From: a virus
Strand: one strand, 5' to 3'
Length of the DNA: 40,698 bases
Virus record (IMG/VR): IMGVR_UViG_3300009506_000091
Span: 1 to 40,698 of that record
Part shown: piece by piece, positions 1 to 40,698 of the stretch
How positions within the stretch are numbered: position 1 is the first letter of the stretch
Layout: every line of letters begins with the position of its first letter
Translations under genes and position numbers: made by a program
The notes under the pieces: generated by a model
Told to the model about the DNA's origin: nothing
The model's database searches: none
What the model saw: only the letters and a program-made list of their open reading frames with translations

Positions 1-1
1 A

Positions 2-619
2 AAACCACAAACTCCAGTTGCTACAGGTGCAAACAATGAATTTCTTTATGAAGGACTACTAGGTAAACGCTTATATAATAATGTTACTAATGGTACACTT
101 ATTATCAAGGGTATTACTGGTAAGTTCCAAGATGGAGAAGCTATCACCGGCGGTATAGCTGGTGACTGCGTTCTTGCAGCGACAGATGGTGCTGTAGGTG
201 GAGTGCTTAATTGTACTACTGTAACAGCTGCATTTGTAGCTGGAGAAGTAGTAACAGGTGGTACTTCAGGTGCTACTGCCACAGTAGTAGCTGTACATAA
301 TACTTGTGTTGCTTTTGTACCACAAGAAAGTGTATCTAGTTACTCTATGTGGTCACGTATAGGTCATACTGTATTAGTAAATATTGGTGCCACAGTAAAT
401 TCTGGTGCATTTACTATTAATGGTGTTGATATTGGTGCTGTTGCTTGGTCTGGTCAGTTTATCAAACAAATCTGGACCGGTACTTCACCTTTAACAGCTA
501 TTGTTAATGCTCTTGATACTACAGCAAGTGTGACAGATGCTAGTCTATACAATATAGATTCTCGTATTGCACTTGTTGATAGTAATGGGGTTGTGGTTGA
601 TGATAATGCTGGTGCCTGA
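2..619 (+). CDS. Probable major tail tube protein, N-terminal part (5'-truncated, frameshifted)
   Basis: The reading frame is open from the first in-frame codon at base 2, so the gene starts outside the window. It ends at a TGA created by a 16-bp tandem duplication. The protein is Gly/Thr/Val-rich and beta-strand-like, with a GEVVTGGTSGATATVV segment that recurs in the 455-aa tail protein downstream. Position just before two chaperone-like genes and the tape measure is the usual place of the siphophage major tail protein. The function is inferred from synteny; no diagnostic motif is visible. With one repeat copy removed the frame runs on to 1175, giving about 385 residues within the window. 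Confidence 0.6.
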   Translation, partial: KPQTPVATGANNEFLYEGLLGKRLYNNVTNGTLIIKGITGKFQDGEAITGGIAGDCVLAATDGAVGGVLNCTTVTAAFVAGEVVTGGTSGATATVVAVHNTCVAFVPQESVSSYSMWSRIGHTVLVNIGATVNSGAFTINGVDIGAVAWSGQFIKQIWTGTSPLTAIVNALDTTASVTDASLYNIDSRIALVDSNGVVVDDNAGA

Positions 620-632
620 TAATGCTGGTGCC
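601..632 (+). repeat. Perfect 16-bp tandem duplication inside the tail protein gene
   Basis: TGATAATGCTGGTGCC occurs twice head to tail (601-616 and 617-632). Sixteen is not a multiple of three, so the second copy shifts the frame and creates a TGA at the junction. Reading with one copy gives an uninterrupted DDNAGAGYHV protein. Confidence 0.95.
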
Positions 633-1175
633 GGTTATCATGTATCAGATGTTAATACAACTACTAATGTAATTACTATTGATGATGTTGGTGGTTTTGG
701 TACCGGTGTTGCAGCAACAGGTTCTGTTGCACCATGGTTCCCAGAAGTTGTTGATAATGGTACTATTGTTCATGGACGTGTTGGTGCTGTTACTTTCGAA
801 GGAAGTTCAATTTCTGTAACTGATTCATCAGTAACAGTTGATAACGGTATTCAGTATATTGTTGATGAAAAAGATGGATCTGATTATCCATCATTCTATG
901 AAACTCCAGGTATGCGAACAGTAGAAGCATCTGTTGGTCTTTACTTCCGTGAAGCTGATGTTCAATACTACGAACGTGGTGTTGTAGCTGGTCAGGGTGA
1001 ATCAATATTACCTCTTGGTGATACATCAGGTGCACGTTGTAAGATTTATCTGCCTAATTCAGTGTTTGATATTCCAGCACTAGATGCAGCAGATATGATT
1101 AAGATGACTACTACTTTACGTGGTGAAGCATCTTCTCCGGAAGTTGCAGATGAAATTGTAATCGTTTTCGATTAA
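618..1175 (+). CDS. Probable major tail tube protein, C-terminal part (displaced frame)
   Basis: This is the continuation of the upstream tail gene in a frame shifted by one base. From codon 618 it reads DNAGAGYHVSDVN and stays open to TAA at 1175. The frame is open upstream to an ATG at 567, but residues encoded by 567-617 do not resemble the rest and there is no ribosome binding site, so an independent gene is unlikely. The C-terminal region carries acidic and beta-rich segments such as the EKDGSDYPSFYETPGMRTVE stretch near its middle. As the window stands, a full-length tail protein could be made only by recoding or by loss of one repeat unit. Confidence 0.6.
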   Translation, partial: DNAGAGYHVSDVNTTTNVITIDDVGGFGTGVAATGSVAPWFPEVVDNGTIVHGRVGAVTFEGSSISVTDSSVTVDNGIQYIVDEKDGSDYPSFYETPGMRTVEASVGLYFREADVQYYERGVVAGQGESILPLGDTSGARCKIYLPNSVFDIPALDAADMIKMTTTLRGEASSPEVADEIVIVFD

Positions 1176-1182
1176 CTAACTA

Positions 1183-1206
1183 AAAGCGTTTATGCTTTAA
1201 TTTTTT
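1183..1206 (+). terminator. Weak hairpin plus T-run after the tail protein gene
   Basis: AAAGC (1183-1187) pairs with GCTTT (1194-1198), followed by AA and a run of six T. The stem is only 5 bp, so at most partial termination is expected. This would lower chaperone and tape-measure expression relative to the abundant tube protein. Confidence 0.35.
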
Positions 1207-1219
1207 GCGAGGTAAATAT

Positions 1220-1654
1220 ATGTTAGATATTGGTGCTTATACAGTAAAGGAAGCAACTGTAACAGTTCCTTTACTGAATTTAGATAGTGTAGAAATTACT
1301 ATCTGTAAAATTAGTCCTGAAGAACTACTAGATATTAGAGAAAAATGTATAATTGGTAAGAAATTTAATAAGATTACCAAAGATTTTGACGAGAATATTG
1401 ATAACAAGAAATTCCTACAAATGTATGCTGATGCTGTTATCAAAGGCTGGTCTGGCCTAAAAGGTAAGCATTTAAAGAAACTAATGCTAGTGAATCTTCC
1501 GGAAGAACTTTTAGAAGAGGAAGTTGAGTGTAACAAAAAAAATAAAACAGAACTATTATCACGTAGTTCAGAAGTTGATGATTTTGTAACTTCAGTTCTT
1601 AGTGATGTTTCTGTATTTAATGCTCAACTAAATGAGGCTGAAGAAGCAAAATAA
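1220..1654 (+). CDS. Tail assembly chaperone, G-like
   Basis: A 144-aa acidic/lysine-rich protein between the major tail protein and the tape measure, the conserved place of the lambda G-type tail chaperone that binds tape measure during tail assembly. The start is taken as ATG 1220 because GCGAGG lies just upstream; an in-frame TTG at 1205 lies before that site. The C-terminus (NEAEEAK) ends at an A-AAA-UAA sequence followed by a hairpin, a plausible -1 frameshift site leading into the next gene. No domain is recognised by motif, so the assignment rests on synteny and the recoding signal. Confidence 0.6.
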   Translation: MLDIGAYTVKEATVTVPLLNLDSVEITICKISPEELLDIREKCIIGKKFNKITKDFDENIDNKKFLQMYADAVIKGWSGLKGKHLKKLMLVNLPEELLEEEVECNKKNKTELLSRSSEVDDFVTSVLSDVSVFNAQLNEAEEAK

Positions 1655-1682
1655 TAAGCTTCCTCAGCACTATGTTTGAGGA
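1648..1682 (+). promoter_or_regulatory. Putative -1 programmed frameshift signal
   Basis: The P-site codon AAA (1649-1651) is preceded by A and followed by the UAA stop (1652-1654), so a one-base backward slip keeps AAA pairing. After a 9-nt spacer, TCCTCA (1661-1666) pairs with TGAGGA (1677-1682) in a 6-bp hairpin with a 10-nt loop. The -1 frame is open from 1642 and runs straight into the next gene. Confidence 0.5.
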
Positions 1683-2016
1683 TTACAAAGGACAGTCTAA
1701 TCCAACATATAAAGAGTATATTACTATATGTGAAGAATTAGGTGAAGAACCAGACCCAGCTAAAGCTCCGGTTAGATTAATTGATTTAAGTGAGATTTCG
1801 CAAATTGCATGGCACTACTATGTAGAGTGTAGAAATCATACTATAGTCAATAATATAACCGGACAAGCTGGGCTTTCTTTTGTAGAGATAAAAACTTTAA
1901 TGGATATTAAAGGAATGCCTCAGCATAGAAGAAATTCAGTCTTCGAGCGGATTATGTTTATTTACTACTGGGTAGAACAACGATCACTAGAGCCTGAGGA
2001 AGCAAATGGCAATTAA
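1672..2016 (+). CDS. Tail assembly chaperone, T-like
   Basis: A 114-aa protein whose last codons overlap the tape-measure start. In siphophages this position holds the T-like domain, usually made only as a GT fusion by frameshifting. Here ATG 1672 has no Shine-Dalgarno sequence, and it lies in the loop of a hairpin, which argues for expression as an extension of the upstream chaperone through IISFLSTMFEDYKG. Conserved motifs are not recognised. Independent translation by coupling remains possible, since the upstream stop is only 17 nt away. Confidence 0.6.
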   Translation: MFEDYKGQSNPTYKEYITICEELGEEPDPAKAPVRLIDLSEISQIAWHYYVECRNHTIVNNITGQAGLSFVEIKTLMDIKGMPQHRRNSVFERIMFIYYWVEQRSLEPEEANGN

Positions 2017-5000
2017 AGATATCACTTTCGGAATTAAAGCAACATTTAAAGATATGGCCTCTAAAGGTCTTAAAACTTTAAATAATGCTATGAGACAAAG
2101 TGAACAAGTAGCTGAAAAATCTATGCGTGGCCAAGAAAAACTAGTACGTAGAATGGCTGCGCAAAATACTAAAGCATTTAATATAGCTGCCTTAAGTGTA
2201 GGTCCTTTAGTTAGAGCCTATGCTGAGGTAGCTGCTGCTTTATGGGCTGTTGAAAGAGTATGGAATGTTATAGATATAGGTGCGAAATTTTTAGAAACTA
2301 GTGATTCATTTAAAGTATTAGGTGCGCAGTTTGGCTATAATGCTGAGGTAATGAAAACTGAACTTAAAGCACTAGCTGGGGATGCTATTACTACACAAAA
2401 CTTAATGCAAAATGCCTCATTAGCTTTAGCATCTGGATTAAGTACAGATCAACTTGAAAAACTTACAGTCACAGCAAGAAAGGCAGCAAGAGCTATGGGT
2501 CGGTCAATGCCAGATGCATACGATCGTATTGTACGTGCCGTTACAAAACTTGAACCAGAGCTTTTAGATGAAATTGGTCTTACTACTCGCCTGCAAAATA
2601 TTCTTGGAGATTATGCAAAATCTGTAGGAAAAAGTGTAGATCAGATTACATCTCTTGAAAAAACTCAAATATTTACAAATGCTGTAATTGAAGAGGGTAT
2701 TAAAAAGTTTGGTGCTATTGATGTAAGTACTAAATCATGGGCTGAACGATTAGAAACAATTAAAATTCAATTAATTGATACTGGTACACAACTTGTAGGT
2801 ACTTTTGTTCCAGTTATTGTAACTGCTGCAGAAGTACTAATGCAGTTTTCTAGTAATGTAACTGTAACTGTAGGAGCATTACTAGCTTATAGAGCAGGTT
2901 TAGCAGTCATAAGAAAAGAACAAAATATGGCAGCTATTGCTTCTAGAAGTACAGCTGCTGCAGAACTTGCATTAAGCGAAGCATATAGAAAACAAAATAT
3001 AGCTGCTGCAGCTATAACTACTGCTAAAGCTACAAAGAATAAAGCCGCTATAAAAGAAGCTCAATTAGAGTGGGAATTAACAAGACAACATGTACTACAT
3101 ACAAAAGCTGCTCTTGAGACTGCAAAAGCAGATATTGCTGCTGCAAAAGCTGTAACATTTAAATCTGTAGCTATTCGTGGATTAGGAAAAGCATTTAGAT
3201 TCTTAACTGGGCCAATTGGTATTGTTATATTTGCTATTACAGAATTACTAGCAGCTATGGGTGTATTTGATACTATTTTTGGAGGTGCAGAAACTGCATC
3301 TGATAAATTAGCTGAACGTATAAAAAAATTAACAGAAAATCAAAAAGAGCAACTAGCTGTGACAGAACAATTACACTTAGATACAGCAAAAGTTGTAGAT
3401 GCTATGGATAAGGGTAGAGTATCTGTTGATGAGTTTGGAAAAGGATATCAAACTCTTACTGTAGAAATTAAGGATGCTAATGATCAATTAGAACGACATA
3501 TAATATTACAAAAACGTGTAGATGGTAAACTACAAAAAGTAAATTTTGTAGGAGTAAATGCAGAAGTATTATCTGATGTAAATAAGCAATTAGAAGTAGC
3601 AAAAGTTAGATTAGATAAATTATCTGGATTTACTGGGTTTTTTAAAAGAATATTTGCATTTGGTACAGATGCTAAAGCAGAGGCTCAAGCACAGGTAGAT
3701 TTACTTAAAACTGTACAATTTAATTTAGAAAAATCTGGATTAGAACAAGCTAAACATGTAGATAAGGTATTTACACACGCCAAGAAAGCTATTATAAGTT
3801 TAGATGACATACTTAAAGATACTGGTACTAATATTAAAGATATTGAAAAGGATATGTTTACTAAATCCCAGGCTTTAGAAAATAAAATAGTAGCATCAGA
3901 ACAAGCACTTACTAAAGCTAAAAATAAAGTATCTGAGTATGCAAAAGAAATTATAAATGTAAAGGCTCTAGATACTACAGAAGATGGTGGATTAGTTAAA
4001 CGATTAGAAAATGAACGAGTTAACGTAATTAAATTAATACCTCAAATTAAAAAATATATAGAAAAATTAAAAGAATTACGTGCTGGAAGAGCTAAAAAAG
4101 CACAACAGTCATTACTAGAAGCCATGATTGAAGGAGATATTAAAGCTTTAGAATCTCAAAAAAATACCCAAACTACATCATTAAGTGACAGTAAAAACTA
4201 TTTTGATAAACTAAAAGATTTATATTCAAAATCTGAAGATGCTAAACTTGCGCGGTTACAAGAGGATTTAGATAAAGAAGTTATAACTACTGAAGAATAT
4301 GCGTTAAGAGCATATAAACTTCGTGCAACTACTATTACTCAATTAGAAAAACTTAATATAGATTTTAAAAATAGAGAAAAAGACTTAGAAATAGGTTATT
4401 GGGAAGAAATTGCAGCTAATGACGATAATAGTTATACTCAACGATTAAATGCTTTAGAGACATATTTACAAGTTAGCCTAGCTAAAGAAGGTTTAACTGC
4501 TGCTGAAAAAGCACGTATTATTCGTGAAGGTAATAAAAAATTAGAAGATCTTAATAATGAACGTATACTAAAAGAAGGTTCTATATATGAAATTTTAAAA
4601 TTAAAGCATAAAAAATATGTAGATGATTTAAAATCTAATAATGAAATACTAGCGGATAGTTTTATTGAAACTAGTAAGATTATTTCTGATACATTATTAA
4701 ATCAAGTTGGTAAAAGTATTGGACTATTAACTGACGAAGCAAAAACACTATATAAAGAACAACTTATAGCAGCACAACAATCATATCAAGGTATGGTTGA
4801 TGCAGCAAATCAAGCATTTGGTACTTCATTGGGTAATACCTCATTAGATAAACAACGAGGTCTACAAGATATTGAAATTGGTCGTGTACGTAATATATCA
4901 GACGTATTAGCTGGCGGAGGAGATGCAGAATCTATTCAGAAGGATGTCAGAGGTATTCAAATAGATACACGTAGAAAACAGGAAGATTTACAGTTATCTA

Positions 5001-5830
5001 CTGATAGAAAGACTGAAGATGCCAAATCTGAACGTGCAAACTCATTATTAGATGCACAACGTGAACTTAATAAAGCACTATTAGAAGCTAATCAAGAATA
5101 CTCAGATGCCAATAAACAAATCTGGGTTGATATGTATGATAGTATTAAAGAAACTACTTTTAATTCACTTAGCGAGATTATGATGGCAGAATTCAATAAA
5201 GCTGTATTTGGTGTTGAATCTACAGAACAAGCTGAACAGAAAAAAGCTGAAGCTGGGGCTCAAGGTGCTACAGGTACTTTAAAAACTAAACTCATGGAAA
5301 CGATTTTAGGAGTAGGTATTGATGCTCCTGCTATTATTTCTAAAGCATCTGCATTACTTGGGCCATTTGGTCCTCCTATCGGTGCCGCTATTGTAGCTGG
5401 TATTGTTAGTATGACAAGTGGACTAGCTGCAAAAGCTATCCCTATTCCTAGTATAGCTGGTGGCGGTGCAGCATCTATTAAACCTCCAGTTTTAAAAATG
5501 CATACTGGCGGTACTATTAGTGGTGCATCAGAAGAAGTTCCATTTATTGGATTAAAGGGTGAAGGTATTCTTAATAAACATAATGGAATGAAAGCAGCCG
5601 GAGGTCCATCAGGTGTTGATTTTATGAATGCTACTGGTAAAACTCCTATTACTAATATGTCTAAAGGAAATACTCAAGTAACAATACAAATTGTTGATTC
5701 TAGTGGTAATACTAAAGATGCTTTAACTATCAGTGATTGGGATAGTTGGTTACGAGGACAAGGCGGAAAAATTATGCGTAACGTAACTCGTGATGGTAAT
5801 ATTATAATAGATAAAAAAGGTATAGCTTAA
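2006..5830 (+). CDS. Tail tape measure protein
   Basis: At 1274 aa it is the longest ORF here. It has long Ala/Lys/Glu-rich helical segments (about 330-420, 560-760, 960-1080), hydrophobic stretches near 280-300, 400-425 and 1130-1190, and a Gly-rich C-terminus with HTGGTISG and EGILNKHNG, resembling the C-termini of tape measures. It spans the tail lumen and sets tail length; at roughly 0.15 nm per residue the tail would be about 190 nm (inference). The start has TGAGGA 6 nt upstream and overlaps the preceding gene by 11 nt. T5 pb2 has a similar size. Confidence is high from length, composition and position. Confidence 0.9.
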   Translation: MAIKDITFGIKATFKDMASKGLKTLNNAMRQSEQVAEKSMRGQEKLVRRMAAQNTKAFNIAALSVGPLVRAYAEVAAALWAVERVWNVIDIGAKFLETSDSFKVLGAQFGYNAEVMKTELKALAGDAITTQNLMQNASLALASGLSTDQLEKLTVTARKAARAMGRSMPDAYDRIVRAVTKLEPELLDEIGLTTRLQNILGDYAKSVGKSVDQITSLEKTQIFTNAVIEEGIKKFGAIDVSTKSWAERLETIKIQLIDTGTQLVGTFVPVIVTAAEVLMQFSSNVTVTVGALLAYRAGLAVIRKEQNMAAIASRSTAAAELALSEAYRKQNIAAAAITTAKATKNKAAIKEAQLEWELTRQHVLHTKAALETAKADIAAAKAVTFKSVAIRGLGKAFRFLTGPIGIVIFAITELLAAMGVFDTIFGGAETASDKLAERIKKLTENQKEQLAVTEQLHLDTAKVVDAMDKGRVSVDEFGKGYQTLTVEIKDANDQLERHIILQKRVDGKLQKVNFVGVNAEVLSDVNKQLEVAKVRLDKLSGFTGFFKRIFAFGTDAKAEAQAQVDLLKTVQFNLEKSGLEQAKHVDKVFTHAKKAIISLDDILKDTGTNIKDIEKDMFTKSQALENKIVASEQALTKAKNKVSEYAKEIINVKALDTTEDGGLVKRLENERVNVIKLIPQIKKYIEKLKELRAGRAKKAQQSLLEAMIEGDIKALESQKNTQTTSLSDSKNYFDKLKDLYSKSEDAKLARLQEDLDKEVITTEEYALRAYKLRATTITQLEKLNIDFKNREKDLEIGYWEEIAANDDNSYTQRLNALETYLQVSLAKEGLTAAEKARIIREGNKKLEDLNNERILKEGSIYEILKLKHKKYVDDLKSNNEILADSFIETSKIISDTLLNQVGKSIGLLTDEAKTLYKEQLIAAQQSYQGMVDAANQAFGTSLGNTSLDKQRGLQDIEIGRVRNISDVLAGGGDAESIQKDVRGIQIDTRRKQEDLQLSTDRKTEDAKSERANSLLDAQRELNKALLEANQEYSDANKQIWVDMYDSIKETTFNSLSEIMMAEFNKAVFGVESTEQAEQKKAEAGAQGATGTLKTKLMETILGVGIDAPAIISKASALLGPFGPPIGAAIVAGIVSMTSGLAAKAIPIPSIAGGGAASIKPPVLKMHTGGTISGASEEVPFIGLKGEGILNKHNGMKAAGGPSGVDFMNATGKTPITNMSKGNTQVTIQIVDSSGNTKDALTISDWDSWLRGQGGKIMRNVTRDGNIIIDKKGIA

Positions 5831-8800
5831 TGACAGTTATTTTATGTAATTTAACTGCTGATAGGGAAGAAGAAGTTAAATCAGTTGGATTAGGATTTTT
5901 AGAATTCTCATTAACTGATACTTCGTCTATAGCTATTGGATCAGTATTACGTATTAATCAAGATATAGCACATATTACATCTATTAATGGTGAACGTATA
6001 AATTATTATGTTCCACCTGGTAATTCATTTTCACCAGTAGTAGGATCTATTATTATTATATCTTCAGTATTTAGATTCGCATCAGAAGATATAATTTTAT
6101 CTACAGATACTACTGATTTGTTTTATTCTGGAAGATTAAGTGTACCAAGTATCAATGAGTCTTTTGGATCTTTTTTTGAAAAGAAACAAATTATATCTAA
6201 TGCTAATATAAATCTTATTAATTCAGATAAAAAATTAAGTAGCATTTTTCACGGTTATGATTTAACTACAGATGTAAAAATTGAACTATTAGTAGGTAAT
6301 GGTACTAATTCAGTTGATTATGAAACTTTCTTTTCAGGAGTTAGCACATCTAGTAGTAATTTTACATATGATGATATTACTTTCAGTTTTACAGCTAAAG
6401 ACAATAGAGCTATTACTTTAGAAACTAAAATACCATCAGAAACTTTTGATGCATCACTTTACCCAAATTTTGCAACATTAGATGCAGGTTTTCCTGTAGC
6501 TAAATTAACTGTTGCATCTGTTCCTGGAGGTTGGGCAGCTGGTTTACGTGTAAAAAATAGTATAGGTGCTACTGCTGTAATCAGTGATATTATTGGCTCT
6601 GATTTATATATTTATAGTTATTCTGGCGATTTTTCTACTACACCTGGTTCAGATGATATATCATCTGATTATGCAGCTGGATCTACAACTGTTACTGCTA
6701 TAAACTCAATGGGTACAAATTTAATTATAGCTGGGGATAATGGTCACTTTATTTCAACTGCTGAAGATACTACTCTAAATAATGCTACTATACTAAGTGG
6801 ATCTAAAACTATAGTTTCATATTCCTGGGACTATCATAAAATATGGGGTACTTTTGAAAAAACATGGGTATATACAAGACCGTTAAATATTACTATTACT
6901 GCTGCAGATTCTGGTTATATTGATAATTTTAATATAAATATAGATAGTGTTGATAATATTTTATCAGCTTCTTTAAAGATTACAACACCAACACTATCAA
7001 AAACTATTGATGTGAGTGCTAACTTATTATCTACAGGCTCAAAAGTTGTAGATTTATCTCAATATAATTTAAAAATACTAGCTGGTCAAACAATTAATGT
7101 ATATTTAACAGCTACAACTATAGCTGGTAACAGTGGGTATACACCGTATAAATCTACATTTACATATAAAGTATCTGCTGTATCTATTGATGTAGTTGGA
7201 CACTATAATACTTCAGATATTGCTACTTTTGATATTCCTATTGATTTAACAACCGCAACTATAGTAGATAATGGTAATTTATTTTTTAGCGGAAATAGTA
7301 TAGAAAGAGTAATGGTTAGTGCAACTGCTAATTCCTCTACTGGAAGTATTTATCTTGGTACCTTAAATAGTGGTGCTCAAATACCAGAATTAGTAAATGG
7401 ATCAGATACTACATCTATATCTGTTACAGTTTCATTTACTAATGATCCTAATTTTAAAGCTCCTACTGAACTATACGCTCTAACAATTAAGTATCCTACA
7501 GATGTTGTGGTAGGTTCAACTCTTGAAGCAAGTGCTCAAAATAAACCTATCCCTATTTTATACGGTGATTTTACAAATGAATTTTTACCAACTGTTAAAC
7601 TATCATCTAATGTAGATAATACGTTAGCTGCATATTTTTCTTTTAGCAATGCAACAACTGGTTCTTTAGATTATTTAGAAACAGGTGGCACAGCTCCATT
7701 AATGTTTGATGTAGGTGATAGTATTGAGTATATAGCTGCAGGAGCTACAGCTGAATTAATTTCTGCTAAAATTACACAGATTTTACCTACTGTATCTACT
7801 CCAGGAAGTAGAGCAGGTACTGTGTACTTTGAAAACTATGGTATTATTCCAAATGTACCAGGTTCAGCTGTAACTATTTCCAGAGAAACAAATGTTTATA
7901 AAATATGTAATCATCCAGTACATTCTATATTAGATGTTAAATATATGCCTAAATCATCTAAGATTCCTATTAATTTACCAAATACTGTAACAAGGATTGA
8001 TGATTTAGCTAATGGAGAACTAACACTAATAGGCCTTAATTCTAAAGATTCTGTGTTTGTATCAGTAAAAGGAAAACCAGATTCAGCCGGACTTCTTATA
8101 GAATCTCCTTTAGCTATACTAAATGATTTAACAACTACTTATAATTTAGGTGTTACTATTACTGTAAAAGGAGGAATTACATCAGAATTAGATACATTAA
8201 AATATAGAAAATATATTACAGAACAAACAACTTTTGGAGACTTACTAAGTTCTATTGAAACTGATTCTAATGTACATACTTATATTGATAGTAATAATGT
8301 GTTAACTATATTACGTTTTACATCTACATTAGTACATGATATAAAATACGAAGAATATAATGTAGTACCTGGTAGTTTCAATGAGCAATATGATCCTAAT
8401 GGAATAAAAGTTTCTGGTATTAAATTTTTATATAATTATAATTATCAAGATTCTGCATTTAATGGGTTAAAATCAGTGGGTACTGCTTCTACCCAGGATA
8501 CTATGGAATTTACATGGCTATACCAAACTGCTGATGCTGATTTAATAGGTGACCAATTATTTGCTATTCTTAGAAAAACTCCAGAAATTATTAACTGTAC
8601 ATTAGTAGGTGATAATATTCTACTTGTTAGACTAGGTGATATTTTGAAACTTACTTATAGAAATTCAGAACATATTTTATTTATTTATAATATAGTAAAG
8701 AATCCTAATACCAGTCAGATAGATATTTACGGTTGGAACCTAGCTCATGGATATGATATTGATTTTACTATTCCAGATTTAGCTGAATTTCCTGTATTTA

Positions 8801-9495
8801 TACGAGAGCAAGCAAATTGGGTTTATCAGTATCATCCTGTCAATATAATAGATCCATTTTTAAAAGATTCTAGTAATATATTTGATACTACTTTATTATC
8901 TAATAATTTAGTACATAATTCAAATGTAAATGTGGCAGAGGGAGTATCTACAAGTCCTACTTTAGGTACTAGGCTAATATTTGACTCTACTACACAAGAT
9001 AAAGCATTCGTAATATATGAAAAGGTTACAAAAGGCGAAGATATTAAGATTAATATAGATATTCAATCTGCAGTCGCTGGAGATACTGGATACATTAAAA
9101 TAGGTAAAGCTACTGATGCACAAGTTGCTACTTTTACAGGTGATGCTTCTACAGATACATATTCATTATTAGGCACATTTACAGCAACAACTTCTTTAGT
9201 AACTAATACACTAACTGTTAATCTACCAACAACAGGAATAGAAGATAATTTAGTTATTTTCTTTGTTCCTAATGGTGGTACTATAGGTACATCTACATTA
9301 CGTGCAGAAACTATCCAGTTATATTATGTAAATGATAGAAACTTAGCAGATGATAGATTCAACTATTGGAATGGGGCATGGCCTTATATATTTAAGAAAT
9401 TTATGTTAAACAGACATAATCCAGAAATGCCACCTAGTAAATATTTAACTGATTTAAATGGTAATAGAGAGAACATTGCGAGGTTCAAAGCATGA
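5830..9495 (+). CDS. Tail tip / baseplate hub protein
   Basis: A 1221-aa protein that starts at the last base of the tape-measure stop (TAATG). It is Ser/Thr/Ile-rich and beta-strand dominated, as expected for a large tail-tip structural protein. The segment around 350-500 looks like fibronectin- or Ig-like repeats, and the C-terminal 180 residues look like a carbohydrate-binding-type beta domain; both are impressions from composition. The T5 counterpart by position would be pb3 of the tail tip. No enzymatic motif such as a peptidase or lysozyme was recognised. The class call (tail structural) is firmer than the specific hub role. Confidence 0.65.
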   Translation: MTVILCNLTADREEEVKSVGLGFLEFSLTDTSSIAIGSVLRINQDIAHITSINGERINYYVPPGNSFSPVVGSIIIISSVFRFASEDIILSTDTTDLFYSGRLSVPSINESFGSFFEKKQIISNANINLINSDKKLSSIFHGYDLTTDVKIELLVGNGTNSVDYETFFSGVSTSSSNFTYDDITFSFTAKDNRAITLETKIPSETFDASLYPNFATLDAGFPVAKLTVASVPGGWAAGLRVKNSIGATAVISDIIGSDLYIYSYSGDFSTTPGSDDISSDYAAGSTTVTAINSMGTNLIIAGDNGHFISTAEDTTLNNATILSGSKTIVSYSWDYHKIWGTFEKTWVYTRPLNITITAADSGYIDNFNINIDSVDNILSASLKITTPTLSKTIDVSANLLSTGSKVVDLSQYNLKILAGQTINVYLTATTIAGNSGYTPYKSTFTYKVSAVSIDVVGHYNTSDIATFDIPIDLTTATIVDNGNLFFSGNSIERVMVSATANSSTGSIYLGTLNSGAQIPELVNGSDTTSISVTVSFTNDPNFKAPTELYALTIKYPTDVVVGSTLEASAQNKPIPILYGDFTNEFLPTVKLSSNVDNTLAAYFSFSNATTGSLDYLETGGTAPLMFDVGDSIEYIAAGATAELISAKITQILPTVSTPGSRAGTVYFENYGIIPNVPGSAVTISRETNVYKICNHPVHSILDVKYMPKSSKIPINLPNTVTRIDDLANGELTLIGLNSKDSVFVSVKGKPDSAGLLIESPLAILNDLTTTYNLGVTITVKGGITSELDTLKYRKYITEQTTFGDLLSSIETDSNVHTYIDSNNVLTILRFTSTLVHDIKYEEYNVVPGSFNEQYDPNGIKVSGIKFLYNYNYQDSAFNGLKSVGTASTQDTMEFTWLYQTADADLIGDQLFAILRKTPEIINCTLVGDNILLVRLGDILKLTYRNSEHILFIYNIVKNPNTSQIDIYGWNLAHGYDIDFTIPDLAEFPVFIREQANWVYQYHPVNIIDPFLKDSSNIFDTTLLSNNLVHNSNVNVAEGVSTSPTLGTRLIFDSTTQDKAFVIYEKVTKGEDIKINIDIQSAVAGDTGYIKIGKATDAQVATFTGDASTDTYSLLGTFTATTSLVTNTLTVNLPTTGIEDNLVIFFVPNGGTIGTSTLRAETIQLYYVNDRNLADDRFNYWNGAWPYIFKKFMLNRHNPEMPPSKYLTDLNGNRENIARFKA

Positions 9496-10859
9496 ATAAA
9501 CTAAGAGTACTTAATAATAACATTATACAACATAGTAATGTTACTATTATTGGAGAAATATATGAGTATCAACGTTTATTTCATGGGACTGTAACTGGTA
9601 CTTTCTCTATAGGAGAAACAGTTACTGGTGGAACTTCTGGACTATCTACAGGAGTTATTGAATTTGTAGGAGCGGACTTTATCGATATAGCTTTAGTAGA
9701 TGATGTTAATTTTTACTTACCAAATAATACAAACCCAGCTACAGAAACTATTACTACAGCTGGAGGATCAGCTACTACAACAGGTGGTTATAGAATTCCT
9801 ATTTATCACCCTGATTTTCCTCAGTCTAATTTTACTAATACAAATAGAAATACTATTGTTCCAGCTAAAGGTTATGAACAATTAAATGAACGTAATTTTA
9901 AAAAGCATAAAACAACAATAACAAATAATGGTATAGAACGTCAAATGATTCTTACTACTGCTAGCGCGTTATTTATAGTAGGTGAAACTATTACTGATGA
10001 TTCTGATTCTACTATTTCTGGAATTGTTACACAAGTAACTGGAACAGCACCTAATATAACTCTTCAATACTATTTAACAGGTACTAGTGCAAATGAATTT
10101 GATGGTACTACTGGTAGTTTTACAGGAGATATATCAGGAGCTACTGCTACTGCAGTTAATGCTACTAATATAATAGTTACTAGAGAAGCTGTATCTTGTA
10201 TAGCTATAGTTAATCATAATCTTACAAATACAGCTACTATAGAATTACATATTATTGATGAAACTGATACTGAAGTATATAATCCTATTATAACTAATCC
10301 TAATGTAGTACAATTTAATGCTGATAATAATTATGCTTTAGTGAATGGACAAAACTATTTAATTGAATCTGATAGGAAAGGTAAATTTAAAAATAACAAT
10401 ATATGGTTATTATATTTACCTGCGGAATATAATATTGCAACTATTGAACTTGATATTGTAGATACCAATAATACAGATAGTTATATTTATGTTGGAAATA
10501 TCTATGCGGGAACTTATTATGAAGTTGAAACTAATATGCAGTTTGGTTGGCAAATTGCTCCTACAGATTTAAGTAATACATTATATGCACTATCACCATA
10601 TTCTGTTGAACGTCCAATGTATAATACATTACAATTAAGTTTTGCAAATGTTAAATCTAATGAACGTAGTTATTGGAATGATTTATTTTATAGAAATGGT
10701 ATACATACAGATTTTATTATTAATTTATTTAATGATTCATTAGACTATAATGATGCCTTTTTTACATTTTATGGTAGATTTGCTACTAACTCTCTTCCTT
10801 TTAGTAATGATTATCAGGATAGGTTTAGTACACAACTATCATTTAGAGAGAGTATATAA
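9492..10859 (+). CDS. Tail structural protein with GETVTGGTSG-type repeats
   Basis: A 455-aa protein overlapping the preceding gene by 4 nt (ATGA). Near residues 30-65 it carries FSIGETVTGGTSGLSTGVIE, and a second related copy (IVGETITDDSDSTISGIVTQ) near 160-180; both match the repeat in the major tail protein. The C-terminal half (TLQLSFANVKSNERSYWNDL) is rich in aromatic and Asn residues and resembles tail-tip proteins. By order it corresponds to the gene after the tip protein in T5-like tails. It is the last gene before the strong terminator. The exact role is not recognised. Confidence 0.6.
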   Translation: MNKLRVLNNNIIQHSNVTIIGEIYEYQRLFHGTVTGTFSIGETVTGGTSGLSTGVIEFVGADFIDIALVDDVNFYLPNNTNPATETITTAGGSATTTGGYRIPIYHPDFPQSNFTNTNRNTIVPAKGYEQLNERNFKKHKTTITNNGIERQMILTTASALFIVGETITDDSDSTISGIVTQVTGTAPNITLQYYLTGTSANEFDGTTGSFTGDISGATATAVNATNIIVTREAVSCIAIVNHNLTNTATIELHIIDETDTEVYNPIITNPNVVQFNADNNYALVNGQNYLIESDRKGKFKNNNIWLLYLPAEYNIATIELDIVDTNNTDSYIYVGNIYAGTYYEVETNMQFGWQIAPTDLSNTLYALSPYSVERPMYNTLQLSFANVKSNERSYWNDLFYRNGIHTDFIINLFNDSLDYNDAFFTFYGRFATNSLPFSNDYQDRFSTQLSFRESI

Positions 10860-10875
10860 CTCTTTCCCTCGCACG

Positions 10876-10906
10876 AAAAAGCCCCGCCAATGAGCGGGGC
10901 TTTTTT
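10876..10906. terminator. Bidirectional intrinsic terminator between convergent operons
   Basis: GCCCCGC (10881-10887) and GCGGGGC (10894-10900) form a GC-rich 7-bp stem with a 6-nt loop. It is flanked by A5 on the left and T6 on the right, so it works on both strands, ending the tail operon and the leftward replication operon. Confidence 0.92.
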
Positions 10907-10952
10907 GTTTTATATAGTAGGTGGTGGTATATCAGGACCATTATGTTTACTA

Positions 10953-11534
10953 TTATACATGTTCATATGATGCATCACCGCATCCTCTATATTTAGCAGT
11001 AGTCTTAGAAAGACCTTCCATCATAGTAGTAGCTCCTACACTATTAGCTAAGAACGTATGTGTATTGGGTGCCTTCATACCCATAGCAGTACCCACTCTC
11101 ACAGCATCTTGATTAGCTGCTAAGAATATAAATTCAAATACTTCATCTACAGATTTTGTTTCAATAATAGTTTTAATTTGATAATTAGTATATTCTTTAC
11201 TGGCATTTTCTCCACCATCAGTAATAATAGCTACAAGTGTTCTATCTGCTAGTACATCAAATTTAGTATTTAATGTTTTACCAATAGCATCGTTAAGTGC
11301 TGTTAAGCCTCTTGGTACAAATGTATCTTTAGTTAAAGGTTGTACATCTTTAATATCAATTTCTTTATGTACAACTTCATAATAATCATCAAACTGTACA
11401 TAAGTTAATACAGCCTCTCCAGGTTCAGCTTGTTGTTCTCCTAGAAATCTATTGAAACTACCTATAATTTCATCTTGGATTGTATACATAGAACCAGAAC
11501 GATCCATAATAACAATAATATGTGTTAATTGCAT
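10953..11534 (-). CDS. von Willebrand factor A (vWA) domain protein
   Basis: A 193-aa protein consisting of one vWA fold. The MIDAS metal site is visible as DRSGSM (residues about 12-17), with the conserved Thr in RGLTALNDAIG and the Asp in IITDGGEN. The domain binds Mg2+ and partner proteins; stand-alone phage copies have no established role. The start is ATG 11534 because AAGGAGA lies 8 nt upstream; the frame is open further upstream but there overlaps the reductase gene. It is the last gene of the leftward operon, directly after ribonucleotide reductase, so co-expression is certain but functional coupling is not. Confidence 0.85.
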   Translation of the reverse strand: MQLTHIIVIMDRSGSMYTIQDEIIGSFNRFLGEQQAEPGEAVLTYVQFDDYYEVVHKEIDIKDVQPLTKDTFVPRGLTALNDAIGKTLNTKFDVLADRTLVAIITDGGENASKEYTNYQIKTIIETKSVDEVFEFIFLAANQDAVRVGTAMGMKAPNTHTFLANSVGATTMMEGLSKTTAKYRGCGDASYEHV

Positions 11535-11550
11535 AAATAAACTCTCCTTT

Positions 11551-13527
11551 TTAAATTTGACATGTATCTGAATCACAGAATTTTTCACCAACAGCTTCTG
11601 TAGCTGCATCATTAAGATTTAATGGTTTTAACTTACTTACTAATTCTTCATACTTCTCCTTAGTAATTGCTTCATAAGGCATTTGATTAAAAGCACCCAT
11701 ATCAAGTCTAGGTAAAAATGAAACTGATTTAAGTTGGTACTGATAATATGCTAATGCATTTTCAATTTGATGGCCTTCTGTTTTAGGATCAAATGTAATA
11801 GTACAACTTACTTGATTATCTGCCCAATACTTTTGAGCAAGTGCTACTATTGCTAATTGTTCCCACATACTAACTTCGTGTTCAGCTCTAACACCTTCCC
11901 CGGCAAATACTGGAAATTCGATAACTACTGATGTATCTTCTTGATGCTCTTTTGGTTCAATATAATATCCAGCAGCAAATAATTTAGGTACTAAATCACT
12001 ATCTTTATTTAAGATAACCCTACGGATATAATACCTAGCAATAGGATGATGAATCCCTGGAGTAGCTCCTGCCAGTAATGAAACAGAACCACTCGGTTTA
12101 ATACTTGTTTTTTTAATAGACTCAGGAATACACAACCAATCAGAATATATCTTATCATAATGTTTGATAGTTTCATAACCATTCTCCATACTTTCTTTTA
12201 ATAATGATACACTATGTTCTGCAATATACTGAGCTATACCTGTTATACTTGTTCCTATTCTTCTATTTCTAAGCATAACTCTATTAGTCATAGGCCAATG
12301 GGTTTTAATAAGTGTTACTGATTTAGCATATAAATACGCAAATTTAAGAGTTCTTAAATAATCCTCAATGGAATCAGCTCTATTAATAAAAGTTTCTACT
12401 AAACAACATAATTCATATGATTCTAAAGTTTGTTCGGAACACGGATTTGTACCATCTGCACGATGGTCACGCCAACTAATTTCATCTTCTCGCATCCTAT
12501 CATACTTTTGGGCATTTTCTAGCCAGAAGTAACCAGGTTCACCATTAATACGTGTTCTCTCTGCTACATCATTATAATCTTGACCAACTTCTGCTAGTAA
12601 CGAATTATTACTGGCCCATCCAAAAGATGCTCTTTGTGGGTTTACCTCGTAATTTTTAAGATCAAGATATTCTTCCGTATTAGGCCCCAATACAATTTCA
12701 GCAGTACGTCTTACGTTACCTGCTACAACACAACAACCAATTTGATTCATAATATCTACAATAGCAGTGGATGTTATTGGTTCATCAATTAGTGGTACTA
12801 ATGTATCTATAATATCTTCATGTAATTTTTTAAGTGGAGCTGGCCCACTAGCTGTACCACCAAAACCTCTAATTGGTGCACCTTTTTTTCTAATTAAAGA
12901 ATAATCAAATTTTGGAAAAGGATAACCATAAAAGAAAGATTCTAATAATCTTTCTACTGATGCTACCCATCCTTCTCTACTATCTTCAATTATAAAATCT
13001 TCCATATGGTCATAATCAGGCGCAGTAACCTCAATTAGACCTTTACCCTTAACATCAAAACCAACACCAACACCTAGCATTGACATATCCATTAAGAAGA
13101 TAAAAGGAGTAATAGCATTGATATCCATATCCTTAGTAGACACAAATGCGCAATTATTAAGAGCAGCGCCACCACGCTCATTTACATAGTCTGTTCCCAT
13201 AACAAATAAACCACGACCAGGTGGTAAAAATTTCATATTAAACATTCTATCATACATTTCTTGAGCACTAAGTTGAGCTTTTTGCATACTCCAACCTAAT
13301 TGTGTACTTTCAATATGATTTTGTTGAGCCTGATAGCATCCATTTACTACACGTTCAACTGTTTCATACCATTCTTCTTGCTTTCCATTTTCTTTTAAAC
13401 GTGCATAGGTACGTTTATAAACAAGTTCACCTAGTCCATCAAATCCAAAAGGTGGAATTTTACTTTTATAAGAATTTACAAAATTCTTATTTAGTTTGAA
13501 TATTTGTACCTGAGCTTCCAAAACCAT
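11551..13527 (-). CDS. Class II (adenosylcobalamin-dependent) ribonucleoside-triphosphate reductase
   Basis: Reduces ribonucleotides to deoxyribonucleotides for phage DNA synthesis without oxygen or a separate radical subunit, using coenzyme B12. The 658 residues show RTYAR near 39-43, the first active-site Cys in LNNCAFVST (C126), NPCSEQ with the thiyl-radical Cys candidate C363, its partner C374 eleven residues later (the spacing of C408/C419 in the Lactobacillus enzyme), and a C-terminal redox pair CDSDTC (C651, C656). The Lactobacillus monomeric enzyme is about 739 aa, so this is a compact version. Start ATG 13527 has GAGGAG upstream and lies inside the dUTPase gene (41-bp overlap in another frame). 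Confidence 0.92.
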   Translation of the reverse strand: MVLEAQVQIFKLNKNFVNSYKSKIPPFGFDGLGELVYKRTYARLKENGKQEEWYETVERVVNGCYQAQQNHIESTQLGWSMQKAQLSAQEMYDRMFNMKFLPPGRGLFVMGTDYVNERGGAALNNCAFVSTKDMDINAITPFIFLMDMSMLGVGVGFDVKGKGLIEVTAPDYDHMEDFIIEDSREGWVASVERLLESFFYGYPFPKFDYSLIRKKGAPIRGFGGTASGPAPLKKLHEDIIDTLVPLIDEPITSTAIVDIMNQIGCCVVAGNVRRTAEIVLGPNTEEYLDLKNYEVNPQRASFGWASNNSLLAEVGQDYNDVAERTRINGEPGYFWLENAQKYDRMREDEISWRDHRADGTNPCSEQTLESYELCCLVETFINRADSIEDYLRTLKFAYLYAKSVTLIKTHWPMTNRVMLRNRRIGTSITGIAQYIAEHSVSLLKESMENGYETIKHYDKIYSDWLCIPESIKKTSIKPSGSVSLLAGATPGIHHPIARYYIRRVILNKDSDLVPKLFAAGYYIEPKEHQEDTSVVIEFPVFAGEGVRAEHEVSMWEQLAIVALAQKYWADNQVSCTITFDPKTEGHQIENALAYYQYQLKSVSFLPRLDMGAFNQMPYEAITKEKYEELVSKLKPLNLNDAATEAVGEKFCDSDTCQI

Positions 13528-13975
13528 TATCTCCTCTATCAGTATTGCTTAATTCATCTACTTCTTTCCAGAATCCTAATTTATATTGTTCTGGTTTAAT
13601 TTGCGCTATTCTATCACCTTTATGTATCTCAAAAATATTAGGACTAGTATTGATTAAAATTACTTTTAATTCACCCCTATAACCATTATCTATTGTACCA
13701 GGACTATTACCGACTATAATACCTTTATTTATAACTAGACCTGATCGTGGACGTACTTGTAATTCATATCCTACTGGTAATTCAAAAGCTAATCCTGTTG
13801 GGACTAATATTCTATCAAATGGATATAAAACTATATCTTCTAAGGCACAAATATCCGCACAAACATCACCATCATGTGCATAAACTGGAAGTGTAGCGTC
13901 TTTATGTAACTTTTTTACTTTTATAGTTATATACTCAACATATTGTTTATCTACTAAACTACTTCTATCAATCAT
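13487..13975 (-). CDS. dut: dUTP diphosphatase (dUTPase)
   Basis: Hydrolyses dUTP to dUMP and pyrophosphate, keeping uracil out of phage DNA and feeding dTMP synthesis. All five trimeric dUTPase motifs are visible in 162 aa: I AHDGDVCADI, II PRSGL, III GTIDNGYRGEL, IV GDRIAQ, and V RGDNGFGSSG at the C-terminus. Motif I has AHDGDVCAD where many enzymes have AGYDL, a known kind of variation. The start overlaps the flap endonuclease stop, with AAGAGG upstream. The end overlaps the reductase start, so the two dNTP-pool enzymes are translationally coupled. T5 also carries a dut gene next to D15. Confidence 0.95.
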   Translation of the reverse strand: MIDRSSLVDKQYVEYITIKVKKLHKDATLPVYAHDGDVCADICALEDIVLYPFDRILVPTGLAFELPVGYELQVRPRSGLVINKGIIVGNSPGTIDNGYRGELKVILINTSPNIFEIHKGDRIAQIKPEQYKLGFWKEVDELSNTDRGDNGFGSSGTNIQTK

Positions 13976-14780
13976 TAAAAGTACCTCTTATAGTAGCTAA
14001 TTGTTTATTAGATAATCTAGCTTTAGATAAATCAATAAGTTGCTCATTTAATTTTAGTTGTTCTATATTATCTAATATACGTTGATCAATTATACCTTTC
14101 TTAGCTTTACTTTTAACTTTTTCAATAATTTCATCTATTGTATCGCCTAGTTTTGCATACTTTAATGATCTTGCAGTATCTTTTTTAGGTTCTCCAAGAC
14201 CTGTAATACCTTGAATATTATCTGATGTATCACCACTTAAAATTAAAGCTAGTAAGTATTCCTCTGGGGAACAATTTAATGTTTCAAATAGCCAAAGATT
14301 ATCCCTTTCTTCATTATGATATGGCGAAAATATAATAACGTCATTATTTAGTAATTGAAATAAATCTTTATCAGAACTTACTATATATGTTTTATTATAG
14401 TTATAAGAATAATCTTGAACAAGTTGATAGATAATATCATCTGCTTCTACTCCGTATTCTTTAATAACTGTAACTCCAGCTTCAATTAACGCTTCTTGTG
14501 CGAGTTTTAGATTTTCAAAGAATATTTCTCTTTGTGCTTTTTGTTCTGGATCATCTGTTCCTCTATTTCCTTTATAATCTGGAAGTAAAGACATACGATA
14601 TTCTGATTTACCATAATCAAAACAAACAACAATTTTATCCGCTGCAAAACTGCCGGCAAAACTTAATGCAGTCATAGGATATGCTTCAGCTAAAGCTGTA
14701 GGTCTACTAAACCATCTATAAGCTAAACTATTACCGTCTATCAATAATAGATTTCCTGTCTTACGTTGAAAATTTCCCAT
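13968..14780 (-). CDS. 5'-3' exonuclease / flap endonuclease (T5 D15-like)
   Basis: A 270-aa FEN-family nuclease that removes 5' flaps and RNA primers. Metal-binding acidic motifs appear in order: LLLIDGNSLAYRWF at the N-terminus, CFDYGKSEYR with LLPDYKGNR, EADDIIYQL, SSDKDLFQLL, and the helix-3-turn region GDTSDNIQGITGLGEPK. The host enzyme fuses this activity to polymerase I; here it is separate, as in T5, and the split polymerase upstream lacks it. ATG 14780 is preferred because AAGAGGA lies 6 nt upstream; an in-frame TTG at 14798 lies before that site and inside the preceding gene. Confidence 0.93.
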   Translation of the reverse strand: MGNFQRKTGNLLLIDGNSLAYRWFSRPTALAEAYPMTALSFAGSFAADKIVVCFDYGKSEYRMSLLPDYKGNRGTDDPEQKAQREIFFENLKLAQEALIEAGVTVIKEYGVEADDIIYQLVQDYSYNYNKTYIVSSDKDLFQLLNNDVIIFSPYHNEERDNLWLFETLNCSPEEYLLALILSGDTSDNIQGITGLGEPKKDTARSLKYAKLGDTIDEIIEKVKSKAKKGIIDQRILDNIEQLKLNEQLIDLSKARLSNKQLATIRGTFND

Positions 14781-15124
14781 TAAATTCCTCTTAACCAATT
14801 ATCAGTTTCTTGTTGTAATTGTCCTATCATAATGGTTTCTTTAGTTATTTCTTTTTCAGTTTCTGTTGGTGATATACTACTAGGTAGTAGATTATATAAT
14901 ATATTTTCAAAAAGTTTTATTTGTGATACAAAATCTTTTGCAGTACTATTACTAAATAATTCTGCTTTTGTAGTTGTTGCATATCTAATACCACCATACG
15001 TACAAATAACATCAGCAATAGAACCACATATCCGTACTTGTACACACATAGCTTTGTAATAACCAACCATAGTAGTTACTATTACATTATTTTCATAACT
15101 ATAATTGATAGAGGTAACAACCAT
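14780..15124 (-). CDS. Unknown 114-aa phage protein with C-terminal LQxETDNWL motif
   Basis: No family is recognised. The protein has an N-terminal part rich in Val/Ile/Tyr that looks like beta strands, then a helical C-terminal half. Its last 13 residues, QLQQETDNWLRGI, nearly repeat the end of the 59-aa protein encoded two genes upstream (LQDETDNWLADAI). The start overlaps the previous stop (TAATG), and its stop overlaps the flap endonuclease start, so it is tightly coupled into the operon. Confidence 0.7.
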   Translation of the reverse strand: MVVTSINYSYENNVIVTTMVGYYKAMCVQVRICGSIADVICTYGGIRYATTTKAELFSNSTAKDFVSQIKLFENILYNLLPSSISPTETEKEITKETIMIGQLQQETDNWLRGI

Positions 15125-15555
15125 TAGTTTATACCCTTTATAAACTCATCCAATTCTTCTTGTAGCATTTCTCTAAGTGTTAATTCACGTTTATGTTTCT
15201 GCGTAATGTCATTATATACGGTATTTATAGCAGGCATATTATATAGAGCAGTATCTGATACTATAGTTCCTGGATTTTCAAACACTGCTCTATTAGTATA
15301 GATATATGCTTTTTCTTTTAGTTCACGAGCTAATTTAGTTAAGGTATTGATTACTACTCCAATATCATTAATACCGTATAACATACTTTCTGGTATAATA
15401 TAACTTACTTTTAAGTGTGCTCGTCTATCTTCTAATATTATTGTAATACCACTACGTATAGGATCCCTATATGCATGCGCATCTAAATCCATAAATCTAA
15501 ATGTATCACCTGATGCAATAGTGTTTCTTAAATTATGTATAAAATCATATGGCAT
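15124..15555 (-). CDS. Unknown 143-aa phage protein
   Basis: No family is recognised. The N-terminal half contains alternating charged and hydrophobic residues (RSGITIILEDRRAHLKVSYI) suggesting a beta sheet; the C-terminus is helical and ends LREMLQEELDEFIKGIN. That end is a looser version of the LQxETDNWL tail found in both neighbours. It overlaps the upstream gene by 11 nt and the downstream start by one base. A strong Shine-Dalgarno is absent, consistent with translational coupling. Confidence 0.7.
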   Translation of the reverse strand: MPYDFIHNLRNTIASGDTFRFMDLDAHAYRDPIRSGITIILEDRRAHLKVSYIIPESMLYGINDIGVVINTLTKLARELKEKAYIYTNRAVFENPGTIVSDTALYNMPAINTVYNDITQKHKRELTLREMLQEELDEFIKGIN

Positions 15556-15724
15556 CTGCTAACCAATTATCAGTTTCATCTTGTAATATTTCTATTGCTG
15601 TTTTTTCTCGTTTAGGTTGCGGTTGTGTATAATAACTATCCCATGTTACGTAGGGGTTAATATTATAAATTGTGGCTGTGGCTGTTACACCGGCACTCCA
15701 TACGTAAGAATTTACATTAACCAT
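15545..15724 (-). CDS. Small 59-aa protein with C-terminal LQDETDNWL motif
   Basis: ATG 15724 overlaps the stop of the coiled-coil gene upstream (TAATGG), and the TGA at 15545 overlaps the next start. The protein begins MVNVNSYVWSAG and is rich in Thr, Tyr and Pro, ending with EILQDETDNWLADAI. It closes an otherwise uncoded 170-bp gap in a gapless operon, and the shared C-terminal motif with the 114-aa protein supports that it is expressed. Function unknown. Confidence 0.65.
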   Translation of the reverse strand: MVNVNSYVWSAGVTATATIYNINPYVTWDSYYTQPQPKREKTAIEILQDETDNWLADAI

Positions 15725-16218
15725 TACTCTTTAGACTTAATATGCAAACGGGCATTAACATCTGGAAGTTTACCCATAATCTCACCATACATCTTCTGCA
15801 TACTAGCAAGTTGCTCTTTAAGAGCTTTTTCCATTTTATCCTGATATTCAGCCTTTACAGTAGCAATTTTATCATTACACATATCTTTAACGGCAGAAAT
15901 AGCATTATTCTTTTCTGCTTCCATTTCCATCTTTTTACGATCAAGTTCAAGCTGATTACGCTCTTCCTTCATCTTAATCATGTGCTTGATGTCTTCTTCT
16001 TCAATTTTCTTTTGAAGTTTAACATCTTCAAGTTGCTCATTAAGCTTACTGATTTCACCCTTTAATCTACTTTTTTCTTTTTCAGCTTCAGATTTTAGTG
16101 ATTGAGAAATTTTATGCAAAGCTTCTTCTGCATCATTTCTAGCTTTTATCAATGTAGAAATCTGTTCTTGCAATTCAACTTCTTTATTTACATCGTTCTT
16201 TTTTCCAAATAATCCCAT
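15724..16218 (-). CDS. Coiled-coil protein of unknown function (MGLFGKK N-terminus)
   Basis: A 164-aa protein almost entirely Lys/Glu/Gln-rich with heptad-like hydrophobic spacing from about residue 15 to 145, so a long coiled coil. The N-terminus MGLFGKKND is short, hydrophobic and basic, which could touch membrane or a partner. Start ATG 16218 has AGGAGA 8 nt upstream; the open frame extends 13 codons further but lacks such a site. It sits between a PD-(D/E)XK-like nuclease gene and three small unknown genes. A structural or scaffolding role is possible but not shown. Confidence 0.75.
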   Translation of the reverse strand: MGLFGKKNDVNKEVELQEQISTLIKARNDAEEALHKISQSLKSEAEKEKSRLKGEISKLNEQLEDVKLQKKIEEEDIKHMIKMKEERNQLELDRKKMEMEAEKNNAISAVKDMCNDKIATVKAEYQDKMEKALKEQLASMQKMYGEIMGKLPDVNARLHIKSKE

Positions 16219-16238
16219 AATCGTATCTCCTATTTTAT

Positions 16239-16742
16239 TTAAAATTCTTTTAACCAATCGTCTAACAACATTAATTGATATGTGTGTGAGTCTGTACAGA
16301 AAAATACTAAATTTTTACCAGGCATTAGCATATCTGATGGATCTCTTTCTATTATGCACATATTTTTACCTCTATTTTCAGCAAAAATAAGACATCCTAT
16401 TTTATCACCTTTTTGTTCTTCTAATTTTTCTAACCATTTTGTAATATTACATGATTTTGCTTTTTGTGGGAAATGATATAAATTTACTTTTTCATATTTT
16501 TTTAATTCAAAGAAGTAAGGCCATTCATTATTATCCGTGCATATTAAATCCCCCTGTAACCCTTGAATAGCATTAATTGTCCCAAATGCCCCTGATCCCG
16601 GAGTACGTTTAAAAGTGTAACCAATAGATTCTGATAAAATCTTAGCAATCTTTCTTTCATAATCTGCTCCTTTTTTTCTACTATCAACCACTGGCATACT
16701 CCATAAATTTATTGGTGGAAATTTTAAATCTGGCCATTCCAT
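16239..16742 (-). CDS. PD-(D/E)XK nuclease-like protein (Holliday-junction-resolvase-like)
   Basis: The 167 residues contain an order of motifs seen in PD-(D/E)XK enzymes: KGADYERKIAKIL with the helix-1 Glu, GYTFKRTPGSG, QGDLIC with the catalytic Asp, and FFELKKYEKVN with E-x-K. Archaeal-type resolvases and phage recombination nucleases share this layout. It would cut branched DNA near SbcCD and the flap endonuclease. The start is uncertain: a near-perfect promoter lies so close that transcripts from it would begin at about codon 2, so the functional start for that transcript may be Met16 (ATG 16697), while upstream read-through could use ATG 16742. Confidence 0.7.
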   Translation of the reverse strand: MEWPDLKFPPINLWSMPVVDSRKKGADYERKIAKILSESIGYTFKRTPGSGAFGTINAIQGLQGDLICTDNNEWPYFFELKKYEKVNLYHFPQKAKSCNITKWLEKLEEQKGDKIGCLIFAENRGKNMCIIERDPSDMLMPGKNLVFFCTDSHTYQLMLLDDWLKEF

Positions 16743-16744
16743 AT

Positions 16745-16773
16745 ATTATATCATTTTTATTTATAAATGTCAA
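16745..16773 (-). promoter_or_regulatory. Consensus sigma70-like promoter
   Basis: TTGACA (16768-16773), a 17-bp spacer ending in ATGA, and TATAAT (16745-16750). Both hexamers are perfect consensus. It lies in the only clear gap of the lower operon and could boost the nuclease, FEN, dut and reductase genes. Confidence 0.8.
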
Positions 16774-16791
16774 TTAAAATTATATATTTTA

Positions 16792-17040
16792 TTAACAGCG
16801 TTTAGCTGTTATTTCTCCAGTCTTATGTATTAAAATATCATAGTTAGGAATTGCTGAATAAGCTGAACAAGATTCAAATAATTCTTTTGACATAGCTGTA
16901 TATTCAAATCTATTATCTGCTATTTTAAAACTACAGTCTAGCACAATAAGTTTAGACATTAATCTACGAATAGTTTTAGGACTACTATTTATTGCATCTA
17001 ATGTTACATAAAATTTTCCTAAATGTCTATTTTTAAGCAT
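16792..17040 (-). CDS. Small unknown protein after SbcC
   Basis: An 82-aa basic N-terminus/neutral C-terminus protein starting MLKNRHLGKFYVTLDAIN. ATG 17040 overlaps the last codons of the SbcC gene in another frame; an in-frame TTG six bases earlier is less likely. The segment SSPKTIRRLMSKLIVLDCSF could be a winged-helix-like or KOW-like region, but this is only an impression. It is the last gene before the internal promoter at 16.77 kb. Function not recognised. Confidence 0.65.
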   Translation of the reverse strand: MLKNRHLGKFYVTLDAINSSPKTIRRLMSKLIVLDCSFKIADNRFEYTAMSKELFESCSAYSAIPNYDILIHKTGEITAKRC

Positions 17041-18871
17041 TTTCAATTCTCGCTATTCCATTTTCTTTTATTATATTTATATAAGGTAACTTATTATCAT
17101 AATATGTATGACTAATACTAATTACTTTAAATGGTAAAGTTTCTAGTAGTTGATATAATCTTTCTCTACCAATACTATCTACTGAGCTTAAAATCTCATC
17201 TAAAAACATAATATTAATATCAGCATCAGCTATAGTTGATAAGACTTCTCTAATAGCAAATAAAACTGCAATTTGTAAACGACTAAATTCACCATCAGAA
17301 ATATCCGATACTGGATAATCTATCCCATCTCTAGTAATAGAGAAATTTAACTTATCATTTTTTAATGATATAATTAAAGCTACATCACTATTGAATAAGT
17401 AATCTACATAAGTATTAATAGATTCTTGAAGATGTACTAATAAAGATTCTAATTTAAATGTTACTAATTTTTTAAGTGCATCATTTAGTGTTTTTAATCT
17501 GGAATATTTTTGTTCTTTTTCTTTAAAACGCTTTTGCGCTTTAACTAATTCTTTTTCTGCTTTTTCTTTTAATTCAGTTTTTAATTTTTGCTTAGCATTA
17601 TGAGCCGTAACTTCAGAATTATATTTATCTATTAAAGAACGTTCATTCTCCATTAGTTCTTTATTTTCTACTAAAGAATCTATAACAGTTTCAATAGTTT
17701 CATAGTCTCTTAATTCTTTAGATGCTATAGATGGGTCAAATACATGTAGTAATCTAGCTAAATCGTCATTTAATCGTTTAAATTCCTTAAATATTGAATC
17801 CTGTTCTTTTAATTTTTTAATTCTAAATCTAACTTCTATATCTTCTTTTATTAATTTAGCTAATAAATTATCACATTCTTTAGCTTTATCTTTGTTAAAA
17901 GCAGTAGGTACAGGCTGCTTACATGTAGGACAATTCTTCTCTTTTTCAGAATATCTACGTAAATTAGCTTGTATTCGTAGTTTATCAGATGCTATAGCTC
18001 CAACCTTTTGTTCTAAAGAAACTAATAATTCATGATCTATAGGCTGTGATACAGTAATATTATCAAGTTTAGTCTGTACAAGTTCTATTTGTTCTTTATA
18101 ATGCTTATGTTTATTTACTTCAGCATTATGACTGTCTACTAAACTTAATTTTTTACGTTCATCTGCTATGTTTAATATTACATTATCTAACTCTAGTTGC
18201 CCATCCCATACTTTTAACGCTTTACATACTTCAATAGTAATTTCACTATCAGTTTCACACTTATCTAGTAAAGTTTTTGCAGATATCATTTCACGATTTG
18301 CATCACTAGTTAGATTTTTAAATAAAGTAATTTCTTCATTATACGAATCTAAATTAAATAAATTTACTAGTAATTTTTTACGTTCACTATCAGTAGTTGT
18401 TAAAAAATTCATATAGGTTTTAGATGATTGGTAACCTAAACTTGTAAATAAAGTATAATCAAATCCTGTGATAGCTTGAATTTTCTTTTGTGTTTGTACT
18501 ACAGTATGTGCAGATATATCAATACCATTTTCAATTAATGTTAATGTAGTTTTGCCATTTACAGTTCTATCAGTAATAACTTTATATAACTTATCTTTAA
18601 CTTTAAAATGTGTAGTTAATTTATATCCTTTATTTAGTTTATTATTACCTATATTACCTTTTAATGTTCCTTTTAAATTCTTACCAAATAAAGATTCTTG
18701 TAGACACATAAATACAGAAGTTTTACCAGCACCATTAGATGCTCCTTCTGTTTCATCTTCATCAAAATTATACCCTATGATTTGAGTATGATTTTCTAAT
18801 TCTTCATAATTAATTATTTGCTTAGCCCCAAAAGCAAAAGCATAATCAATTTCTGTTTTAATTAGATGCAT
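17033..18871 (-). CDS. sbcC: SbcC/Rad50-like ATPase subunit of recombination exonuclease (T5 D13-like)
   Basis: Forms an SMC-like ATPase that, with SbcD, processes DNA ends and hairpins. Visible in 612 aa: Walker A GASNGAGKTS (residues 43-52), two long coiled-coil arms, a zinc-hook CPTCKQP in the middle, the ABC signature region SDISDGEFSRLQ, and Walker B NIMFLDEILSSVD near the C-terminus. It is much shorter than bacterial SbcC (about 1050 aa), so the arms are short, as in T4 gp46 and T5 D13. It overlaps the SbcD gene by 14 nt. Confidence is high. Confidence 0.93.
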   Translation of the reverse strand: MHLIKTEIDYAFAFGAKQIINYEELENHTQIIGYNFDEDETEGASNGAGKTSVFMCLQESLFGKNLKGTLKGNIGNNKLNKGYKLTTHFKVKDKLYKVITDRTVNGKTTLTLIENGIDISAHTVVQTQKKIQAITGFDYTLFTSLGYQSSKTYMNFLTTTDSERKKLLVNLFNLDSYNEEITLFKNLTSDANREMISAKTLLDKCETDSEITIEVCKALKVWDGQLELDNVILNIADERKKLSLVDSHNAEVNKHKHYKEQIELVQTKLDNITVSQPIDHELLVSLEQKVGAIASDKLRIQANLRRYSEKEKNCPTCKQPVPTAFNKDKAKECDNLLAKLIKEDIEVRFRIKKLKEQDSIFKEFKRLNDDLARLLHVFDPSIASKELRDYETIETVIDSLVENKELMENERSLIDKYNSEVTAHNAKQKLKTELKEKAEKELVKAQKRFKEKEQKYSRLKTLNDALKKLVTFKLESLLVHLQESINTYVDYLFNSDVALIISLKNDKLNFSITRDGIDYPVSDISDGEFSRLQIAVLFAIREVLSTIADADINIMFLDEILSSVDSIGRERLYQLLETLPFKVISISHTYYDNKLPYINIIKENGIARIENA

Positions 18872-19826
18872 ATTCTCTATAAACCTCTAAATGAGAAGCT
18901 ATGTCAGAAACTTCCATATATTCTAATATAGCTTGTACTTCTTCAATTCTTGTTTTACCTAGTAAATCAACTGTAGCCTTATTTGATACTCGAACTTTTT
19001 TAGCTACATTTCCCTTTGTTGTAATTCCTTGCAACTCATCTACTGAACCTTCTACTTCTATTAAAAAATGGTGTTTAGATTCTGTTTCTTGTCGCTTTTT
19101 CACTTCCTCAGGTGCTACTACAGTTTTGACTAATTGAGGTAAATCAAGAGGTATAAACTGTGGAATATACCAATCTTCCTTATCAGTATCAATTAAAAAT
19201 ACTCCAAATTCTTTATCTAAGTTACATTGTTCAAATGTTATAGAATATGGACTTCCTGGATACCATACATTTTTAAAAGGCATATGCTGATGGTATGTAT
19301 GTAAGTCACCTAATAATACTAGGTCATAATTACTAAACCTATTAAAATCATATTCAGGATCAACCATTGGTAAGTTACCACGTGCATGTGATATAAGAAT
19401 TGTTTTTTCAGCAGCTTTTGGAGGAATAGGAGGTTGTAAACCTAGTTTAATAAAATGATAACTGAAAAAACAAATAAAGATACGTCCATTATTTAATTCT
19501 AATGTTTCTTGATCCAACATTAATCTAAAGTTATCAGCTTCTAGTGGTTTCAGCATTGATAAAAATGTTTTATATTTTGTAGTAGCCTCATGATTTCCAC
19601 CAATCATATAACGTGGTCGATTGTCCGATTCTATAAACTCTAGAAAGATACCTAATTCGTCAATATTTGGAGACTTGTCAAACCAGTCTCCTCCTAGTAT
19701 ATGAACGTCGAAATCCATAGAGTGTATAGCATTGAAAAATTCAGTATAGCGATTATATGCCCAATCTTTAGGTACTTTACTCTTTCTTAGAGTTTGATGT
19801 TGATCTGCTGTAAATAATATCTTCAC
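18858..19826 (-). CDS. sbcD: SbcD/Mre11-like exonuclease subunit (T5 D12-like)
   Basis: A 322-aa metallophosphoesterase that acts as the nuclease of the SbcCD complex. Motifs: TADQHQ (D-x-H, with QHQ in place of the usual H-L), GGDWFD, GNHEA, SHARGN and LGDLHTYHQ in order, then a C-terminal capping region. GTG 19826 is the likely start because GAGGAAG lies about 5 nt upstream; the TTG at 19838 would precede that site. It overlaps the P-loop gene upstream by 50 bp in another frame and SbcC downstream. Confidence 0.92.
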   Translation of the reverse strand: MKILFTADQHQTLRKSKVPKDWAYNRYTEFFNAIHSMDFDVHILGGDWFDKSPNIDELGIFLEFIESDNRPRYMIGGNHEATTKYKTFLSMLKPLEADNFRLMLDQETLELNNGRIFICFFSYHFIKLGLQPPIPPKAAEKTILISHARGNLPMVDPEYDFNRFSNYDLVLLGDLHTYHQHMPFKNVWYPGSPYSITFEQCNLDKEFGVFLIDTDKEDWYIPQFIPLDLPQLVKTVVAPEEVKKRQETESKHHFLIEVEGSVDELQGITTKGNVAKKVRVSNKATVDLLGKTRIEEVQAILEYMEVSDIASHLEVYREYASN

Positions 19827-20157
19827 GTGCTTCCTCAAATATATCTGCTATACTAAGTCCTCTACTTTTATCATCAACCTGATCTACTGTTATAAATCTC
19901 ACAGTTCCAATTTCTAATTTTATTTCTTCATATGTAGCATTAATAATGTGGTATCCTAAAGACTTTGCCAGTTCAACCATCATCTTCATTACTCTTCCAA
20001 TATCTGTTTTTGATCGTAAAACATATAAAGCTATATTAGAATCAGATAGTTCTAATCGTTGTAATAGTAAAGTACTATAATATGTTGTTTTTCCCTGACC
20101 TCTGCCTACTAAACCATCTCTTAAAGCTACATTATGGAGTTTATCTATATCAAGCAT
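19777..20157 (-). CDS. Small P-loop ATPase-like protein
   Basis: A 126-aa protein with a Walker A-like loop GLVGRGQGKTT near residue 16-26 and a hydrophobic strand ITVDQVDDKSRG near 90-100 that could be Walker B or a sensor strand. This compact architecture, N-terminal GRGxGKT followed by a Leu-rich helix and LYVLRSKTDI, looks like a minimal RecA/terminase-type fold. The start is ATG 20157, with AAAGGAG 4 nt upstream and overlap with the DUF3310 stop; the frame runs 7 codons further upstream. Role unknown; the context suggests DNA transactions. Confidence 0.65.
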   Translation of the reverse strand: MLDIDKLHNVALRDGLVGRGQGKTTYYSTLLLQRLELSDSNIALYVLRSKTDIGRVMKMMVELAKSLGYHIINATYEEIKLEIGTVRFITVDQVDDKSRGLSIADIFEEAREDIIYSRSTSNSKKE

Positions 20158-20368
20158 TTTCTCTCCTTTGTATCTCACGTTCGATATACCAAATAGCTTT
20201 CTTTAAATCTTGAATATCACACTGACCAGATTTTAATCCATTTCTCCAAAGATATTTTATGGCATTTCCAATACAAAAATTATAGTATTCTGTAATTTGA
20301 ATACACTCCACACCACTAGGATGTGATATATAATGACTAGGGTGTTTTACTGGATCATCTGTTTTCAT
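20150..20368 (-). CDS. DUF3310 family protein
   Basis: The 72 residues match the DUF3310 pattern widespread in phages: PVKHPSHYISHPSGVECIQI near the N-terminus and NAIKYLWRNGLKSGQ followed by DLKKAIWYIEREI. The biochemical function is not established; some members are annotated as nucleotide kinases without proof. It overlaps both neighbours by a few bases, so it is a fully integrated operon member. Confidence 0.88.
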   Translation of the reverse strand: MKTDDPVKHPSHYISHPSGVECIQITEYYNFCIGNAIKYLWRNGLKSGQCDIQDLKKAIWYIEREIQRRENA

Positions 20369-20618
20369 TATTTAATTGTGCTTGTTGTTTAGCTATTATG
20401 GTATTTGCTTCATCTATCGCCATAATTAAAGATTGATTTATTGATCTAATATTAGCTAGCCCATTTTTGTGTATTCTCTTTAAATGTTTAATGTATTCAC
20501 ATCTACCATCATATTTTAGTTTTAAATCAAAAATAGACAATCGTAATCTAGAAGTTAATTTATTAAGTCTACGTAGTTCTCGTTTTTGATTTCTTGTTCG
20601 TTTTACTAAATTAAACAT
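20355..20618 (-). CDS. Unknown basic helical protein
   Basis: An 87-aa protein with 20-plus Arg/Lys residues concentrated in the first 55 residues (RTRNQKRELRRLNKL), then a Gln/Asn-rich helix. Start ATG 20618 has AGGAG 6 nt upstream. The gene follows an attenuator-like hairpin after the ssDNA-binding protein gene. A nucleic-acid-binding role would fit the charge but is not shown. Confidence 0.65.
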   Translation of the reverse strand: MFNLVKRTRNQKRELRRLNKLTSRLRLSIFDLKLKYDGRCEYIKHLKRIHKNGLANIRSINQSLIMAIDEANTIIAKQQAQLNNENR

Positions 20619-20626
20619 TATAACTC

Positions 20627-20667
20627 CTAAAAATAAGTGCTAGAGAACCAAATGATTCTCTAGCACT
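20627..20667 (-). terminator. Hairpin terminator/attenuator after the ssDNA-binding protein gene
   Basis: AGTGCTAGAGAA (20636-20647) and TTCTCTAGCACT (20656-20667) form a perfect 12-bp stem with an 8-nt loop. In the leftward direction it is followed by TATTTTTA. The U-run is interrupted, so partial termination is likely and would raise expression of the gene before it. Confidence 0.75.
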
Positions 20668-20674
20668 ACGCTAT

Positions 20675-21364
20675 TTACCTATTACCGCCAATATCAAGAT
20701 CATTTGGTACATCATCGCCCTCACCGATTGTACCATTTACTGGTGCATCAGACATATCATCTAGTAAATCTGTGTTTTCACGAAGGAATCCAATCTGCTC
20801 ATCCAAAGATGGATGTGGGTAGAGTTTTTCTAGATCATAACGCTTAAGGGCTTTCTCTTCTTTAGTAAGAGGCGAGTTAGAACGTCCTGGAATAGTTTTA
20901 TACTCTACATTAATCGGTAGAGGACCAGTTTTATTCTTTTTAATGGTAATATCATATCCTGTTTCATCATTAGTGAAATCACCATAATCTTTATGCTGCG
21001 CCCATGCAACTAGTTCATTAAAAACAGTTTTCTTAAGCTCAATAATCTTAATCTTACCATCAGCTCTATCAATGCATTGAATTACATATGCAAACTGAGG
21101 CTTAAGTTCCTTTCCATCATGGCCAAATTTACCATTCAAAGGATCATTAGCCTCATTATCAAATGCTTCAGTTTCACGATTGAAACCTAAGCACTCTACT
21201 GTACGTTTATTACCATCATTTAGTTGTAGCCAGTAAACGTGACGAGCAATATAATTGCCAATAATTCTAACAGTGATTTCACCACCATTTTGAATATCTT
21301 TTGATAGATTAATTCTACAAATATCACCAGTTTCTGCTGGTTTTGCGTTTCCCCAACTTGCCAT
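20675..21364 (-). CDS. Probable single-stranded DNA-binding protein
   Basis: A 229-aa protein with an OB-fold-like beta-rich core (GEITVRIIGNYIARHVYWLQL, VECLGFNRE, KPQFAYVIQCIDRADGKIKI), then FNELVAWAQHKDYGD...YDITIKKNKTG, a layout like T4 gp32-type proteins, and a strongly acidic C-terminal tail (DLLDDMSD...EGDDVPNDLD), the usual partner-docking feature of SSBs. It lies between replication genes and is followed by a hairpin that would favour high expression. The zinc site of gp32 is not seen. The gene uses more C/G-ending codons than its neighbours, consistent with abundance. Confidence 0.72.
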   Translation of the reverse strand: MASWGNAKPAETGDICRINLSKDIQNGGEITVRIIGNYIARHVYWLQLNDGNKRTVECLGFNRETEAFDNEANDPLNGKFGHDGKELKPQFAYVIQCIDRADGKIKIIELKKTVFNELVAWAQHKDYGDFTNDETGYDITIKKNKTGPLPINVEYKTIPGRSNSPLTKEEKALKRYDLEKLYPHPSLDEQIGFLRENTDLLDDMSDAPVNGTIGEGDDVPNDLDIGGNR

Positions 21365-21365
21365 A

Positions 21366-21851
21366 TTATTTTCTCCTGTGTAATTGTTCTTCTAGTTCGA
21401 ATCTAATCATATTATTCGATTGTGTTATATACTTACTTAGTTTTACATTTGGCATCCAAGATAGAGGTATTGAAAGTTCATCTATTAATCCTAAATAAAA
21501 CTCATATCTCTGTCTTAGGGATAGCAGTTTAACTGCTTGTATATAATCATATTTATTATTCACATCTATAGTTGCATCTTCAAATATAGTAGGGTGAATA
21601 AAATTGAGAGGATGTGTAACTGGAAATTTATTGACAATAGTCTCTCTGCTGACATAAGTCATAGCAGCTTTAGCGATCTTTCCATTAGTTACCGCTTGGG
21701 TTCTAGCTTTTATTCTATTAAATGCATCATCTGTATTTAATTGTTTAGTAATTGCTAAAAAACAGAAGATTACAGTAAACTCGCGATCTTCTGTTAATGA
21801 CTCCACATATGCGTGATTATATCCTCTATATGGTTCTGGTAATTTTAACAT
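21366..21851 (-). CDS. Unknown 161-aa replication-region protein
   Basis: Mostly helical, with FTVIFCFLAITKQLN near the N-terminus and LSLRQRYEFYLGLIDEL near 115-130. No family is recognised. The start is unsure: ATG 21851 has no Shine-Dalgarno and lies inside the spacer of a good promoter, so a transcript from that promoter would begin after it. GTG at codon 17 (21803) or translation from read-through mRNA are alternatives. It ends two bases before the SSB start. By position it might be a recombination or loading factor, which is speculation. Confidence 0.65.
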   Translation of the reverse strand: MLKLPEPYRGYNHAYVESLTEDREFTVIFCFLAITKQLNTDDAFNRIKARTQAVTNGKIAKAAMTYVSRETIVNKFPVTHPLNFIHPTIFEDATIDVNNKYDYIQAVKLLSLRQRYEFYLGLIDELSIPLSWMPNVKLSKYITQSNNMIRFELEEQLHRRK

Positions 21852-21870
21852 ATAAATTTGTATCTGTCAA
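21842..21870 (-). promoter_or_regulatory. Sigma70-like promoter
   Basis: TTGACA (21865-21870), 17-bp spacer ending ATGT, TAAAAT (21842-21847). It would drive the SSB gene and following repair genes. The ATG of the 161-aa ORF lies within the spacer. Confidence 0.72.
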
Positions 21871-21890
21871 GAATATTTTTAAAGTACTTC

Positions 21891-22127
21891 CTATATTTGA
21901 CTTTGTTCATCCATTGAGCGTTTTAATATAGATGCAACAATTGTCGAATACTCTGGCCAATCATCTTCAATAATTATACATGATAAATCTGGATTTACTC
22001 CACGTTTTTCTCTAATATCGCATAGTTTATCACATATACATTCTAATATAGATCTCTCTGTATCTGTTAACATAGCAACATCTTTCATTTTTAATACTAA
22101 ATATCTAAATTCTAATTTTTGTTCCAT
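21891..22127 (-). CDS. Unknown 78-aa protein
   Basis: Starts at the last base of the helicase stop (TAATG). It is amphipathic and helical, with a Cys-containing segment SILECICDKLCDIREKRG and an acidic patch IIIEDDWPE. No zinc-ligand spacing is convincing and no family is recognised. It ends just before the internal promoter at 21.87 kb. Confidence 0.65.
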   Translation of the reverse strand: MEQKLEFRYLVLKMKDVAMLTDTERSILECICDKLCDIREKRGVNPDLSCIIIEDDWPEYSTIVASILKRSMDEQSQI

Positions 22128-23473
22128 TAATCTTCTCCAAATATATCATAATTTAATTGACTGTAATAATCTATTCTACAATTTTGTTGATATGCTGTTA
22201 TATTTTTAGGTAAAAAGAAATAATCTACATATTCTGGAATAGGTTTATTTGGATATTTACGTTCTATTCTACCTATATATTGAATAAATAATTGAGGATT
22301 ATTCATGCTATATGGTACATGCATACAATCTAGACTAGGTTCATCAAATCCTGTTCCTATTAAACTATCAGTTCCAAGTAATACAATATGTCTATAATGA
22401 ATATCATATAAAATCTTTTCATTAGCTAGTTTATCAGCTTTAGTTTTTTCACTTTTTAACCAACCATAAGGTATATCTAAGGTTTCTAAACTTTTACATA
22501 AAGCATCTAAATGCTTTAATCTAGGAGATAATACAATTATTCTACGTTTTCTTATATAATCTTTTTCTATCTTTTTAGCAACAAAATCATTAAATTTCCT
22601 ATTATTAGATAAGTAGTCTAAAGCATCATTATAACTAGATACCCCTCCAAAAGGAAAATTAAAATCTGTATGGACTATTCTAATTTTAGCTTTTTGACCT
22701 TTTGGTAATTGTTCAAATTTTTGATTTCCAAATATTCCTTCTAAGTGAAAATGCATACCATCCTTTCTAAAAGGTGTAGCAGTAAACCCTATTCTATTTG
22801 CTGCGTAAAATGATGTTGATAGATTTAGTAATTGAGGTGCTGCTGCTTTATGACCTTCATCTACTATAACTAAAGCAAATCGCTTTTTTACTTGCTCATT
22901 GAATAATTCTTTATTTTTCAAAGACTTAGGAGATGCTACAGTAATATCCTGTATATCACATATTCCATCCCCGATGATTCCAGGTGCATAACCTAAGAAG
23001 GTTTCTAATGATTGCTGCCATTGTTTTAGTATTCGTATAGTTGGTACAAGTATTATTGTTTTATATTGTGTATCTGCAATTATCTTTGCACCAATAACAG
23101 TTTTACCAAAACCAGCTCTAGCAACTATTAAGCCACTATCATTTTTTCTAGAATCCCAGTCTTCCATTAATTCTTTTTGTTCTGGACGTAGATCTCCAAT
23201 AAATTCTACTGAATTCTGCAATTTGTCAGTAACTTGATAGTCACTAATAAAAAATGGGTATAAGTTATCGTCAATTTTAGAAAAGTAACCTTTATCTACA
23301 ATATATAAATCATGCCGTGTACTATATTTAAATAATTTTATTGTACCTTCAGTTTTATGATGAGCAGTAAGTACAGCTTTAAATAAAGACTCATCTTGTA
23401 TAGCTTTTCTTGGAATATATAATTTATCAGCTATAGTTAACTTATATTTTGTAGTGTTTTGTTCTATGTTCAT
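22127..23473 (-). CDS. SF2 DEAD/H-type helicase (T5 D10-like)
   Basis: A 448-aa superfamily 2 helicase. Motif I ARAGFGKTVIG, motif Ia LVPTIRILKQW, motif II VIVDEGHKA (DEGH box), motif III GFTATPFRKDG, motif IV-like RIIVLSPRLKH, motif V GTDSLIGTGFDEP and motif VI QYIGRIERKYP are all visible. Similar to the UvsW/D10 type that handles branched replication intermediates. The start overlaps the upstream gene by 32 nt. The family assignment is firm; the specific substrate is inferred from T5 synteny. Confidence 0.9.
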   Translation of the reverse strand: MNIEQNTTKYKLTIADKLYIPRKAIQDESLFKAVLTAHHKTEGTIKLFKYSTRHDLYIVDKGYFSKIDDNLYPFFISDYQVTDKLQNSVEFIGDLRPEQKELMEDWDSRKNDSGLIVARAGFGKTVIGAKIIADTQYKTIILVPTIRILKQWQQSLETFLGYAPGIIGDGICDIQDITVASPKSLKNKELFNEQVKKRFALVIVDEGHKAAAPQLLNLSTSFYAANRIGFTATPFRKDGMHFHLEGIFGNQKFEQLPKGQKAKIRIVHTDFNFPFGGVSSYNDALDYLSNNRKFNDFVAKKIEKDYIRKRRIIVLSPRLKHLDALCKSLETLDIPYGWLKSEKTKADKLANEKILYDIHYRHIVLLGTDSLIGTGFDEPSLDCMHVPYSMNNPQLFIQYIGRIERKYPNKPIPEYVDYFFLPKNITAYQQNCRIDYYSQLNYDIFGED

Positions 23474-23924
23474 TATTTTTTACATCTAAGAAATACCGTA
23501 TATCATTCCATACAGCTAATTCCGCTACTAGATTTATTCTATTAATGCCATCTTCTTTTAGAAATTGACAATTATGTTTTATAGGATTACTAATCCCTGT
23601 TACTTTTATTCTATCAGGATAAGCAATTTCTATTAATCTATATTCTCTGAAAAAAGTGACAGCCTTGTTACATAGATAAAAAATGCCTTTAATTTTATCA
23701 ATGATGAATACAGTATGACTGCGCTTAATTTGCACTTTGAATAGATCTTCAATACAAGTTATCACTGTCCCTGTTAACGGACGTTGAGACTCATAAAGTT
23801 TATTTGCTTGAATTAGGGTTCCATTTAATAAAATCTTATTAATAGAAATCTCTTCTAATCTACCATTTGTAGATATTAAATAACAAGGAAAATTTAAATC
23901 ATAGGGATTTTGTAATTCTATCAT
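23442..23924 (-). CDS. Unknown 160-aa protein between polymerase and helicase
   Basis: Start ATG 23924 overlaps the polymerase stop (GTATGATAG); an earlier in-frame TTG lies within the polymerase gene. The protein alternates hydrophobic and charged residues (KILLNGTLIQANKLYE, FKVQIKRSHTVFIIDKIKG), suggesting a beta-rich fold. It overlaps the helicase start by 32 nt. No family recognised. Confidence 0.68.
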   Translation of the reverse strand: MIELQNPYDLNFPCYLISTNGRLEEISINKILLNGTLIQANKLYESQRPLTGTVITCIEDLFKVQIKRSHTVFIIDKIKGIFYLCNKAVTFFREYRLIEIAYPDRIKVTGISNPIKHNCQFLKEDGINRINLVAELAVWNDIRYFLDVKNNEHRTKHYKI

Positions 23925-24745
23925 ACAAAAGCCCAATTAGCTCCTATTTCAAAATCAACTGGTACTACTGATTTTACTTCATTAGGTACAAAATATCTGT
24001 GACGTTGCAAACACTCTTTTAGACCTTCTCTATACTCACTTAGTACACTTTTATGAACTTCAGATGCCAGCGAATCATGTACAATAGTAAATGGACGTAC
24101 TAAATCTTGTTTAATCCAATTATTAGCAATAATATATTCTTTCATAAAATCAGTAAATCCCATAAGCATGATATCTGATGCTGTTCCTTGGAATAAAGTA
24201 TTAATACCAGAACGAATAGCATGTTCTGCTACACCACTATTATTTGAAAATACATCAGGTATATTTCTTATACGACCTTGAGCATATAATAGTTTACCTG
24301 TTCTACGTAATGTACTTTCTTGTTCTTCCATCCAGTCTTTTAAAACAGATGCTTTATTAAAGTAATCAACAATCATTTGCTCACATTCTTTTAATGATAC
24401 TTTAACGCCTAAAGCTGAGATTTCTTTCCACAAGCGGAAAGCAGTAGCACCATATAAAATACCAAATGTGATAGTTTTTGAAGCTTGTCTTTCCTCTTTA
24501 TATTTATGTTCAATCTCTTCAACAGGACAATTTAAATTAAATACACCTTTAGCAATATAGCTATGAAAGTTAAGTTTAGATTCAAAAGCTGACATTAAGA
24601 ACGGATCTAATGATAAAGCCATAGCCATCCATACTTCGGCAGTACCTAAGTCAGCATTAACAATTACATAATCATCTCTAGCTTTAAAAAGTTTTTTAAC
24701 AGTTTTATCTTTTCGCGGAACATTCTGAAAATTAAACTTTGCCAT
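23921..24745 (-). CDS. DNA polymerase I, C-terminal palm/fingers fragment (split polA)
   Basis: 274 aa that begin MAKFNFQNVPR, i.e. exactly at the conserved NLQNIPR of family A polymerases. Motif A is VNADLGTAEVWM (Asp metal ligand), motif B RQASKTITFGILYGA (the O-helix; the position equal to E. coli F762 is Phe), motif C IVHDSLASEV (HDS, as in some T5-like enzymes). It supplies the polymerase active site, but the exonuclease, thumb and start of the palm are encoded by a separate gene 294 bp upstream. The gene begins in a TAATG overlap with a 14-codon ORF. The two fragments must assemble to give a complete enzyme. Confidence 0.92.
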   Translation of the reverse strand: MAKFNFQNVPRKDKTVKKLFKARDDYVIVNADLGTAEVWMAMALSLDPFLMSAFESKLNFHSYIAKGVFNLNCPVEEIEHKYKEERQASKTITFGILYGATAFRLWKEISALGVKVSLKECEQMIVDYFNKASVLKDWMEEQESTLRRTGKLLYAQGRIRNIPDVFSNNSGVAEHAIRSGINTLFQGTASDIMLMGFTDFMKEYIIANNWIKQDLVRPFTIVHDSLASEVHKSVLSEYREGLKECLQRHRYFVPNEVKSVVPVDFEIGANWAFV

Positions 24746-24789
24746 TATTTAATACGACCTCTAGTACCACGTTTTAAATTCTTAGCCAT
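24745..24789 (-). CDS. 14-codon basic micro-ORF in the split-polymerase cassette
   Basis: ATG at 24789 to TAA at 24745 encodes MAKNLKRGTRGRIK. It lies between the stop of the 83-aa gene and the polymerase C-fragment, whose ATG overlaps its stop. It may be a leader for translational coupling rather than a functional peptide. The N-terminal MAK is also that of the following protein. Confidence 0.35.
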   Translation of the reverse strand: MAKNLKRGTRGRIK

Positions 24790-24790
24790 T

Positions 24791-25042
24791 TTATTCAATG
24801 TCATCATCAAACCCTACTACTTTTAACTTAATACCGTAAATAATCATATCATGAATATAACTTAGATCATTATTAGCAATAGCTTCACTAATTCCTATAC
24901 CTTGTTTACGATTAAATGTTGCTTCTTCTGACAATTCACTCATTAAACGCCTAGCTGCACTTTCTGCTAACATAAAGGGTTCATCTTTAAATGTTTCTTG
25001 TATATCATCTCGTTGTAATATTTCTAATATACTAGTACTCAT
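24791..25042 (-). CDS. 83-aa protein inserted between the polymerase halves
   Basis: Start ATG 25042 has GAGGAG 5 nt upstream and overlaps the polymerase N-fragment stop (ATGA). The sequence is acidic and helical: SILEILQRDDIQETF, AESAARRLMSELSEEA, and a C-terminus FDDDIE like an SSB-type acidic tail. It has no LAGLIDADG, GIY-YIG or HNH motif, so it is not a recognisable homing endonuclease. It could help join the two polymerase subunits, which is inference from position only. Confidence 0.7.
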   Translation of the reverse strand: MSTSILEILQRDDIQETFKDEPFMLAESAARRLMSELSEEATFNRKQGIGISEAIANNDLSYIHDMIIYGIKLKVVGFDDDIE

Positions 25043-26526
25043 TCTTTCTCCTCTGATGAACTTAATCTTCCTGATTCTGCTACAGTTAGATTAAAGTTGC
25101 CTCTCATTCTTCCATTAGCTTTAATTCCTAATATAATATTAGAAACATAGGTTCCATACATTTTTGTAGCAGCACGTAATTGCAAAATTAACTTAGGCAT
25201 ATCATGTAATTTAGCTAGAGCATTTAAGGCTGTTGCATCAGTTGTGTTATTTCCTGTTGCTGTTTTTCCTTGAGTTGGTAATCCTAATTTATCATATAGT
25301 AATTTGCCAATTTGTTGGTATGAGTTGGGATTAAATTCTTGTTTTTGCTCATGTTCTAATCTATGAATTGCATCAAATTTATACATTTCTTTTTTAATAT
25401 CTGCAATTTCTTCTTGATATAGTTCTGCTAATTCTGTTAAATATTCATTATCAATAGGAGCACCAGATAATTCCATATGCATCAATGAGTCTACAGCTGG
25501 AAGCATTATCTCCAAATAACATTTTCTTGTAATGGGATCAGCGTCTTTAAAAGCAGGACGTCCCATATTATGCATTAATTGTAATGTGGCATCACTGTCA
25601 CTACATGCATACGGAACAAGAATTTCTAAAGGAATCATATCAAATGTAAAATCTGCTTTTTTAATTTTTGCTTGTCTACAAAATTTAGTAATATAGTCAT
25701 CTTGTGCTTTAGAATAGTCACCAAGATTTGTATATTTCATAGCTAGAAGTTTTAGACTATGGGTTCCTTTTGTTTGATCTACAAAAAGATAATGCATAAT
25801 CATAGTACAATGAAAATTAGGAATTTCTATCCCCAATTTATGAAACATCCATTTTTTATCAAATTTAGCATTATGCATTATAACAGTTACAGATTTAAGT
25901 AATTCTGCAAGTTCATTTCTACATTTCTTCATAATTTTAAATGGAATAAACCATCCATTATTTAATTTAGAAGATATAGTACAACCTATTATGTCACCTA
26001 CATATGGGTCAAGATCAGTAGTTTCAGTATCAAAAGAAATCGCTTTTTCACTTGCTAAATCCCTGAATAACCTTATTGCAGACTCAGAATTATCTATAAA
26101 CTTATAATCTGTTACTATTTCAGCCTCTTCTGTAGAGCCGTTATCCCATGCTTGTTTTATCACATCGAAACTATGTTTAACTGCTGGTTCTTCAGCTGGA
26201 TTAAGATATACAATATTAGGACTTTTAATTGGAATAGATGGCATTGGGTCAGTTAATAACTGAGCATGATATTTAGTAATACCACCTTTATGTTTAATTA
26301 CTTTTTTAAAAGGTTCTGCACCGATAGGAACTATAAATAAATACTTAGAAATTAAACCTTTAATATCTAATGTAATATCTTTAACCAAAACCTTTTTTAA
26401 ACTAGGATTATCTGTTAAATATAATATATCATAGTTAATAGAAGGATGAACCCATTGTTGTAGCATTCGTTCATCTTTCTTTTCATTTTTTGGAATATCA
26501 AAGATAAAAGCTATTTTTTTAGTCAT
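25039..26526 (-). CDS. DNA polymerase I, N-terminal exonuclease/thumb fragment (split polA)
   Basis: 495 aa. The first 130 residues are of unknown type. The 3'-5' proofreading domain follows: Exo I SFDTETTDLDP, Exo II MHNAKFDKKW, Exo III YACSDSDATL. Then comes a thumb-like helical part with ATKMYGTYVSNI and finally NLTVAESGRLSSSEEKE before the stop. TGRLSS is the conserved element just before the PNLQNIP element, so the gene ends precisely there and the next element is on the C-fragment. The last residues EEKE come from a sequence that doubles as the Shine-Dalgarno of the next gene. No 5'-3' exonuclease domain is present; the separate FEN supplies it. Confidence 0.9.
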   Translation of the reverse strand: MTKKIAFIFDIPKNEKKDERMLQQWVHPSINYDILYLTDNPSLKKVLVKDITLDIKGLISKYLFIVPIGAEPFKKVIKHKGGITKYHAQLLTDPMPSIPIKSPNIVYLNPAEEPAVKHSFDVIKQAWDNGSTEEAEIVTDYKFIDNSESAIRLFRDLASEKAISFDTETTDLDPYVGDIIGCTISSKLNNGWFIPFKIMKKCRNELAELLKSVTVIMHNAKFDKKWMFHKLGIEIPNFHCTMIMHYLFVDQTKGTHSLKLLAMKYTNLGDYSKAQDDYITKFCRQAKIKKADFTFDMIPLEILVPYACSDSDATLQLMHNMGRPAFKDADPITRKCYLEIMLPAVDSLMHMELSGAPIDNEYLTELAELYQEEIADIKKEMYKFDAIHRLEHEQKQEFNPNSYQQIGKLLYDKLGLPTQGKTATGNNTTDATALNALAKLHDMPKLILQLRAATKMYGTYVSNIILGIKANGRMRGNFNLTVAESGRLSSSEEKE

Positions 26527-26639
26527 ACCTCTGTACCTCTATACATAAACCAACAAGCAGCTCCATAAAGAATAAAACTAAGTGGAGCATCTGTGCCTAA
26601 TCCTATACAAAAACAAATTATAGCACTAACAATTAACAT
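26523..26639 (-). CDS. 38-aa hydrophobic small membrane protein
   Basis: ATG 26639 overlaps the primase stop (ACTATGTTAA), with AAGGG about 8 nt upstream; the TGA overlaps the polymerase start (GTATGAC). The sequence MLIVSAIICFCIGLG, then LSFILYGAACWFMYRG, forms one or two membrane-spanning stretches. Overlap with both neighbours and the fit into the gapless operon support it as a real gene. Function unknown. Confidence 0.6.
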   Translation of the reverse strand: MLIVSAIICFCIGLGTDAPLSFILYGAACWFMYRGTEV

Positions 26640-27505
26640 AGTATAAACCCTTCTTGTATTCTACAATTATTATATTTTACTATAGCATTTAACGCATTTA
26701 TATTATCAATATCACCTGGGTCTGATGCAGGCGGTAGTCTTTTATAAACTAAATTACTAGCAGAACAAATATTTTTTATTTTTGCTGATGCTGATTTTCC
26801 TGCTCCATCATTATCCAGCATTGATATAATTCCTTGTATTCCTCGTATCTTAGCCTCTTTTAACATAAATTTGTTAAAGTTAAGTCCAAAGAGAGGACAC
26901 ACATTTCTAATTCCCAAATCATATAATTTTAAATAATCAAAAAATCCTTCTACTAATACTAATGTTGGAGCACCACAATTAATATTATATAAAAAATTTA
27001 TTTCAGCCCCAGAAGGTTTTCTAAGGTACTTAGGTTCTATTTCGGAATCCATTGATCTTCCTTCTATAAATACAAATTCTTTGTAATTATTATATATAGG
27101 AAAACATAATCTATATTTCCATGTAGGATCATCTGTTATAAATGCATTATGATCTTTGTATGTTTGTGCCGCTATATCCCTATAGTCTCTATCAAAGTAT
27201 TCAGCATCCGCAGGAATAGTAGGAGAAATTTTTCTAAGTTTAAATATACTTTCTTTAATTTTATCAATTTTTAATGATAAGAACATTTGCTGTGCTGGAG
27301 GCTCTTCTCCGAGTATATTTAAAAGTTTTGCTATTCCACCTTTAAAACCACAACTAAAACAATGATAACGTCCTGTATTTCTATCAATATGCATACTAGG
27401 GTTATTATCTGAATGTTCAGGATTCATACAACTCACTACGTAGTCACTACCTTTTAGTATATATCCTATACTATGTTTATCTAATAATTCATCTACATAA
27501 GCCAT
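26633..27505 (-). CDS. DnaG-type primase
   Basis: A 290-aa primase making RNA primers for phage replication. The N-terminal zinc ribbon has C-x4-H and CFSCGF ligands (SCMNPEHSD...YHCFSCGFKGG). The TOPRIM domain shows LVLVEGFFDYLKL (Glu) and ISMLDNDGAGKSA (DxD). It is much shorter than bacterial DnaG (about 580 aa), with no helicase-binding domain evident. It begins at the last base of the helicase stop, so primase and helicase are produced together, equivalent to the fused T7 gp4. Confidence 0.9.
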   Translation of the reverse strand: MAYVDELLDKHSIGYILKGSDYVVSCMNPEHSDNNPSMHIDRNTGRYHCFSCGFKGGIAKLLNILGEEPPAQQMFLSLKIDKIKESIFKLRKISPTIPADAEYFDRDYRDIAAQTYKDHNAFITDDPTWKYRLCFPIYNNYKEFVFIEGRSMDSEIEPKYLRKPSGAEINFLYNINCGAPTLVLVEGFFDYLKLYDLGIRNVCPLFGLNFNKFMLKEAKIRGIQGIISMLDNDGAGKSASAKIKNICSASNLVYKRLPPASDPGDIDNINALNAIVKYNNCRIQEGFILC

Positions 27506-28851
27506 TATGCTTGTCTTAATCCTTTACGTTCTGTGGTATCAAATTCAGTATTTTCAGGTGCATCTTCTAATGTCAGAGTATCCCAATTCATCTGTATAGA
27601 GAATGGAAATTCTGAGTTATCTCTTGCTTTAGATTGATACACTTGCATTATTCTATCTTTCAATCCTGTAGATGGGTCAATTTTAGCAAAAAACTTAAAT
27701 GATCTATCTGCTGAATCTTCGATAGCCTTAGCTCTTTTAGCACTACCATCTGAATGGATCTGGTAAGGTGATATTAATGTAATGTCATGCTTTTTAGCTA
27801 TTTCTTTTAAGTGTTCGGCTTTATGTTGTTGAATAAGCCAATCTTGTTCTTTTGATCTAATATCATCCTTAATAATATTAATATAATCTACAACTACTAA
27901 ACCAAGATCATGCTGTTGTTTTAATCTAGTAATAATATAGTCTAATTTAGTCATACTTAAACTGGCATCATCAATAAAGAAATATTTATGCTCATTACGT
28001 TTACAGTATTTTAGTCTATTATTAAATAAATCTTTATCTAAACAATCTTTATACTCAGATATAACCTCATGTAATTGTTCTGTATCTTGATATAGAAATT
28101 TAGCTTTTGCTATCTCTATAGCCATTTTTTGTATATCAGTAGTAGTCTTTCTCTTAATAGCAGAGTATGAAACTCCTGATAATTGTGATAACCAACGTTC
28201 CCTTACATTTGCAGATGACATTTCAATATTAAAATATGCAACAGAACGTTTATGGATTTCATAATGATAATTAGCTAAATTTTGTGAAATAATACTTTTA
28301 CCAGAACCGCGTTCACCACCAATAATAATAAATTCTTGGCTGGCAAAGCCTCCAGCTTCTTCATCAAATTTCTTAGAAAATCCAGAAGTAAATACTTCTA
28401 AAGCATCTTCTTCTGAATCAATATCTACTGCATCTACAATAGTATCATTAGATGTAGTTTCAATATCACCTAATCTAAGCTGGATTTCTGACATTTTTTC
28501 TGCAATATCTTCAGCAGAAAGTGTGCCTACTTCATCTAATGTTTCTAATGTAAAATCAAGATATGTATTTCTTGCTGCTTGATTCTCTAATTCTTCTCTG
28601 ATAAGATTATTTTCTACATCAATATCACTGTATATTGCTATCCAGTCATTTATTGATATAGATTCACGTTCTAAGATAGATAGTTCATCTGTGCTAGGCA
28701 GTTTACCATATTCTGTATAGTATTTTCCTATAGCATTAAAGATAAGATAAGAAATACCAGTAAAATATACAGAATTAAGTGAATGAAAAAATTCTACATC
28801 ATTATCAGACAATAACTTGACTATAGCAAGCTTTTCTAAATCAATAGTCAA
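27505..28851 (-). CDS. Replicative DNA helicase, DnaB-like
   Basis: A 448-aa RecA-fold hexameric helicase. Walker A is IIGGERGSGKSIISQN, Walker B LGLVVVDYINII, followed by QWLIQQHKAEHLKEIAKKH and a C-terminal ARDNSEFPF segment with the arginine/sensor region of DnaB proteins. The N-terminal 150 residues are helical, as in the DnaB collar. The start is a TTG at 28851 with AGGAGG 5 nt upstream; no ATG is placed well. Coupled by overlap to primase. Confidence 0.9.
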   Translation of the reverse strand: MTIDLEKLAIVKLLSDNDVEFFHSLNSVYFTGISYLIFNAIGKYYTEYGKLPSTDELSILERESISINDWIAIYSDIDVENNLIREELENQAARNTYLDFTLETLDEVGTLSAEDIAEKMSEIQLRLGDIETTSNDTIVDAVDIDSEEDALEVFTSGFSKKFDEEAGGFASQEFIIIGGERGSGKSIISQNLANYHYEIHKRSVAYFNIEMSSANVRERWLSQLSGVSYSAIKRKTTTDIQKMAIEIAKAKFLYQDTEQLHEVISEYKDCLDKDLFNNRLKYCKRNEHKYFFIDDASLSMTKLDYIITRLKQQHDLGLVVVDYINIIKDDIRSKEQDWLIQQHKAEHLKEIAKKHDITLISPYQIHSDGSAKRAKAIEDSADRSFKFFAKIDPSTGLKDRIMQVYQSKARDNSEFPFSIQMNWDTLTLEDAPENTEFDTTERKGLRQA

Positions 28852-28860
28852 TATGTCCTC

Positions 28861-29415
28861 CTAAATTTTTGCCAAGTTATGTCTCTTTTGATGTGCAAAG
28901 AAACCTTCTGTCCTTTCTCCACCATTATATTGCTCTAACCATACTCTAAAGATATTATCTTTGTATGTTTTTGTAACTTCTCCATATAAGTTGTAAAGAT
29001 AAGAATATATCTTATCCCCTTCTCTTAATTCTGATGTTTTATCCCCTACTACGGTAGTTTTAGCATTTTTTCTACTGCGTGCACGAATTGGTATTCCATT
29101 TTTAACTAAAGCTGATCTAACCGCACCTGGAGATCGTAAGATATGTTGTGCAATTTTATTCATTGACCATTCATCTTTAGTATATAATTCTACTATTTCA
29201 ATGATTTCCTCATCTGTTATTGGGGTACCTTTTTTACTTTGTCTTTTTTGTTCTTTCTTTTCTTCTCTACTTACATAAGTTTCCATTTCTTTACGTAAGC
29301 GAGGTAAGCCTATATGATACTCTTTTGCTAATGCAGAGTCAGATATCTCTTTAGAAATATATTTTTCATAGATTTCTTTTAAAGTATCATTATCTAATAT
29401 TGTTCTAGAAGCCAT
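28861..29415 (-). CDS. Helix-turn-helix DNA-binding protein
   Basis: 184 aa with two HTH-like segments: DSALAKEYHIGLPRLRKEM near residues 30-50 and SMNKIAQHILRSPGAVRSAL followed by KNGIPIRAR near 85-115, the latter typical of resolvase/endonuclease-associated HTHs. A basic linker lies between them. The C-terminus (KIYSYLYNLYGEVTKTYK) is beta-like. It may be an operon regulator or a helicase loader; neither is proven. It starts at the last base of the preceding gene's stop and ends 9 bp before the helicase start. Confidence 0.72.
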   Translation of the reverse strand: MASRTILDNDTLKEIYEKYISKEISDSALAKEYHIGLPRLRKEMETYVSREEKKEQKRQSKKGTPITDEEIIEIVELYTKDEWSMNKIAQHILRSPGAVRSALVKNGIPIRARSRKNAKTTVVGDKTSELREGDKIYSYLYNLYGEVTKTYKDNIFRVWLEQYNGGERTEGFFAHQKRHNLAKI

Positions 29416-29657
29416 TATTCTTCCCTAGGATAACTTTCTAATCCTTCACGTTCTTCTTTTGCCAATTTACGTTCATAGTCTGTTGGCTTAATTCTTATCA
29501 CAGGTTGTAAAAATGTTATAAGATCTTTTCTAGAATTATTCATAATAAAATTACCATGTGGAATCCAGCCATTAGAAATTAATTTATCTACTTTTGTAGC
29601 TAAATCACCAGCTCCATTACCTATAATAATGTCATATTCATATATTTTATGATTCAT
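29415..29657 (-). CDS. DUF1737-like small protein
   Basis: An 80-aa protein with YEYDIIIGNGAGDLATKVDKLISNGWIPHG and FLQPVIRI, the pattern of DUF1737-like phage/bacterial proteins (strand, helix, GW-P-G, strand). The C-terminus is charged. It overlaps the upstream gene by 11 nt and the downstream start by one base. No biochemical role is known. Confidence 0.7.
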   Translation of the reverse strand: MNHKIYEYDIIIGNGAGDLATKVDKLISNGWIPHGNFIMNNSRKDLITFLQPVIRIKPTDYERKLAKEEREGLESYPREE

Positions 29658-30003
29658 CTTCTACTTTACCTTCTAACACGTCTTCAAATGCAAACCATTC
29701 ATCTTTTAGAATATTTCCAATCATATCAATTTTAGACTTTGTACCAATTACTCTAATAGGTTTCCCTTTTAGATGTTCCCAACAACGTACACCAACTACA
29801 CGAAGAATATGCTTGATAGCTTCTCCGCCTACTACAGTAAATACTCGTGTATCATTCTCTTTATCGTACTCATCAAGAGCATAACCACCAAAACCTTGAT
29901 TACTACCTCCGTAATCAAGCTGTAGCATAAAAGTCATAATACCATGATCTTCTACACCTAAAAATGTACCTGCAATTATAGCATTTTTAGTAAACTGTCC
30001 CAC
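29647..30003 (-). CDS. Conserved phage protein with DYGGSNQGFGGY motif
   Basis: 118 aa. GTFLGVEDHGIMTF and LDYGGSNQGFGGYALDEYD are the hallmark of a small phage protein I have seen in many tailed phages, always annotated hypothetical; AIKHILRVVGV and WEHLKGKPIRV follow. The start is a GTG at 30003 with AGGAG 9 nt upstream. It overlaps both neighbours. The function is unknown; the conserved place in replication operons suggests DNA metabolism. Confidence 0.8.
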   Translation of the reverse strand: MGQFTKNAIIAGTFLGVEDHGIMTFMLQLDYGGSNQGFGGYALDEYDKENDTRVFTVVGGEAIKHILRVVGVRCWEHLKGKPIRVIGTKSKIDMIGNILKDEWFAFEDVLEGKVEDES

Positions 30004-30154
30004 CTAATAATTCTCCTAATTTATAATGATCTGTTATACACTTTATAGCTATCATGTAAGATATAATAATAGATAATCCAAATATACCTTTAAAATATAA
30101 TGTATACCCACGTTTACCCCATACTACTTTATAATTATAAATTGTCTTCCACAA
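29987..30154 (-). CDS. Small single-pass membrane protein, first gene of the replication operon
   Basis: 55 aa with a hydrophobic helix GIFGLSIIISYMIAIKCI at about residues 23-40 and a basic N-terminal side, suggesting N-in topology. The start is taken as TTG 30154, with AAGGAG 9 nt upstream and a promoter 23 bp before. The longer frame beginning at 30205 would start inside the -35 box, so it is rejected. Function unknown. Confidence 0.55.
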   Translation of the reverse strand: MWKTIYNYKVVWGKRGYTLYFKGIFGLSIIISYMIAIKCITDHYKLGELLGGTVY

Positions 30155-30176
30155 AACAAATTTCTCCTTTGACGCT

Positions 30177-30205
30177 ATTTTAACATAAAAATACACAGTT
30201 GTCAA
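30177..30205 (-). promoter_or_regulatory. Main sigma70-like promoter of the leftward replication operon
   Basis: TTGACA (30200-30205), 17-bp spacer ending ATGT, TAAAAT (30177-30182). The predicted transcript start is near 30170, about 16 nt before the TTG start. It can drive the whole 19-kb gene series down to the terminator at 10.89 kb. Confidence 0.82.
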
Positions 30206-30330
30206 TTAAAATTTTAATTTAATAACTGTTATCAAATTGTAAAATATACCTATATGCATACCTAATACTAATATTATAAAATTAGTCATGCATATAGTAA
30301 CTTATAATTTTAAAATTTAAATTATATTAT

Positions 30331-30373
30331 AAAAATAACAAAGGCCGCATACAGTTAAGTATGCGACCTTTGT
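30331..30373 (-). terminator. Intrinsic terminator of the multi-HTH gene
   Basis: In leftward RNA, ACAAAGGUCGCAUA and UAUGCGGCCUUUGU form a 14-bp stem (one G-U) with an 8-nt loop (30338-30373), followed by UAUUUUU. It separates this monocistronic unit from the replication operon. The 130 bp between it and the next promoter is AT-rich with nothing else evident. Confidence 0.85.
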
Positions 30374-30396
30374 AAAATAAACTAAACTATTAGTGT

Positions 30397-31269
30397 TTAG
30401 TCGTCACTTTCATCAGAATCCTTTGTAGGAGACACAAACTGAATACCTTCACGTCCTGCCTTAGCACGTAGAGATGCTACAGGAATATCAAGTGCATCAG
30501 CAGCTTCCTGACTTGTCATAGTAGCTGCTAGCTCAGTAATCTTCTCAAGCAATTCAGGAGTATAATCAACAGCAGTCTTATTCTTAGTCTTCATATCAGA
30601 CGGGAATGTAGCAATACTGCCCTCTTTATGAAGCTTACCAATACGGGACTGAACACCGCGAAGATTTAGACCGTGTGCAGAAGCGATAGCTTCAGCAGTT
30701 TCACCAGCAGTAACACGCTTGATGATATCAGCAATAACTTCCTCAGTGTAAAGAACCTGACGAGCAGATGCTTTCTTTTCACGCTGCTTAGCAGACATCT
30801 TCATTGATAGAAGTTTACCACGTACCTGTGGTACAGTTTTACCAACTTTTTCTGCAATATCTTCGATAAAGTCTCCAGCTTCTGCCATCTTAGCAACGAT
30901 AGCTTCTTCTTCATCAGAGAATTTCTTTGGAGCAGCTTCCTTCCTAGGAGAAGGTTCTAGTGTAAGCTGCATTGCAAGTGCTTTACCACGCACCTGACGT
31001 ACAGACTTATCAAGAGCCTCTGCAATATCCTCTGCTGTATTACCAGCACCTGCAAGTTCTGCGAACTTAGCAGTTTCAGCTTCAGTAAATGAAGGCTTAC
31101 GCTCCTTAGTAGGCACATCATAATCCATAGAACGCAGCTTAGCAGTTAGACTACGCTCAGTTACGTCTAGTGCTTCACAAAGTTTTGAAATACCCTCTGC
31201 TGTTACAGAACCTGCTTCATCAATAGCAGTTTCAATCTGCTCCAACATTTCATCAGTATACTTTGACAT
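30397..31269 (-). CDS. Tandem helix-turn-helix repeat protein
   Basis: 290 aa made of about five repeats of 45-55 residues. Related cores are SVRQVRGKALAMQLTLEP (near 90), TVPQVRGKLLSMKMSAKQ (near 145), NLRGVQSRIGKLHKEGS (near 200) and IPVASLRAKAGREGIQF (near 260), each preceded by an acidic helix with AEDIAEAL/IEDIAEKV-like segments. This is the shape of tandem HTH/Myb-like DNA-binding modules. The codon usage is richer in C/G third bases than neighbours. Own promoter and terminator suggest abundant independent expression, perhaps a nucleoid-type or regulatory DNA-coating protein (inference). Confidence 0.75.
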   Translation of the reverse strand: MSKYTDEMLEQIETAIDEAGSVTAEGISKLCEALDVTERSLTAKLRSMDYDVPTKERKPSFTEAETAKFAELAGAGNTAEDIAEALDKSVRQVRGKALAMQLTLEPSPRKEAAPKKFSDEEEAIVAKMAEAGDFIEDIAEKVGKTVPQVRGKLLSMKMSAKQREKKASARQVLYTEEVIADIIKRVTAGETAEAIASAHGLNLRGVQSRIGKLHKEGSIATFPSDMKTKNKTAVDYTPELLEKITELAATMTSQEAADALDIPVASLRAKAGREGIQFVSPTKDSDESDD

Positions 31270-31336
31270 AATTTATCATTAACCTCATTTTTAAAAAATT
31301 TTATTAGTTTCACTCGCTTTTCCCAGCGATGGGGAT

Positions 31337-31365
31337 AGGCTATCATAAAAGAAAGAATCAGTCAA
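31337..31365 (-). promoter_or_regulatory. Sigma70-like promoter of the multi-HTH gene
   Basis: TTGACT (31360-31365), 17-bp spacer ending ATGA, TAGCCT (31337-31342). The -10 is poor but fits the recurring ATGnTA pattern. The leader holds a CCCATCGCTGGG hairpin. Confidence 0.6.
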
Positions 31366-31426
31366 GTAAAATTTTCAATTAAATTAACTATTCAATCACA
31401 TTTATAGAACTTATTTTAGTAAATAC

Positions 31427-33286
31427 TTATAAATTAAATTTTTCTCTTTCTTTAAAATAATCTATAATAGGTACATCCTTCATTCTAGCTTCATCAACTT
31501 TTTTACCTGGTTTATCACCGAATAATAGATATGTAGTATTTTTCGTAACAGCTGATCCAATTTTCCAACCTTGTTGTTTTAACTTATCAGCAATTAACTT
31601 TCTTGAAACATCCATAGTTCCTGTTATAACTATAGTACCAAGAGTTTGTTCTACTTGTTTAACTGTATGAATATTTTTATAAATATCCTCCAGCTCTTCA
31701 AGCATTTTATAATTTGTATCAATCCAGTTTAATATTTTGCTAGCAGTAATATCTCCGACTCTAGGGATAGATATTAAATCTTCTTTTGTTACATTTAATA
31801 ATGTAGTTATTTTAGAAGATAAAACTTCTGCCATTGTATTTCCTAAACCTGGAATAGAACATGCAGCCCACATTTTATAACGTGGCTGATTATATGAACT
31901 ATGTAGATTAGTAATAACCTTTAATCCATTTTTCTCACCAATATTAGATCCATTAAGTAATTCAACATAGTCCATATATACTAAATCAGCTAAATTGGAT
32001 ATAGTTTTTGACTCATATAATTGTTCTAGAGTTTTTATTCCTAAACCTTTAATATTAAGGGTTTTACAAAAATGAGCAAATTCTTTTACTTTACCAGCAT
32101 CACAAAGACTATTATCACAGAATAACTGTCCTTTTGTTTCGCGTAATGGCTCACTACAGTTAGGGCAATTTTTCTGAGAAATAATAATTCTATCTTTCGC
32201 TTTTTCACTTACGCTTAAAACTTGTGGTATTACATCTCCAGCACGCTGAACATTAACTATATCATTAATATGAATATCACGTGTCCGTATATTAGCCATA
32301 TTTGCTAAACTTGCACGGCTAATTGTAACCCCACCTAAGTCAATAGGCTCCAATAATGCTACTGGAGTGACTTGCTTAAGCTTTCCTACAGACCACTCAA
32401 TTCCTACAAGTTTTGTCTGTGCAACTTCACCTTTAAATTTGTAAGCAGTAGCAAACTTAGGATGATGATTAGTATAATCAGTCCACTTATTAGTATCATT
32501 AACTTTAATAACAATACCATCTGTATATGGATATTTTTTAGAGAAAGTATTTTTCATAGTATCAACATCAATAGTGAAGTCAGTTTCACATAACCATTCT
32601 ATATTATTAATACCTGAAATAGATTGTAACCATTCTAACATTAATGTATATGATACAAATTTTAATCCAGCAGTATTATACGCTACAAACTGAATTCCTC
32701 TTTCCTTAAATTCTTCCGGATTCTTAAGCCCAAGTGAGCCTGCAACATAATTACGATGGTTTTTATAATGTTTACGTAGTTTCTCAAAATCAAAACAGTA
32801 TGCCTCACCTTCAATTCTGAAATCAGCTTTCTCATCAATAATTAATGGAATACCGCCTATAAATACAGCAAGATTCGTAACATCTTGTCCAATCTCACCA
32901 TCTCCTCTAGTCAGAACATGCGAAAGTAACCCATTACTATAGTAACAGGCTAAACTTATACCATCTAGTTTAGGAGTGATAACCATTGTATCTTTCCAAG
33001 GATATACCCAATTATATAATGATTCTTTATCATTAATATTATCTAGGCTAAGCATTTTCCCATGACTATGGGGGATTTCTTTTCCTTCACATTCAATAGG
33101 AAAACCGACTCTCTGTGTTGGAGAGTCGGTTCTAATTTCTTTATTTGATAATCTACTTTCGTAGCTTTTAATTGTTTCTACTAATAGATCAAATTCCCTA
33201 TCGGAAATAATAGGTTCACCTAAAACATAGTAAGCTCTAGAATATATATTAGCTAAATCTACAGCTTTATTATATTTATCAACCAT
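31427..33286 (-). CDS. ligA: NAD-dependent DNA ligase
   Basis: Seals nicks using NAD+. In 619 aa: N-terminal Ia region (YYVLGEPIISDREFD), adenylated Lys in PKLDGIS, RIEGEAYC, DGIVIKVND, an OB fold, a four-Cys zinc finger CPNC...CDNSLC, helix-hairpin-helix repeats, and a C-terminal BRCT domain GTIVITGTMDVSRKL. All domains of bacterial LigA are present, slightly shorter than the usual 670 aa; T5 encodes a split ligase of this class. Start ATG 33286 overlaps the stop of the Cys-rich gene upstream (ATGGTTGA); the frame is open 11 codons further but inside that gene. Confidence 0.95.
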   Translation of the reverse strand: MVDKYNKAVDLANIYSRAYYVLGEPIISDREFDLLVETIKSYESRLSNKEIRTDSPTQRVGFPIECEGKEIPHSHGKMLSLDNINDKESLYNWVYPWKDTMVITPKLDGISLACYYSNGLLSHVLTRGDGEIGQDVTNLAVFIGGIPLIIDEKADFRIEGEAYCFDFEKLRKHYKNHRNYVAGSLGLKNPEEFKERGIQFVAYNTAGLKFVSYTLMLEWLQSISGINNIEWLCETDFTIDVDTMKNTFSKKYPYTDGIVIKVNDTNKWTDYTNHHPKFATAYKFKGEVAQTKLVGIEWSVGKLKQVTPVALLEPIDLGGVTISRASLANMANIRTRDIHINDIVNVQRAGDVIPQVLSVSEKAKDRIIISQKNCPNCSEPLRETKGQLFCDNSLCDAGKVKEFAHFCKTLNIKGLGIKTLEQLYESKTISNLADLVYMDYVELLNGSNIGEKNGLKVITNLHSSYNQPRYKMWAACSIPGLGNTMAEVLSSKITTLLNVTKEDLISIPRVGDITASKILNWIDTNYKMLEELEDIYKNIHTVKQVEQTLGTIVITGTMDVSRKLIADKLKQQGWKIGSAVTKNTTYLLFGDKPGKKVDEARMKDVPIIDYFKEREKFNL

Positions 33287-33434
33287 GTTCTTTGCCACAA
33301 ACCGTACAGGAGCACCCACCCTTACCTTTAGTAGTACTAGAACGCTTATTAGCTACACGAATACCTTTACCATAGGTTTTATCTTGAAATTCATGTGTGC
33401 ATGTACACCTAACCAATTTAGTTGCCAATTTCAT
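33279..33434 (-). CDS. 51-aa zinc-ribbon-like small phage protein
   Basis: ATG 33434 with TAGGAG directly upstream; stop TGA overlaps the ligase start. Cysteines lie in RCTCTHEFQDKTYGKG near the N-terminus and CSCTVCGKEH near the C-terminus, giving at least four plausible zinc ligands. HEFQDKxYGKGxRVxN is a pattern recalled from many small phage proteins with a conserved zinc-ribbon look. Function unknown. Confidence 0.8.
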   Translation of the reverse strand: MKLATKLVRCTCTHEFQDKTYGKGIRVANKRSSTTKGKGGCSCTVCGKEHG

Positions 33435-33585
33435 CTCCTATATATTCTTGGTTATCCCAATTTTTTTCTATTTCTTCTATATTCATTTGTGCAGATCTAC
33501 GAGACTTATTCATTTTAGCATAAACCTTTTCTAGCCAAATATTTTCTATAGCTTCTGCAATATCTTGTAAATATAAATGTACCAT
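33418..33585 (-). CDS. Small unknown helical protein
   Basis: From ATG 33585 (AAGG 5 nt upstream) it encodes 55 aa, MVHLYLQDIAEAIENIWLEK, ending EYIGDEIGN; it overlaps the zinc-ribbon gene by 17 nt. In-frame sequence upstream reads like coding (STVKLTDNEGK), and the frame is open to a CTG near 33624, so a non-AUG start adding about 13 residues is possible. No family recognised. Confidence 0.65.
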   Translation of the reverse strand: MVHLYLQDIAEAIENIWLEKVYAKMNKSRRSAQMNIEEIEKNWDNQEYIGDEIGN

Positions 33586-33626
33586 TTTACCTTCATTATC
33601 AGTTAGTTTAACAGTACTAATAATTA

Positions 33627-33983
33627 TCAGTATTCATCCGGTGGAAGAGTTACTCGGATAGATGTACCACGAGTACCAATTACTTCAAGATCAGATTTTT
33701 CAGCCGGAGTCATACGATTTTGTACAACATTAGTAATTGCATAAATACGATCAAGACCTACTTCTGCAGCAAGTTGTTTGAACTTTATTAAAGAAAGACC
33801 TTTTAAAGAAGCTGCAACAGCTGTAATCTTAACACCATTTGTAGTAGTAAAAGTTTTTACACGTTCTTTCTCAAGTTCAGCTAAAATGTCATCACGAATA
33901 GAATCTTTTTCTTTCTGAATCTTTTCTAACTGCTTAGCTAGTCTTTTATACTTTCTAGCTTTTGTTTCTAAATCTGGAGCCAT
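33627..33983 (-). CDS. Unknown 118-aa coiled-coil-start protein
   Basis: MAPDLETKARKYKRLAKQLE and the following 30 residues form a charged coiled coil; the rest (TTNGVKITAVAASL, FKQLAAEVGLDRIY) is alpha/beta, ending GTRGTSIRVTLPPDEY. Start ATG 33983 has TAGGAGG 6 nt upstream and its own promoter. It is the first gene of the unit leading to ligase. Resembles small phage proteins annotated hypothetical; function unknown. Confidence 0.75.
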   Translation of the reverse strand: MAPDLETKARKYKRLAKQLEKIQKEKDSIRDDILAELEKERVKTFTTTNGVKITAVAASLKGLSLIKFKQLAAEVGLDRIYAITNVVQNRMTPAEKSDLEVIGTRGTSIRVTLPPDEY

Positions 33984-34003
33984 AAGCACCTCCTATGTGT
34001 GAT

Positions 34004-34032
34004 ATTCTAGCATAAATAGATATAGAAGTCAA
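34004..34032 (-). promoter_or_regulatory. Sigma70-like promoter of the ligase unit
   Basis: TTGACT (34027-34032), 17-bp spacer ending ATGC, TAGAAT (34004-34009). About 20 bp upstream of the ATG at 33983. Confidence 0.8.
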
Positions 34033-34040
34033 GTAAAGTT

Positions 34041-34790
34041 TTAATCTACTAACCCTAATGATTTTTCTACGGTATATCGTAAATCATTATCTAATTCTGG
34101 TAACTTTAATAACCATTCTTTATAAGATAAAGGGAGTGTGTCTACTAATTCACCTTTATATTTACCAAATGGCATATTTTTAATAGTAAATTGCTCATCT
34201 GCAAATTTTAAAAACTCTTTATAAGTATGTTTATTAGTTAACTCTTCATACTTTTCTATACAAAGTTTAAAAAATTCATGTAGAATAATTACATCAGCCT
34301 TAGCTCTATGTGGGATAAGGTCTTTAAAAGCTGAATTATTAATTCCTAAAGCATACCTTAAAACTTGCAATGAATGAGACGTAGCATCAGGAAATAATCT
34401 TCTAGCTAAACGTAAACTACAAATTCCATCTAAGTTTTTAAAATTAGATTGATTAGTTATTTCCTTCAATAGCATAGGCCCATCAAATCCAAGATTATGA
34501 CAAACAATCGCTTTCACACTTAACTTTATACAATCTTCTTCTATTATATTTAAAATCTCAGTTGGACTAGGAGCACCTATTAACATAGAATCTACAATAT
34601 GATGTACTGCACTTGCTTCTGGAGGTATCGGTTTTACACTTGCGCATAGAGAACTAGTACAAGGTTTTATAATGTTACCTAGTCCATCTATAACCATCCA
34701 ACCTACTTCTACAATATTATCTTCTATTGGAGAAATACCAGTTGTTTCAGTATCTAATAATAAAAAGTTAGAATTGTGTAAATCTGGCAT
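34041..34790 (-). CDS. DnaQ-like 3'-5' exonuclease (DEDDh)
   Basis: 249 aa. The exonuclease core shows LLLDTETTGISP (Exo I, two acidic residues), CHNLGFDGPMLL (Exo II) and HRAKADVIILHEFF (Exo IIIe, H-x4-D). After about residue 200 a short segment NMPFGKYKGELVDTLPLSYKEWL matches the small C-terminal module found on other DnaQ-family exonucleases. It probably trims 3' ends in replication or repair; the split polymerase already has proofreading. It overlaps the membrane protein gene upstream by 23 nt. Confidence 0.88.
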   Translation of the reverse strand: MPDLHNSNFLLLDTETTGISPIEDNIVEVGWMVIDGLGNIIKPCTSSLCASVKPIPPEASAVHHIVDSMLIGAPSPTEILNIIEEDCIKLSVKAIVCHNLGFDGPMLLKEITNQSNFKNLDGICSLRLARRLFPDATSHSLQVLRYALGINNSAFKDLIPHRAKADVIILHEFFKLCIEKYEELTNKHTYKEFLKFADEQFTIKNMPFGKYKGELVDTLPLSYKEWLLKLPELDNDLRYTVEKSLGLVD

Positions 34791-35004
34791 AAACTACCCA
34801 CCAATAACAAATAGTAGAAATATTAGTTAATACTAAAAATAAATTAGTAATAAATCGTTTTCGTTTTACTGTTGTAAACTGTTTTTCAGTAGTTGCTAAT
34901 TTTTCTTCTTCCTGTAACATGTGCGAGGAAACAGGATGTATACTCATAAAAATTAAAGTTAAGAAAGTACTAGCAATGGAACCCAAGAAAAGTGCAATGT
35001 CCAT
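34768..35004 (-). CDS. Small two-span membrane protein
   Basis: 78 aa with two hydrophobic helices (LFLGSIASTFLTLIFMSI near 5-22 and LFLVLTNISTICYWWVVYA near 55-74) separated by a charged 30-residue loop. Start ATG 35004 has GGAGG 6 nt upstream, with its own promoter. Topology resembles small class II holins, but no lysis genes are nearby, so holin function is only a possibility. Confidence 0.65.
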   Translation of the reverse strand: MDIALFLGSIASTFLTLIFMSIHPVSSHMLQEEEKLATTEKQFTTVKRKRFITNLFLVLTNISTICYWWVVYARFTQF

Positions 35005-35023
35005 TAAATCCTCCACGTCGAGA

Positions 35024-35053
35024 ATCCTATCATGAAAAAGACTAAGAAGTCAA
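35024..35053 (-). promoter_or_regulatory. Leftward sigma70-like promoter (divergent pair)
   Basis: TTGACT (35048-35053), 18-bp spacer ending ATGA, TAGGAT (35024-35029). It drives the membrane protein and exonuclease genes. Confidence 0.75.
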
Positions 35054-35124
35054 GTACTATTTTTTGTCTTAACTTATTAATCTAGAAATTTATTTATAAA
35101 TTATTCTATGATGTACAATTTTTA

Positions 35125-35153
35125 TTGACTAAAAGACTCAGCTATGATAAAAT
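35125..35153 (+). promoter_or_regulatory. Rightward sigma70-like promoter (divergent pair)
   Basis: TTGACT (35125-35130), 17-bp spacer ending ATGA, TAAAAT (35148-35153), 24 bp before the metallophosphoesterase start. Confidence 0.8.
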
Positions 35154-35176
35154 AGTCACCGTGCGAGGAAATATTA

Positions 35177-35896
35177 ATGAAATGTACTTTATTATCTGAT
35201 TTACATTTTGAGTTTGCAAATTCTAATTTTAATACAAAATTACCAAATGCTGACTATTTATTATTAGCAGGTGATTTATGTAATTCTAATAAAAATAATA
35301 AAAGATTAAATTCTTTTTTACATCATGCATACGATACGTATGGTAAAGATAATGTACTTAGAATTGATGGTAATCATGAAGCTTATCGTGGTACTATAAC
35401 AGACTATACTAATAAACAGATTTATATAGAAGATTCTGGTATAGCTATTATAGGAGCTACTCTTTGGAGCGGTAAACATTCAAAACAAGCTTATGATTTA
35501 TTTTTAAATGATGCATTATCTGTATTTAGATTTACATGGCAGTGGATGTATAGTAGACATTTATCTGATTTAGCATTTATTGTAAGTAAATTACATGAGG
35601 CTAATAAAAAAGGCTTAAAAACTATAGTAATGACTCATCATATGCCTAGTTGGGAATGTGTTGATGATTGTTACAAAAATCAAGGCCCACATGGAACAAA
35701 TGCTGGATTCTATACAGATTTAAACCATATTATTAAAGAATTTAAACCAGACGTATGGGTATGTGGACATACTCACTCTAGTTTTGATAAAAAAGTATTT
35801 GATACTAGATTAATATGTAATCCTAGAGGTTATCCATCTCATCATGGAACATTTGAAAATAGCGATTTTGATCCGTATAAAACATTTAAAATATAG
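35177..35896 (+). CDS. Metallophosphoesterase (calcineurin-like)
   Basis: 239 aa with the full two-metal motif set: LLSDLHFEF, LLLAGDL, DGNHEAY, VMTHHMPS and VCGHTHSSF. Family members hydrolyse phosphomonoesters or phosphodiesters of nucleotides, nucleic acids or proteins; the substrate is not predictable. It is separate from SbcD and lacks a DNA-binding C-terminus. Start ATG 35177 has GCGAGGA 7 nt upstream. First gene of the rightward region leading into the tRNA cluster. Confidence 0.9.
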   Translation: MKCTLLSDLHFEFANSNFNTKLPNADYLLLAGDLCNSNKNNKRLNSFLHHAYDTYGKDNVLRIDGNHEAYRGTITDYTNKQIYIEDSGIAIIGATLWSGKHSKQAYDLFLNDALSVFRFTWQWMYSRHLSDLAFIVSKLHEANKKGLKTIVMTHHMPSWECVDDCYKNQGPHGTNAGFYTDLNHIIKEFKPDVWVCGHTHSSFDKKVFDTRLICNPRGYPSHHGTFENSDFDPYKTFKI

Positions 35897-35924
35897 AAGT
35901 TAAATTTTTAGCATAAAAAAGTAA

Positions 35925-35953
35925 TTGACTTATTGTCTAATTTATGCTAAACT
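35925..35953 (+). promoter_or_regulatory. Sigma70-like promoter upstream of the 59-aa gene and tmRNA
   Basis: TTGACT (35925-35930), 17-bp spacer ending ATGC, TAAACT (35948-35953). The same transcript would run through the 59-aa gene into the tmRNA. Confidence 0.75.
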
Positions 35954-35995
35954 ATGCTTTGTAATTGAGATAAATATATCTATAGGAGTTTAATT

Positions 35996-36175
35996 TTGGG
36001 TGATAGATTTTATCAGCAACAAAAAGATTACAAACCTAAACGGGTTTTGAAAAAAGATATTATTCCAGAAATTGAAGCAGCATTAGAGTGCGAAATTCAA
36101 GGTTTGGATAAATGTACTGTAGCAACGCTTGAAACTCTCGCGCGCGCAGTATGTAATAAATTGTCAGGTAGATAA
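35996..36175 (+). CDS. 59-aa conserved small phage protein (TTG start)
   Basis: TTG 35996 with AGGAG 7 nt upstream. The sequence begins MGDRFYQQQKDYKPKRVLKK and continues with IIPEIEAALECEI and GLDKCTVATLETLARAV. The pattern DRFYxQ ... GLDKxTxxTLExL is one I recall from small proteins of marine T4-like and other phages, always of unknown role. The stop codon lies directly before the acceptor half of the tmRNA, so the mRNA and the RNA gene share one transcript. Confidence 0.8.
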   Translation: MGDRFYQQQKDYKPKRVLKKDIIPEIEAALECEIQGLDKCTVATLETLARAVCNKLSGR

Positions 36176-36574
36176 CTAAAGAAAGTTATACAGGACTAGG
36201 GTTCGACTCCCTACATCTCCACCAATTTAAAGAGAAGCCAATCTACGTCTACTCTTATAAGGTGTCCAAGCGGGCGGTATTAAATCACTGGTAGCAATAT
36301 GTGAGCGTCTGTTACGTAACCAACTGCACGGCTTAAATGGTTGATAGATTACCAGCCTAATTAACACACCGGTTAAGCAATGCTCAAATCAGCCGGTCTC
36401 TTTGGGGATGACATGGTTTCGACTGTGAAGCGGATGTTAGAAGGACTGACACTGCCGGCAAGCAGTAAATCTGCCAAATTAAAGTAAACGCAAACGACGA
36501 TGTTGCACTTCCTCTTGCTGCATAAGCATTGAGGATGAGGTTGGCCACTTACCTTATTAACCAAAAGTGGCAAA
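36176..36574 (+). ncRNA. ssrA: Circularly permuted two-piece tmRNA (ssrA), tag ANDDVALPLAA
   Basis: Trans-translation RNA for ribosome rescue. The acceptor piece comes first: T arm TAGGG-TTCGACT-CCCTA (36197-36213), then CATCTCC, A and CCA ending 36224. The coding piece starts at GGGGATG (36404-36410), which pairs fully with CATCTCC (one G-U). GGTTTCGACT gives the D-like loop. Helix P2 pairs CTGT (36423) with ACAG (36190), and TTAG (36437) with CTAA (36176), both separated by 10 nt. PK1: ACTGC/GCAGT and GGCA/TGCC (36451-36475). The resume codon GCA 36490 opens the tag, stop TAA 36523-36525, with the stop in hairpin P5. PK2: GGTT/AACC and GCCACTT/AAGTGGC (36539-36571). Order 3' half before 5' half is the permuted form. 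Confidence 0.93.
36225..36403 (+). other. Intervening segment of the permuted tmRNA precursor
   Basis: 179 nt between the CCA of the acceptor piece and the GGGG of the coding piece, expected to be excised. It contains a 10-bp palindrome GTTACGTAAC (36311-36320), a GGC...TGGT/ACCA...GCC hairpin (36332-36358) and ACCGG/CCGGT (36368-36397) flanking AGCAATGCT. It is longer than usual for permuted tmRNA genes. No ORF or acceptable tRNA was found in it. Confidence 0.6.
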
Positions 36575-36579
36575 CTTTT

Positions 36580-36688
36580 TATAGTTGTGCGCTATATAAG
36601 ATAATGAATGGTGGAGCGCTGACTACGCAGGTTCGAAGTCTGGGTGTTGTGAACTAGTAGTAGCAATGCTAACCATAATGCAACTATA
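36580..36688 (+). other. Structured RNA-like segment between tmRNA and tRNA-Trp
   Basis: TATAGTTG (36580-36587) and CAACTATA (36681-36688) form an 8-bp closing helix around 93 nt. Inside are GCGC repeats that can pair and a T-loop-like GGTTCGAAGTC (36633-36643). It could be an extra 3' domain of the tmRNA coding piece or a degenerate tRNA. No coding sequence is seen. Confidence 0.4.
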
Positions 36689-36693
36689 AATAT

Positions 36694-36767
36694 GTGGGGT
36701 ACAGCTATGGTGGCGGACAGGTCTCCAAAACCTCGTTGAATAGGTTCGATTCCTATACCCTTCGCCA
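36694..36767 (+). tRNA. tRNA-Trp (CCA), divergent
   Basis: Anticodon loop CTCCAAA gives CCA. The T arm ATAGG-TTCGATT-CCTAT is perfect, and CCA is encoded. The acceptor GTGGGGT/ACCCTTC has one U-U mismatch and a G-U; position 27-43 is C-C and the D arm is poorly formed. It may be a weak or degenerating tRNA. Confidence 0.65.
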
Positions 36768-36802
36768 ATAAATAGTGAGATTATTTACTACAGAGAGTAG
36801 TA

Positions 36803-38401
36803 ATGTCACACACAGTAAGAAATCCAGCTACATCAAAAGATGAGCATTTTGATTCTAGTGGAACAGGTGTAGCATCTGATCCATTTATACCATCTACAGG
36901 TATTAGATGGAGTGATGATGCTCTTTTTGATTCGTTTAATAGACTACGTATTAGTCAAGCAAGAACTACATTAGATGCCCAACATCATTACGGTCAAACC
37001 CATGAACTATTTACAGGAATGGCTGGGGCAGCTATAACATCCATTTCTATTGGAGCAAATGCTCTAGTAACTATGCCCTCAGCTCATGGATTAGTTGCTG
37101 GTAATATTGTACGTTTTGTTAATAGAGGTGGAGCACTTCCTGGTGGTATTACACAAGGAAGAGTTTATTTTGTAATAGCTACTGGTTTAACAACAACTGC
37201 TTTTGAGTTTTCAGAGACAGAAGGTGGGCCGGCAGTAACTACAACAGGTTCTAATACTGGTACAACAAGTGTTCTTTCACAAGAACTTATTTGTACAGAA
37301 GCCGGTACACTGGTAGATAGTACAGTAGATTCATCATTAATACTAAATGTAACATCTACACCTGGCTCTATCTATATAAATAGAAGTCAGAGACAGTATT
37401 ATATTTCTGGTCAATCTCACCTTTCAGAAGCAACATTTAATATGGGAACATTTGTTCCAGGTATTAGAACCTCAGTAGGTTATAATGATTTTGATGATGG
37501 TTTACGATTTGAGCGTGATGCTACTACTGGTGAACTGTCTATTATTATTAGAAGTAGCACAAGTGGTTCTGTAGACGATAGTAGAGTATTTAAACAATCT
37601 GAATGGAATGTAGATAGACTTGATGGTTCTAAAGCATCAGGTGGTACTCTTAACCCATCAGGTATCACAGTAGATTGGACAAAAGTACAGCTTGTAGGTA
37701 TTGACTTACAATGGTTTGGTGTGGGTAGGATTCGTTGGTTTATTAGTTATCAAGGTGCTCCTATACTTATTCATGAGACATCTCATACTAATGTAAATGA
37801 TGTTGTATATATGCAAAATCCACATCTTCCAATTTCTTATGAAATTGAAAATGTTTCTGCTGCATCATCAGCTACATTCAAACAAATTTGTGCAGCTTCA
37901 TTTACAGAAGGTATGGAGCCTGCATCTATTTATAAACATACTGTAAATAATGATAGTACAACGGTAGCTCTTGTATCAACTGCATATAGAAATGTAATAA
38001 GTATACGTCCTAGACAATTTTTTAGAAATAAACAAAATAAAGGTATGATAGTACCTTTAACTATAACATTAAATAATACAGGATTAAATGCGTTAATATT
38101 TAAAGTAATAGCAGATGGAACTGTAGTAGGAACTTATACCCCACATAATACAACTGAATCTATAATGGAAGTATGTATAGGAACTGCTGGAACATATACA
38201 GCAGGAACAGGTATAGCTAAAGATAGTGATTATGTAAATAGTTCATCTCCATTATCAGGTATAGGTGTAGGCATCTTTGACCAAAGATATAGATTGCAAA
38301 TTGATGCAGCAGGGTATCCAGATTCTATAACTATAGTAGCTAAATCAATATCTGGTTCAACAAGCGTTCTTGCTAAATTAACAGTAGAGGAATTAAGATA
38401 A
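36803..38401 (+). CDS. Putative phage structural protein (FDxFNRLRIS type)
   Basis: 532 aa, Ser/Thr/Gly-rich and beta-dominated. Near residues 38-50 it has DALFDSFNRLRISQ and then TLDAQHHYG, and later GYNDFDDGLRFERDATTGEL, SGSVDDSRVFKQSEWNVDRLDG and DLQWFGVGRIRWFISY. This order matches a large structural protein family I recall from marine and other tailed phages (FDAFGRLRVS ... WNIDKLDG ... WLGVGRVR). An inserted segment near 75-165 looks like an extra beta domain. It lies outside the tail operon, between tRNA genes, suggesting a fibre, decoration or late-acquired virion protein. The first ATG has only a weak GAGAG site. Confidence 0.75.
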   Translation: MSHTVRNPATSKDEHFDSSGTGVASDPFIPSTGIRWSDDALFDSFNRLRISQARTTLDAQHHYGQTHELFTGMAGAAITSISIGANALVTMPSAHGLVAGNIVRFVNRGGALPGGITQGRVYFVIATGLTTTAFEFSETEGGPAVTTTGSNTGTTSVLSQELICTEAGTLVDSTVDSSLILNVTSTPGSIYINRSQRQYYISGQSHLSEATFNMGTFVPGIRTSVGYNDFDDGLRFERDATTGELSIIIRSSTSGSVDDSRVFKQSEWNVDRLDGSKASGGTLNPSGITVDWTKVQLVGIDLQWFGVGRIRWFISYQGAPILIHETSHTNVNDVVYMQNPHLPISYEIENVSAASSATFKQICAASFTEGMEPASIYKHTVNNDSTTVALVSTAYRNVISIRPRQFFRNKQNKGMIVPLTITLNNTGLNALIFKVIADGTVVGTYTPHNTTESIMEVCIGTAGTYTAGTGIAKDSDYVNSSSPLSGIGVGIFDQRYRLQIDAAGYPDSITIVAKSISGSTSVLAKLTVEELR

Positions 38402-38487
38402 TGAAAAGTAATCTAAAATCGTATAGTTATGTATTTAATGGTGTTTTTACGCTAGGTACACCTATGCGTGGAGAAATTCCTTGGTAA
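38401..38487 (+). CDS. 28-aa micro-ORF after the structural protein
   Basis: ATG 38401 overlaps the stop of the preceding gene (TAATG), encoding MKSNLKSYSYVFNGVFTLGT and ending GEIPW. Coupled translation is plausible. No family recognised; it is followed by a strong terminator. Confidence 0.5.
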   Translation: MKSNLKSYSYVFNGVFTLGTPMRGEIPW

Positions 38488-38523
38488 ATCTATAATAGCT
38501 GTAATTTAGGTTTAAATATTAAT

Positions 38524-38555
38524 AAGCACAGCTATACAGCTGTGCTTTTTGTTTT
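38524..38555 (+). terminator. Intrinsic terminator after the structural gene
   Basis: AAGCACAGCT (38524-38533) and AGCTGTGCTT (38538-38547) form a 10-bp stem with a 4-nt loop, followed by TTTTGTTTT. Confidence 0.9.
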
Positions 38556-38571
38556 AGAAATAAAATTTTCA

Positions 38572-38600
38572 TTGACTAACTTATAAAAATATGATAGGAT
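38572..38600 (+). promoter_or_regulatory. Sigma70-like promoter of the tRNA/small-gene array
   Basis: TTGACT (38572-38577), 17-bp spacer ending ATGA, TAGGAT (38595-38600). The first tRNA begins 15 bp downstream. Confidence 0.82.
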
Positions 38601-38614
38601 ACGCAAAGAAATAT

Positions 38615-38691
38615 TCCTCAGTAGCTCAACTGGACAGAGCATCAGGTTTCTACCCTGAGCGTTGGGGGTTCGAATCCCTCTTGGGGAACCA
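38615..38691 (+). tRNA. tRNA-Arg (UCU)
   Basis: Acceptor TCCTCAG/TTGGGGA with G-U pairs, D stem GCTC/GAGC, anticodon stem TCAGG/CCTGA, loop TTTCTAC (anticodon TCT), T arm GGGGG-TTCGAAT-CCCTC, encoded CCA. Reads AGA, a frequent Arg codon in this AT-rich genome. Confidence 0.93.
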
Positions 38692-38707
38692 AATTAAGGA
38701 GTTTATT

Positions 38708-38983
38708 TTGGATAAACAAGAATTTTTAAAAGCTATGCAGCCATTACGTCATATTACACAAGTATTTTATGTAGGAAAAATCCAACCTACAGAAGAAACT
38801 AGATTACAGTCTAGGAAATGGCAGGATAGAAGTAAATATCTTGGTAATGGCGAACTAAGACCTGAGCCGGAACTTAGTGAAACTGATAAGGCTAGATTAG
38901 CTCTTATGGGGCAAAATGAGGAGTTAATTACAGGAAATACTCCAGAAGCTGAAGTGGAACAGCACCTCCCTACGAAGGAGTAG
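38708..38983 (+). CDS. 91-aa small protein whose end overlaps tRNA-Arg(ACG)
   Basis: TTG 38708 with AAGGAG 7 nt upstream. MDKQEFLKAMQPLRHITQVF then a charged region with PEPELSETDKARLALMGQNE. The open frame extends upstream through tRNA-Arg(UCU), which is an artefact. The last 14 codons and the stop (38942-38983) lie inside the next tRNA gene, so RNase P cleavage at 38938/38939 would remove the stop codon from its mRNA. Function unknown. Confidence 0.75.
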   Translation: MDKQEFLKAMQPLRHITQVFYVGKIQPTEETRLQSRKWQDRSKYLGNGELRPEPELSETDKARLALMGQNEELITGNTPEAEVEQHLPTKE

Positions 38984-39014
38984 AATATAGGTTCGAATCC
39001 TATCTGGAGTACCA
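38939..39014 (+). tRNA. tRNA-Arg (ACG)
   Basis: Acceptor ACTCCAG/CTGGAGT is a perfect 7-bp helix; D stem GCTG/CAGC; anticodon loop CTACGAA (ACG); T arm ATAGG-TTCGAAT-CCTAT; CCA encoded. The anticodon stem has four good pairs with a mismatch at 27-43. Its 5' half doubles as coding sequence for the preceding gene. Confidence 0.9.
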
Positions 39015-39017
39015 ATT

Positions 39018-39203
39018 ATGAGATTTTCATTTAAGAAAAGATTATTAGAAGGTAGTAGATTTTCAATACAAAACGATTGGAAATGGAATAAAGAACTACA
39101 TCTAATACCAGCTGTATCTATAGACTGTATGGAGGATATTCGTATAGTTCTTAAGATTATAAATCTAAGAATAGATATAACAGTATTATATAGAGTATAT
39201 TAA
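39018..39203 (+). CDS. 61-aa small protein between tRNA-Arg and tRNA-Pro
   Basis: ATG 39018 begins four bases after the tRNA CCA. The only Shine-Dalgarno-like sequence, GGAG, is inside the tRNA 3' acceptor strand. Translation would therefore need the uncut precursor or be leaderless. The protein MRFSFKKRLLEGSRF ... WNKELHLIPAVSIDC ... has a basic N-terminus and beta-like hydrophobic end. Function unknown. Confidence 0.55.
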   Translation: MRFSFKKRLLEGSRFSIQNDWKWNKELHLIPAVSIDCMEDIRIVLKIINLRIDITVLYRVY

Positions 39204-39204
39204 C

Positions 39205-39261
39205 ATGGTTAATAGATTCGTTTTAGAAGAAGAGCTAATAACCAATGGAAAGATAACATAA
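39205..39261 (+). CDS. 18-aa micro-ORF abutting tRNA-Pro
   Basis: ATG 39205 to TAA 39261 encodes MVNRFVLEEELITNGKIT. The stop codon ends exactly one base before tRNA-Pro nucleotide 1. There is no clear Shine-Dalgarno, so it is listed because of the repeated stop/tRNA arrangement. Confidence 0.3.
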   Translation: MVNRFVLEEELITNGKIT

Positions 39262-39337
39262 CGGAGTGTAGCTCAGTTGGCAGAGCTTCCCGTTTGGGGC
39301 GGGAAAGTCGGGAGTTCGAGTCTCTCTACTCCGACCA
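39262..39337 (+). tRNA. tRNA-Pro (UGG)
   Basis: Acceptor CGGAGTG/TACTCCG, D stem GCTC/GAGC, anticodon stem TCCCG/CGGGA with loop TTTGGGG (TGG, G37), T-loop TTCGAGT, discriminator A, CCA encoded. Confidence 0.94.
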
Positions 39338-39359
39338 GTTAAAAATAAAAGGAGTCTTA

Positions 39360-39614
39360 ATGTTCAGAATACATAAACATATTATTGGTGATGGTAAAGT
39401 AAAACTGCCTGTAGATGCAAAGATCTTATCTATACAAATGCAGAATGGCTTTATTACAGCATGGTATGAAACGTGTAATCCTAATATTGTCGAATTTAAA
39501 GAATTTAAAGTTATAGGTACAGGATGGGATATAGAAGACTTTAAAAGAAAATATATTGCCACAGTTAAAGATGGACTATTTGTATGGCATATCTATGAGG
39601 TTTTAGAAAAATGA
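39360..39614 (+). CDS. 84-aa DUF7352-like small phage protein
   Basis: ATG 39360 with AAGGAG 7 nt upstream; the longer frame would run through tRNA-Pro. MFRIHKHIIGDGKVKLPVDA, KILSIQMQNGFITAWYE, FKVIGTGWDI and YIATVKDGLFVWHIYE match a family of short phage proteins with alternating strands that I recall as DUF7352-like. No biochemical role is known. The stop overlaps the next ATG (ATGA). Confidence 0.78.
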   Translation: MFRIHKHIIGDGKVKLPVDAKILSIQMQNGFITAWYETCNPNIVEFKEFKVIGTGWDIEDFKRKYIATVKDGLFVWHIYEVLEK

Positions 39615-39709
39615 ATGAAGATGTAAGTTATTATTGCACATCTAATATGGGTGTGCGTCCGAGTGGAGAAGCGGAGTCTGTCTGTAAAACAGCACGATCT
39701 ATGGTCTAG
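39611..39709 (+). CDS. 32-aa micro-ORF running into tRNA-Tyr
   Basis: ATG 39611 overlaps the stop of the preceding gene; MNEDVSYYCTSNMGVR continues into tRNA-Tyr and stops at TAG 39707-39709 within its variable arm. Coupled translation is possible, but the last 20 codons are tRNA sequence. Low confidence as a functional gene. Confidence 0.35.
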   Translation: MNEDVSYYCTSNMGVRPSGEAESVCKTARSMV

Positions 39710-39735
39710 AGGTTCGAATCCTTACACATCCACCA
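39649..39735 (+). tRNA. tRNA-Tyr (GUA)
   Basis: Class II tRNA: acceptor GGGTGTG/CACATCC (one G-U), anticodon stem CTGT/ACAG with loop CTGTAAA (GTA), a long variable arm, T-loop TTCGAAT, discriminator A and encoded CCA. Confidence 0.93.
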
Positions 39736-39761
39736 GTTTAAATTAAAATAAGGAGATTATT

Positions 39762-39929
39762 TTGGCAACACATTATACAGAGGTTTCAGCAGTAAATAAG
39801 CTAAAAAGAGCTGGAGTTAACTTTAAAAATAAGGTAATTGAAGCTAAGAAATACTCTCTTGGTATCGGTATGTTGGGGGCAGCAGATTATCTTTGTAAAG
39901 TACATAAATATGTACTTGCTTTTAAATAA
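39762..39929 (+). CDS. 55-aa small protein abutting tRNA-Ser (TTG start)
   Basis: TTG 39762 with AAGGAG 7 nt upstream. MATHYTEVSAVNKLKRAGVN then basic residues and LGIGMLGAADYLCKVHKY. TAA 39927-39929 ends exactly at tRNA-Ser nucleotide 1. Function unknown; composition suggests a small basic helical protein. Confidence 0.7.
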   Translation: MATHYTEVSAVNKLKRAGVNFKNKVIEAKKYSLGIGMLGAADYLCKVHKYVLAFK

Positions 39930-40015
39930 GGAAGATTGGCAGAGAGGTAATGCAGCACCCTGCTAAGGTGTACGTCGGAAACGGCGCATAGGTTCGATTC
40001 CTATATCTTCCGCCA
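39930..40015 (+). tRNA. tRNA-Ser (GCU)
   Basis: Class II: acceptor GGAAGAT/ATCTTCC perfect, anticodon loop CTGCTAA (GCT), long variable arm with CGTCGGAAACGGCG, T arm ATAGG-TTCGATT-CCTAT, discriminator G, CCA encoded. Confidence 0.95.
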
Positions 40016-40028
40016 TTAGAGGAATGAA

Positions 40029-40175
40029 ATGAGCAACGAATTTAAAGATTGGGTATTCAATCTTGTACAAGATACCAAAAAATGTTTTAGTTGTGGTACT
40101 AAAGTTGATACTACAGATATGCATAAAGGTAAAACAATAAAATGTGATAAATGTAACTGGACTTTTACATATTAA
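40029..40175 (+). CDS. 48-aa zinc-ribbon small protein abutting tRNA-Cys
   Basis: ATG 40029 with AGAGGA 5 nt upstream. Two CxxC pairs, CFSCG near residue 19 and CDKCN near 39, predict a zinc ribbon. TAA 40173-40175 ends exactly at tRNA-Cys nucleotide 1. Function unknown. Confidence 0.72.
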   Translation: MSNEFKDWVFNLVQDTKKCFSCGTKVDTTDMHKGKTIKCDKCNWTFTY

Positions 40176-40250
40176 GCATGTGTGCCAGAACGGTGATGGC
40201 TACGTTTGCAAAACATTTGTATATCGGTTCGAGTCCGATCACATGCTCCA
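40176..40250 (+). tRNA. tRNA-Cys (GCA)
   Basis: Acceptor GCATGTG/CACATGC perfect, D stem GCC/GGC, anticodon loop TTGCAAA (GCA), T arm ATCGG-TTCGAGT-CCGAT, discriminator T (U73, the Cys identity base), CCA encoded. The anticodon stem has a mismatch. Confidence 0.92.
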
Positions 40251-40256
40251 AGTTAA

Positions 40257-40348
40257 GGATAGTGAAGCAGTTGCAGTGGAGCGGCGACCAGCTTTGAACA
40301 CTGGGTTTCGTTAAATCGGATGGGGTTCGAGTCCTCCGCTATCCGCCA
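40257..40348 (+). tRNA. tRNA-Ser (UGA)
   Basis: Class II, 92 nt: acceptor GGATAGT/GCTATCC, anticodon stem CCAG/CTGG around TTTGAAC (TGA), long variable arm, T-loop TTCGAGT, discriminator G, CCA encoded. Starts 6 nt after tRNA-Cys. Confidence 0.9.
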
Positions 40349-40379
40349 GTTCTAGAGAAGCTTATGGAGAATTTAATAA

Positions 40380-40559
40380 ATGATAAAGTCAAAAGAAGTA
40401 GCAGCTAAAGCAACATATATGCTTGATTACATAGATAGAGAATTTCCAGAACTTTCTGATAATGACAAAATTGCAATTCTTAGAAGTGCAGCTATGTGTA
40501 TAGAATTTAATATGGCTGCTACTATGATGGCTGCTACAGCTAAGAAGTTATTAAAATGA
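40380..40559 (+). CDS. 59-aa small helical protein
   Basis: ATG 40380 with GGAGA 8 nt upstream. MIKSKEVAAKATYMLDYIDR then a Met/Ala-rich second half (NMAATMMAATAKKLL). Likely two or three helices. Stop overlaps the next ATG (ATGA). Function unknown. Confidence 0.65.
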   Translation: MIKSKEVAAKATYMLDYIDREFPELSDNDKIAILRSAAMCIEFNMAATMMAATAKKLLK

Positions 40560-40678
40560 CACCTACATTTGTTTTCTTTCTTAGCTTTAGTTTTTCTAGT
40601 AAGTTATTTTGTATATTTTTATATTTTTTATTACGAAATAAACCGAAGAATAGCTCAGTTGGTAGAGCGGAAGATTGA
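40556..40678 (+). CDS. 40-aa hydrophobic micro-ORF running into tRNA-Phe
   Basis: ATG 40556 overlaps the preceding stop. MTPTFVFFLSFSFSSKLFCI and following residues form one membrane-spanning stretch, then the frame enters tRNA-Phe and stops at TGA 40676-40678 in its anticodon arm. Translational coupling is plausible; the last 12 codons are tRNA sequence. Confidence 0.45.
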   Translation: MTPTFVFFLSFSFSSKLFCIFLYFLLRNKPKNSSVGRAED

Positions 40679-40698
40679 AGCTCTTCGCGTCATAGGTT
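40644..40698 (+). tRNA. tRNA-Phe (GAA), cut by window end
   Basis: CGAAGAA acceptor 5' strand, TAGCTCAGTTGGTAGAGC D arm, anticodon stem GAAGA/TCTTC with loop TTGAAGC (GAA). The T arm begins with AGGTT at the window edge, so the 3' end lies outside. Confidence 0.88.

Follow-up and report, generated by a model that had tools for sequence, protein, structure and literature searches.

A predicted two-piece tmRNA in a T5-like, tRNA-rich phage, and related phage loci with protein genes between the tmRNA halves

tmRNA rescues stalled ribosomes and tags the incomplete protein for degradation. A sequence-only reading of the viral DNA analysed here (the window: a linear IMG/VR virus record of 40,698 bases, probably a fragment, G+C 31.5%) placed a phage-encoded, circularly permuted tmRNA at 36176-36574, which raises the question of whether such a gene is real and intact and what it would do for the phage.

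The permuted tmRNA model RF04321 (tmRNA_permuted, Rfam) matched 36163-36525 over its full length with 104.3 bits (E = 1.9e-19; cut-off 47 bits), and ARAGORN called a permuted tmRNA in the window at 36132-36616 with the tag ANDDVALPLAA. ARAGORN made no tmRNA call in any of 100 first-order Markov sequences of the window's length and dinucleotide composition. Rfam/Infernal-type and permuted ARAGORN searches had been proposed as checks on the sequence-only reading, and the agreement of ARAGORN with RF04321, together with the phage gene content, bears out a phage-encoded permuted tmRNA. The window tmRNA is real and looks intact, and its parts are as follows.

36163-36224, +, acceptor piece (3' tRNA-like half): P2 3' strands, T arm, 3' acceptor strand, discriminator A and encoded CCA (RF04321 alignment, ARAGORN 3' tRNA domain, pair check)
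36197-36213, +, T arm UAGGG-UUCGACU-CCCUA, stem 5/5 (base-by-base pair check)
36214-36220, +, 3' acceptor strand CAUCUCC, U70 opposite G3 (pair check)
36225-36403, +, intervening spacer of 179 nt, expected to be removed (fold, ORF and tRNA scans)
36404-36574, +, coding piece (5' half), 3' end uncertain at about 36571-36580 (RF04321 to 36525; P5 and PK2 by pair check)
36404-36410, +, 5' acceptor strand GGGGAUG, pairing 7/7 with 36214-36220 (pair check)
36423-36450, +, P2 5' strands, all three blocks (pair check)
36423-36426 / 36190-36193, +, P2a, CUGU/ACAG (pair check)
36437-36440 / 36176-36179, +, P2b, UUAG/CUAA (pair check)
36446-36450 / 36163-36167, +, P2c, CUGAC/GUCAG (pair check)
36452-36475, +, PK1 pseudoknot, two 4-bp stems CUGC/GCAG and GGCA/UGCC (pair check)
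36490-36525, +, tag reading frame GCA...TAA = ANDDVALPLAA, resume codon GCA at 36490 (ARAGORN)
36511-36534, +, P5 helix CCUC/GAGG (4 pairs), tag stop UAA in the loop (pair check)
36539-36571, +, PK2 pseudoknot, stems of 4 and 7, GGUU/AACC and GCCACUU/AAGUGGC (pair check)
35925-35953, +, possible sigma-70-type promoter TTGACT-17-TAAACT upstream of a small ORF and the tmRNA (pattern match)

The 3' half lies upstream of the 5' half, and 36214-36224, which ends in CCA, shares one acceptor stem with 36404-36410. The third acceptor pair is G-U, and G3-U70 is the alanine identity pair. The tag frame runs from its resume codon to a stop, and every stem of P2, PK1, P5 and PK2 pairs; the last three were checked by hand because RF04321 has base pairs in the tRNA domain only and does not extend past the tag stop. 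Base-by-base pairing confirmed the seven acceptor pairs, PK1, the tag frame with its stop in P5, and PK2, all of which the sequence-only reading had described, and its CCA end at 36224, GGGGATG start at 36404 and tag were correct. It had also recognized P2, where all blocks do pair, but it counted two segments instead of three, and the element starts at about 36163 rather than at 36176.

The spacer's fold is no stronger than that of shuffled sequences (z = +0.79); the spacer holds no ORF beyond chance (longest ATG frame 24 nt), contains no tRNA called by ARAGORN and is non-coding. Matches to the sigma-70-type promoter pattern numbered 6 against 3.3 +/- 2.1 in shuffles, which is close to chance. 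A 59-aa ORF (35996-36175, +, TTG start, TAGGAG upstream) without a significant family match ends within the P2 region of the acceptor piece and therefore overlaps the tmRNA gene. Directly behind PK2 lies a perfect 10-bp inverted repeat (36578-36587 / 36681-36690, TTTATAGTTG/CAACTATAAA) enclosing about 93 nt; the fold z of this region is -0.94.

Phage genes surround the tmRNA: tape measure, SbcC/SbcD, DnaB-type helicase, primase, PolA-type polymerase, NAD-dependent ligase, ribonucleotide reductase, a D5-like regulator and virion structural proteins. Of these, the polymerase comes closest to those of T5-like phages of enteric bacteria, at 33-34% identity, so that no close relative of the window phage is known, and the flanking genes had no close relatives in the viral contig collection searched. 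The PolA-type gene (23921-26526, -) is divided between two ORFs that adjoin at position 979 of the phrog_17 profile, with an 83-aa ORF (24791-25042) between them; no group I intron match was found at the Rfam gathering threshold. A tRNA cluster at 38615-40698 comprises five complete genes (ARAGORN, Rfam) and a sixth cut by the window end (40644-40698, +, Rfam), and thus continues past the window. A further tRNA-Trp(CCA)-like gene at 36694-36767 (+) was missed by ARAGORN and scored 32 bits with the Rfam tRNA-Sec model (cut-off 47); a tRNA-Sec at 36693-36764 was rejected, as the anticodon reads CCA and the gene looks like tRNA-Trp. No smpB was found in this 40.7-kb fragment, and the RNA would have to depend on host SmpB unless the missing part of the genome carries smpB. 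An exact resume-region pattern was also used to look for the host in genome contigs, and gave one match that was judged to be chance.

From its sequence, complete pair set, tag frame and phage context, the locus is very probably a phage-borne ssrA gene in circularly permuted form that is processed to a working two-piece tmRNA. We read it as a predicted working tmRNA of a T5-like, tRNA-rich phage that would borrow host SmpB. Its transcription, cleavage, charging and tagging are all predicted. One precursor would be transcribed and the 179-nt spacer excised, with RNase P probably generating the 5' end at 36404 and tRNA 3'-end processing the CCA end at 36224. Acceptor stem and P2 pairing would join the acceptor piece (about 62 nt) to the coding piece (about 171 nt), and the host alanyl-tRNA synthetase may charge the product via G3-U70. 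With host SmpB and EF-Tu, it would enter ribosomes stalled on broken mRNAs and add (A)ANDDVALPLAA, and the LAA end would route the tagged protein to ClpXP-type proteases. The phage would probably gain by keeping ribosomes in use while host mRNA is destroyed during infection, which would fit its own tRNA set.

Mycobacteriophage DS6A carries a tmRNA reduced to the tRNA domain, for which a decoy or inhibitor role has been proposed, and a rival reading is that the window RNA likewise binds SmpB or the ribosome and blocks host trans-translation. Phage tmRNA domains without a tag are known, and a molecule of this type acts as a tmRNA inhibitor in E. coli (PMC4131195; PMC11915505), but the window copy retains PK1, the resume codon, a full LAA tag with its stop, P5 and PK2, none of which a decoy would need, and we consider this role improbable.

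Canonical ssrA tags begin with AND and end with LAA, and since the window tag does both, normal proteolysis of tagged proteins is the default expectation. The sequence-only reading had suggested a different route for tagged proteins, which the usual ends do not indicate; phage tags vary widely between them. Selective tagging, in which a phage tmRNA with a tag unlike the host's has host proteins degraded or diverted to some other end, would find a basis in the unusual middle of the tag, DDVALP, and a degenerate-pattern scan found the same tag in no other IMG/VR contig. Its ends are nonetheless canonical, tags differ freely among phages and no sequence feature confers selectivity for host proteins, which leaves this idea, also raised for phage tmRNA in PMC9004378, little probability.

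The alpha_tmRNA model (RF01849) scored the window at 38.4 bits, below its cut-off of 50, so that alphaproteobacterial descent, the frame of the sequence-only reading, appears unsupported by model score. The betaproteobacterial (RF01850) and cyanobacterial (RF01851) models gave no window match at gathering; RF01850 does match several other phage loci, unlike the window. No close relative of the window tmRNA was found; at the DNA level, the best matches in the phage collection were confined to the T-arm/acceptor segment that tRNAs and tmRNAs conserve. This weak fit to the clade models, and the fact that no relatives were found to demonstrate selection, might speak for a functionless, decaying passenger acquired from a host, but all elements are unbroken despite the distance from known relatives, and a decaying copy this divergent should have lost pairs or the tag frame. 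A passenger is highly improbable.

Across phage tmRNAs, acceptor stems vary on both strands and still pair (GGGGAUG/CAUCUCC vs GGGGGUG/CACCUCC), and T stems are likewise compensated (UAGGG/CCCUA, AGGGG/CCCCU, GUGGG/CCCAC, GCGAG/CUCGC). These compensatory differences suggest that phage tmRNAs of the window's kind are kept functional; the window copy on its own can demonstrate only intactness.

The window tmRNA is not new in kind, as dozens of aquatic phages are already known carriers. A permuted phage tmRNA was reported in 2022 for Melnitz, together with a survey that found tmRNA in 402 of 18,146 phage genomes and 53 two-piece tmRNA structures, 50 of them in marine or aquatic phages (PMC9004378); a 2025 database lists 79 phage tmRNAs (PMC11915505). 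Our IMG/VR scans gave about 40 more loci. They added 28 with short spacers, all confirmed by ARAGORN or RF04321, eight with spacers of 158-188 nt, two found via the conserved 5' end, and the nuclease-bearing group described below. With the 53 published cases and these 28, the rarity claimed for a permuted phage copy was overstated.

The window shares with the permuted tmRNAs of RF04321 the order of the halves, the acceptor and T-arm pairs, the resume region and the tag, and differs in its long spacer and phage location. Other aquatic phages resemble it in having a two-piece tmRNA with a long spacer (PMC9004378). Melnitz, a Methylophilales phage (MZ577097.1), also has a permuted tmRNA with a long spacer (142 nt) and no smpB found in its record; however, it fits alpha_tmRNA (106.7 bits) where the window does not, carries the tag ANDNYVPVDYALAA, and has a glutamine riboswitch downstream, which Rfam did not find in the window. 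The IMG/VR phage tmRNA L136/L139/L140 has the same GGGGATG/CATCTCC acceptor, a 171-nt spacer without a filling ORF and a dense tRNA cluster, but differs in its tag (ANDNTFAQTRLVA) and one T-stem mismatch, and shows little sequence likeness beyond conserved positions. Mycobacteriophages Bxz1 and Wildcat and Bacillus phage G also carry tmRNA, which PMC4131195 does not describe as permuted two-piece.

The most promising lead comes from outside the window, from several marine phages that have a complete protein gene between the tmRNA halves. Most clearly, six loci (L039-L043 and L050, at least three distinct sequences; e.g. L039 1500-2150) have between the halves an entire gene of 146 codons for a Staphylococcal-nuclease homologue (PF00565, E 2e-12; phrog_452, E 3.2e-35), which begins 12 nt past the CCA and stops 1-2 nt short of the 5' half. 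RF04321 covers these loci whole at 94.9-114.1 bits, and ARAGORN missed the ones on which it was run (L004 and L005, which are the contigs of L039 and L040). Their tags are ANDDVFALAA, ANDEVFALAA and ANDDYFALAA, the T stem changes with compensation (AGGGG/CCCCT vs GTGGG/CCCAC), and the nuclease is under purifying selection (dN 0.088, dS 1.0, L039 vs L050). L044-L047, L049 and L061 have the same nuclease neighbourhood and lack both halves; L048 has it with the coding half only and L051 with the acceptor half only. Recombination within the shared nuclease gene may explain the single halves, the difference counts being no proof of it.

Small ORFs that start about 10-20 nt past the CCA occupy other spacers. 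One of 52 aa nearly fills that of L133/L137 (11 of 2000 shuffles as long), another nearly fills that of the Melnitz locus at 46013-46345 (15 of 2000), and in L138 the ORF extends into the coding piece (2 of 2000) and matches phrog_4098 in part (E 4.4e-11); these spacers were picked from a handful, and the shuffle counts are a guide and not a test. One tRNA gene and one repeat within spacers were noted in the 2025 database paper (PMC11915505), and no mention of a protein gene inside a tmRNA spacer was found in the open-licence literature. Tentatively, and at slightly less than even probability, the spacer of phage permuted tmRNAs is a cargo site: one transcript would yield both halves and the mRNA for a phage protein between them (the nuclease homologue in one marine group, small proteins elsewhere), recombination in the cargo gene could leave single halves, and the window, with its long non-coding spacer, would belong to the long-spacer class as an empty or decayed case.

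No published test of the infection role of full-tag phage tmRNAs was found in the open-licence literature, and the window extends a list that is still short by one intact, divergent two-piece tmRNA from a T5-like phage. The related loci carry more weight than the window copy. Halves that bracket a protein gene, together with the natural one-half variants, would offer a handle on how split RNAs evolve and on how a single transcript accommodates both tmRNA processing and mRNA translation.
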